From NCBI GenBank assembly GCA_030737835.1, contig CM060849.1:496001-560000 (forward strand): a stretch of 64,000 bases of DNA, in the 5' to 3' direction. Shown here one piece after another: positions 1-64,000 of this stretch; within the stretch, counting starts at the first letter, position 1, and each line of letters starts with the position of its first letter. The notes below the pieces were generated by a model. It had not been told where the DNA came from, made no database searches, and saw only the letters and a program-made list of their open reading frames with translations. A program made the translations under genes and the position numbers. Source of the DNA: Acorus gramineus (Eukaryota > Streptophyta > Magnoliopsida > Acorales > Acoraceae).

Positions 1-218
1 GATTTATTCAAAGATTGAATCTCCTAATACTAAGTTGTTTGAACTCCTCTCTATCTTATCTTTTTTTATCACTAAATCTATATGTAGTTCTATATAAAGC
101 AGTTCATCCCTACAGCCTAAATTATTTTTGTTTTCAAGCATATTATTTATTTATTTATATGTATATATATTGTGTTATTTATTTATGTAAATTTATACTG
201 TGTTATTCTTATTATGTA

Positions 219-3189
219 TGTCACGCCCCAGGGCGGCCGTCCCCGGGACGCGGCAAGTGTATATATGATATCAGTGACAGGAAATCAATAATAAACCACA
301 AACAATCACTAAAATGACACACAGATAAAAGCAGGGCTGACATAATATATACACCGAGTGCGGAAGCTAAATGACTGAGTCTGTAGTCAAAAACATACTA
401 CAGACTCGATGCATAATCAAAAGTCCCGTGAGAGCCAACATGTCATAAATATACACAACAAAATCCAAATACAATCCAAACAAGTGCCCAAGCACAGAAC
501 ATATACGTACAACAGAAAGAAGGGTGCTGATGGCCTCAAAACTCGTGGGACGCGGCGCTGCCCTCTGCTGGTGTAGTCGCTCGGGAAGCTCCTCCCTCAG
601 AGATCACTGAAAAGGTAATATGCGAGGGGTGAGCCACACGCTCAGTGAATAGCACAACCCATGCATACAGTCATATTAACCACATTTAATCAATTCATAA
701 GCCACAAGTGGCATAATATCACCATCCGGGGTTCGTTCATCGCCGAACTCCATACCCTCACCCTCACCCTCAACAGGTGACCTAGGATGTTGGGACTTAG
801 CGGGTTGATAAACATCCATTCATAATCATGTGGGTCGTCGCATCGCCGGCCCACCATACCCTCACCCTCACCTCTCAACAGGTGACCCAGGCTCTTGGGA
901 CTGACTAGGCTGTTGGTTACCCTTGGTCCACCGATAGTCTCTCCTCACTCCGCGGTTGTTTGGCCACTCCCATGTTCAGCACAGTCCTTCCAAGTCAGGA
1001 GGCGCCTACTAGTGGGAGCCCCTGCACGGGACAACCTGTCTAACGCCGAGGTAGTCTCTACACGGATCCGACGAGGGGAACAGAACAGCCTATCCATCGC
1101 ATATGATCCAATCGGATCCGCTGACAGCACATCTCTAATACTCTAATGTCTCGAATTCCTCAGAATTCCACCAGCGCGCATAACCAGGATGCGGGGAAAC
1201 ATGCATTTAGTAATCATAATACAAGGGAAAATAGAGACCTTGGGAGGGTAACCTGAGGTCCCGATGTAGGACATCCGACAACCAAACGAGGAACACGGAG
1301 TACCCTAACCCGGGTCTCAATGTTAACCTCGCAAGGCCCCCCTTATATTCCCTAAGCATGCTATCTATTATTACAGTTCGCATTTAATTAAATAAACAAA
1401 ACTAATAGGACGCATGCACAGGTCGGGCTTTCCTAGCACGATAGCGAGGTGGCAGGATGCATGGCTCATGCACAATCCTAAGGGTGCAAGTCCCTATCAC
1501 ACAATCTAGGGTGGCATGCAATTCTACACACATATCATGCATACATGGATTACATCAAGCAGTTAATATTAACTATAAGCCCCAGGGGAGGACGGTACAC
1601 GCCCAAAGCATGTAGCGCCTCCCACACTGGGTTGGGTTGTCCCACTCACCGGGAATCGGGTCGACACGCGACCGTCCGTCGAGATCTGCAAGACAAGGTA
1701 TTAACTGGTTAGAATAAATCCACTGTTATCCCAAAAATACACAACACACGCAATTAAATACACAACATCCCCAAACAACATTCAACACCCCTTCCGGCAA
1801 CCACCCGCGGCCTCGGCAAGCACCCGCGGCCTCGGCAACCGCCCGCACGGCCTCGGTAACCACCCGGGTGCACCGCCGCGCCTCAGCCCGCGCACTCCGC
1901 GCACCGCCCGGGGCCCCGCGCGTCCACCGAGCCCAGCCGCGGCAGCCCGCACGCCGTGCGCACGCTCCTCGCCCCGCGCGCGCCCCGCGCGCACCTCCGC
2001 CGCTCCGCCGCGCCCCGCGCACGCCTCCGCGCGCGCCCCCGCACCCCGTGCGCTCCGCCCAGCCCTCGGCCAGCACCTCCGCCAGCCCCTCGCGCGTCCA
2101 GCACCTCGGCCAGCACCTCCGCGCGCCCTAGCACCTCGGCCAGCACCTCCTCGCGCGCGGCACAGCACCGTGGCCACCACATCCTCGCGCCCAGACCAGC
2201 GCGACCAGCACTTCGTGCCCGAGCTGCCCGAGGCCACCAGCCCGCCAGTCCGCCCTGCCAGCACCTCCAACCGGCACATCAGCACGACCCCGACTGCCAG
2301 CCCCCGACCCGCGCACTCCCGCGCGCCTGCCGCGCGCACGCACGCCCGCGCGCGCACGCGCGCATCCCTGCACGCGCCCAGCCTACGCGCGGCCTGGGCT
2401 GCTGCTGCCGCATGCCTGTTGCCCGGGACAGCGTCCCCACCTGCCGAGCACCTCCAACCACCCCTCCCACTGCCGCCGACCACTCCAACCACCCCCGACC
2501 ACCCTCCGACCACCCCCACTGCCGCCGACCACTCCCAAACCCCAAAACCCCCCCTAGCAATCATCTAGGCAAGAAAAACGGGGAAAAGAAGCTTACCGGA
2601 GGGGAGGAAGCGGCGATCGGGTGCTCTCCACGCACCGAAACCCTTCACAACGGACTTCTCACGCCCCGAGGAAGCTTTGCCTTCGAAATGGGCCAAAACC
2701 GAGGTCGGAAAAGGGAGGTCGGGGAGGCTAGGGTCGTCGAAAATCGATTTTGAAGACACCGGAGCGTAGATCGGGACCCGATCTACACTTCCCGTGCTTT
2801 GGGTTTTTGGTTTTGAAGGGTGGAAGGGGCTCGAACGGAAGAAAATCGGAGGAGGAGAGAGAGAGAGGCTAGTCGGGAAGATGATGAATAGTGTAGGCGT
2901 AAATTTTGATTTCTTTTATATATAGGGCGCAACTTAAAAACCCGGATACGCCCCGGAACTACGAAATTTTTGCAAACGATACCGGAATTCGATGAAATTT
3001 TCATGAGTGGCTCAAAATGGCACCAGGACACATAATATGCGGTTAGATTTTCAATCGGAGTCCTCTAACTCGGACAATAGCTAACAGTTCAAAATTATGC
3101 GGTTCCGATCGAAAAACCCTGAAAATTTTAAAACTGCCAAAAATGCTCCAATGATTGCCAATAGGCCAAAAAGTGACACATATATAACA
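219..3189 (-). mobile_element. Solo LTR, ~3-kb LTR family, copy 1
   Basis: A 2971-bp LTR begins TGTCACGCCCC and ends ATATAACA on the + strand, with canonical TG..CA ends. It is flanked by the 5-bp target duplication ATGTA (214-218 and 3190-3194). No internal retroelement sequence adjoins it, so it is a solo LTR left by LTR-LTR recombination. Transcriptional sense is taken as the minus strand: a TATA box reads CTATATATA at about 2917-2925, some 264 nt from the LTR start. Positions 1780-2560 are extremely GC- and CpG-rich. The long reading frames there look like composition artefacts. Family resemblance is to plant gypsy LTRs, possibly the Tekay/Del chromovirus group (inference). Confidence 0.85.
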
Positions 3190-3194
3190 ATGTA

Positions 3195-3517
3195 TGTTTG
3201 ATCTTAATTGAATGGTGGCTTTGGAATGCAGGCAACTTTTAAGATAATAATGAGAAGCCAATTATTTTTGAATGCATGAGAGATGTGGAGAGGAAGATTG
3301 TGAGGAACTCTTTCTTTGGCTTGATTTTTATTTTATATTTTTAATGATATATTTTAGATATTGAAATGTTTTTTTTATTTTTTGTTTTATTGTGTTTTTT
3401 TATTATATTAGGTGAAATGATTGGTCCATGAATTCAGAGATATAGACAATTTTTCTTCGATGCAAAATCGAGGTAAGATTTTATTTTTATTTATTTTTTA
3501 ATATATCGCTTGGGGTT
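3195..3517. other. AT-rich spacer between two solo LTRs
   Basis: About 320 bp of older sequence lies between the two LTR insertions and continues to the right of the second LTR. It contains AG/GT-bounded stretches, such as one ending AAATCGAG before GTAAGATTTT near 3473, that could be exon remnants carried in the surrounding Helitron. No product is recognised. Confidence 0.4.
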
Positions 3518-4576
3518 GCATATGTTATATATGTGTCACTTTTTAGCCTGCTGGTAACCGTTGGAGCGTTCTGGCAGTTTTTCGTTTTTTTTCAGTTTTC
3601 GATCGGAATCGCTAATTTTTGGACTGTTAGCTATCGTCCTGAGTTAGAGAACTCCGATTGAAAATCTAACTGCATAATTGGTGTCCTGGTGCCATTTTAG
3701 ACCTCTCACGAAAATTTCGTTGAATTCCGGCAACGTTTCCGAAATTTCACAGTTCCGGGGCGTATCTGGGTTTTTAAGTCGCACACTATATAAGAGTGGG
3801 ATCTAATTTCCGAGGTACTGTTCATCATCCCTACCAAATGAGTTTTCTCTCTCCCCTCTCTCTTTTTCTCACTTTTGACGCCCCTAGAGCCCTCAAAGCT
3901 TAAAACCTAAAGCATAGGAAGTGTAGATCGGGTCCCGATCTACACCCCGGTGCTTTCAAATTCGAATTCCGGCGAGATTTGCCCCTCCGTCCCCCCTCCT
4001 TCTTCCCTGATTTGAGCCATTTCGGTGGTGGAGGTAGATCCGGGCGTTAGAAGCCTTTTGAGGGAGGTTTCGGTGCGTGGAGAGCAACCGGACTTCGCTT
4101 CCTCCCCTTGGTAAGCCTCTTTTCCTCTCTTTTCTTGCATAGATGTATGCTAGGGGGATGGATTTGGGGTTGGGTGGCTGTGGGTGGCTGTGGGTGGCCG
4201 TCGGAGTGGTGGTCGGAGGCCATTGGTGGCCGGAGGTGGGTGGTAAGGGAGCTCGGGCTGGCAGGCAGGCAGCAGCACAGGCAGCAGCAGCAGGCACAGC
4301 AGCAGGCAGGGCCACTGGCAGGGCGCGCGCGTGCGTGCGCGCGGGCGTGCGCGCGGGTGGCGCTGGGCGCTGGGTGCTGGGCACTGGGCGCGGGCGTTGG
4401 GCGCTGGGTGCTGGGCGCTGGGCGCGGGTGCTGGGCGCTGGGCGCTGGCGGGCGCAGTCGGGCGCGCAGTCGCACGCGGGTGCGTGCGCGCGGGTGCGCG
4501 GGTGCGCGCGGAGTGGTCGCGCGGGTGCGCGCGGGTGCTGGCGCGAGCGGGGGTGTGTGCGGGAGTGCGCGCGCGT

Positions 4577-4690
4577 GGGCAGGGCGCCTGGGCACTGTGC
4601 CTGGGTGCTGGGCAGGGCGCCTGGGCACTGTGCCTGGGTGCTGGGCAGGGCGCCTGGGCACTGTGCCTGGGTGCTGGGCAGGGCGCCTGG
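4577..4690. repeat. 33-bp GC-rich minisatellite inside LTR copy 2
   Basis: A 33-bp unit starting GGGCAGGGCGCCTGGGCACT repeats from 4577, 4610, 4643 and 4676, giving about 3.4 near-identical copies. It lies in the GC-rich block between the first donor-like and first acceptor-like sites of the LTR. Confidence 0.85.
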
Positions 4691-5924
4691 GCATGCGCCT
4701 GGGCGCGGTGCTGGGGGCCAGTGCGCGCGGTGCTGGGGGACAGTGCGTGCGCGTGTTGGGGCGTGCGTGCAGTGCGCGCGGGGGCGCGCTGGGCTGGACG
4801 CGCGGTGCGCGCGGGCGCGCGCGAGCGTGCGCGTGCGTGCGGCGGTGCGTCGGGGCGCGCGGGCCGGCGTGCGACAGTGCGCCGGTGGTGTCCGGGTGTG
4901 CGGGCTGGGCTCGGCAGTGCGCCTTGGCGCGTGGGCCGAGGCTCGGCTGTGCGCCCGGGGCGGGTGGCCGTGCGTGCGGCTGCTCGGTGGGTTCGGGAGT
5001 GAGTCGGGATGCTCGGATACACGTGCGTACGGGCCGTATGTACGTTTATCCGAGTGTTGGGTATTTTAGATGTATTTTTGGGTATTTTATGCATTGTTCT
5101 CACCATATTGAATGTCTGTCTTGCAGATCTAGACGGACGGTCACGCGACGACCCGGACTTCCGGTGAGTGGGACAATCCAACCCAGTAGAGAGGCGTTAT
5201 ACGCACTTGGGCGTATACCGACCTCTCCTGGGGCACCATGGATAAATATTGACATATTGTAATGTGTATATCATGCGAGCATGATTAAATTGTAGAATGC
5301 ATGTTACCCTAGACTTTGCATGTTAGGGACTTGCACCCTTAGGGTTTGTGTATGAGCCATGCAGCATGTCCCCTGGTTCCATGTTAGGAAGCCCGCCCGA
5401 TGCATGTGCCCTACTAGTTTATTTATTAAATTAAATGCTAGTAAATGTTTAAATGCATGTTATAGTGAATATTATAGGGGAGGGGCCTTGCGAGGACAGC
5501 GGTGAGACCCGGGTTAGGGTACACCGTGTTCCTTGTTTGGTTGTCGGGGTGTCCTATAACGGGAACTCACGCTGCCCTCCCGAGTTTCTTTCCCCAACGA
5601 TATTCCACCTTGTTATAACCTTATGCATGTTCCCCGCATCGTAGTTATGCGCCCTGGTGGGTTCTGAGGAATTCAGAACATTAGTGTTGTTATGATGTGT
5701 TGTCTGCGGATCCGAGTGGATCATATGCGATGGATAGGCTGTTCTGTTCCCTTCGTTGGATCCTTTAGAGACTACCTCAGCGTTAGACAGGTTGTCCCGT
5801 GCAGGGGCTCCCAGTAGTAGGCGCCTCCTGATTTGGTGAAGGACTGTGCTGAACGTGGGAGTGGCCAAACGACCTACGGAGTGAGGAGAGACTATCGGTG
5901 GACCAAGGGTGACCAACAGCCTAG

Positions 5925-6270
5925 TCAGTCCCAAGAGCCTATGTCACCCGTTGTAGGGTGAGGGTGAGGGTGTAGTGGGTTGGCGATGAACGACCCGCTG
6001 GATTTGTCTATGGATGATTGTCAGTCCCAATATCCTATGTCACTCCTGTTGAGGGGTGAGGGTGAGGGTGTAGTAGGTTGGCGATAGCGACCTGCTGGTT
6101 TGGTGTAGTTAGTCCCAATATCCTTGGTCACCCCTTGAGGGGTGAGGGTGAGGGTGTAGCGGGTTGGCGAAAGCGACCCGTTGGTTTTGTGTTGATTAGT
6201 CCCAACATCCTTGGTCACCCATTGAGGGTGAGGGTGAGGGTGTAGTGGGTTGGCGGTAGCGACCCACTAG
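5925..6270. repeat. Tandem ~90-bp units with GAGGGT runs in LTR copy 2
   Basis: Four units each contain AGTCCCAA, a GGTCAC/TGTCAC box, a short run of GAGGGT hexamers and GGGTTGGCG. The other two LTR copies have only about two such units (about 715-905 on the minus strand and 62876-63055), so unit number varies within the family. Confidence 0.75.
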
Positions 6271-7888
6271 TTGAGGAATTGTTGTTATTGGTGGCTATGG
6301 TAAATGTGGTTGTGGATGTTAAGGTTTATCTGGTTGTGGTCAATATTATCTGTGATGCATGGGTTGTGCCGTTCACTGAGCGTGTGGCTCACCCCTCGCA
6401 CAATATTTTTCTACAGTGTCATCTGAGTCGGATCCAGAGGAGGAGCTCCCCGAGGGACTTCATCAGTAGCGGAGTAGCGCCACGTCCCGCGAGTTGTAGA
6501 GACTATCAGCATCCCTTGTACCAGTATGTATTATTTTCCGTGCTTGGGCACGCGTTTGGTTGTATTTGGATGTCTTTGTATATATATTGGCTCTCACAGG
6601 ACATGTGATTATGTATGGAGTCTGTAGTGTGTTTTGATTACAGATTCAGTCTTAGTTATCCGCATTTGGTGTATATATCCTGTCAGCCTTGCTTTTGTTG
6701 TCTGTGTGTCATTTTGGCTGCTTGTGTATGATATTATTGACCTCCTGTGTAGATTCTGATATTATATATGCACTTGCCGCGTCCCGGGGACGCCTGGGGC
6801 GTGACAGCATAAAGATGAAAATGTTCCATTCCTTTTATTGGATATTAAAATTCTATATTGGTTTATTTTGATTAGGGTGTTGTTTGCTCTTGTTTGATGT
6901 GATGCGATATAGGTTTTGTATGATAAAAAATTGTTTCATGGAATTTGTTGATTAAAATACGATCTTGTCGTTTTATGACCGAGTTAGAGTTTAGGTAATC
7001 TTAGAGTTTCATATTTAATTGTACTTAAGAAAAAATAAGTTGTAATGTGGATTACAAATAAGTTGTAGTGTGGATTAGTTAGATTAGTTGAACACATGGG
7101 ATATTAATTAATTATTAATTTAATTATTCATTTTTTTGTCAATTATTTTTTTATAACATTTGTTTGTTATATTTTATATATTTTTGATGTGTTGTTATAA
7201 TATAAAATATCTATGAATGCATAATTTATTCATATTTCATATTTTCAACATAATTAATGACTTCTTTATCAAACCCCATTAATTAAAAGAATCTAATAAT
7301 CATTTTTATTTTTATCTATAGTTTTCATCAGTTTTAAATATTATTTTACATAAATCATTTTTCATCTTATTATGTTTCTCAATTATATCTCATATAATCA
7401 CAATTTTAATTTAATTAATTAATTTATTTTTATTTTTTTGCTTCAAGTTTTAAGTGTTCTTTTGAATTGGTTATTTAATTGTATTGGGTTTTTGAATTGG
7501 TTTATGTGATTGCATTTCAATAAGAATTTGATAAACTTTCAAATGTAGTATTTTGTAGGTCTATTTTTTTTTTCACATTTAAGTCACCAAGGTAGTTTCC
7601 ATTAAGAGTTTAAATATATTCAGAAGATTTATATATGAGAATTAATTAATGAGTCAATTTTGAAGAAATATGATATTAGTTTGATATTGTGATTGTTAGT
7701 TAAAGTTGATTATAGACATAAAATAATGCAATTATCAATTTATATTTGTCAAATATTTTCTACTAATATGATACAAATATAAATAATTTTGATTACATTC
7801 TCTCCACATGAAATTTTTGTCAAACATGTTTTATTAAATAAAAAATTATAAATAAAAATAAATATACTAATTTTATTAAAATATATCT

Positions 7889-7915
7889 CGTGCTTTAGCA
7901 CGTGCAAGTAACTAG
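7889..7915 (+). mobile_element. Helitron 3' terminus
   Basis: A hairpin with stem CGTGC/GCACG and loop TTTA (7889-7902) is followed after 9 nt by CTAG (7912-7915) and then T. This is the diagnostic Helitron 3' end inserted before a T. The body must lie to the left (6812-7888, AT-rich, no coding sequence recognised) and probably includes the DNA into which both leftmost solo LTRs inserted. Its 5' end was not found and may lie outside the window. Confidence 0.7.
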
Positions 7916-8013
7916 TATACTAATATAAAATTAATAAAGATATTTTTTAAACCTTAATCTTGACCTAAATTCAAATATAATTAATAACTAAAACTAAATT
8001 TAAAAAATGAAAA

Positions 8014-8240
8014 TCTATATTATTATTATTACTATATAAAAGTCTCTTAAACCAAAAACCTGCCGTTTGACCTTTTTGCCCCTGTCAATTCATTCAATCC
8101 CATTACAGCCCATTCACACCACTTTAATCACAACCATTTTTTCATTTTATCCCTACATTTCTATTAAATTCCATGAAAATCCATTTACATTATTTTAATC
8201 CCATTCATAGTATATTATAATACATACATTTCATTGTGTA
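8014..8240 (+). mobile_element. Helitron 5' terminus
   Basis: After an A, the sequence begins TCTATATTATTATTATTACT and then TATAAAAGTCTCTTAAACC. This closely resembles the 5' end of the complete Helitron at 13156 (TCTATACTATACTATAC, then TATAAAAGGCTCTTTAACC). Both go on with similar repeats containing AATCCCAT and CCATTC. No matching hairpin plus CTAG was seen before 13155, so the element is truncated or shares the 3' end at 19361 with the nested Helitron. Confidence 0.5.
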
Positions 8241-8430
8241 ACATATTTATTAGCTTATGATTAAATTTGGTTATTATAATATTATTAGGATAAGAAGATG
8301 ATTATAAAATGAAAGAATATTCATAATATAATTTATGCAAAAAAAAAAATCCCGTCTTAGTCTTGTGTGGACTCAACAATAAATTTATTCCAATACATAC
8401 ATTTAATCATATATTATATATATATATAAG

Positions 8431-8434
<4 letters not shown>

Positions 8435-8488
<54 letters not shown>
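8435..8488. repeat. (AT)n microsatellite
   Basis: About 54 bp of nearly uninterrupted AT dinucleotides. Confidence 0.9.
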
Positions 8489-8490
<2 letters not shown>

Positions 8491-9345
8491 TGTTAATAAT
8501 TTACATAAATTATATGTATTTAAAAATTCTATTCAATCCCATGAAAATCCATTCATATCATTGTAATCTCATTCATAATTTATTCCACTACACACATTTC
8601 ATCATATCATGTATGGCATATTAAAATTTTAAGCTGCACATTTCGTCATACTTATATAATGACTAATATAAATATATCATAAAATAATATTAAAATTTTA
8701 CATCAATTATGATAAAATTAAATTAATAGATTTATTAACTTATAATTGAATTGATAATCAAATGAGATTAACATTCTAATTAAATGATTAATATGAAATA
8801 TGACTTTAATATTAAAAGAATGACCGCAACAACAAAAAATATTAATATTTGCATTAAAAAATGATAATTAATATATAAATTTATTTATTTAATATTTAAT
8901 GTTCCCAATACTTTCATAATTGTTTAAATTAGGATATATATAAAAGATATGATGAAATCCATTTAAAGTTTGTATATAATTTGCATATTAGTTTATCAAT
9001 AAAAATATAAAATCTATTTAAATTTTATCTTTAATTTGAATGTTAATTCAATTTTATTTTGAATACTATCCAAATCACAAAAGACAATATAATTAACATC
9101 AATTTGTTTTTGAATTATAAGAAAATCTGAAGATTAAGGAGACAAGATCGTGTGTCCCATGATAATTGTTGATTATATTTTTTTTAATATTTAAATCAAA
9201 TGTGTTGCTTAAATTTGGAATGGTAAAAAAAAAAACAAACCCAAAAATTTAATAATATTTGCTTTCAAAATTTCTAATTAATATATCAATAGATGAAATT
9301 AATATTGGTAATGCTCCCTTTTTTTAAGTTTGAAAATTTTAACAA

Positions 9346-9831
9346 TATATAGACAATATAATTACACAAAAATATTTACTTTTCCTTATTTCAAAAAAAA
9401 TATTTCATCATTATGATTATAATTATATGTAAAATAAATTGTGAACAAATCCAATGTCACGCTTAATATGTATCTTACCTATGGTTCGTTTCTAAATTTA
9501 TTAAAATGTCTATATCTATTCTATACAACTTATATATATACTACAGATCTTGGAAATACTTTCATTTGACACTTTTATCATAATTGATGTAAAATTTTAT
9601 ATAGACAATATAATTACACAAAAATATTTACTTTTCCTTATTTCAAAAAAAATATTTCATCATTATGATTATAATTAAATGTAAAATAAATTGTGAACAA
9701 ATCCAATGTCACGCTTAATATGTATCTTACCTATGGTTCATTTCTAAATTTATTAAAATGTCTATATCTATTCTATACAACTTATATATATACTACAGAT
9801 CTTGGAAATACTTTCATTTGACACTTTTATC
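9346..9831. repeat. Direct tandem duplication, ~234-bp units, 252-bp period
   Basis: Unit 1 (about 9346-9579) and unit 2 (about 9598-9831) both start TATAGACAATATAATTACAC and end GACACTTTTATC. Only a couple of differences are visible, so the duplication is recent compared with the surrounding decayed sequence. Confidence 0.85.
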
Positions 9832-12050
9832 CTTTCTAAACGATGAAAATCCATATGTATATAAGCTAATCAATTAACTGAAAAAAATATTATGAATCCG
9901 ATTGGAATCCGTATCCAAAATATCACAAATATCAAATATTGGAAGATCTAGAGTGTGGATATGAATATCAGTCTATCCGATTAAAAAAAAAATCCGTGTC
10001 TGACATATATTGTAAAAATATATATATTTATATTATATATTGTCCATATTGTTATCTTGTATAATAAATTACAATGATAATATATTATAATACTATTAAA
10101 TTTCAATGTATAATATTCAAACATGTCTATTATCCTAAAAATATTTGTACCCTATCCGTATCCGAAGAAATCTGAATTCAAAAATTAATTTTTGTATTTG
10201 AATTCAAAATTAGGATATAAATATTAACATATCTAAATATTAACATTATCTTGATTATATATTTTCAAAATTGTGATTATAGATTATATATGTCAAATAA
10301 ATTGTTAAAAAATCATCATAATTATGCCACAAATTAATAATCCAATACAATATTTATTAAAACATTCAAAATTCAAAATGTAAACTATTGGGACCCAACT
10401 TTATTTTTCATATGCATTCAAGAGTTATAAAAAAATAAATATATACTCTTCAATCCTAAGAAATTAATGGATGCAATAAATGTTGGATATATGATAAGTT
10501 TATTCTCCAATAATTACAACAAAATAAATATATACTCGGCTAAAAAACTCCAAATAGTTGAATAAAATATCTCCTTGTCTCCAAGGCAAATCATTCCTCC
10601 ACGAAAACATCAACCGAATTGAAATAAAAACCTTTCCCAAATTAATTAATCAATTCTGAGAGAATAAATGTCATTTAATCTTCTTATTATTATTAGGGTT
10701 CATCCCCCAAATTCATCCCCACATATAAAATGGAAAGAATTTTAATTTGTTGGTTTGTGCATTCTTATATTTTTGGTCATTAACAGTGAGTTATCCTATA
10801 ATTTAAATGGAGTATATTATATATGATTAGTTTTTTTTTTATAAAATTTCTGATTTATATCATTTTTTTATTTAGTAAGACATTGATTAATAGCAGGTTT
10901 CTTTCTTCACAACTTCTAAGGAGAGGTGAAGATTCAGTACAAAGAGCAACATATATAAAATATGTGAGAATGGCTTCACTCTCACATTTATCATCTTTTT
11001 AATTTCTATGATTCACTATTTTAATTCTATTTTTTTGAAGATTTCTTTCAAATCACAAAAGAAAATTAGGGGTTTAAATATCTTTAATGAAGTATTATCA
11101 TAAAATTATAGTAACAAATATTATTTTATTCCAATATGTAAGGTTTTCGATTCGAATAAGATTTGATTTCATAGAAGATTTTATTCATATGATTTTTTCA
11201 TTATAATTTGATTCCAATATTTTTCTATTCAAAAATTTATTTTTTTCTCTAGTTCCCCATCTTCAATAAAAAATTTACTCATTCTCGCATTTTTTCCTTT
11301 GTTACCTTGAGAGTCAAAAAAAGAAATCTCATATAATTATATTTTTTTCCCTTTACAGATGCTTCTTATTTTCTATACTCTGGTTGGAAGTAGCACAAGA
11401 GTGGAACTGGCATTTATTCATACATCTTTTCTAATATAATTTCATTCTTGTTTTATGATATTTTCATAATCAAAATAGAGCACTATTTTTTATTAAACTA
11501 ATAATAAATTATATCTTCCATGTCCTTTCATTTTATAAGCATTCCCTATTCATGAGAATATTTAAGATATCTAAATATAATTATAGATTAATAAATATAT
11601 AAACTATTTATCCAATTTAAGTAAAATTTTCTATCATATATTTTCCTCGAATTAGCTTTTCATGAAAAAAGAATATGTAGTTGTCTTCCCTTTCTTTTCA
11701 GTAATTTCAAAATGAGTTTTCATTTTTTTATAGAAATCATGACAAAAAATAATAATATTTTTCTTATGGAGAAGAGTGTGATGTTTTACAAAGGTTAAAT
11801 TGAAGCTTATTTAGATTTGATCGTGTAAGAAATTATAAAAGGAGGCAAGGCATTTAGATCAAATCAGATAAAGATTCAACCCGCATGATAAAGTAAAAAT
11901 CATTAGGTACCCTAACCCCCAAATTATTTTACACTTACCAAAAAAAGAAAAAAATCACCTAAAAAATTGGCAGTTTAAAAAACATTACCAATAGGGGGGA
12001 TAGTGCTGGCCCAAAACCATTTTATGTTGGAAAATTAGGGATATATATAA

Positions 12051-12824
12051 GAGAAAATGACAAAAAAAATCTCTTAAAAGTTAGAAATACTCAAATCAGC
12101 CACTTTTTAAAATTATACCTAAAAAAGTCTCATTTTGTAATTCTGGAAACATAAAATACTAATCTACCCTTATATAATTAAATATTTAATATCCCTCTAA
12201 CCCTTGTTAGGTTATTCCATATCAAAAACTTATTTTCTTACAAAACAACAATTTCTCTCTATATGACCCAAATCAATCCCTTTATAAAGGTTTTGGTATT
12301 ATATATCATATTGTGTGTTTCTTATATATATCATATCTGATGCCCTTTATTATTTTTCATTGTGTATAATCATAATATGTAATTTAAATATATATTTTGC
12401 CCCAATGCAATGGATAATATTTTAATATTCTAAATCCTTATTCACATTTTTTTTTTACTTGGCTATTCATATATTTTTATAAAGTCATTAGTACATATTC
12501 AAGAAGCATCAACATTTAATGGAATTCATCATCAAAAACTTAAATTATATTGACACATATCTTACAAAATTCACCTAATCACAAATAATTTAAAGTAAAA
12601 AAAGTTTTATATGAGAATATATTAAATACATTAATAAAATTAAAATGGTGAAATATTTTAACAAAGTTAAGAGGTATGGAATATGTTAAAGATCTAATTA
12701 CATAAAGATATGTTAGTCTTTTGTGTTTTCAAAATTGTAAAATGAGACTTTTTTTTGTATAATTTTTAAAAATGACTGATTTAGGCATTTCTAACTTTTT
12801 GAAGACTTATTTGGTCATTTTCCC
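12051..12824. mobile_element. Mutator-type MITE with 9-bp target duplication
   Basis: A 774-bp non-coding element has terminal inverted repeats of about 100 bp. The left end reads GAGAAAATGAC and the right end, reverse-complemented, GGGAAAATGAC; the rest of the arms share GTTAGAAAT and AGTCTCATTTT motifs with several mismatches. It is flanked by the 9-bp direct repeat TATATATAA (12042-12050 and 12825-12833). Long TIRs with a 9-bp duplication indicate the Mutator superfamily. It encodes no transposase, so it is non-autonomous. Confidence 0.8.
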
Positions 12825-13155
12825 TATATATAATTGATATGATGGTATTTGAAAGATTTTATGATATATGTAACGTGTATGATGATATCAATTTAAGGTT
12901 TATTTAATTTTTAAAATGATTTTATCTGTCTTTTATATTATGTTTTTCATTTGTATATTACTAAAAAAAATTTAAGTTAATCATATCTTGATATGGCCAA
13001 AATTAAAAAAAAAATTCATAATTTCCTCAAATGTGAACTGGGAATTTCAAATTGTCAATAAAATTGTGAAAAAAAATTTAAATTGTATATTTAAGGTTGA
13101 ACATATCCTCAATGTGGTACACCAAAAACAATTTATACAAAACCGAAACATTAAA

Positions 13156-16100
13156 TCTATACTATACTATACTATACTATACTGTCTGTATAAAAGGCTC
13201 TTTAACCATAAAAACAGCCATTGGATCATTTTATCCCTATACTAATATTTTTAATCCCATGATAGTCCATTCGTATTCTTTTGATTGGCAGTTTTACCCT
13301 TCTGCTTACGTCACACATCTGTTCGTCTTCCCACCTCTTCAACTCAATACGTTTATTCTTCCCCTGTTTTACTTTCCATCTTCAGCCGTTCCATCTCCTT
13401 CTCTTCAGCCTCCATGGATCTGCAACCCTCCCTCATAGGATATCATCTCATGGAGGTCGTCAAGCTCCACCACCACCCGTCTATGTCGGACGCTGAGGAC
13501 CGCTTTGATACGGTTCCTTGTTCTTCACTGTCTTCAACATGGTCGCTCAACGGAAAGTCCTTCACTGCTACCCTGTCGTCTCCGCCGCTTCCAATCCCTC
13601 ACCGACGATCACTTTCCAGGCGACCACGGGATCTCTTTTAAGGAATTTCATCATCTTGATTCATTTTTCTATTTCATAAAAATATAACTAACACATCATG
13701 ATGAAATCACTCATGACTATTTTTGTGTGTGACGGAATAGTTTAGGCCAGTTGCATAGGTTTCCTTGGTTTTGTATCTTGTCGAAAAATTTTCCAGTTTT
13801 ATTTCTATAGGGATTGATCCTGAAGATCCTTGATTCGAAGCCGAAGGGTAGAAGGTAATTTTATTTTATTTTATTTTTACATGGAATGTAATGCTTCTTT
13901 GGATATTTCTATATAATGTCTAAATGGATCTCATTTATTCACCATTTATATATTAAGTAGTGAGTTAGAGGAAACTCTTAGTGACTCTTGCAATTTTGTT
14001 CTATATTATACTGCATATATGTCCACATTTGATGTTTAACTTTAAATAGAACCACCAAATTCAGTTTTTTCATGCCAAAAGGAATGGTTGTATCACACTG
14101 AAAGCATCGGATAAACTCGGAATTTCATTTTTGAAAAGATTTTTAGATAAAATATGTATCAACTGGTGCCTCTCAATTCATTTATTTTTGAGTTGGTTAA
14201 GATGCCTTTTTTAGTATTCCTGTGATCCCCTTATTTTTTTAATTGTCGTTTATCAGAATTTTCTTTAGTATGTGTATTAAAAAGAATATTTATATTTGTT
14301 TATATCAAATATTGGTTGATTCTATAATGATTTTTAGGTTCTGTTAACATAGTCATTGAGGTTATCATCATCAAATTGTTTGCAATAATGCCCCAAGTAG
14401 CCTTCTATTTGGATTGATCACATGAAAAGTGTTGGATTCTGACAATTCATCAAGGGTTTGGAAGATCAAAAAGAACAATTTCAAATGTTTAGAATAGCAG
14501 TGTATACTAAAAAGTCCACATTTGAGCAATCAAATGTGAGAAAAAAAACTTACCAATCAAAAAAAGAAAGTCCACATTTGAGCAAAAAATTCATATCTAG
14601 CTAAATTTAATATTTGGTCAACATAAATGATTTGCATTTTGGAGCACAAAATATTAATAGTTGTTGGTACTTGATAGCAGGTATATGTAGAAACTATTTG
14701 TCAATGAATGTTAAGAGAAAACAAGTCAGGGGACCTGAATTTGGGGATCATCTTCACTGGGCGGAGGACGCTCGTCACGGTGTCAAAGGTGAAGGTTATC
14801 AAATAGTATACAATGTTGGGGTTTAATTTGGTGATTCACCTGATTTTCAAAAAAGAAAAAAGTGAATTACTCATGAATTCTTCAATAATGATGTGTATTT
14901 GTTACGATGTTTAAAGTATCTATTACTATTGCATTGATATCTCTGAAGAATGTCTTGCTTGAATGATTAGACTCGATAAATCTTTTATCACTAATTCATC
15001 GTGTTTTGAAATTGGATCACAAGTCATTGAAGGCAGTGATGAGAGCTTAAGCGGTTACAGTGGGAATGTTCTTCTCATCATAGTTAATGTCACTTGCACA
15101 TGGTATATTAACTTTTCACATTGATCACACTGTTGCAACTCATAGCTTTTCTATATGGCATTGTGCTAATAAAATTGTGGTAGATCATCTAAATTTGTCC
15201 AAAAATAAAAAAGAAAAGAAAACACAATATTTTTGGAAAAATGATCCATAGCATTCCATCTCAATTTCTGCTGGCATTAGAGCATGATATTTTACTCATA
15301 TGCATGTATAGTTACATGGATTCATATATGTAGTATTTGGTGCACTAATTATAATTTTCATGTGAGGATATGCAATTATATTCATATGAATGTGATTGAT
15401 GTATAACGCGTTGCATTGTAGAAATCAAAATAATCAAATTTGGTTATGTTTAATAAAGCTTGTTGCTTTATGAAACTATTTGTTAGATTTATTTTGAGTT
15501 TGGTAGCCCTATCCAATATCTTTAGGAAACAATATTGAACTTGAGAATGATAATACTTCATCAAGCAATATCCTATAGACTCCATTATTTTTTTTGGAGG
15601 AATCGGAAGACAATTGCTTTCCTGATTTTCATAGTCTTACATATTTTTTGTAATATGTAATCTTTGGGATATATAAGACCATTTTCATGGTTGATTCTTT
15701 CATAGTTCAAAATAGCTATTTGTTTTTAGATAGTAGAGGAGCATGATGTCAAATTGGCTGATGAGAGGCTTCAAAATAATTCACATTGGACAAAGGTGAA
15801 TTGCTTGTGAACACCCTCGATTAAACTTCTGTGATTTTGTATTTTATTTAAACAATTTTTTTAACATTTAAATGTGTTTCTTGGGTTTCATGGAAATTAC
15901 TTTTAATTTTAATTTTCTGTTCTTTAGGCTATGGATGTCAGACGAAGATTAAATGGTAAAGAAGTGATATTACACACTTTACTTAAATGGTAAACTTCTT
16001 CTTAAAGGTCTATCTTTTCCCCTCAAAAAAACTTCTTAAGGGTAGGCTTCCACACAAATATAAATATACTATGTCTCTTGATAGTTTTATTGATTTTAGA

Positions 16101-19100
16101 TTTTTTATCAGTAAATTATAATTTTGTAGAAAAACTTATGGTGGCGCTAGATGTTTTCAGGGAGCAAAAAAAAATGTAGATGAAAATAATATTATTCTGA
16201 CAAACATTATACATTTTTATTTATTAAACCACTATACATTAACGATGGGTCCTCTGGAGGTACCAAGCAGGTGTGACGAGTCTCCTTTTTGTTGCACTAA
16301 TCAGATGTTCGTGACAAATGTTATGTTCCATTGCTCTAATAAATTGATACAACAGAGGTTGCTATGGTTTCTGATATTTTTATATAGGGGTCTGTAGATA
16401 GGGCTTCCAAACAAGTCATGATTCATGGTTCACGAATCACTGTTTTCGATATCAGTATAGCATTTTTGTTTGTCTATATCTAGATAAATATGTACTATAA
16501 TTCATTTTCCAAGATAACTCTTGCTTTCAAACATTTGTAGCTTATGGTTATCCATTGGTGTCATTGTAGGAGTTAAAGTGGTGGATCTAGGAATTTGTAA
16601 TGAGGTTTTCTCCATTTGCATCTTTTCATTAATATTTTCTTTCTTTTTGGGGGTGTGTGTCCAGCCCTCCTCCAATCACGATTTTGTTCAAGTCTACAAG
16701 AAGCAAGATCTACTTGCCAATGAGATCTACTTTCATGACTCATCCTCTCTTTGTATTCTGGTGCAATATGTCTAGTGTATTCATGAGATGCATGGATGAC
16801 ACATGGGAGAATGTCCGATATCATAATCACAAGAAACGACAGAAAATATGTAGGGTCGCTCATGTTTGTCTTAAAGATCATCATCTAATGAAATAGAGCA
16901 AACCCATACTCTTTATCCTAGAGTTTGTTTATTTGTATGACGCTTTCATATATGTCTTTATCCGTGCATGTATACACCAGAATATTATTTTCAAGAACAT
17001 GTTTCCAATGTATCGTTTTCTCTAATATATATTTCACTCATATGCTATTGTAATTCCAGCTCCCGTGAAAAATCTATCACAGATGTCATTATCATTTAGT
17101 ACATCAGAAGTGTTACGTAGACAAACAAATGCTAAAGCAATCAGCAAAGAAGTGAACATTTTCTCAAATTTCTCTTCCCGTGTTTCTTCATTTTGATGAG
17201 AGAAAGTGGTGAAATAATCATATATCTTAGAAATTTTATAAAGTTATACAATATCATAATTGTGAACCAGAGAGTATGATAATATCATGTAAGATGCTTC
17301 ATTTTTGTCTACTATGATAATGCATGCATTTTCTTGCACTTAAAAGAAGTTTTAAATATTTGTACTTTCTACAGGTGATCACCTCCTGTTGGTTCACATA
17401 TCTTGAATGAAATGGCTGGTAAAATGACCACAGAACAACTCCTTGCAATAGAGAAGTCCAGAACCTGGTACTTTGATATTAAATAATATGTCTTGTGCTG
17501 AAAGTGATTGCAGGTATTTTGATAGTCCAAGGAATGTCATAGTAATATTTTCTTTCAATTATCTGATCATGTATGGGCATAGCCTTTTTTTATCAAATCA
17601 TGCATCTACCATGATCAATTTTTGTGCAAACCTTTCATGACTCATCCTCTCTTTGTATTTGCTTTTCAAATGGAGTGCCTGATAAGTGTCCATTGTTTCT
17701 TTTTTTGACACAAATATTGCCACAAAAAAGGTAGTTTCTAATAGTTAGATGTGTTGGTGATTAAATGTTAAGCCTTTGTTTTAAGTTAAAGTGTGTAAGC
17801 AGGGCTACGCTTTAGTAAGACTCTTTTGAGCTCATAGTTTCACGTATCATTCTCATTGAAATGGTTTTGAATGGAAAAGTTTCATGTGGCTATTTATTTA
17901 TTTATTTATGAACATGGATTCTAATGTAATTCTTTTGACTTACTCATGTTTATAATAATTTATCAACTTATGATCTTTTATAGTTTCTGAAGTTCAATTA
18001 TATCAGGTTATTGGTGAGTAAACTCCATAATTTTTATATGGGTTGGTTTTGATATCATAGTGGAATGTTTGTAATAATTTATTAACTTATAATCTTTTAT
18101 AGTTTATGAAGTTCAATTATATCAGGTTATTGGTGAGTAAACTCCATGATTTTTATATGGGTTGGTTTTGATATTGGAGTGGATGTTTTAGACAAACAAT
18201 TAGTACTAAACTGTTACATGGAAATTATTGACGTATCAGAAAAGGAAAAAAAAAAGAAGAAAAGTCTCGGTATCTAGGTGAAAATTCAGACAAAATTAAA
18301 GATTTTTTTACAACTGTTATTGTAATCTGACAATTTGGATTTCTTACATTGGGTAGCTTTTTATCAACCCTTTTGAGTAACCAATTTTTCAATCAAATTT
18401 AGGTAATCCCCTTCTTCATTCCAAAAAAATAAAATAAAATAACAGTTTGGACATAGTTGGCATGTTTTTTTTATACTTATATTGATGAACATTTTTTGGA
18501 CTATTCCGTTGTATTGGGTGGTATTGTATTGTAGCCCCCAAGCCGACAGCCCGCTCTTAACACTTGATGATAAAGATGTCTGTAGCTGGACTTGATACTG
18601 CGGCTCCACCACAACAAACATGGAGAAGGAAACTAAACATTCATGCTACTAATAGAAAAGAATTCAGTGTAACATTCAGCAAGGCAATTAGAATTGTATG
18701 ACATTCTGATCTTAGATTATTTATCAAGGAAAAATGTATAGGTCCTGCATTTGCAATAAATATATTTCTTGATTCATTACTATTGTTAGTGATTCACTAT
18801 GACTGATTGTTGGATCATTAAAACCAGATGATTTTGGTGTTCGGCTTTGGTCCTATGTTAGAAAAGAGGCTTTTCATGGGACAATACTAGCAAACTTCTT
18901 CTGCATGTTAAGTACTCGAGAATTTTATAAAATTTTAGTTCTCATATCTAAATATTTAGTTATTACTGTTTTCACTATTGATTGACATGTTGCCATTGTT
19001 GATTCTATATAGAAAGCTCTTATTGATTGTATTCAGCACTCACTGATTTTTATGTGTTGTTTCTTTCATATTTTTTTTTTAAAACAAAATTAATGGTGGG

Positions 19101-19361
19101 TATCAAAAAGTGGATGTCTTAACTAATGTGAATGGGTCCATCAACATTTGGTTTGCTATAATTGGATATTAATTGTGATACTGTGGTAATTATATTGATA
19201 ATTAATTTTCTACATAGAATTTTGACTTATTTAATAATATAATACATCCTAAAATAAACTCAATCACTCAATTACTATGTATTATATTACTTTATATCAA
19301 TATATCTAAAACATATATTAAACTTTTTTTTTATGTGCATTTGCACATGCACAACAACTAG
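13156..19361 (+). mobile_element. Non-autonomous Helitron, 6.2 kb
   Basis: The left end is A followed by TCTATACTATACTATAC (13156). The right end has a hairpin, stem ATGTGCA/TGCACAT (19333-19348), then 9 nt, CTAG (19358-19361) and T. Both ends fit Helitrons. No Rep/helicase sequence was recognised, so it looks non-autonomous. A relatively GC-rich patch at about 13280-13640, with an open frame beginning MDLQPSLIGYHLMEVVKLHH, contrasts with its AT-rich surroundings and may be a captured gene fragment. Other short coding-like patches lie near 14690-14820 and 16640-16890. I could not name a donor gene. Confidence 0.65.
17948..18185. repeat. Tandem duplication, 119-bp period, inside Helitron
   Basis: Two adjacent units (17948-18066 and 18067-18185) share AGTTCAATTATATCAGGTTA and TTTTTATATGGGTTGGTTTT with few differences. 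Confidence 0.8.
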
Positions 19362-19718
19362 TCTTATAAAAGAATGGACTTGAAATCTTAAACATTTCTG
19401 CTTACTATATGATACGTAGATAATTAAATATTTATTATGTTTATGTAATGATGTCATCATAATTTATTTCTGATTAACCTTACGATTAAACCTGTTATCC
19501 ATATATTTTTCGGTTCAATTTTTAGAGCATTGCATTCGACACAAGGCAATCTCATTTTGTTGTCTCGGTACTATGCGTCGTCTGGTGGATCATAAATAAT
19601 TGCTGCATAACAGGAAGGCTTTATGATATACTGGGTGCGATCTCAAGCGCAAAAAGGTTAGGTTTCCGTCGCTCTGTTCTTCTTCCATAAAAAAGGGGAG
19701 TAAATCCTCTCCAAATCC
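19362..19718 (+). promoter_or_regulatory. Presumed promoter and 5' leader of the SAP30BP-like gene
   Basis: Only 357 bp separate the Helitron CTAG end (19361) from the start codon at 19719. The last ~80 bp are pyrimidine-rich and leader-like (CTCTGTTCTTCTTCC) and lead into CCATGG. No clear TATA box was identified. The core promoter must lie in this short interval or within the Helitron. Confidence 0.45.
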
Positions 19719-22700
19719 ATGGCGTCGAAGAAGAAATCTGAAGGCATCGCATTGTTGTCAATGTACATGGACGTCGACGACGACGAAGAAGAAGAAGAAA
19801 ACGATGACGAAGAAGAAAACGCCGAAGCTGAAGAACTCCCGCACCAACCATATCAAGAATCAGAGGAAGCTCAATATGACGATCCCGCCTCGGCTGCCTC
19901 AAGAAACGAACGGGACGATCTCCACAAAGCATCTATGGCTTCTCCCGAATCCAATCCTGAAAAAAGCTCTCCTTTTTCCGAGAAACCCCAGACTCCTCCA
20001 CCGCTCGATAGCATCAACGGCCAAACCCTAAAGAGCCCAGCCCCGTTGTTGACGCCCTCCCAACGTCCCCAGACGCCTATACTTTCCCCCGCTCCGCCTT
20101 TAGGTCCCGTATCGGGTGCGTCAGACACTTGGCGGGGAAATAAGGGTTCCCTCGCCATCGTTGATTATGCCCATGATGAGACCGCCATGTCCCCAGAAGG
20201 CGAGGTTAGGATTCTAGGGTTTTCTTTGTCACACAGGTTTAAGAGTCATTTGTTGATCCGACTTTGTTTGTTTATTAGATTTTAATATGAATCTTTCGAA
20301 TTTGTGTTATGTAGGAGGGCGAGATAATGACCTCTGGACGCGTCATGTTTGGCGAGGACCTTCAGACTTCAGGTTAGTGGTGCTTGAGACCTATGCTTTT
20401 GTATCCAATTTTTACTTTCTATTAGAATTTACTTGATTTATGATTGCCTTAGGGTTCAATTGAAAGATACCTGATCAATTCAGTGTTTTTTGCTTGACAA
20501 TTTGTATGATCGTCTCACAGATTTGTGTTCCCTGTTCCCCATTGAATAATCGACTGTCCCTGGCAGTATACACAATTGTTTTGAATCGAATTATTAGTCG
20601 AAGATTTTATTGATACTCAAACATGGACGTAGGCCTTTAGATATTAGAAAATAACTGCATTGTCATAAAAGGCGTGAGGCAGGGCTAATCAGCACATGCA
20701 TTTTTTTTCATGTGTGTGGCTCCCTCCCCTCAAGATACCTGTTGTCGTCTTTGAGATCGATGGATTCACACGCTCTAGCTGCTCTGGATCCTTCAGGAAT
20801 TCTGGATCTATAAATGTACACTGAGCCATTGAATCTTTTCAGCTCAAGCTCGTTAGTCTTCTTTGAGTTTAGTTGATTCAGAAATAGAAAAATTTGTTAT
20901 TCAAACCTATTTTTAGAACTTTTTTTTGGTAAAGGATTACATGTAGTAGTTGATTAAGGAAAATACTAACACATAAGCCTTCAGGGAGGGAAATCAAAAC
21001 TAAGTTTGACTGCATCTCCTGGGATCTTACTGTTCATTATCCTTATTACATGCCATTGTCAAGATACAAACAACAAAAAATTATTTTTAGATTGCAAAAG
21101 TATACATTGATCCTTCCAGCTCTTCCCCAAGAATTTGTGCTGAGGATTCTGCACTGACGTGTTTTCTATTGTTTACTGTTCATCCGCAATTTTTGCTCTT
21201 CTCCTCGGTTGAAGAAAACCTTCTGAATCAGCAGTGATTTGATCTCTTAACATCTTGCCAAGGAGCCTGCAACTTTATTGATCTCTCTAACACCACGGGA
21301 GATTTCCCAATTCTTCATCTTGTCCAGTTTATTCCATTTTTTACCATGCAGTGCTTCATATTCCAAGGATGCTGTTCATTTTTAGCGATCTTTGAACTGC
21401 AAGACCTGAGTCCGTTTCAATCCACAGGTTACTTAGTTCTGGGGTAATATTCAAGCTAAATGGGATGGCTTAAATTTCCAACATATGAATAGGATTATCA
21501 TCTGTTCTGAAGGCAAAAGCATTTTTCATACATCCTTGATAATCTCTAAGAACCTCCCAAAGACCGCATCTGTCAGTTGTTCTTGATGTGTCCATGTTCA
21601 ACTTAAGGCCATCTGTTTGAGGAGAAACCCATGAGTGCTGTGGTTCAACTGGGATGACAGAATGAGGCTTCACTGACAAGTTATTCAGAATGACTATTTT
21701 TCTGTACTTACATTCCTCTTTTGCATTTGACTGGTTAGCCTTTAGGGCAACATCAGCCAAAATGTTTTTCAGTATTGTACTTATATGCTGACTGTCGTTT
21801 CTTAGCAGTCTGATTCCTCTCTTGGCAAATATGCCAAATGGCAGCTGTAAAACAGATTCTAGCAGTTTCTTCTATTTGTCTCTTGCCTTTGAAAGTGTGG
21901 CTAATCCAGATAGCTTCATCCAGTGGAGAATGATTCTTAGAACTTGAAATCATACTAGAACAACTGAAGTATATTTAAATTTTATGATGTTAAAATATGC
22001 TATTATTTTGCTCACAAGTCACGACCAAAATTTGAACATATTAGGTCATCATGGGTGAGCTCTTCATTGCCAAGGTATATGTTCTAATCTATGAAGCACG
22101 GACACGGACACGGACACGGGACACAGGGACACGGCGACACGGCAATTTTTGAAAAAATAGAACACGGGTACGGCTAGGACATGGCAACAAATAAATTAAT
22201 ATAATAAATATATATTGTATATCCTTTTTTTTTTAATCTTTTAAGTGAGCCATTTTGTTTAAATGGATTTTTTCGGGTCATTTTAAATGGGTTGGTAACT
22301 TGTGGGCTGTTTTAAATGGGTTTGGGCCTTCTATTTTTCTTTTATTTTTCCTTTTTGGGCCGTGTCCATACCAAAAATGCAATCCATTTCAGCAGACACG
22401 GCGGGAGGCGTGTCTGACACGTGTCCCCGCCGTGTCATGGGACCCCTCCAGGCGTGTCCATGCTTTCGAGGTTCTAATGTTACTCATTGTTGAATTCTTT
22501 TACTATGTTTTCGAATTATGTTTTTCTCTCCTCAATTTTTGTATGTGTTCTCATGCCGATCGAATTGCAATGACATATGATTCTGTGTATCTATGTCTAG
22601 TTCCGTCCTCTCCAGCATGTTGTACTAATCTGCATTTGAACACTATTGGACACTTCCTAGTTTGTGGTTTTAAAATATGCTTTGGGGTTAATTGAAAAGT

Positions 22701-25700
22701 GGTATTATATGAAGGTGATTGTGTTTGCTCGGGGGAGGTGGTGTTTAGTGTTTTTTTTTTTTTGGGAGATATCTCCCAATGTGATTTGTTGATTTTTTTT
22801 TTTGAAGATAATATAGGAGTATCTTATTACAATAAACCTCTGAAATTAGGAGACAAGGGATCTCCGTATAACATAAAAAAATAAGAAGAAAAATACAAGA
22901 TTAATTCAAAACTACAGGAGTATAATCCTCTATCCCAAGCATCACCCAATAAAGAATTAGGTAAAGGCTCCTCCAAGATGAATTTACCCAATTTGTAAGC
23001 ATCAATGTGATCGTGGCCCAAGTATTTTTCCAGTAAATTATTTTGTGTTTAAAGACTCCTTCGTTGCGCATTAACCAAATGAACGAACAAATAGTATGAG
23101 GAATCAACCGTTGGAACTTAGCTTGATTGCTTCGATCCCGGAACCACTTCCACGTGTCTTCCACGTCTGTGAATGAACAAGATGACCCTAGGGCTTCCCC
23201 CACTTTCTTCCAGATTTGGGTACTAAAGGAACATGTAAAGAATAGATGTTGTCTACATTCTTCCTCAACACACAAACCACAGAGTGTATCTCCATCGTTG
23301 ACCACTTAGCTTGATTCATTTTGGTGAGGATTTTGTTGATGGATAGCAACCACATAAAGCCTTTGATCTTCAGAGGTGATAGCGCACCCCATATCAGGCG
23401 CTCAATTTGGGCCGAGAGAAGGTGAGGAAGCGGTCCTTTGTTGGGCCACTGATACAAAGATCGGGGACAACTTCCAACAGATTGAGCCTTCCTCTTCTAA
23501 ATTAAGAGATATTTTTTGAAGGCAGTCGAGAAGAGATAAAAGTTCTTCCATCTCCTCACCACTTAGGTCCCTTTGGAGTCTTGGCAAAACAATGGAATTG
23601 GCTTCACAAGCAAACCAATCACAAATGAATTCTTCCTCATCTAGCGCCATGCGGAATAGAGCAGGGAATAAATGTTCCAACGAGGAACCATTAAGCCATT
23701 CATCCTTCCAAAAGCGAATATAATTTGGTAGACATCGGACTTTTCCCTCAAAAGATTATGCTTTTAATCTATTTCCCAATAATGAGAGTTCATAATTTTG
23801 GTAGCTTGTTCCATGTTAACATATACATAGTCCAGGGAGACCCCTTATCCTCATTCACCAATATAAAAATTCCCATCAAAGCTGTGACGTTGGATAATTC
23901 AATGATCATTTTGGCTGAAAATCTCATGGAGATGATTGTTCATTTGACAAGCTTCCTCTTGGCTTTCATTCATCAAGGACTCAAGGGATTGTCATCCATC
24001 TTTATGAGATTGTACGTTCTAGAAGTCTGGTGTGATGGTTTGGTATGCATAAGTGTGAGGATTTCTGTAGCTGAATGCCACTGCTGGACTGAGCAGATTC
24101 TTAATTTTTCATTTCTACCTATGACACTGATGTTCAACTTAACTACTAATATCAAATTTGACAGTGCAACATACATGGATTTAGAAGAAATAAATGGAAT
24201 AATTTTTGTATAAAGTAATGGAGGCCGAAAGGTCCCTTATATAGTTACAAGATGTACAAACCCTAAAACAGAAAAAGACCAAAATACCCATGACAAAAAT
24301 TCGAGTCGGGGGCGCTGCCCCTGAACCCCCGTACACCCACAATCGGTGATTCCCCACATGGGCCTCCGAGAACTATATAAGGGACCTTTCGGCCCGGGAC
24401 ACGACCCGAATCCGCCGCCGCCAGCCTCCCTCCGCAGCTGCCGGACGCCCTCTGTTGCCGCCGGCCGCCCTCAGCTGCCGCCGTACGCCGCCTTCCGCCG
24501 CCGGCCGACCTCCGCCGCCGCCCATGGGGGGCGTTGCCCCCCAACCCCCGACCTCCGCCGCCGAACTAGGGTTTTTTAATTTCTAGCTCTGCGGCCCATG
24601 GGGGGCGTTGCCCCCCAACCCCCGGGCCTCCGGGAATAGGCCCAACAACAGACCTATCCAATAACTCCAATAGATTTCATGATTACATAAAATGTTTAAG
24701 GAGCTCATGAGCAACTCCATATGCCGCAGCATTGTTGGTGACCACCTGGTCAATGCACTCTTATCCTACTCCCTCTATTATTTTATCTAGCAATTCGAAT
24801 ATATATTGTGTTGGGTTAATATATTTTGTATAGTTCAGGTATATAGTCATCTAATAATTTAAAATAAATTCTTCCAGTTGGACAAGTAATTAAAGGTTAA
24901 TTAATTTCTTTACAATTTATATCCAACCATCTAACATTATTGTGCAATCATAAATCTTCCGTGCTTCTCCATGTTGTCTTGAAAGTTTATTGGTTTCTTG
25001 ATATCTTCATGATTTTGGGGCTTTGAGGCCTCCAAATCTTTTTAACATTTCTGGTTAAGTGGTGTTTAGTTAAAACTCAGTTGACATGGGAAATGCGACC
25101 AGGGTAGGAGTGAACAGAGAGTTAAAACTAATCAGTATTTGTTAACAAGAAAATACTTATAAATAAGTATACTAGCACAATAATTATAACCAGTAGTTGA
25201 TTGCTATTATCAATAAGAAATAGGTAACTATTTACGTAATACACTGCAAAAAAAAAAAAAAAGCTGTATGAAAAGATTAGAGAACCACCAACCTCATTTA
25301 ACAAATTACTTTGAGATTGGGAGAACGAGACAGGATATAATGATTGCTTTAAATAATGTAGTCTTCAATAATTTGATTTTTTATAATGTCTTGAAAGAGT
25401 ATCTAATGGTGGGTCCTAGAATCACAAGGGACCTTTTCGGAGGAGTAATTGATAGATATTGAATGACTTCTGGGCAGAAGTTGTCCATATCAATAAAAGA
25501 ACCAATGACCGATCTGCCCCCCAACCCCCGGGCCTCTGGGAATAGGCCCAACAACAGGCCTATCCAATAACTCCAATACCCCCCCTCAAGTTGGAGCGAA
25601 GATATCAATCAAGCCCAACTTGATCAAGCTAGAACGAAGAACAGAGGGACCAACGGACTTGGTGAACATATCAGCAAGTTGCTCGTTGGAAGAGACAAAT

Positions 25701-28700
25701 GCTGTGTCAATGGCGCCTGACTGTACTTTCTCTCGAAGAAAGTGAATGTCAACCTCAATGTGTTTGGTCCGCTCATGAAGAACTGAGTCTGAGGCAAGCA
25801 TAATGGCAGATCGGTTATCACAAAACAAAGTAGATGAACCAGCATAATCTGCATCAGTGTAACAAGAAATGATAGGCTGAGCACTAATAGCATAGAATAA
25901 GCCAAGACCTGGGCATGACTTCAAGTATCGAAGAATCCGGTAAACAGCATCTAGGTGAGAAGTCCGTGGGGCATGCATGAATTGACTCACCACGCTGACA
26001 GCAAAAGTCAAATCAGGTCTAGTATTCGTCAAGTAAATCAAACGTCCCACTAGACGCTGATACAAAGAAGGATCTGGTAGAAGGTCGCCTGATTCAACAT
26101 GAAGGCGATGGTTCTGGTCCATAGGAGAAGTGGCAGGGCGACATCCAAGCATACCGGTATCCTCAAGAAGGTCAAGAGTGTATTTTCGCTGGGAGAGTGA
26201 AATACCATGGCGTGAGCGAGCAATCTCAATCCCCAAAAAATACCGAAGAGGACCTAAATCCTTCACATCAAACGCATGTCCAAGCTCAGTCTTCACTCTA
26301 ACAATGTAATCAGCATCATCTCCTGTGATAATGATATCATCCACGTAAACTAGAACAATGGTGCACCGTCCATTACTTCGACGAATGAAGCAAGTATGAT
26401 CAGCATGACAACGAGTGAATCCAAGAGAGAGAATGATTACACTGAATCTTTGAAACCATGCTCTCGGTGATTGCTTCAGTCCATATAGAGACTTGAGAAG
26501 AAGACAGACCTTCCCGGAATACTCCCCCTGAAGACGAAAACCAGGCGGAGGATCCATATAAATTTTCTCTGTCAAGTCGCCATGAAGAAAAGCATTCTTC
26601 ACATCCATCTGATGAAGAGGCCAGTTGTGACAAGCAGCAAGAGAGATAAGAAGCCGAACGGTAGTCAGCTTGGCAACAGGAGCAAATGTAGCATGGAAAT
26701 CCTTCCCTGGAGTCTGAGTGAAACCTTTTGCAACAAGGCGTGCCTTATAGCGCTCAACAGCCCCATCAGCCTTGTATTTTACTGTGAAAACCCATCGACA
26801 ACCAACAGTTCTCTCCCCTGGTGGAAGATCAACTAACGCCCACGTATGATTTTTCTGCAAGGCATCCATCTCTGCGGTCATAGCGGCGGTCCAAAGAGGA
26901 TCCTGTAATGCCTCAATTACAGTACGAGGAATACGGATAGACGATGTAGCAGCTAGGTAAGCTCTGTAGGAATCTGAAAGTCCCTGATAAGAAACAAACT
27001 GGGCAAGAGGATGAGCAGTGACACAACTCCGACGACCTTTGCGAAGAGCAATAGGTACATCAGAGTCAGATGGAGGCAAATCAGAAACAGAATATGGAGT
27101 GATCAAGGAAGAGGATATACCTGAGTCCGAGGAGGATGTCGACAAGTGAGCAGGAGAGAGAGGTGGTCGAGGTCTACGAGTGTATACAATAAGAGGAGAC
27201 TGTGGTGGTGATGACTGTGGATGGAACGACTGTGGTGGTGGCGATCGTGGCTGTGGCAATGGCAATGGCTGAAAAAATGATGCCGGTCGAACTGGTGAAG
27301 AAGAATGTTGCAGAACCGTGTCAGAAAAATATGGCACATCCTCAAAAAATGTAACATCAAGGGAATGGAACAATCTCCGAGAAATAGGATCATAGCATCT
27401 ATATCCTTTGGACATGGTGGAATAACCAAGGAAAACACAACGTATAGACTTATCATCAAGCTTGGTGCGTGAAGGTCCCCTATCCTGAACAAAACAAGTA
27501 CACCCGAAGACTCGAGGAGTGATGGGGAAAAGAGTACGACCAGGATACAAAACATGGAAGGGAACTTGACCTCCTAAAGTACGACTGGGAGTCCGATTAA
27601 TCAAAAAAGCAGCAGTGAGGACTGTCATACTCCAATAGAACTTTGGAACACTCATTCCTCGAAGGAGACAACGAACCACATTCATGAGATGATTCTTGCG
27701 TTCGGCCACCCCATTCTGCTCAGGTGTATATGGACAAGTCAACTGTTGAAGGATTCCCAACTCATTCAGATGAGACCGAAAAGAATCCGAGACATACTCC
27801 CCCCATTATCAGACCTGATACTCTTGACAGTAATGTTAAACTGTGTTTTAATCATGCGTAAAAAATTAATACACTGAGAGGATACCTCAGACCGAGATTT
27901 AAGAAGATAAACCCAAGTATATCTAGAAAAATCATCAATGAATGTCAAGTAATATCTATGACCACCAAAAGCAGTAACAGGAGAGGGACCCCACACATCA
28001 GAATGAATCAAATCAAACAACCCAGAAGCTTTATTCATACGAGAAATATAAGTAGTACGGGTATGTTTAGAAAGCTCACACACAGCACATTGAAATTTAT
28101 GAGTCTTACATGAAGAGCGAAAAGTAGGAAATAAAGAACATAGATGCTGAAAATTGGCATGTCCTAAACGAGCATGCCATAAATCTAGAGATTGTAAAGA
28201 AAAACTATGCGAATGATCAGTGGACAAAATGGAAGCATGGGCCGTGGTGGGTGGTTCTCCGAAGACGTAAAGGCCATCTCTCTCATACCCCTTGCCAAAA
28301 ATCCTCCGTGTACTCAGGTCCTGAAAAACGCAATGATCAGGGTAAAAATCACTGAACAGTTCAAAGCCTTAGTCAATTGGCTAACAGAAAGAAGGTTAAG
28401 AGCAAGATTGGGAACATGTAACACAGAGTGTAATGATAAAGAGGAAGATAAAGGAACGGTACCCTTACTGATGACAGGTGTAAGTGAGCCATCAGCAAGG
28501 CGTACCTCTCTGTGTATAGAAGGTGATGTCAAGGGAACAAACAATCGAGACTCACCAGACATGTGTTCTGTAGCGCCTGAATCAATGACCCAAGTAGGAG
28601 ACCCTGATTGGTTAACATGGTAGGCGGAGGGGATACCTGAGGTAGAGGAAGAAGCAGCAGAGGATGTTGGACCAGCATGAGAGACATGAGAGGCAAGACT

Positions 28701-31700
28701 CTCCCGAACCATAGCATCAATATGGTTCTGAATATTACGCATATCAAAGGACCCAGATGGAGCAGAGGGGGCATCACCCGGAACCGAGGCATCAGCAACA
28801 GCAGCACGAGGGGCAGACGAAGGAGCTCCAACATTGTGAGATCGCATCAAGTGTGGGTACAGAAGAAAACATCTGACTTTTTCATGACCTGTTTTTCCAC
28901 AGTGGCCACAAGTCACAATATTGCCGCGTCCACGTCCACGACCACGACCACGACCGCGACCACTATCCCCGTGGCCGCGAGAGTCATATCCAGAAGTGGC
29001 CGCCAATGCCATCTGATCACCGAGGGTTCTAGTGGTCGCTGAGGAAGAGATCTGACGGCGATGCTCATCACCCTCAATAATAGCAAATGCCTCGAATAGA
29101 GAAGGAAGTGGTGTGGTATTCAAGATCTGAACACGAAGAGATTCGAACTCTGATCGAAGGCCCATAAGAAACGCATATGTCTGTTGGCGTTGTAGTCGGC
29201 CAACCACAATCGTGGCAGCCTCCTTAGGCAACTCCGAGAGAGGCTCATAGTGGGCAAGTTCCTCCCAACGAGCCTGCAGAAATCCAAAATAATCGGTAAC
29301 TGATTGGGTACCTTGGGTGGCCTGGGCAATATCCTTGTACAACTCATAGATCCGTGAGTCATTCCTGGCATGACCATAGGTCTTCTTCAACGCAGCCCAT
29401 AGAGAGTCGACCGTATCATGATACATGAACATATTGTAGATCCGGGTCTCCATGGAGTTGAAAAGCCAACCTAGAACCGTACAGTTGTTGATCTCCCACT
29501 GATTGAAAGTCGTATCGGTTTCTACTGGCTTGTTAATGGTGCCAAGAAGAAGGCCTGACATACCTCGACTACCCAAATATAATCGAACAGAACGCGACCA
29601 GGACGGATAATTTCGTCCATCAAGAAGCACGGTGGTAATCCGTTGAGCATGAGAATTGTGCCCTAACGGAATGGTGGTGTCCTTGATCTCCACACCCGAC
29701 AGTGGCGTGGGGTCTTTCGGCGTTTTGTCCATTGCGAACCTCAAATCTCGACCCGAGAGAGGAAAAGATAATAGAGATCACCACGATCCGTGATGGAAAA
29801 AAAAAATCGTGAAACCCTAGGGTTTCTTTGTGGCTCTGATACCAAGAAGAAATAAATGGAATAATTTTTATATAATGTAATGGAGGCCTAAAGGTCCCTT
29901 ATATAGTTTCAAGATGTACAAACCCTAAAACATAAAAAGACCAAAATACCTATGACAAAAATTCGAGTCGGGGGCGCTGCCCCCGAACCCCCGTACGCCC
30001 ACAATCGGCGATTCCCCACATGGGCCTCCGAGAACTATATAAGGGACCTTTCGGCCCGGGACACGACCCGAATCCGCCGCCGCCAGCCTCCCTCCGCAGC
30101 TGCCGGACGCCCTCAGCTGCCGCCGTACGCCGCCGGCCGACCTCCGCCGCCGCCCATGGGGGGCGTTGCCCCCCAACCCCCGACCTCCGCCGCCGAACTA
30201 GGGTTTTTTAATTTCTAGCTCTGCGGCCCATGGGGGGCGTTGCCCCCCAACCCCCGGGCCTCCGGGAATAGGCCCAACAACAGGCCTATCCAATAACTCC
30301 AATAGATTTCATGATTACATAAAATGTTTAAGGAGCTCATGAGCAACTCCATATGCCGCAGCATTGTTGGTGACCACCTGGTCAATGCACTCTTATCCTA
30401 CTCCCTCTATTATTTTATCTAGCAATTCGAATATATATTGTGTTGGGTTAATATATTTTGTATAGTTCAGGTATATAGTCATCTAATAATTTAAAATAAA
30501 TTCTTCCAGTTGGACAAGTAATTAAAGGTTAATTAATTTCTTTACAATTTATATCCAACCATCTAACATTATTGTGCAATCATAAATCTTCCGTGCTTCT
30601 CCATGTTGTCTTGAAAGTTTATTGGTTTCTTGATATCTTCATGATTTTGGGGCTTTGAGGCCTCCAAATCTTTTTAACATTTCTGGTTAAGTGGTGTTTA
30701 GTTAAAACTCAGTTGACATGGGAAATGCGACCAGGGTAGGAGTGAACAGAGAGTTAAAACTAATCAGTATTTGTTAACAAGAAAATACTTATAAATAAGT
30801 ATACTAGCACAATAATTATAACCAGTAGTTGATTGCTATTATCAATAAGAAATAGGTAACTATTTACGTAATACACTGCAAAAAAAAAAAAAAAGCTGTA
30901 TGAAAAGATTAGAGAACCACCAACCTCATTTAACAAATTACTTTGAGATTGGGAGAACGAGACAGGATATAATGATTGCTTTAAATAATGTAGTCTTCAA
31001 TAATTTGATTTTTTATAATGTCTTGAAAGAGTATCTAATGGTGGGTCCTAGAATCACAAGGGACCTTTTCGGAGGAGTAATTGATAGATATTGAATGACT
31101 TCTGGGCAGAAGTTGTCCATATCAATAAAAGAACCAATGATAAGGTGTGTTGTAAAGGAAGGAAATGCTTGGAATGTCAGTTATTTCTTTAGCTTTACAT
31201 AATCTGTAGGATTTGATCTTCATGAAAAGCTCAAGCTTTATGTGGATGTTGTATGTAGATAAGTGTAAGACTTCAAAAAGAACATAGCAAGGCAGGATCA
31301 AGATGGTAACTATGCTGTGTCTGATGAAGAAGTGGAGCTACGACTTATTTATTCGTGTATTGGAAAAGGCATATAGCCAAGAGTATTGGAAAAAGCATAT
31401 AGAATTGAATGGGCGTAAGATTGTAGAATTTGCATGTCCTGGAAATGCGGAAGTGTTTTTGGAGGCTGAAAAGAAAGGAGACATGAGATTTAAAAGAGAG
31501 TTATTTAGCTTATTTGTCATGTGGTTTGTTGGGGTCATTAGCTGGCAATAAATGATAAATTTTCTAATGAAAGCATATTATCTGAAAACTCGTGATAGCA
31601 TCCTGACAGATTTAGAGGCTAGGGGCAAAGTGGAAAACTAATGTGGGTTCAGTTACCATGTTATTCATTCATTTATTTATTTATTTTGGTGGGGGGGTGG

Positions 31701-34700
31701 GGGTGCTGAATAGATGAGGGGTGTTCCTGCTGAGGAGCAACCCTTCTTTGGTAATTTTGTTTAGGGATACATCATGTCTTCTCTTTGGGGTACTTACCAT
31801 TTAAATAAATTTGGTGGATTTCTTACCCTTCCATTAAAAGGAAGAGTGCCTTTCAATGTAGAGAGAGTATCTGAGAGTGAGAGATCCCTTATGGAGCCCC
31901 CTCTCCCATATAGGTGAATCTGCAGTCCCTCCCCGGCTCCCACTTCTAATGGCTAGTGCAAACTGTCATGATAATCTGTTAGTTTATTCTTGCTTTTAGG
32001 ACTCAAAGTCGCTGTTAGGCATTTCTGTAACCACGCATCATTGTGCGTTCACACATCCAGTTCCAGCAGCTGCATAAACTGCTGCTGGGTTATGTGGATT
32101 TAATTAGGTGGCTGCATATGCGAGCCGTAGTCAACTATTAGAGATATCCATCAATGTCCGAGTAAACACATCTCAGATAGAGTAGACCTTAATTTTTTTT
32201 TACATATTTCCTTTTGCTGTTTTTCCCATAACATCATCAACTTTCTGGTGCATGATTGGTGTTACACTCCATGCTGCACGATTATGAAGGGCCTAGAGGT
32301 TGTTATCCTTGGATTGTGCAACCTGGACTGGGAAATAACTGAAATTTGAACTTAAAAACCTAGTAAAGACTGAATAAACTAAATTCCATCTTTGACACAC
32401 TTGAAGAGGTTACCCAAAATTTCTTGCACAAATTGTAACTGCGCAAAATGTTATATTGCATTATGTAAAAAGCATTATGATAATTCTAATTCTTTAAGGA
32501 GATAGACTCGAAATCTGTTGGGTTTTTATCTTCAAAAAAAATTCTAATTCTTTAATGGTCTTCTGGTTTATCATTATTCACAGGGAGCTCTCAAGAAAAA
32601 ATGTCACAAGGAACTATTCAGATTTTAATGCCAACCATTCAAAGTCAGACAGCCTCGCTTCAATTTTCTGAACAATCACAGCCATCAAAGTATGAGATAA
32701 ATTCAGCAGTGAACATTAGTGAAGTGAAACACCAAGTAGTTGATGCCGAAGTAGATGTTTCCATGTCTATAGAAATGCAAGAGGAGGTTGATCCTTTGAA
32801 AAAATTTCTTCCTTCCCCACCAACGGAAAAATGCCGAAAGGAGCTGCAAGTAAGAAGTTATTTGTCAGTAACTACAGCTGATTTGTTGAATAGGTTGTGA
32901 ACTTTTATGTTCAGAGTATATGAATAATATTTTCTTTTGGTTGAAATCCTGGCCTTCACATAAATAATTCAGCGTATGACATTTAATTTTAGCATTTCTG
33001 TATACTGTTTTATCTTCAGTCCTACTCTCTCTCTCTCTCTTTGAAGAGGGTTGGTATCTGCCTTTATTATTAAAAATGCTAAACATTCAGATTTTTTTTT
33101 TTTTTTGGAAAAGGTTGACAATGCTACCAGATTTCATTTATAGATCTTGTGATTCAAAGTCTGAAGGGGGATCCGAAAAAAGCAAACAAGCAAAATAGGA
33201 TAGACCAAAGGAGAACCAAAGGAGAGAAGCATCTGCGCCAGGCAAGCAGAAGAGAATTCTGCCACCCCAAAGAGGCTGGGGAAAAAGCCCACTACCCCTT
33301 GATTAATTTGAGAACATAGAAAATGAATGGAAAGGAACAAAAAACAGTGTTGGATATAAACAAAAAATGTGTTTATCATGCAATGCCAAACATCATTTCA
33401 CATGTAAATTTTGATTTGGAAAGTTCTTTAAAGACATGATCTTGAGAAATTTTAGAAATTTTCTTTTTGCAATATTTTTCAAACAGCAACTTACAATATT
33501 TAAAAAAACATTGCAAGTTTTGATACTATATATAATCTTGTTTTTCAAGTTTAACTTCAACATGTATGTATGCATGTGTGTGTGTGTGTGTCTCTCTCTC
33601 TATATGTGTAAATATTGATGGCATTCAATGTGTATATATTATTATAGTATGTGCTGTTTGACGGCTATCATGTGGTAATCCAAAGGTTAAGAAATTTAAT
33701 ATTGGTTGAATATTGGATGTCAATAACTCATGATATCAATCCTTTTTTCTTATACTTTTTTCTTTTCACTTCAGGAAAAAATAAACAAATTTCTTGCCCT
33801 TAAGAAAGAAGGGAAAAGTTTCAATGCAAATCTACGCACTAGGAAGGATTATCGAAATCCTGACTTTTTGCAGCATGCCGTGAGGTATCAGGATATAAAT
33901 CAGATTGGAACTTGCTTCAGTAAAGACGTTTTCGATCCTCGTGGGTATGACAAAAGTGACTACTATGACGAAATAGGTTATTATACAATACCTTTCTAGA
34001 TTTCACATTTCTCAAGCTTCCATCTTATGTTTTATTATACTATTGTCCATGCTTGTGGTTTTTATTCCTTTATAGTGTATTGTTTTTGGTCTGCCTAATT
34101 GGCATATTCTATCTGGTTACTAACTCCAAGTTGTGTGTTATTAGATGTAAAGTTGTGGTGCCAGACACATAATTTGCAAAACTATATATAATATTTTACT
34201 TTTATGTGTATGTTGGGGTGTGGTCGGGGAATGAACCTAGAGAGTTTATATCCAATTAAGAAGGTGTTGGTATCGTGATATAAGTTCATATGCCACTTAT
34301 TTTGTATGAGGATTTTTTTTTTACCATAAAAAAAAATGTTGAACTAAATTGAAGGATTCCTTCTGTTTTTTTTTTTTTTTCCCAAGAAAATATAGGATGA
34401 ATCTTATTAATAAAAAATGCCCCCGAACGAAAGGAGATGGGGTTCTCTGTGCAAAGTTTAGAAGAAAGAAGCGAAAGGAAAGGATAGATGATAGGCTATC
34501 TTTGGGGAAGGGGAGCCCCGACAAGGAATGAACCCAAATTTCCTCTTTATTAAGTTGGACTTCATTTTTTTCGTACTGCAATTTATTGTTTTCCTAATTC
34601 ATGTTGTTATTCTGTATTTTTCTTCTCAAAAAGTTATGACATCTTTAAGAAAGTTGTATCCTTTGTATTCAATATGGGTGCACTATTGATAAGGAAGAAA

Positions 34701-37700
34701 GAGATCCTTGTATACATATCAAAGTTTTTAGTATGTTGAAAGAATCAACTTGATGTAAGAGAAAATTGACTTATCAGCATCTGATTATTGAGCATGCAAT
34801 GATGCATTGTTATAATACCTTTAGAGACCTCAACTTCCACTTCCATGTAATACTGTTTCCCTTGATATAATTTTTTGTTTCTCATTATCCATTCTATCAA
34901 TATGCATGAAGAATCAATTGTTTAAACTTGCCCTTCACACAAAGGAATGAAAAGATGGGAATGAAATGATATTCTGGATTTGCAACTAAAAAAATGATAG
35001 AAACCGATCTGCTGGATGGAAGTTTAGCTGTTTCGTTGAAATGTCATTTTTTTTATTGGAGTTCTGGCCAGATTCCATATTTTAAATATGGCTGGGATTC
35101 ACCAACGATAAACATGCAATATGTAGGATTTAGCAATTATGTGTGCGAATTAACTGGGTGTTTCTATGAGAAGTGTGGGTGGTACTACATTTTCACTCGA
35201 GGACAGGCAAAAAACCATTGAAGGAAGAATGCTCTTAAGCCAATATAATAACAAAATTACTCATGTAGTGTAGGATACGCTTGATGTAGTGTAGGGTATG
35301 CTTTTCCGTGGATCCGATCAACCTTCCCGCTCAAAGGGATGTGGGATCTGTAGGCTCCAATGTATTTGTTGATTCTTTGCAAAGAATGCCCGAACGATAT
35401 GCTTCAACGAATATATTGATTCCTTGCAAGGTACACCAGAACGATGGGCTTCTATAAATCTCCTATTTCATGAAGGATAACAAAAACAATAGGAAAATAA
35501 AGAGAATAAACTCAATATATCATAATCTGATTTATTTTTGTGATTACATAGTTTATTTATAGAGAGAATCCCAATAGACTATGATCTCTTCAGATCTCTC
35601 AAATTGCCTAAAATCCATCACAACTGTTTTTTTTTTTCACAACACAACACAACACAAATCACACTATCCGACCCTCACCGACCTGTGATTATCATCTGCC
35701 CTCGCTGACCCTCATCACAAATCACCGTTGACGCTTCCGGGAAGTCCGTCCATTTTTTTTTGTGAATATGTGATTTGATTGTTGTTGGGTATCTGTTGTT
35801 GTGTTGAGTTATTGATTTGGGATTCATAGATCTTTTTTTTTTTTTTTTAAACAAAAGCCTAGATAATCTTATTAAGTGTTAAACCTGAGCCCGACTCATG
35901 CCCGTGCTCAACCTGAAACTGACCTGAACCCATGGGTTGATGTTGGGTTCGGGTTAGGCTCTGTGCATCGTGGATTGAGTTTGGACAGACCCAACCAGCT
36001 TGAGTTGCACCTCTAGGTAAAGAAAGGGTGATCAAGTGCTGGTTTGGGTTTGTATGGATGATAGTGTTTTTTTTTTTTGAAAAACAAAAAACAAATGGGG
36101 GTTCTGGTGGAGAGGAGAGGGGTGATTGAGGGAAGAGAAATATATATATCTATATATATATATATTAAATTTGGGAAATGGTATGAAATAAATAAAAATG
36201 GATTATGGATTACCTCGAGAATTGATGAGGCTTTTATAACAACTGATGTAGTGTAGGGTATTCTCTTCCATGGATTCGATCAACCTTCGCGCACAAAGAG
36301 ATGTGAGATTTGTAAGCTCCAACGAATTTGTTGATTCTTCACAAAGTATGCCAGAATGATTGGCTTCAACGAATATGCTATGCCATGAATGATACAAAAA
36401 CAATAGGAAAATAAAGAGAAGAAACTCAAAATATCATAATCTGATTTATTTTTGTGATTAGAAAGTTTATATATAGAGGAGAGGATCCCAACATATTAGG
36501 ATCTCTTCAAATCTCTCAAATTACTTAAAATCCTAATAACAGAAAAGAAATCCTAACTGAATCCTAAATAAAAACAGAAAATTATATTCTCATGATAGCA
36601 TAAATAATAACTAATCCTAATTATTCATAAATAATAAGTGATCCTCAAAATAAAATTGCAAATCATCCATAGTCGTCAATTTGGTGGTCCTCAATGTTGA
36701 TCGAATGATCCATGATCGTGCTACATTAATTTCCATGCTAATAGGCATCTCCTAGGTTTTCAATCCAGAATAATGAGGACTGTAGGAGGATTACTGATAG
36801 CTCTAAAGGTCAATATGCAGTCCTGGTAAGTTATAAGAATCCCTTCCATCTGGGATGCTAGTGAACGAGGCTAGTGAATATGTATCAAGTTAATATTATT
36901 ACCTTGACCTAAGAAGCCAGGTTTCTTTCGATTTGTGGTGTTTGGGTCAGTTGATATCTTTTAAATTGACCTAGAAGCAAGGTTTTTTTTGTTCTGTTTG
37001 TATGCTTTGGGCATTGCCATCCATTTCTAATGAGTTGCATTGGCGTTTGCCTACCATTTCATAAAGAAAAGGAGTTAATATTATTAACCTTAGTGCATGT
37101 CGAATTTGATTGACCATAATTTTTTTTTTTAGCTATGGTGTTTTTGACAATAATATTTACTTCTAAGCATTTTTTATATTTTATATGTTTTAATTCATAA
37201 TGTCTGATATCTGTTTATTTTAGCATTTTCTTTTATATTCGTAGTAGTTGACAGTTTGCTCGAATTGTCTATTCAATTTATGTTTCTTAAAGCTTGGATT
37301 TGCAATGTGTATAATTAATCTTGCTTCCTCTGCTAGGTTTTATGCCTGCATCTTTGTTTTTACATAGCCTTCCTGCAATTTATGTGCATGACATCAAATT
37401 GAGCTGCAACCTTCTGTTTATAAATTTCTTGAGCTCTTTTCAAGATTGGGTCAAACACATATGCCCTCTGATAAGTGAAAACTCAATAGGAAATTTGACT
37501 ATCAGTTGGAAAGAAGTTTTGAGATAATTTTGACCATTGTCACATTCATCTTTTCTTGAATAGCAGAAAATTATAATTTTGGGTCATGACATTCTTGTGT
37601 TATTTTTGAAGCATGACATTCTTGTGTTATTTTTGAAGAGGCTGATATGAAGCGAGAAATAGAAAGAAAGGAGCAAGAAAAGAATAGAAGTCAGAAAGTT

Positions 37701-40700
37701 GATTTTGTGACAGGGGTTACACAACCTGGAACGATTGCTCAGATACCTAAGCTTGGAACTCAAATTTCAGGTAGGACCATATGAGAAGCAGCTTTATAAG
37801 GGATGATCTTTCACAAATATATAGTTTTTCTTGTTTCTTGGGTCTGTCTGGAAATATCTTTATGTATTTATTTGTTGCTCATCTCTCTTTTGGTATCTAT
37901 GTTGTATGATTTGCAGCTGTTTCTGCTAGTGGATTGCATTCAGCTATAACTGTTGCTGAGGTTTTGTCAAGAGACAGTAGACAGAACAAGAAGACAAAGT
38001 GGGACAAGGTTATAACTGACCAGATAGTAATAGTTGAATTTTTATCTAAAATTGAAAATTTTAATTGAACTCATCACTTTATGGGTTTCAGGTGGATTGT
38101 GATGTAAGACTTCCTTTGCCCCCTACTGGACAAGATGTCGTATCAGCTGCTGCAGCACATGCAGCGATCTTATCCGCTGCCAATGTTGGTGCTGGATATA
38201 CTGCTTTTGCGTGAGTTCCACTAACTGTACTCCTCTGTATTTTTTATGTGCTCGCTTGTGTTTGTTAATATGTAGATCTTCTGTGCATATACTCCCCCTC
38301 CTACCAAAACAAGAGAATAAACTACAATAAAAAAATGAAGTAAAAAAAAAAAAACACTGAACTGACCCTGAAAATTTATAATGCGTAAACTCCTCCTTTT
38401 TGGCTATGAACGTCCAGAAGACAGTGACCTATGTTATAATGCACCTGAACTAATATCTTTCAACAAGGTTAATGACAGCATGTCAGTAATGACACCTATT
38501 TGTGCCTTGGTTTTGAGTTTACTGATTACCATGTCTTGACGCAGAAAATAGAAAACAAGTCATATAATTGTGGCCTACTCATTGCTGTATGTTACAAGAT
38601 TGAACCTTCCTACTGATACACTTGGTGGATTATTTCACTGAATCAATTAGATATGACAAAATTACCATATTCATCTTTATCATCCATTTTGTCTCAAATA
38701 TACTCTTTGGAGAATCAAGCAAGAAGTAAGTCCTCAGATCAACAAATTCAAAGGAATTTGAACTGATTAACCCACTAGATGATAATATTATAATAACATG
38801 ATTACCTGCTCTTAAAGAACCTCTTTTGATGCACATGATTGTTCATGAAGGCTTAGGATGAGGTTACTTCTGCTTCATTTTATTTACTGGATTATAAATC
38901 CATAATTTTCTGGGTTTTTATGAACTATTTGGAGAATTTTGGTTTTGAAATGAGAATTCTTAGAATTTTGTTTTTGAGTTTAAGATGAACAGAATTGTGC
39001 CTCAAAATCTTTTTTTTTATTCACATGGCGTTTCAAATGGAACATCAAAGCCAATTTACGCAATCGTAATAAACTGAAACTAATTATCTACCAAGCTACA
39101 ATTCTCTCCTTAAAATCTGTTTTTTGTTGCAAAAAGAATTCTATTGCTTCATTCAAAGCCTTTTCTTTTTCTTACTTTGATTGATTTTACAAATTGAAAC
39201 TATAAAGTCATACAATTCTCTTCTTATTTGATTTTTTTGAGAAAAGTTATGGGTGCTCCTGAATGGAATTAATTCAGAAAAATCCCTTTGAACAACAGAG
39301 ACAAGGATCTCCAATTAAAATAATAATAAAAAAATGAAAAAGGATTAAAACAAACCATCCCCCTGCCAAAACAGCGAATGCTATTTATAACAATCACCAC
39401 CCATTCCCCATTGTACTTGTTGTAGCGCCCGTCCCTAGAATGAATTTTGTCCAATCCTAAAGAAATGTTAATACATGCCCTAATGTTTTTAACATGCTCT
39501 AACACCACGACATGAGGAATAAAAGATACCACATGAGCGGATGAGCCAGTTGACGAACAAATCTTCATAATTTGATTTGTTAAAAGAAAGAAGAGGGATA
39601 ATTGTTTTTTGTGATATACAAATAGTTTACCTGGGCTACAGCACATCTGGAGAAAGTTGAGTGGAAGAGGGGAACTAACTGATTTTAGAGTTCCAACTTT
39701 TAGGACTTGGTAAAACTCTATTCAAAATTTAGCACTTCAATTTCTCGTGAGTAAAGCAGAATTTCCAGAATCCACAGTCCACCAAATGAACCAAAAATAA
39801 AAAATAAAATAAAAGATGGGTGTTAACCAACCCCCCCCCCCCCCTCCCCCACCCAAAAAAAGAAGAAGAAGAAATATGTGTCTTGATCCTTTTATGAAGG
39901 TACTAACTGAATTTTTGCTAGTCTCTGATTTTCAAATAAATAGCTTTAGAAAGTTCCCCTATTTTGAACGATACTAAGCTTGAAGCATAAAAAACTAGAG
40001 GTATTTTATTTTAGTGGGTATTAAAAAAATTAGATTTAATATGGGCTATTTTGCAAAACAAATATTGGCTATTCTGTAAATTGATAGTTTTAGAGATACA
40101 TGCAAAAATCCTTTAAAAATGAGCATTAAAACACTATGCTCCCTGCAAAAAAGATGAACCAGGTATTCCGAGCAATTAACTTGGAGATGTGAAGGGAATT
40201 TAGAAAAACGTCTATATAAAATTTGAGAAAATTAGTAATTTGATCTATGCGGGGTGGTTCTTCCTTGTAGATGATGAAGAGCTTGAACCTACTTCTCTCC
40301 TTGCCAGGCTTTAAGAATTTTTGCTAAATTGGTATGAAGAGGATAGGCTGATCTGGAAACTAAAAGATGAATTCCCTGTTCCCATCACGTCATCGTTAAT
40401 TCCTCTCTCTTCTCCTTTTAGCACCTAAAGTTACTATAAAAAGCTTCCCAAATTAATAGCCTATTTGTGTACTAAAAATTTCATTCTTAATTTTTGAGGT
40501 TGCCTCCTACTCTCCTTCCCCTCATTTAGAATAGTTTGGTTCTTTTCAAAGGTTGGAAAAAAAATTACACATGTCTATTTATTTTGTTACCTCTTTAAAA
40601 TTTTCTTTTCCTATTTGTTGAGCGTTGCAACTCCCTTTCTTTTGTGATGGAACTGCATAGGAAGACTATGTATATTGTTTTTTTGGAAAGAAAATATGTA

Positions 40701-43267
40701 TATAGTTAGGACTATATATTTTGGGTTGTTGAGATCTCATGTATTATACATATTGAGTTACAAATCCTTATTTCAGTCACCATTCATGTCATCAGTTCCA
40801 TCGTATCCCTGACCTTGAATATTTTGAATGTTGAGTTTGTTTTGCAAAATCACAACAAACATTGCATATCCATGTATTGGGAACATGGGTATTTCAAAGG
40901 ATGTCATGTAGAAAAACATATTTGTTTGCAAATCTCAAAGAAGGGTCATTGTTCACTATTAGATTTATCTCATGCTTCATGATAGAACTTACTCCCAGCA
41001 CTTTCCAAAAAAAGAAGAGGAATACACAACTTTGCATCAGTAATTCCAACAACCCACTCTACATGATATAACTGTAGAATATCCTTTTGTCTTGGAGGAG
41101 CAATGCGTGCTCCATTTTATTTTCTAAGATTACTTTCTCAACTTGTTAATTGTAAGATCCTGAAGGCTTCATCATTTGAATAAAGTTACCCCTATCTTTG
41201 GAATCTTTTCTTTCATAAACATCTGATGCATGAAGAAAGTTCCCTCCCAACTGATTATAGATACCAACAGTCTGAGCTTTGAAAGTGCATTTACTCTAAA
41301 GTTTGATAAAATATAAATTAGAAAAAGAACTTTTGTAACATTAGAAAAACACTTTAAAATTGAATTGATTAAATTTACTATTCTATTATCAAGAAATTAA
41401 AATAAGTAAATAAGTAGAGAGACGGGTAAAGACCACTTACACTAGACTTTCCAACATCGACAAATCTATCTCTTCTTCCTTCCCCTTTTTTTTTGTTAAA
41501 TTTCTGTTTTTGCTGTATTTTTTTTCCTTTTTCCCCTCCTCTTTCTCTCACTCGCAATATGTAGAGAGCAAGAGATTTCAACAATCCTAACTCTATTAAT
41601 AATACATATGGTCCCCTTTAAGAGTCGTGTTATTACAAAATAAAGAGAGCTGAATTTTTGTAAAACTTCTTAACCCATAAAGAAAATGACATAAAAGAAA
41701 GAAGATCACAAAAAAATGGGTTTATGATGTTTTTTTCCAAGTTTTGAAAATTATCTTTTCCTTTTGTGTTTTTTTTTTGGGGAGGGGGGGGGGGGGAGGG
41801 TGATTATTAACAATAAGTATTTTTTTTTATTTTTTTTGGGTGTGCAAGGCCGTTAATTTGTTGATTATGTTATGGTAACTTTAATGGTTAAATAAAGGGG
41901 GAAGAGAGGATTACAATAACATGGTGGGAACTTTTTTCATACGCAACTAAGAACGCATACTATTTATTTAGAATGAAGATTTTGAGCAGGATTAGAGAAG
42001 ACAAGTTTTTGAATAAAGTGGGATATGGCTCAGAAGTGTGCATTTCTTGTATATCAACACAAATCTTTGAGGCACAGGCAATCTTCCAACTTTTGTGGTG
42101 TAGAATTCTTACCAACCATAGAAGTATGAGTATCCTGATTCCATTTTGAATGTTCTTCAGTTTATTTCATGCAACTCTCTGTGATTGATCAAGTGGATGT
42201 TTTTGCTTATCTAGATGATCAAGGGGACAATAAATGTTGTCTTTGATCCTTGTCTACTCTAGATCTTGCTCAACCCATAAACTAATATCACTATATCTGT
42301 TATGAGTGATTTGCTCTGTTTATTTAGGTATATATTTAGACTGATCTATGCAGATGCTTGTTTACACTGGACATAGGATATGGGGATGGTACAAAATATG
42401 CCATGGGCAAGACATAATTACTTTTATGCCGAATCTACTGTATTAGGCTGTACTTTCTGTATTTAAAATGTGAGATGAAAAAGTGATTCATGATTGGTTA
42501 TCTATAAAGTTATCACTGAATATACTCTAACCAGGACATGGAAAATTTTGCTGAGATTCCCTTTTCTTTCCATCTGTTACTCTCACCCAAGTCTGTCCAG
42601 TCCTGAATCCAGGGAAATGTTTTTTTTGTCTCCCGTATTTGTTCTCCACGTTCCATGTCTTTGTTTGTATCTGTTTGTGGTCTTATAGCTTTGTAAGCTA
42701 TGCAATAAGGTTGTGTCAGTTGCAGGGTAATGACAATGGATATAATACTACATTGAATGGAATATCTGCAGCTACGTATATCTTGTTTTCTTCTTGTTAT
42801 GGAACTCTTCCATGTATCCAATATGAAATTTGTTCATTTTATTGAGTATAAACCATACATAATGTGGTAACCCAGCCATCAAAGAACTTCTTCCTTTCGA
42901 TGCATGGAACTAATGGCTAGACGTATTATACCTCAAATGCTTGTCAACATCAATAATAGATGGCTCATTTTCCGTGTGTCTTTTTTCATTTCTGGATAAG
43001 GGGAGAAGTAAAACTTGTGTGTCTTCTGAAATAGGTCCAGCCTACGAATAGTGCATGAAATTAGTATTTACCTCAGGTGCCTACATGGGTTGGGCTCATT
43101 GTTGAATGATACCTTGCTAATCGGATCATGAGTTTATTATATATTCACATGAATTGTAAGGCAATTAATTTGATAGCATTGTGCCGTTTTCAACGTGCAG
43201 GCAACAAAAGAGAAAAGAAGCTGAAGAGAAAAGATCAAGTCAAAGGAGGACTGATAGGAGATCCTGA
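19719..43267 (+). CDS. SAP30BP: SAP30-binding protein (HCNGP) homologue, eight exons
   Basis: Exons: 19719-20204, 20315-20372, 32584-32849, 33775-33976, 37639-37770, 37917-38008, 38092-38210 and 43201-43267. The junctions are GT..AG and phase-consistent, giving 473 residues and a TGA stop. The protein opens MASKKKSEGIALLSMY, typical of plant members, followed by a long Asp/Glu tract (about residues 20-45) and a Ser/Pro-rich stretch. Residues 164-167 read EGEI. The conserved HCNGP domain covers about 271-370, with YRNPDFLQHAVRYQDINQIG, FDPRGYDKSDYYDEIEADM and KVDFVTG. The C-terminus has KKTKWDK, an Ala-rich segment and a basic tail (QQKRKEAEEKRSSQRRTDRR). Animal SAP30BP binds the Sin3-HDAC subunit SAP30 and has been linked to pre-mRNA splicing; a nuclear role here is inferred. 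The start fits the conserved N-terminus, and the ATG lies in CCATGG. Introns 2 (12.2 kb) and 7 (5.0 kb) are greatly enlarged, intron 2 by transposon insertions. Confidence 0.9.
20925..21960 (-). mobile_element. LINE 3' fragment with RNase H-like domain
   Basis: On the minus strand, frames at 21953-21753 and 21760-21470 carry KGKRQIEETARICFTAAIWH, then WVSPQTDGLKLNMDTSRTTD and GLWEVLRDYQGCMKNAF. These resemble the end of the zinc-knuckle region followed by the RNase H-like domain of plant L1 (RVT_3 type). The two pieces are in different frames, so the coding part is broken by at least one frameshift. A short T-tract near 20925-20932 may be the poly(A) end. It lies in intron 2, antisense to the host gene. 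Confidence 0.55.
22089..22470. mobile_element. hAT-like MITE, 382 bp
   Basis: The left end CTATGAAGCACGGACACG pairs with the right end, which reverse-complements to CTCGAAAGCATGGACACG. The direct repeat GTTCTAAT flanks it (22081-22088 and 22471-22478). An 8-bp duplication suggests hAT. A 9-bp Mutator-type duplication with one mismatch (C versus G at the last base) cannot be excluded. Inside the ends are short runs of the repeat GGACAC. There is no coding capacity. Confidence 0.7.
22793..23690 (-). mobile_element. LINE (L1-type) 3' fragment, zf-RVT region
   Basis: Minus-strand frames at 23680-23402, 23457-23188 and 23305-22901 follow one another in different frames. They carry FPALFRMALDEEEFICDWF, WGALSPLKIKGFMWLLSINK and then CGLCVEEECRQHLFFTCSFS with IWKKVG. 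This is the post-RT, zinc-binding (zf-RVT) tail of plant L1 elements, with at least two frameshifts. T-tracts at 22793-22803 and 22751-22763 mark a poly(A) end, and a perfect palindrome GGGAGATATCTCCC lies between them. The reverse transcriptase is missing, so the copy is 5'-truncated. It is antisense to the host gene. Confidence 0.75.
24183..24672 (-). repeat. Outer left LTR of the copia locus
   Basis: A 490-bp LTR with ends TATTGGAG and TTCTTCT on the minus strand. It is followed on the right not by element interior but by GATTT and duplicated host intron. It contains a perfect 24-bp inverted repeat (24223-24246 and 24371-24394), each arm including CTATATAAGGGACC or its complement. It is longer than the right LTR by two indels (20 and 10 bp) in a GCCGCC-rich stretch. 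Confidence 0.9.
24673..25508. repeat. Exact 836-bp duplicate of host intron within the copia locus
   Basis: This segment begins GATTTCATGATTAC and ends AAAGAACCAATGA. By eye it matches 30305-31140 at every position, including a 15-nt A-run. It is host intron sequence, the right flank of the copia insertion, now also placed inside the element's left end. Confidence 0.92.
25509..25578 (-). repeat. Truncated 3' LTR start next to the purine tract
   Basis: The first ~63 nt of the LTR (minus-strand start TATTGGAG at 25578) adjoin the purine tract. The piece is cut off around 25516, with about 7-8 nt of unexplained sequence (CCGATCTG) before the host duplicate. This is what remains of the original 3' LTR. 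Confidence 0.8.
29845..30304 (-). repeat. Right (5') LTR of the copia element
   Basis: A 460-bp LTR directly adjoins the tRNA-Met primer-binding site (29833-29844) and is followed on the right by the GATTT target duplication. It holds the same internal inverted repeat (29885-29908 and 30033-30056), with one mismatch in the first arm. Confidence 0.92.
30305..31140. repeat. Original right flank of the copia insertion (duplicated segment)
   Basis: This is the in-place copy of the 836-bp segment, continuous at its right with ordinary intron 2 sequence (TAAGGTGTGTTG). The only open frame is a 64-codon run present in both copies, with no recognisable product. Confidence 0.92.
31141..32583. other. 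Right part of SAP30BP-like intron 2
   Basis: About 1.4 kb of AT-rich intron with no gene recognised. A short open frame at 31303-31551 resembles nothing I know. The intron ends in TTATTCACAG at 32583. Confidence 0.5.
33088..33380 (-). mobile_element. Possible LINE or SINE tail in intron 3
   Basis: A T-run at about 33093-33108 is followed by TGGAAAAGG and a block of purine-rich sequence. The layout resembles other T-run-led pieces in these introns (22793, 34363, 35832, 39231). No coding domain is visible. Confidence 0.3.
34363..34565 (-). mobile_element. Possible LINE 3' tail in intron 4
   Basis: A T-run (about 34365-34380) is followed by CCCAAGAAAATATAGGATGA and TCTTATTAATAAAA. The same general arrangement is seen at 22793 (GAAGATAATATAGGAGTATC, then TTATTACAATAAA). 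It probably represents a 3' end of a minus-strand LINE without its coding part. Confidence 0.4.
35282..35625 (-). repeat. Copia-type LTR remnant, left copy, intron 4
   Basis: Starts TGATGTAGTGTAGGGTATGC and shares most of its length with 36244-36560, including AAAAACAATAGGAAAATAAA and CATAATCTGATTTATTTTTG. It diverges at about 35612, so only part of the LTR is present. A short partial repeat (TCATGTAGTGTAGGATACGC) lies just upstream at 35261. Confidence 0.65.
36244..36725 (-). repeat. Copia-type LTR remnant, right copy, intron 4
   Basis: About 482 bp, reading on the minus strand TGTAGCACGATCATGG ... CTACACTACATCA, with TG..CA ends and a TATA-like CTCTATATATAAAC. No matching target duplication was found. 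The 620 bp between the two copies holds no recognised element interior, so this may be a degraded small LTR element or two separate insertions. Confidence 0.65.
38211..43200. other. SAP30BP-like intron 7 (5.0 kb)
   Basis: A long AT-rich intron with homopolymer runs (C-run about 39831-39845, G-run about 41780-41797) and a T-run-led, LINE-tail-like piece near 39231-39640. No protein domain was recognised. It separates the 119-nt exon 7 from the 67-nt last exon. Confidence 0.6.
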
Positions 43268-43544
43268 TCTGATCCCACAATGTTGGAGCAGGAGTTCGAA
43301 TGGGCAAATGGACTGTTAATGTAACATTGGCTCAGTTAATGTTATTGTATTGCCTGTATTTGTAAATTGGTAGATGATAAATCCATCTAACATGATGTAT
43401 CATTCCGATAGAAATCACATGAGTTAGTTAATCAGAATGGCATGTTCTGCTCATTCTCGTGTCCTTAACATGTTGGGTGGCATCTAGAGGGGCCTAATGT
43501 ATGGCATGCTAGCCTCTCATAATGCCTCGTCAGACTTTAAATTG

Positions 43545-43575
<31 letters not shown>

Positions 43576-44390
43576 GGTGTTTTAGGTTGTGATCATCAGC
43601 AGTATGGATTTGCAGGAGTTCTAAGTTATAATCTTTGATCAACTCTGAAAATAGCATTATATGCCTCATTTATTGGGTGATGCCATTTGCAAATGAGCAT
43701 TGTTACATGCAATCTGCCGCAACAGTCCCGGAAACAGTTCATATACACCTTCATAGTCATCTTTTATATATTAGTTATATAAGTTCATATACACTTTCAG
43801 AGTCATCTTTTATATATGGGTTTTGTTACACTTAGTTACAAAGTCTGACCATATCTCAAACTCCACGTCAGCAGTCTGACGTGGAATTTTTGAATTTTTA
43901 ATGTCACGTCGGATCTCCAAAAAAGCAGTCGAAAATTTTCCCCCAAAAGTTTTCGTTCATTTTTTTGGGTCCGTAACTCTGTTGTCCCTCCTTTTTTAAT
44001 CCATTAAAAATATTTCATTTATTGTTTCATTCTCTCTCTCAAAGTCTGCGTCAACCACCATAGACCAGCAATAGCAACTCCATGAAAAAGCAGTAAATAT
44101 TCCTCGTTTACAGTTATTGGACCCAAAAAAGGTATACACTTTGTTTGCAGAAGATTTCAACATTTATTCCTCTGTTTCGAATATTTTATCATTGTTCGTA
44201 ACAGCTTTTTCGTCGAAGGTTGTCTTGTTGTACAGTTTTAGAAGATGACAAATTCAAGTCTGTTCACCATTGTTCAATCATAGACAACTTACTTTTTTGC
44301 TTTCTTTCTTTAATGCATATATACATATGGTTATTATGTGTATACCAACTTAAATATGGCATGTAAATGCAGTTGGTTGTTATAGACCAA
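43268..44390. other. Intergenic region with (TTA)n microsatellite
   Basis: Contains the 3' UTR of the SAP30BP-like gene, a (TTA)n run at 43546-43575, two near-repeats around 43736 and 43785 (AGTTCATATACACxTTCA), and the leader of the following FRS-like gene. An acceptor-like TGCAG at 44367-44371 precedes the FRS reading frame. Confidence 0.5.
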
Positions 44391-45775
44391 ATGAAGACGA
44401 ATGATTCAGAACAAATTGGAGAGAGCGTTGATGCTGAACACCGAGCTGAAGGAAACCGCGATGAAGAAGCTGAAGACATTAGACATTACGAAGCAAATGA
44501 AGAGTTGATGTCTGGCATGGAGTTTGATAGTATTGAGGAAGCATTTTCTCGATACAAGGCATTTGCTTTTCAATGTAGTTTTGGTGTCATGAGGAGTGGA
44601 AGAAGATTCACTCTTGACGGTGACTTGAAGGCAATTATTTTTGCATGTTCGAAAGAGGGAAAACTGAGAAAGAAGAAGGATGAAACCACCACAATCACGG
44701 GCGTCTCTCAAGCCCGGTATAAACCCACTTGCAAAACCAATTGCAAAGCTAGGATGCAAATCAGAACATTCAGTGATGGAAAATGGGTATTAGATCTTCT
44801 TGTGCTTGAACACAATCATGAAGTGGACCCAAAACTCTCACGATTTCACATATGTCATCGCGCACTGACTGCACACGTCATGAAACAATTGGCTATTAAT
44901 GATGCTGCCGGACTTCCTCCATGCAAGACATTCGACGCACTAGCATACGAAGGGGGAGGTTACAACAATCTTCCATACACTGAACAAGACTGTTGGAATT
45001 ATCTTCAAAAAGTGAGACGCCTACAGCTTGGAGAGGGATACATTGAAGCGCTACTGCAGTATTTCAGCAAGCAACATGAGTTGAATGCCTGTTTCTTTTA
45101 TAGGATCGATTTGGATGAAGAGGGTAAGCTGAAAAATGTATTTTGGGCAGATGCACGTTGTCGAGCTGCGTATCAATATTTCAGAAATGTTGTGTTATTT
45201 GCCACAACATATCTAACTAACCGGTACGCAATGCCATTTGCACCCTTCATAGGAGTGAACCATCATGGGCAGTGAATTTTGCTAGGTTGTGGGTTGCTTG
45301 CTAATGAGACGATAGAAACTTATATATGGTTATTCAAGTCTTGGTTAGCTTCTATGGGAAACCTTCCGCCAGCCGGAATAATAACAGATCAATGTAAGTG
45401 CCATCAAAGAAGTGTTTCCCATGTCTAGGCATCGCCTTTGTCTCTGGCACATCTTGAAAAATGTTTCAGGAAAGCTGTGTAAGGTGAAGTTATTTTAAAT
45501 TTTGTAATTAGCTACTTGTTTTAACCACGTATAGTATTTAATATGTTTACGCCAGTACATGCAGATTTTAAACTAGTATATGCATAATGTAATCGAGTAT
45601 ATACAGATATGGTTTCCTGTTTACATGTAGATAAAAGGTTGAATTTACAAAAGCACGTGACCTATTAATGTTGTACATGCATTAATTGTACATACCATTC
45701 AGGTTGAACGGTACAAAGAATTTAAAGATAATCTTGGCAGTCTCGTCTTCGATTGTTTAACTGTTAGACAAGCTC
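44391..45775 (+). pseudogene. FAR1/FRS-family (MULE-derived) gene, broken and truncated
   Basis: The frame from ATG 44391 encodes an acidic N-terminus, then a FAR1 DNA-binding domain (GMEFDSIEEAFSRYKAFAFQ; zinc-site residues in FACSKEG, TCKTNCKA and EHNHE), then the start of the MULE transposase-like domain (LTNRYAMPFAPFIGVNHHGQ). The usual FDTTY motif reads FATTY, so the first catalytic-type Asp is Ala. An in-frame TGA at about 45273 interrupts the frame. Homology continues in the same frame (ILLGCGLLANETIETYIWLF) and shifts by an extra base near 45397 before RHRLCLWHILKN. After an intron-like gap a short exon (VERYKEFKDNLGSLVFDCLT) ends near 45775, where Tat-type sequence begins. Family members are light-signalling transcription factors or Mutator transposases. 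This copy is not functional as a full protein. Confidence 0.8.
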
Positions 45776-47825
45776 CTATAATGAGGTTATGCCTCCCACA
45801 TCCTATGGCCCGAGACGGATGGGAAAGAGGGATTCCTAACCACCCCTCCCAGAAACCTTAACCAAGATTTTTAGGGTAATGATGGACATAAATAGTATCT
45901 CCCTTCCTGCTGCTAGGCCCTCACTCCCCGGGGCAAGCACCACACGTTACTGTCAGTACCATCAATAGCATGGTAACACTGTAGAACAATGCATTGTCTT
46001 TCGGGACTTTGTTTATGATTTAAATGATGATAGGCGCCTTGATTGGGCCATGATTAAAAGCCACCTGAGCCAGGGCAATCCCTAAGCAAACAAGCCACTT
46101 GACATATTCACTGACCCTATGCCAGATCACGACCGAGTCTCCACTTCCGGAGCATGCACTATTAATATGATCAGAAGGGAGAGACATCCGTCACCGGAGC
46201 GGAGCAGCTCGGAAGACACCACAGATGGCAATCTATCCGAAGAATCTGAGGAGGAAGGGCAAGACGAGCCTTTCCTGCTGAACCTCGATTAGCACGACCT
46301 CGCCATACTATATGGCGAGGAAGAACAAGTACTCCCTGCCCTGCCTGAAGTCATCAGCATAGAGTCCGATGAAAGCAGACTAGACAACCCGGGAGAAGAA
46401 GAAGAAGAGGAACCATTCGAAGAGGTTCCGGAGGGGGCAAGCGAAGGATCCGAGCAAGGGAAGTGTACTTCAGATGATCTGCATCCGGACGACAACGGGT
46501 CATCCAAAAGCACTGATACGGTCGACGGCCCCTGCTGTCCAATGACCATCTCCTTCACTGACAAGGACCTCCCCGACCCAAGACTGCGGGTATACCCCCT
46601 CCATGTTCGCGGACGACTCCAGGCCATCTCGCTAAACAACATCTTCATTGACCCAGGATCGGGGATGAATATGATGACTTGCTCCACCTACAAGGAAATG
46701 CCTAGACGAGGTTGCCCTGTCGTCCAACCAGTACACTCCTCCATCCAAGCTTTCAACCATTATGGAAAGACCATCTGCGGCCCCGGATTATTCGAGCTAG
46801 CCATCGGCCCCCTGGTTTGCGAGATGGAGTGCTTCGTGGTCGACATTGACACGAGATACCCTCTGATGCTAGGGCGTCCATGGCTCGATAGTATTCAAGC
46901 CATCTGCTCTCCCTGACACCAATGCCTCTGTTTACCCTTTCAAGGTCATGTACTGACCATTTGGGGAGAGGCACGCCTCCAATATGAAAATGAAGACAAC
47001 TAGGTACTACACAACATGTTCGCACTAACCTTGCACCCAGGTACCAAACATGGAGGTGACAGCCCACCTGGATCCCCCTACAACAATCAATACCCCTCGG
47101 AGGAGATGGCCAGGACCATGAACTCGGTAAACAACCACGTAGAGCCCCATCCGATCGCCTTCCTCCCCCATGAAGTCGCTAGAGCCAGAGCACGCTCTGC
47201 ACCCCTCGCAATCACTGCCAAGCTCAGAGGGAGAGAGTTCAAGCATATTCTTGTTGACACGGGAGCAAAAACCAACGTTCTTACATATTCCGCTTACCAA
47301 AAGCTTGAAGGCAGAATCCCCAGACTGGAGCAGTCGAACGAGTTCATTTACGCCTTCGACAGCATGCGCAATAACATACGCGGATTGGTCACGCTCTCGC
47401 TAAAGATTGGCCCAGTCTCCACCATCGTCAATTGCATGGTAATGGACATCCAATCACCCCACCCCCTACTTGTCGGAAGAACGTGGCTCGACAGCATCGA
47501 AGCCGTGTCATCTACCAGACACCAATGCCTTCGCTTCCCATACCATGGAGAGGTGATGTCCATCTAGGGAGAAGCACGCTTTGACGGGGCACAAGTCTGA
47601 AATTGGAGCATCTATGCAATGCGCATCCGGCCAGAGGTGCTCGCATGCTGGAAACCAGACTCCACCGATGGAGACTTGCTACAACAAAGCAGGCCCCTGA
47701 AGAGGCTGAGGGAGGAAGAATCCGGTAATAGGGAACCACCACCGGATATAAGTCGGTCTCCAAAGGCCAGCCGTTTTGAAAAAGCGGCGCAGGTACATGA
47801 ACCTGGGACTGATCCACCCAAGTAA

Positions 47826-48130
47826 GCCTTCATGCTTTTCGAATCCTGTATATATATATTTGTTTACATGAATTCAAAATAAAAACAAAACAAAAAGATT
47901 TGTTTATCAGCTTTCACGCTTTTCGAATCTTGTACATATTTGTTTACATGCTTTCAAAACAAAAACAAAACAAAAAGATTTGTTTATCAGCTTTCACGCT
48001 TTCCGAATCCTTTACATATTTGTTTACATGCTTTCAAAACAAAAACAAAACAAATTTTTTTTATTTATCAGCTTTCTTGCTTTCTGAATCCTGTACATAT
48101 TTGTTTACATGCTTTCCTAAAACAAAACAA
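47826..48130. repeat. Tandem ~80-bp repeat, about four units
   Basis: Units start near 47827, 47911, 47991 and 48072. Each has a GCTTTCACGCTTT-like start, GAATCxTGTACATATTTG, TTTACATGCTTTC and a CAAAACAAAA run. The array lies between the protease-like and integrase-like remains of the Tat element. Confidence 0.85.
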
Positions 48131-48745
48131 AAAAAAACCACAAACCAAAAAAAAGAAGATGAAAAAAAGTTATGAGCCGCGGACCATGCCCAGACCTACT
48201 AAAGGAGGGTGGCAAAGGAATTTGAGAAGAAAGTAATAGAAAGAAAATTTAAAATTGGGGAGCTTGTACTCAAGCAAATCATGTCATCAAGGTAGCCCCA
48301 CCCCAGAGGAAAGCTGCAACCCACAGGGGAGGGACCCTATGTGATCACCCATGCCTATTCCGGAATGCCTACCACTTGGTGGACGCCGAAGGAGTCAAAG
48401 TCTCAGGTTCGTGAAATGCACTTTATCTAAAGAAATTCCATGCATAGAAACTCTCAATACTTGAGAAATATTATTCTTCTTTCCTGTGATTTCCAGTGTC
48501 TAAACCAGATAATAGAATTACAAGACTCTCAACGATAGCTTGTATTTTATTTGAACTCATATATTCACCACTCATGCCACCTTCATCACACCAGTATGAC
48601 TTAGGAAGTGGTTTATCTGATTAAAGGAGAAATTGCCTAGCCTATAGATTGGGACAATTTTATAAACCCAAAGTATCTCTCCTTATTTTCGCCCCCACTC
48701 GTATCAACCCAAAGATAAAATTAGGAATCACTTGGACCTGGCATA

Positions 48746-50249
48746 TGTAACACCCCCGAATCAGCCACCCATATTAGGCGATGAAGACGGTGCGCTACGT
48801 GACATAAACCTCGAATCTCAGAGTAATCTAAGGAAATTAATTGTTATTCAACCAAGCATAATTAAATAATAATTTAAACTACACTGATAAATTATTACTT
48901 AAGACATCACCAGGATCTATCAATAATTCATCCCAAGTTTGGATGATTACACACATAATAATTATTAAACGTAACAATCTCTACGGTTTTTGCTGATAGA
49001 GCTAAGGAAAGTCTACTACATGCCAATGAAAGGCTTTATTCACCCTAATGAAAGCAAAACTAGACGATAAAGGATGACGACCCAAACTTGATCTTGCTAA
49101 CGCCTTCGAGATTCACAACGCTACTACTCGATCCTCATATCTGAAAGGGGAAAAGGAGGGGTGAGCTACAACACGCTCAGTGAATGGACCATCATCATCC
49201 CGTTAGTACATTTATATTCAAAATATCAATATCGTAATATGTCTACACAGACATGTAATATATCAAGAAAATAAATATACAACAAGGCCACCAAGACATG
49301 CAATAATATATACACACGCACACAAATCCTATCCAACATGATGCATGCAAACACCACGAACACGCATGTCCGTCTTCGCAGCACCTAGCTCGCGGGGCCT
49401 TTCACAGGCATGGCCACGTAGACATAGCCACAAAGACTTGGGTCCTACGTTCTCGGACCTGGCCACGTAGACGTACGCCCACCTAGACGTTGGCCACCAA
49501 GACTGAGCCACCTAGACGGAATGGATGCATTGATAACCTATCATATCTTCAAAATTCACAAAAGAATAGAGCATGCAAAAATCTCAACACACCAATCAAT
49601 TCATGATAAATATCTCAATAAAAGGCATGCTCATATTTTATTTCAAAACTAGCAGTTATATTCCACAAAATAGATGGTCCTAGCATGAATACATAATATA
49701 TTCTTTTGAAACTACATATGAAACTCAAGTCCACTCACCTCCGATTCAACGACAATATGTGTGACACAATATCGGGCTAATCTATATACGGAACTCCTGA
49801 AATAGAATAATAATTCTAATAAATAAAAATAAAAATAAATTGAAAAGCCATATTAAATAAACCACCCATTTATTCTAACCCATTTATTCCAATAGCCCAC
49901 ACTGGACAATGGGCCTCTAGAACCCACTGGTTTATGGGCCAATCTGGTTGGGCCTAGAACCATTGCCCAACAAAAACCAAAAAAATTCCAGAACACCCAA
50001 AGCCCAAGACCCACTGGCCCATGGGCCAGTCGGGTTGGGCCCAGGCCCACTGTCTAGAAATTCTGGACCAACCCAAACCCACTGTTCCTTTCTTCCTCCT
50101 TCATCTTCTTCTCCTTCCTCCTTAATCTACCTCTTCGACCTAACCATAGAAACTTCAAACCCATCACCACAACCATCACCCTTCCTCCTCCAGACCCACC
50201 GCCGGCCGCCGTTCGGAGGTACGCCGGTCGGAGACCCACCGGCGACTCA

Positions 50250-50289
<40 letters not shown>

Positions 50290-50969
50290 ACTTCTTTTCC
50301 TCTTCTCCTCCTCTTTCCAATACCCACATCTCTCTCTTCTCTCTCTTTCTCCCACACCCAAATACAAAAGATAATCAATCAAAAACATTCTTCCATAACA
50401 CAATCACCCAAAACAAATATTAATTAATCATCTTCACAATCATAATAAATCTCTATTACAACCATCCAAATCTAAGATCTAAAACCCAAATCACATAAAA
50501 GGAAAAAAACTAAGAAGATCATGATCAAGAACCAAAAGAATAAAAGATTCAAGAGAGAAGGGATGAAGGAAACATACCTAGATTGACAATGACAATGCCT
50601 CAAGATCTCAACTCGAATTAGGGTTAATGGGGAAGGTAATGGGGGTATTTAAAGGGGTTAATTTGCAATCAAAATCCCTTAAAAATCTGGGCTGTTACAA
50701 TTTCTGATTGAATAGATCGGAGGGCCAATGTCAGATAGGTCCAGACAGAATTGAAATTTGCAAACAGGTCCTTCCCTGGCTAACCCAAAATCTAATAATT
50801 ACAACTGGGTCCCCAGATCCAATTAACATGCTAACAACCTCTATTAAAGCCCATTGAAAAAAAATACCAACCTTTTGACCTAAACAACTGTACAAAATAA
50901 TAAATTATTATTTCTCTCAATATATAAATATATATAATATATAATTATATAAAATATGCAGTTGTTACA
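48746..50969 (-). mobile_element. Solo LTR, second family, inside the Tat element
   Basis: A 2224-bp LTR has + strand ends TGTAACACCCCC and GCAGTTGTTACA and the 5-bp duplication GCATA (48741-48745 and 50970-50974). It has no interior, so it is solo. It shares with the 3-kb LTR family a box reading TTCACTGAGCGTG then AGCTCACCCCTC (minus strand, near 49160-49190) and the donor-like GTGAGTGG (minus strand, 49731-49738). It also contains a (CT)n run (50252-50284) and short repeats of CCACGTAGAC. Its insertion into Tat sequence makes it younger than that element. Confidence 0.85.
50252..50284. repeat. (CT)n microsatellite
   Basis: About 33 bp of pure CT repeat within the second-family solo LTR. 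Confidence 0.9.
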
Positions 50970-50974
50970 GCATA

Positions 50975-52245
50975 TGTCCCAAAACTGACTTAGGCACTAT
51001 ATAAACACTTCTAGAGAGGAAGCAGAAAAGAACATGGGTAAAAAACAGAAAAGCCCCCCCCCTCAAATCAAAACAAAACAAAAGGCAATGAGAGGCCAAA
51101 GATCAAAACAACACAAGACAACGGGTTAAACTATCTACTTTAGCAGGCGCGAACGCCTTTACGCACAATATACGCTGAACAACAGGCTATATTAGTACAC
51201 ATCCAAGCAAACGGATTGTACTCCCCACTTGAAATACGGGTACACGCTCGGCGGGCTGTACTCTCCACCCAAATAAAGAAGTGGTAAAAAGAAGAAAGCC
51301 AGAGGGACCTAGGGAGTAAAGACATATGCCAGACTGAGACAATTCTAAAATGCTGCCCCAAAGGAAGATATTACTCTTACCCCGTTCACCCCCCACCCTT
51401 TTATTTCTTGCTATGGAGTTGGAATTGAACCATGTCTGCCAAAAAAGGTGAAATCTCAACCAAAGATAAACCTTTTCTTTGTTTACAATAGCACACACGC
51501 ACATGAGTTCACTTAAAATACTTGCCTATCTAAAGGAAGCTTGCTTGACTTAAATCTTGGTGCATTCATGGATTTCCCAGCATGTTTAGAATAATATGAT
51601 CAAGCATTTAAGAACCATGAACTTGAGGTATTGACACCTGAAGGCAACACCTTTCAAATACAATCCTAATTTGGACATGAGTGACCACAAAGACCCTTCT
51701 TCAGGGACTTGGTGGTATCTTTTACTTTGAAAAATTGAAAACATCACCCTCCCACATAAAAGACCCTTTGAAAAACTAAAATACTCCCTTATGTCTTTTA
51801 CACTTATCCATAAGGTTGTATTTTCCTTTTCCAAAACAATTTCCTTAAAATATCACAACTGATTCTCCATACCAAAGGAAAATTGCCCCTATTACACTCA
51901 TTTCATGCCCATCCACACACACTTGAGAAGAAATTGCCCCACTCTCGCCCATTTGAGGTTCCTTTTCATTCTCACATTTGGAATCACTTGGACCCCCTCC
52001 CTTTTTTCCGACAAGCACAATTTCTCGCACTCTTTTCCTCGCATTACTTTTCAATTACCTTAGATGGGTTGTAGCCCTTGACAATTCGAACAAGAAGGAC
52101 TCAAAAGTCAGTGCAGGGGCGCAATCCGGACAGATTTAACACTTGGTCCATGGAAAGAATGTTTTTACAGGTTTTGAAGGTTGAACAAACGCTCGCAAGG
52201 ACATTCAGCAGCAACAAACAAATGGTAGAATCAGAAAATTGTCCC
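50975..52245. other. Non-coding stretch after the solo LTR
   Basis: About 1.3 kb, presumably the middle of the Tat element. A TATA-like CACTATATAAACAC lies near 50995. No reading frame with a recognisable product was found. Confidence 0.4.
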
Positions 52246-52400
52246 AGGCTAGGGGCGGCTAACCCCGACTAGTCGCCTGCCATCAGATGGCTAAAAACCA
52301 ATTAGCCGCCGCCCTACAGGTAAAATCTACCAGTCCTAGGGCGGTGAAAGACAACTAGCCGCCCCTTACTGGGCGGCTAAAGACAACTAGCCACCCCTCA
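52246..52400. repeat. Cluster of GGCGGCTA hairpins, left of the antisense gene
   Basis: Four short imperfect palindromes are visible. The clearest, at 52371-52396, has stem GGGCGGCTA pairing with TAGCCACCC around the loop AAGACAAC. Another at 52340-52366 has GGGCGGTG and TAGCCGCCC around the same kind of loop. Confidence 0.8.
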
Positions 52401-52863
52401 CCTGTTGCCCCACTTGTTCCTATCAGTCCAGTTCAATCAACTCTATTCCATACACATACACAATCCCTAAACCTGCATAAATATGAATCAAACAACAACC
52501 AAAACTAAAAACATATACCAACCCATGCATCCATACGCCAATCCATCCACACATTAACACATTCATGCCAAAACAATAAACCATTCCATACATACACCCA
52601 CTCATTCAAACAAAACTTTCAAACCAAACCAGACCATCCATGTCTATCCATAAACCCAAAAGAAAGGATAAATTGTTCATAAAACAAAAAGAAAACCTAA
52701 ATTAGAACCAAAGAGAAAAGATAGGTCCACCAAAAGCTCCAACTCCAATGTCTAGAGCTATACATCGTCAAAACAAATCACCTAAGCCAAAAGAAAAGAA
52801 GAAAAGCATGGATTCCTTGCATATATATACATTTCTTCTACCAAAACCAAGACACAAAAGACT

Positions 52864-55840
52864 TTACCTCGGAGTGTCGTCATCTCCGGGAGGTTGGGCA
52901 GAAGGAGGAGCATCCTGGCCTGAAGGAAGTGGTAGCTGAGGACAGGACTGGACCTCTGGAGCAGCAGGAGTCTCCCTCACCGAAGAAGCAGCTCTCGCGT
53001 ATCTCCCACGACTCTGCATCGCCGAAGGACGAGAAGCCCGACTGAAGGTTGCCCCCGTAGCAAAGGAAGCAGAGACCAAGTGATCAGGCTCGAGAGGGAG
53101 AAGGTCGAGGTCCGCCTCAGTCATGGACCCTCTGCCAACCAGCTTCCCCGTCATGGTGGCCTCCCAAAGGTGGACTTGCTGCATGTCCCAATCTCTTTTC
53201 TCCAGTCTCTGGCGAAGGCGACCCTCCATGCTCCTGGATCGGTCCTCGGCTACCCTCAACCTCTCTTCCAACTCCCGTGTACTCACCTCCGAAATCCTGA
53301 GAGCCTCCCGATCCTTGTCCCCGGCTGCCTGGAGAGAGCGGATCAGATCTCCCATCAATCCACCAGGCACGCCGGCCGACGCCTCCAACTCCGACACTCT
53401 AGCCTGGAGGGAGTCCTGTTCACGGCCCAGAATGGAAGACTCCTCCTCCCTTAGCACGATACGGGACTGCAGCTGGTCAATCTCCCCCTCTCTCAGAGCT
53501 CTCTCGGACCGCAACAGGTCCACCTCATCCTCGGCCCTCGCGGCCCTCTCCCTCGCCTGATCAAGCTCCATCCGAGTAGCCAGGAGCTCGCTACGGACCA
53601 TGCCCAGCTCGTTCATCAACTCGAGCTCTCGATCGGAGGCACTGGATGGAGGAGGAGCAGAGGAGGAAGAAGCGCCATCGGCTCTCGCTCTCGACAGAGC
53701 ATCCACCTGAGCCTCAAGGACCCGAACCTGGTTCTGCAAGCGTCGCCTCTGCACCCGCAACCCCTCTACCTGCCTGGCCTGTGCTTGGAGGTGCTCGTTG
53801 GCGGTCTCGAGCTTCTTCTCCAACTCATTCAGCTCAACCTACAAAAGAAGGCATCATTTAGAACACAAAGAGAAGAAGCGAGGAGAGAAAAGACAAATGA
53901 TTTTTTTTTACATAGGAGTCTGGTATCTCCTCCTCCATAGTCCTGAGAATGTCGACATACTCCCGGCGGAACCAGGCCATGTACTCCTCGCTGCTAACCA
54001 CCTCAGAATGACCCTCAACCAAGGTCCCCCTCTCAACCCATCCCCGCACTTACACTGCATAGTTCCTCGGGAGGTTCGTATCCTGAGGAATTCCAACCAT
54101 CGGGATCGGAGGACGCTTTGGCAGAGGATCCGGCACCCACTGGTGGTACCCAAGCTGGCGGACAACCCCGCTGATCGCATGAAAGACCACCTCGTTAAAG
54201 AAGATCAGCCAGATTTCCCGCGACAGCTCCTCGGGGACCGCCTCCTCCGTATAGGGCCTCCAGGTCATCTACAGAACAAGATACAGAAGGATAAGGAAGA
54301 GAGCTCAGACAAAAGAAAATCAAATACAAGCTAGAAAATCAGAAAATATATACCTCTTCTTCCTTTAACGCATGGAAGGCCTCTCGGAACTGAGCGAGGC
54401 GGTGCAAGCGAGAAGCCCTTGGAGGCACCCATCTCATGGCCCAAGGGAGGGCACGGTCAAAGACCAGCTGGGTCGGGCGAGCAATGGCGAAGTGCTCATA
54501 CACGGAAATCTGCAGAGAAAAATTCAAAACCAAAGTCAGGTGAAGTTAATAAACTTAAATCAAATCATTTCTATCTTCACTAAACTATACCTGTAGAAAC
54601 ACTGCAAAGCCGCCGAGATTCTTGCCCCCGGCCCTCTTCACCTTCTTCGACAGCTCCACGAAGCGATGAGCCAGCATGGCCACCCCCCAAGCAAAGCGGC
54701 CCATCGTCGCCAAGTCCCTTATCAGCAACAGAGAGTGAGAGGAGACTTTGTCGCAGGCCGTCGAGAAGAGAACCCGACTGAAGAAATAGAGGAAGAACGC
54801 CCTCAACTCCCTCCGTGCCCTTTGTGGGCACGCGGCTGCCTCTCTGCCTCGATCATCAGCCATCTCCTCTCAAAGCTAGCTACAGCTTCACCCTTCGAAA
54901 GCCGCGTGAAGGAGCTGAGGCCGTACTGCCTCGAAAGCTGTCCGAGAGGGATCCAGTTCAGTGACCTCTCGCGCTCCACGTACTCCCAGCCGCCAATCAA
55001 CTCCCGGAAGAGCGCCCTGTAGTCTGGGCTGGTGGCCGCTATCACCACCTCACCCAAGGCTAGGAGACCCGTGATCCGTTGAACGTCCTCCAACGTTGGC
55101 ATCACCGCACCCGTAGGGAGAATAAAGGCGCAGCTCTCTGGATCATCGCTCCACCAACGCCTCCAGATAAGGATGATGGACATGGAACGGCTCTATCAGA
55201 AAGAAGGAGCGAAAACCCACTCCATCTACTAGGTTCCTCTCCTCCAGCCTTAGGGCGTCATACCATCTCTTCATCCCGTTCCACAAGGCTCGAATGTGAT
55301 TCAGCCGCTGAAACAACAGAAAAAGAGGGGTTAGTTCGAAGACGTTCGAAAGGTGAGAATCCTAAAACAAAATTTCATTGTAAACCATGCTTAATGAATT
55401 AATATGCAAGCATGAAATATTCGAAACATGAATACACCTCTTTTTACCCCATAAACACTCCCACCGTGGTCTATCTCTAGGAACAAATTGAAATTATTTA
55501 AAAGTTCCCCATGCTTAAAACTACATAGACACACTTTCTTCTTGCCATGTAATAGCATGCTTATGAAACTCCCACCGTAATTATCAACACATACTTGCTT
55601 ACCTTTCTATGCCCTTATCACATCAAAGCATATCTATTCCAAGAATCATCACTCCACTAAAAACTCATGCATATGCAAACCCACCACCAGCTCTTGTACT
55701 AAAACAACACCATACCTATATAGGCAAACCCACTATGCAAGCATGTTAAAACATTCTATAGACTATGAAATAGCATGCTTATAACACTCCCACCGTGATC
55801 ATTTTTCATTAACAAACAAACATGCCTACTTTAAAGATGC

Positions 55841-55873
<33 letters not shown>

Positions 55874-56679
55874 CTTCTTACACACTTCATGCATACCACC
55901 AAAAACATATATATTCATACATTTAGAACAAGGTATACATACATTTAGAACAAGGTAATAGATAGAGGGAAATAGAGGCATACCATGGCTCGTGTAGCCC
56001 CGGAAGCCTCCGCCTCGGCCTCGTCAGGATCTCCCTCCTCGTCATCCCCCTCCTCATCATCCCTCTCCTCCTCGATCACGGCCTCCTCAGCTCCCTCCAC
56101 ACCAATACCCCTGGCCTCTGCGGCCTCAACCCCAGCACCCATGGCCTCCTCGGCCTCAAACCCAATGCCCCCGCCCTCCTCCGTACCCACCGCACCGGAG
56201 GTCAGCACCTCGTAGTCACCCAAGGCTCTCCTCGCCTCTTCCTCGCCTGCTACACTAGCCTCACCATCACCAAGGCCACCCTCGTCCTCACCAAATACCT
56301 CGCCCAAGATACGGGCCATCTCCTCGCTAATAACAGCCCCCTCACCCCCTGCCTCCTCGGCTACACCCTCGGCCGATCCTCCGGCCTCCAAACCAACACT
56401 TCCGGCTGCCACCGGTCGATCACCGCGCCTCCTCTTGTGCGTATACCCGATCACCTCACCCCTAGGAACTGTAGAAACTCCCGGGACAGCCCCCGAAGGC
56501 ACATCCCCGACCAAATCCACACCGGCGCCCACCAACGGTGTCTCCGCCGCACCTATCACCTCACCCACGACCTCCTCCTCCACCCTATCGCTCTCCGACG
56601 ATAAGGAGCTCGAGCTACGCTCTCCACGAGCCACCCGCGGTCGTTTCCCCCTCGAAGCAATCGTCTTCGACCTCGTCAT
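52864..56679 (-). pseudogene. Plant-mobile-domain / coiled-coil gene, antisense in the Tat element
   Basis: About six exons are recognisable on the minus strand, with AG/GT borders between them. The first (56679-55984) starts MTRSKTIASRGKRPRV, is rich in Glu, Gly and Ala, and ends ATRAM before GTATGCC. The next (about 55310-54590) begins RLNHIRALWNGMKRW and carries the plant mobile (aminotransferase-like) domain, with ESCAFILPTGAVMPTLEDVQ and TACDKVSSHSLLLIRDLATM. Shorter exons with YEHFAIARPTQLVFDRALPW and GYHQWVPDPLPKRPPIPMVG follow. The last, about 52864-53840, is a long coiled coil (ELEKKLETANEHLQAQARQV) with a Pro-rich tail. Plant mobile domains occur in transposon-related and host proteins, including extra ORFs of Tat elements. 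The coding sequence has at least two breaks, so this is treated as part of the fossil element. Its function is unknown. Confidence 0.7.
55849..55872. repeat. (AT)n microsatellite in an intron of the antisense gene
   Basis: A short TA-rich dinucleotide run (about 55840-55872) in the first intron of the antisense gene. Confidence 0.7.
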
Positions 56680-56897
56680 CTTCTCGGGTTACAAAGAAAA
56701 AGGAGAACCCAAAGACTTAGGGTTTCGAAATCAAGAAGAGAAGATCGATTGGGTCGAAATGGAGGAAGAAAGGGTAAAGAAAATAAAAATTTTTCGGTTT
56801 CAAATGGAGAAGAAGAAGAAGAGAGGGAAGAAGAACCGTTTTTGAAAATGTGCGGGAGAGAGAGGGTCCTTTTCGGTTATAAGGGACCCAGTCGGCC

Positions 56898-56990
56898 GGC
56901 GGCTACTCGCGAGTAACCGCCCCCTGTCCGACGGCTAAATACAATTAGCCGCCCCTCCCTGCCGGCTAAACACAACTAGCCGCCCCCTGC
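56898..56990. repeat. Cluster of GGCGGCTA hairpins, right of the antisense gene
   Basis: Three palindromic units lie upstream of the antisense gene start. One (56898-56921) pairs GGCGGCTACTCG with CGAGTAACCGCC. Two others have CGGCTAAATACAATTAGCCG and CGGCTAAACACAACTAGCCG. They match the cluster at 52246-52400. Confidence 0.8.
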
Positions 56991-57509
56991 CAGCTTCTCA
57001 AACACACTTATTTCCAAGTTTTCTAAAAATAAACAGCCATGTATTGGTTTATTTCCAAGTTTTACTTGATCAAACACAACTTTCTCAAAGTTTTACCACA
57101 AATTCCAATACCGTTCAGTTCAAATTTCTTCAGTTCTGGTTCTTTTCCAAAATCTTTGTCTTTCGAATGAGAGGGAGCTTGAGAGAAGAGAAACCATAAC
57201 AACAACAACACATACAAACCTACCTTCTTGCACTTCCTTCTTCACCTTCTCCTTCAATTGCTTCTTCCTCCTCCTTCTTCACACACAAAGAGGGGAAAAA
57301 GAGACCAAGAGAGGGAGCTTGAGAGAGTTCCACGAAATGGGAGAGAGGGGGAGAGAGAGAGAGGGCAAAAATGTCATTTTCAAGCTCAAATAGTGCCTAG
57401 GGGTGACCATAAGGGGGTGGTGAAGTTAGGGTTAGGCTCACCCTCACTCAACCACTCATTTTTGCTTTATTGAGTAGCATGTGGAGAAGCACCACACACT
57501 CGAAAATAT

Positions 57510-57788
57510 CTCACCCACTGAAACCCAGTAACGGCCAAACCCGGATGCGATTCAGAACTGCATATTTTTCAAAACGTTACCGGAATTCGATGAAATTTTT
57601 ATGAGTAGTACAAAACGGTACCAGGACCCATAATATGCAGTTAGATTTCCAATCAGAGTACTCCAACTCCCGCAGGTGGTTAAAAGCTAAAATTTTAACG
57701 ACTCCAATCGAAAAAGAAAAAAGCACTGAATGACCCGGATGTGACCAAGGCTTAACCGAAATGGCTCCAAATGACACAGGCATAACAA
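57510..57788 (-). repeat. LTR start fragment related to the 3-kb LTR family
   Basis: Sequence such as TTACCGGAATTCGATGAAAT, then ACCAGGACCCATAATATGCA and GTTAGATTTCCAATCAGAGT, closely parallels the first ~270 nt of the large LTRs. It ends in CAGGCATAACA at 57788, equivalent to their ATATATAACA end. It is a diverged relative. No second end or target duplication was identified. Confidence 0.65.
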
Positions 57789-59847
57789 TCACCAACCCCA
57801 CCCCCAATACATTACCAACACCCGGCTTCTTGGTAAATCCGAGTCCAAGCCACTTTTCCTTTGCTCCACCTTCCCCGTGAATCCAATATTCCCAACCGCT
57901 TCTGCCTCGAGCCCTTACCAGGCTACCTCCAACCTGGGACCGCTAAACCCCCCTCCCAGGGGAGAAACGTTGGTGAAAACCATCGGGGGGGATTCAAAAA
58001 AAAAAAATTTCACTAGTACAACGGTTGTGGAGACCCAGACGTTCATTTGATCGCCTTTTATCTAGACCGACGACCATTTCTGGATAATCAACCTCTGTTA
58101 GTCCTCCTCCAAAAAAAATCATGGGGAGGAGAAGCACTGCAAATGGTTATCCCTCCTCCTTGTAGATCATTCAAACTTCTTCTCAGTAAGCGAGAAGAAG
58201 TTTCTAGGCCGCTACGATTATCAAAGGATTACCCCCCCCCTTATTTCAGACTGACCCGAGAGAAGAATGAGGCTAGAGGAGGGATTTGAGTGTGTGTGTC
58301 CCAGTGGGCGCACCCTCGTCCACCCAACTGGCTGCAAAATTAACAGAATGTCAAGAAATGACATGTGTTTTGCAACCCCCGAGTCTAGAGCTCCGAGAGA
58401 GTCGTACGTACGGAGTGTACCCCACCTACCTGCTTCTCATTGACCGCACACACAGGATTTCCCGTTGTGCCAGCAGTCCAAACCCCCCCCCCCCCACCCA
58501 TCAGCCATAGGGTTGGACAACCGCCGAGAAAGCACACCACCCCGGTAGAGGGGATCATCACACAAGTCTCGGCACTCTACCCGAATGGAGCGCGGGTGCC
58601 TGATCAAGGACCAGCTCCGAGACAGTATACACCTGGTTCATTGGAATATGTGCCACCTCGGCAAGCTACTTATCCAAACCTTTTTTTTCCTCGATTAGTA
58701 CCCCCCCCCGCCGTTATATGACAAAGCCCGTTAACCCAGAATCCCATAGTCCAAAACCCTAAAAACCAGATCCTAGCACTTGTAGATCTTGTAACAAATT
58801 GAAAAAAAAAAAAGCTAGAACCTACTATACAAGCCCTGATGGAAGAACCAGAAAACCTAAACTTTGAAAGCACCTACGCAAGGGGCCATGAATCATGAAG
58901 AATTACCTAGAGAATCATTCCAGGTTGTTTAATCCTTCCAGCCTTCCCCCCAATACCCCCAAACCCTCAGGCCCCCCTCCCCCCACACATCGGACAATTA
59001 CCCGAGCCCATCACAATATATCTCGTACAGAGAGGTCCCATTCGACCATTGGACCATCCCCCCCAGGCACAACCTAGTCAGACAAATGATATTAGGGCCA
59101 GAGTTCTTCTTATCCATCCCTCTGCTCCACCGAGGACGCAAGCCTTTGTTCCCCAACAAATACCACAAAGGAAATACACCGCTATTCTGTCCCCATCGAA
59201 TTATGAGTCTCCTGCTCCTGAAATTATTGAATCTACAGAATGTCCCAAGCAGGACTTTGACAATGATGAAGAATTTATGGATGGAGAACTATCAGAACTC
59301 TTTTACCCTACTCCAGTACAACCTGAATCCATCATCCAAGCCTTACAACCAATTGAATCTAAATACCCCTTGTCTCTACCTGCTCAAGATCAAATCATAT
59401 CAATGCCCGTCAAACCAGCCTTGGTAGCTTCAGATGACTCAAATCTTGATTTTGAGATGGATCAAGACCCGGTTCAACCAATTATGCATATTCTCAAATC
59501 AGAACAACTTATATTTAAAAAATTCACTAAAACATTCAAATCAGTTTTTTTTTAACCCCTCAGAATCAATACCAATATAATATTCCCGTGAAAAAGAAAG
59601 CTTTTCACAATTTTATTTTAAAAAAAGACCCATGACTCCAATTCTCAATGAGTGCTAATACACTTAGTCTATTTTACAACGCACCCTATTTTCATTTGTC
59701 TCATCCAATGCAGTATATAGAATTAGCTAATGCAGTATATATTTTGCTATCTTTGCATACACTATTACAAAAAAAAAACATAAATAAAATGCATATACAA
59801 ACGAGAGTGCATGGAACATTTTCCAAATTCAAACCCACTTATTTCTG
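57789..59847. other. Unclassified repeat-like sequence with C-runs and Pro-rich frames
   Basis: About 2 kb with many short C-runs. Open frames at 58440-58721 and 59049-59555 encode Pro-rich or acidic sequences (for example SPSNYESPAPEIIESTECPK). These could be decayed retroelement gag-like sequence, but I recognise no domain and make no functional call. Confidence 0.35.
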
Positions 59848-60448
59848 TTAGGCCCCATTTGGTTTCTGTCATTTTTTTAGATGGATTTACTTTATGAGGA
59901 ATCATTTTAATAGAAATCATTTTACCATAAGATTCCATTTGATTGTTTGGTTCACTAGTGGATTTATGTAAAGAATCACTTTCTAGTGTTTGGTTCACAC
60001 ATGAAAAATGATAAATGAATTTGGTTTTAATGCTTAAAATACCCTTACTATTATACATTTACTTTCAAACTTTTTTTATTTACTTGTATCACAATTATAA
60101 AAAAGGAGTAATTTTTTTTATAAATATTTAACGAATGCAAATAAATAAAACAACTGATTATATAATTAAATACAATAAGAGTAATTTTCCTAAATTAGTT
60201 AAATTAGTTGAATGCAAATAAATAGAGGAAGCGGTGGGTTAAAAAAGAAGAAGAGAGGAGGCTATTTATTTTAGAAGGGTGTAAATAGTAATTTAATTAA
60301 TTTATAAATTGTAGAATAAATACCTGGTGGAATTTGAGATTACCATAAAAAGAGAGAGAATTTGATTCTATCTTATTTTTCCATATACCTTGATTCTAAT
60401 TCTAGTGGGATCCAAAATTACCATTAAGATTACCACTAACCAAACGGG

Positions 60449-63400
60449 TGTTATATATGTGTCACTTTTTGGCCTGCTGGTAACCATTGGAGCATTTTAG
60501 CAGTTTTTGAAATTTTTGCATTTTTCGATCGGAACCGCATAATTTTGGACTGTTAGCTATCGTCTGAGTTAGAGGACTCCGATTGAAAATCTAACTACAT
60601 ATTATGTGTCCTGGTGCCATTTTAAGCCACTCATGAAAATTTCATCGAATTCCGGCAACGTTTTCAAAATTTCACAGTTCCGGGGCGTATCTGGGTTTTT
60701 AAGTCGCACACTATAAATAAGTGAGATCTAATTTCCGAGTTACTATTCATCATCCCTACCAAACCTTCCCCTCTCTCCTCTTCTCCATTTTTCTCACTTT
60801 TGAGGCCCCTAGACCCCTCAAAATCAAAAACCCAAAACCTAGGAAGTGTAGATCGGGTCCCGATCTACACCCCGGTACCTTCAAATCCCGTTTCCGGCGA
60901 CTCTAGCCTCTCCGACCTCCCCTCTTTCTCCTCTGTTTTGGCCCGTTTCGAGGGCTGTGGTAGATCGGAGCGTAGGAGGGCCGTTGAGAAGGGTTTCGGT
61001 GCGCGGAGAGCACCCGGACTTCGCTTCCTCTCCTTGGTAAGGTCCTTTTCTTCACTTTTCTTGCATAGATGTATGCTAGGAGTGTGGATCTGTGTATGAG
61101 GGGTGGTCGGCGGCTGTGGGTGGCTGTCGGAGGTGGTTGGGGGTGGTCGGCGGCCGTGGGATGGGTGGTTGGAGGTGCTCGGCAGGCAGGGCCATTGTCT
61201 CGGACAGGGCAGCAGTGCAGGCAGCACCGGCACAGCAGGCAGAGCTGCTGGCGGGGCGCGTGCGCGCGTGCGCGCGGGCGTACGCGCGGGCACGTGCTCG
61301 GGTGGTGCTGGGCGTGGGCTTGCTGGCTGTGCTGGGTGTGCTGGGCAAGGACGTTGGGGCAGTGCTGGCGCGGCAGGCGGAGCGGCAGACTGGGCGCGCG
61401 AGCGCGTGCGCGCGAACGTGTGCGCGCGGGCGTGCGCTCGGTGCGAGGGGCTGGTCGAACAGCTGCGCGTGGGTCTGGTGCAAGGGCTGGTCGAACGGCT
61501 GGTGCGGGGAGAGGTGTGCGAGCGGTGTGCGCGCGGGTCTGGTCGCGCGGGCCTGTGCGCGAGGAGCTGGTTGCGCGGATCTGTGCGCAGGGAGCTGGTC
61601 GCGCGGGTGCTAGGCGTGCGGGCAGGGGTGGTGCGTGCGCGAGGCGCGGTGGGGCAGTGAGGTGTGCGCGAGGTGGTGGCCGAGGGCAGTGCGCGTGGGA
61701 GGGCGTGCAGGGTGCGCGGGAGGGCGCGGCGAGGCAGTGAGGTGCGCGCGAGGCGCGGCGAGGCGGCGGTGGTGCGCGCGAGGCGCGGCGAGGTGGCGGA
61801 GGTGCGCGCGAGGCGCGGCGAGGTGGTGGAGGTGCGCGCGGGGTGCGTGCGGGGTGAGGCGCGGCGCGGGGGGCGTGCGGGGTGCTCGCGGGCCGGCGCA
61901 AGGCGTGCGGGGTGTGCGGGCTGAAGCGCGGCAGTGCACCCGGGCGGTCGGGTGGCCGTGCGGGTGGTTGCCGGCCGTGCGGGTGGTTGCCGGGGGTTAT
62001 GGGTGTTTGCTTTGGGGTTTTGGGGTATTCATTTGTGTATTTAATGATATTTGTGGATTCATACTTACCAAGTAATACCCTGTCTTGCAGATCTCGACGG
62101 ACGGTCGCGCGTCGACCCGAGTTCCGGTGAGTGGGACAACCCAACCCAGTTTGGGAGGCGCTACATGCTTTGGGCGTGTACCGTCCTCCCCTGGGGCACA
62201 TAGTTAGTATTAACTGCTTTGATATAATCCATGTAAGCATGATGTGTGTGTGCAGAATGCATGCCACCCTAGACTTGTATGTTAGGGACTTGCACCCTTA
62301 GGATGTTGTGCATGAGCCGTGTATCATGTCACCCCGTTATCATGCTAGGAAAGCCCTGACCTGAGTATGCGTCCCATTAGTTTGATTTATTTATTTAAAT
62401 GCAAACTGCGATATATATATTAGCATGCCTTGGGAATATAGGGGGCCTTGCGAGGTTAACATTGAGACCCGGGTTAGGGTACTTCGTGTTCCTTGTTTGG
62501 TTGTCTGATGTCCTACATCGGGACCTCAGGTTACCCTCCCAAGGTCTCTTTTCCCCTTTATGCATTATTCATATTCCCCGCATCCTGGCTATGCGCGCTG
62601 GTGGAATTCAGAGGAATTCAGGACATTAGAGTTGTAGAGATGTGCTGTCAGCGGATCCGAGTGGATCATATGCGATGGATGGGCTGTTCTGTTTTCCTCC
62701 GTTGGATCCGTGTAGAGACTACCCCGGCGTTAGAAAGGTTGTCCCGTGCAGGGGCTTCCATCAGTAGGCGCCTCCTGCTTTGGTAGAAGGACTGCGCCGA
62801 ACATGGAAGTGGCCAAACGACCTACGGAGTGGGGAGAGACTATCGGTGGACCGAGGGTGACCAACAGCCTAGTCAGTCCCAAGAGCCTAGGTCACCTGTT
62901 GAGAGGTGAGGGTGAGGGTATGGTGGGCCGGCGATGCGACGACCCACAGGATTGTGAATGGATGATGATCCACCCATTAAGTCCCAATATCCTTGGTCAC
63001 CTGTGAGGGTGAGGGTGAGGGTGAGGGTATGGCGGTTCGGCGATGTGACGAACCCCCGGATTTGTGATATTTATGCCAGTTTTGAGGCTAGTGGTTTGAT
63101 TAAATGTGGTTAATATGAACTGTATGCATGGGTTGTGCTATTCACTGAGCGTGTGGCTCACCCCTCGCATATTATCTTTTTCAGTGATCTCTGAGGGAGG
63201 AGCTTCCCGAGCGACTACACCAGTAGAGGAGTAGCGCCGCGTCCCACGAGTTTTGAGGCCATCAGCACCCTTCTTTCTGTTGTATGTATATATTCTGTGC
63301 TTGGGCACCTAGTTTGGATTATGTATGGATTTTTGTTGTGTATATATGGACATGTTGGCTCTCACAGGACGTATGATTATGTATCGAGTCTGTAGTATGT

Positions 63401-63575
63401 TTTGACTACAGACTCAGTCTTTTAGCTTCCGCATTTGGTGTATATATTATGTCAGCCCTACTTTTATCTGTGTTGTCATTTTTAGTTGTTGGTTGTGGTA
63501 TATTATTGAACTCTTGTTACTGATATCATATATACACTTGCCGCGTTCCGGGGACGGCCGCCCTGGGGCGTGACA
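60449..63575 (+). mobile_element. Solo LTR, ~3-kb LTR family, copy 3
   Basis: A 3127-bp LTR starts TGTTATATATGTGTCAC and ends GGGGCGTGACA. It inserted into the right TIR of a MITE, duplicating CGGG (60445-60448 and 63576-63579), or ACGGG if the terminal A is counted as shared. A TATA box CTATAAATAA lies at 60711-60720, 262 nt in. Donor-like GTAAGG is at 61036, acceptor CTTGCAG ends at 62090, a 36-nt exon-like block ends at 62126 before GTGAGTGGG, and an acceptor TTTTTCAG ends at 63184. The CpG-rich middle differs in detail from the other copies. Confidence 0.85.
61741..61840. repeat. 30-bp GC-rich minisatellite inside LTR copy 3
   Basis: The unit GGTGCGCGCGAGGCGCGGCG plus about ten variable bases starts at 61741, 61771, 61801 and 61831. 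It lies in the same interval of the LTR as the 33-bp repeat of copy 2 but has an unrelated unit. Confidence 0.85.
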
Positions 63576-63585
63576 CGGGGCCTTA

Positions 63586-64000
63586 TGTTTTTTTTGCATA
63601 TACTCCTGAAAATATCTCATTTTGTCAAAAAAAAAGCCTAGTGAATTACTACTTGAAGCAATCTAGTGAATTACTATTTGAACCAATACTCCCAAAAGAG
63701 TTTTAAAGGGTATTGCTACAAAAACTTTAAAAATTTCTAATATGCAAGAACACCATTCAAAAGGGCATTTATGCAAAATTTAAACCTATATGAGGGGTGT
63801 TGATGGGGAGTTCAAAAGGGGCTTTTGACAATATAAGATTTTTGAGGGGTGTATAGATAAAAAACCATTTCGTTTGACCCATTTAATCATGTCATCATGA
63901 CATCATGGTTCGGGGCTCCTATATATCTCCTTAAAAATCCAGTGAAACATTTCATTTTATATTATACAGGGCTGTGCCCCTGTATAACGTTAACATTTTT
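63586..64000. other. Right flank, non-coding, with a terminal hairpin
   Basis: AT-rich sequence without a gene. Near the window end, 63963-63986 forms a 9-bp stem (TATACAGGG/CCCTGTATA) with a 6-nt loop. It resembles hairpins near Helitron ends, but no CTAG follows within the window. Confidence 0.35.

Follow-up and report, generated by a model that had tools for sequence, protein, structure and literature searches.

Apparent solo LTR and Copia element side by side in Acorus gramineus: assembly join or genuine rearrangement?

Can events in a plant place an apparent solo LTR beside the remainder of a Copia element, each followed by the same flank, or does such an order arise when a genome is assembled? 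The question is raised by a locus in a 64,000-nucleotide stretch of Acorus gramineus DNA (assembly GCA_030737835.1, contig CM060849.1, positions 496,001 to 560,000 of the forward strand), which was analyzed as a whole and is referred to here as the window; coordinates are counted from its first letter. A sequence-only reading had attributed the locus to an exchange between a solo-LTR allele and a full-length allele. The evidence assembled here tilts us toward a false duplication made during assembly, in place of a real rearrangement, as the source of the tandem arrangement. Real rearrangement of any kind at the locus is held to be somewhat short of an even bet. These weights, and those given below for individual readings, are judgements and not calculations, and the small remainder beyond the two is assigned to other causes.

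Layout of the locus and its Copia element

From left to right, the locus begins on the A flank side with the target-site duplication GATTT (24178..24182; AAATC in element orientation), followed by a complete LTR of 490 bp on the minus strand (24183..24672) whose termini in element orientation are TA...CT, a known non-canonical Copia type. Next come a first 836-bp copy of flank B (24673..25508), which starts with GATTT; the seam, CCGATC, six bases that match neither side (25509..25514); and a 3' LTR stub on the minus strand, comprising the first 64 bp of U3 and adjoining the polypurine tract (25515..25578). The minus-strand Copia interior, with polypurine tract, RT, integrase and gag (25579..29844), leads into the right complete LTR, which is the 460-bp 5' LTR of the element (29845..30304, minus strand), and then into the second 836-bp copy of flank B with its GATTT, which continues into unduplicated sequence (30305..31140). 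The order and coordinates given in the sequence-only reading hold, with the correction that GATTT is counted within the 836 bp and not ahead of them. The single left LTR is bounded by identical GATTT copies at 24178-24182 and 24673-24677, the target-site duplication of a solo LTR, and GATTT is also present beyond the right LTR. These boundaries favor the proposed exchange, in which an illegitimate join would link the B flank of a solo-LTR allele to the 3' LTR of a full-length allele of the same insertion, a course of events that we judge rather improbable.

The interior belongs to a Ty1/Copia element, as Pfam matches to PF14244 (5.7e-09), PF13976 (2e-10), PF00665 (1.6e-09) and PF07727 (1.2e-76) indicate. 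The domains are spread over three separate minus-strand frames in the order gag, integrase, RVT_2, with integrase before RT: a frame with gag and Pol_BBD domains (28314-29777), one with gag_pre-integrs and integrase core domains (27766-28368), and one with SH3_retrovirus and RVT_2 reverse transcriptase domains (25586-27805). The reading frame is broken twice, the separate frames overlapping at 27766-27805 and 28314-28368. The structural parts of such an element are also found, namely LTRs (the 3' LTR being present here as the 64-bp stub only), AAATC/GATTT, a polypurine tract, TTGAGGGGGGG, that precedes the stub and, directly after the 5' LTR in element orientation, TGGTATCAGAGCC at the position of the primer-binding site, which presumably pairs with initiator Met tRNA. 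The LTR start pattern had no matches in viral_contigs. Four stretches of viral_contigs fitted the pattern of the RT frame, none of them a relative by tblastn, and none of the 27 such stretches in genome_contigs was a relative. The window also holds a FAR1 gene, identified through Pfam; this gene and the type of the element both suggest plant DNA.

The orientation of these genes bears on a further proposal, retrotransposition-linked capture of the flank by a read-through transcript or by a template switch during reverse transcription, to which we give very little credence. The copy does adjoin an LTR, as capture would have it. However, the minus-strand genes put B upstream of the 5' LTR, so that read-through would carry the A flank; moreover, a new insertion would come with its own target-site duplication, yet GATTT borders both LTRs. 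Flank capture was rejected on both counts.

The two copies of flank B match at every one of their 836 sites, as had been claimed by eye, even through a 15-base run of A that both contain, and the upper 95% bound on their divergence is 0.36%. The duplicated LTR plus flank is not a chance match. Self-BLAST of the window (E up to 1e-10) yielded just two pairs that exceed 100 bp and reach 95% identity. One is the pair at this locus; the other is a 252-bp tandem repeat at 9346-9831, and the search brought up no other candidate for a false duplication at that length and identity. Near-identical neighboring copies are what a false duplication presents. Had the rearrangement instead taken place in cis, this bound would make the event necessarily very recent, and an exchange between alleles would imply that the two alleles were nearly identical over the flank.

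Composition of the complete LTRs

An alignment with MAFFT shows 13 differences between the left and right LTRs over 460 aligned sites, and one 30-bp indel. BLAST, which sets the gaps differently, joins LTR and flank into one match of 1,326 bp that contains 10 mismatches and 2 gaps. The earlier count of about ten sites and two indels agrees with BLAST and departs from MAFFT, and both alignments are fair. The differences are unevenly distributed: as far as 24495, on the U5 side, there are 12 among 283 aligned sites, and on the U3 side (24496-24672) there is 1 among 177 (Fisher p 0.02), and an alternative split gives 9 of 165 against 4 of 295 (p 0.017), both split points having been picked post hoc with the data already in view. 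The sequence-only reading was correct that the left LTR did not arise as a recent copy of the right LTR in its entirety; the U5 side of the left LTR has diverged and its U3 side resembles the 5' LTR. The K2P distance between the complete LTRs is 0.029; with the two substitution rates applied, this translates into about 1.1 to 2.1 million years.

At one site the 3' LTR stub carries T where both complete LTRs carry C. Because of this diagnostic site and the clustering of the differences, a mosaic is the best reading of the left LTR, with 3' LTR on the U5 side and 5' LTR on the U3 side, a composition suggested by few sites. The left LTR also carries a private A at 24652 that is absent from both the stub and the right LTR, and therefore it did not simply collapse from these two sequences. 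Across the duplicated segments there is 1 difference in 1,013 bp (836 of flank and 177 of LTR), a level that could be compatible with two haplotypes.

A mosaic of this kind fits a solo LTR, a template jump from LTR to LTR, or an assembler crossing between LTRs. It is accordingly what an exchange with a solo-LTR allele would lead one to expect, and the private A fits a separate lineage for that allele. The part of the earlier proposal that survives is the solo-LTR make-up, which fits recombination between the 3' and the 5' LTR; that alleles exchanged DNA in the plant does not follow from the order, which would also result from abutted contigs, from a single template switch in cis, or from a tandem duplication in which one interior was later lost. 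The exchange also requires that a solo LTR formed, that both alleles persisted, and that a non-homologous exchange took place near allelic positions.

The U3 end of the left LTR, being like the 5' LTR, is equally in keeping with an origin in cis, by rearrangement of a plain full-length element, for which a solo-LTR allele is unnecessary and which we regard as unlikely, if worth serious consideration. In this route, replication or break repair would come from the A flank, enter the 3' LTR, switch by homology to the 5' LTR and continue through 836 bp of the B flank, after which end joining with a short filler would lead back into the 3' LTR at the hairpin described below. A two-step form would consist of a tandem duplication followed by an LTR-LTR deletion of one of the interiors. 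That a single template-switching repair event produced the locus, with the LTR pair as its first switch and the U3 GC hairpin as its second, leaving in cis a full-length element and, next to it, an LTR that only looks solo, with no solo-LTR allele at any time, appears to us fairly improbable.

The seam and its two candidate sources

The left side of the seam ends in ...ACCAATGA. The right side, beginning TGCCCCCC, starts where an 8-bp GC hairpin, TGGGGGGC-GTT-GCCCCCCA, has its loop; this hairpin is present in two copies in each complete LTR. The stub that starts here is the only piece of the 3' LTR U3 certain to adjoin the interior. A break at a hairpin loop is in favor of rearrangement in cis; against this, the fold of the hairpin region does not stand out from those of sequences shuffled at the same composition (z -1.16, with 26 of 200 shuffles as good). 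An insert had been reported at the join, and unmatched bases are indeed found there, but only the six of CCGATC, the TG that follows being LTR sequence.

Together with the next T, the insert reads CCGATCT, the last 7 bases of CTCTTCCGATCT, which is the reverse complement of the Illumina universal adapter (adapter sequence from PMC11536531). According to the same source, reverse complements of adapters in microbial assemblies cluster where contigs begin, and the orientation of CCGATCT is the one reported for contig starts if a piece begins at the stub. The chance that a random 6-mer equals CCGATC is about 1.4e-4 at roughly the base composition of the window; the adapter match was spotted post hoc, and other adapters would have qualified too. 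CCGATCT is over-represented in the window: it matches 12 times where 4.85 matches are expected, and three palindromes belonging to another repeat account for 6 of the 12. The longer adapter, AGATCGGAAGAGC, with up to 3 mismatches has 14 matches in the window against 11.56 expected, none of them at the seam. As described in PMC4103590, the simple mode of Trimmomatic cannot detect short partial adapters, but its palindrome mode is able to strip even one adapter base. The 64 kb are free of Ns throughout, the seam included, and 500-bp stretches ranging from 18% to 80% GC were assembled gap-free in the window. Such gap-free assembly hints at long reads, and in a long-read assembly a scrap of Illumina adapter would be less expected.

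A second source lies inside the element. An 11-mer, ACCGATCTGCC, occurs inverted on the minus strand at 25805..25815, about 290 bp into the element, and covers the insert along with 1 matching base to its left and 4 to its right. This is the signature of templated filler, making templated end joining possible. Of the 4096 possible 6-mers, 12 match as well as the seam does when the search reaches out to 320 bp. Out to 500 bp the number is 20 (weighted probability of such a template match 0.006), out to 1 kb it is 38 (0.011), and out to 4 kb it is 123 (0.038). These values, from 320 bp to 4 kb, were computed with the self-match of the seam left out, and the distance series gave no template match for the seam within 100 or 300 bp. 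Maize offers a precedent: the fillers recorded at its break-repair junctions measure 1-131 bp and are often copies of sequence close by (PMC2686159). Both the inverted 11-mer and the maize precedent argue for rearrangement in cis and apply equally to an exchange between alleles.

The study of polymerase-theta insertions reportedly concerned C. elegans. In its account, about 85% of inserts matching the flank perfectly had been primed no farther than 10 bp from the break, with snap-back copying as a minor class (PMC5068794); by both of these properties, a template that is inverted and lies at a distance of about 290 bp is atypical, which counts against rearrangement in cis. That rearrangement would also leave the adapter match as a coincidence. 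One of the two matches, to the adapter or to the inverted template, must be coincidental, and the seam by itself cannot say which. The earlier interpretation of the insert as a product of end joining is weakened by its identity to an Illumina adapter end in contig-start orientation, and it is kept possible, in templated form, by the inverted 11-bp match.

A proposed join of two pieces, and comparison with known systems

We infer that the seam is an assembly join. Under the false duplication that we favor, a first piece would run from the A flank through GATTT, LTR and GATTT into the B flank, and would stem either from a true solo-LTR haplotype or from a path that entered the 3' LTR and exited via the 5' LTR. 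A second piece would start within the 3' LTR at the GC hairpin and pass through the interior and the 5' LTR, and likewise run into the B flank. The two would have been put end to end and not overlaid, with a 6-7 base scrap of Illumina adapter retained at the start of the second. A solo-LTR allele in the plant is still conceivable under false duplication, in which case the side-by-side arrangement alone may be false.

We favor false duplication because the copies are identical, the adapter match is suitably oriented, the geometry is that of overlapping contigs, and false duplications are frequent in general. In the duplicated-overlapping-contig error described in PMC2864568, two contigs with a common end are placed in succession, and 4 to 16% of the sequence of three older vertebrate assemblies is reported to be falsely duplicated (PMC9516828). 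The same reading is disfavored by the lack of Ns, where PMC9516828 gives gaps between the copies as a typical mark of false duplications, by gap-free assembly across the range of GC content, by a match to 7 bases of the adapter end only, by the inverted 11-mer, by the excess of CCGATCT and by the private A.

If the arrangement is an artefact, an LTR element beside an exact copy of its own flank can mimic an exchange between alleles, the true cause being a join of two haplotype contigs or of contigs confused by repeats, and a short adapter scrap can be mistaken for end-joining filler DNA. If it is real, the locus would preserve a clear trace of template switching between the two LTRs of a single element, and would show that apparent solo LTRs can form without loss of the full-length copy.

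Three known systems offer points of comparison. Solo LTRs formed by intra-element recombination, as treated in PMC2686159, resemble the left LTR in having GATTT on both sides and in its look of an LTR-LTR mosaic; unlike them, the locus keeps the rest of the element in cis, past the second flank copy. Plant filler-DNA end joining (PMC2686159) and polymerase-theta insertion (PMC5068794) share with the seam a short insert and a matching sequence nearby. The seam departs from them in that its candidate template is inverted and about 290 bp off instead of within about 10 bp, and in that its insert equally matches the Illumina adapter end. Finally, false haplotypic duplications and duplicated overlapping contigs (PMC2864568, PMC9516828), for which read depth and mate pairs are the usual tests, differ from the locus in that its join holds no gap of Ns; the locus is like such duplications in that pieces with near-identical ends stand in tandem and give the appearance of a very recent duplication.

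Hairpins in the long terminal repeats

Both complete LTRs of the Copia element contain two copies of the hairpin TGGGGGGCGTTGCCCCCCA, located at 24525-24543 and 24599-24617 in the left LTR and at 30157-30175 and 30231-30249 in the right. The 3' LTR stub (25515-25578) begins at the loop of one such hairpin.

The foldback repeat and CCGATCT

CCGATCT, formed by the seam preceding the stub and the next T, occurs 12 times in the window; six of these matches come from AGATCGGG(T/A)CCCGATCT palindromes (2768-2784, 3925-3941 and 60850-60866) lying within a foldback repeat. In the window self-BLAST, this 6.6-kb foldback (219-6806) pairs 219-3189 with 6806-3523 in inverted orientation, piecewise at 72-79%, and one arm is present again by itself at 60449-63575, matching at up to 82%. 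GC content reaches 80% over 500-bp stretches of the foldback at 219-6806, and TGTCACGCCCCAGG is common to three outer ends of the repeat (219-6806 and 60449-63575).

Other repeats and open frames

Besides the main LTR/flank pair, the only self-BLAST pair in the window exceeding 100 bp at ≥95% identity was a tandem repeat in AT-rich surroundings (9346-9831; period 252, 1.9 copies, 99% matches). The open frame at 44367-45275 has a FAR1 DNA-binding domain; it also shows weak similarity, below the cut-off, to the beginning of a MULE transposase domain. Another open frame, at 47004-47567, encodes an aspartyl protease domain (PF13650, 3.5e-05) and is perhaps a relic of another retroelement.
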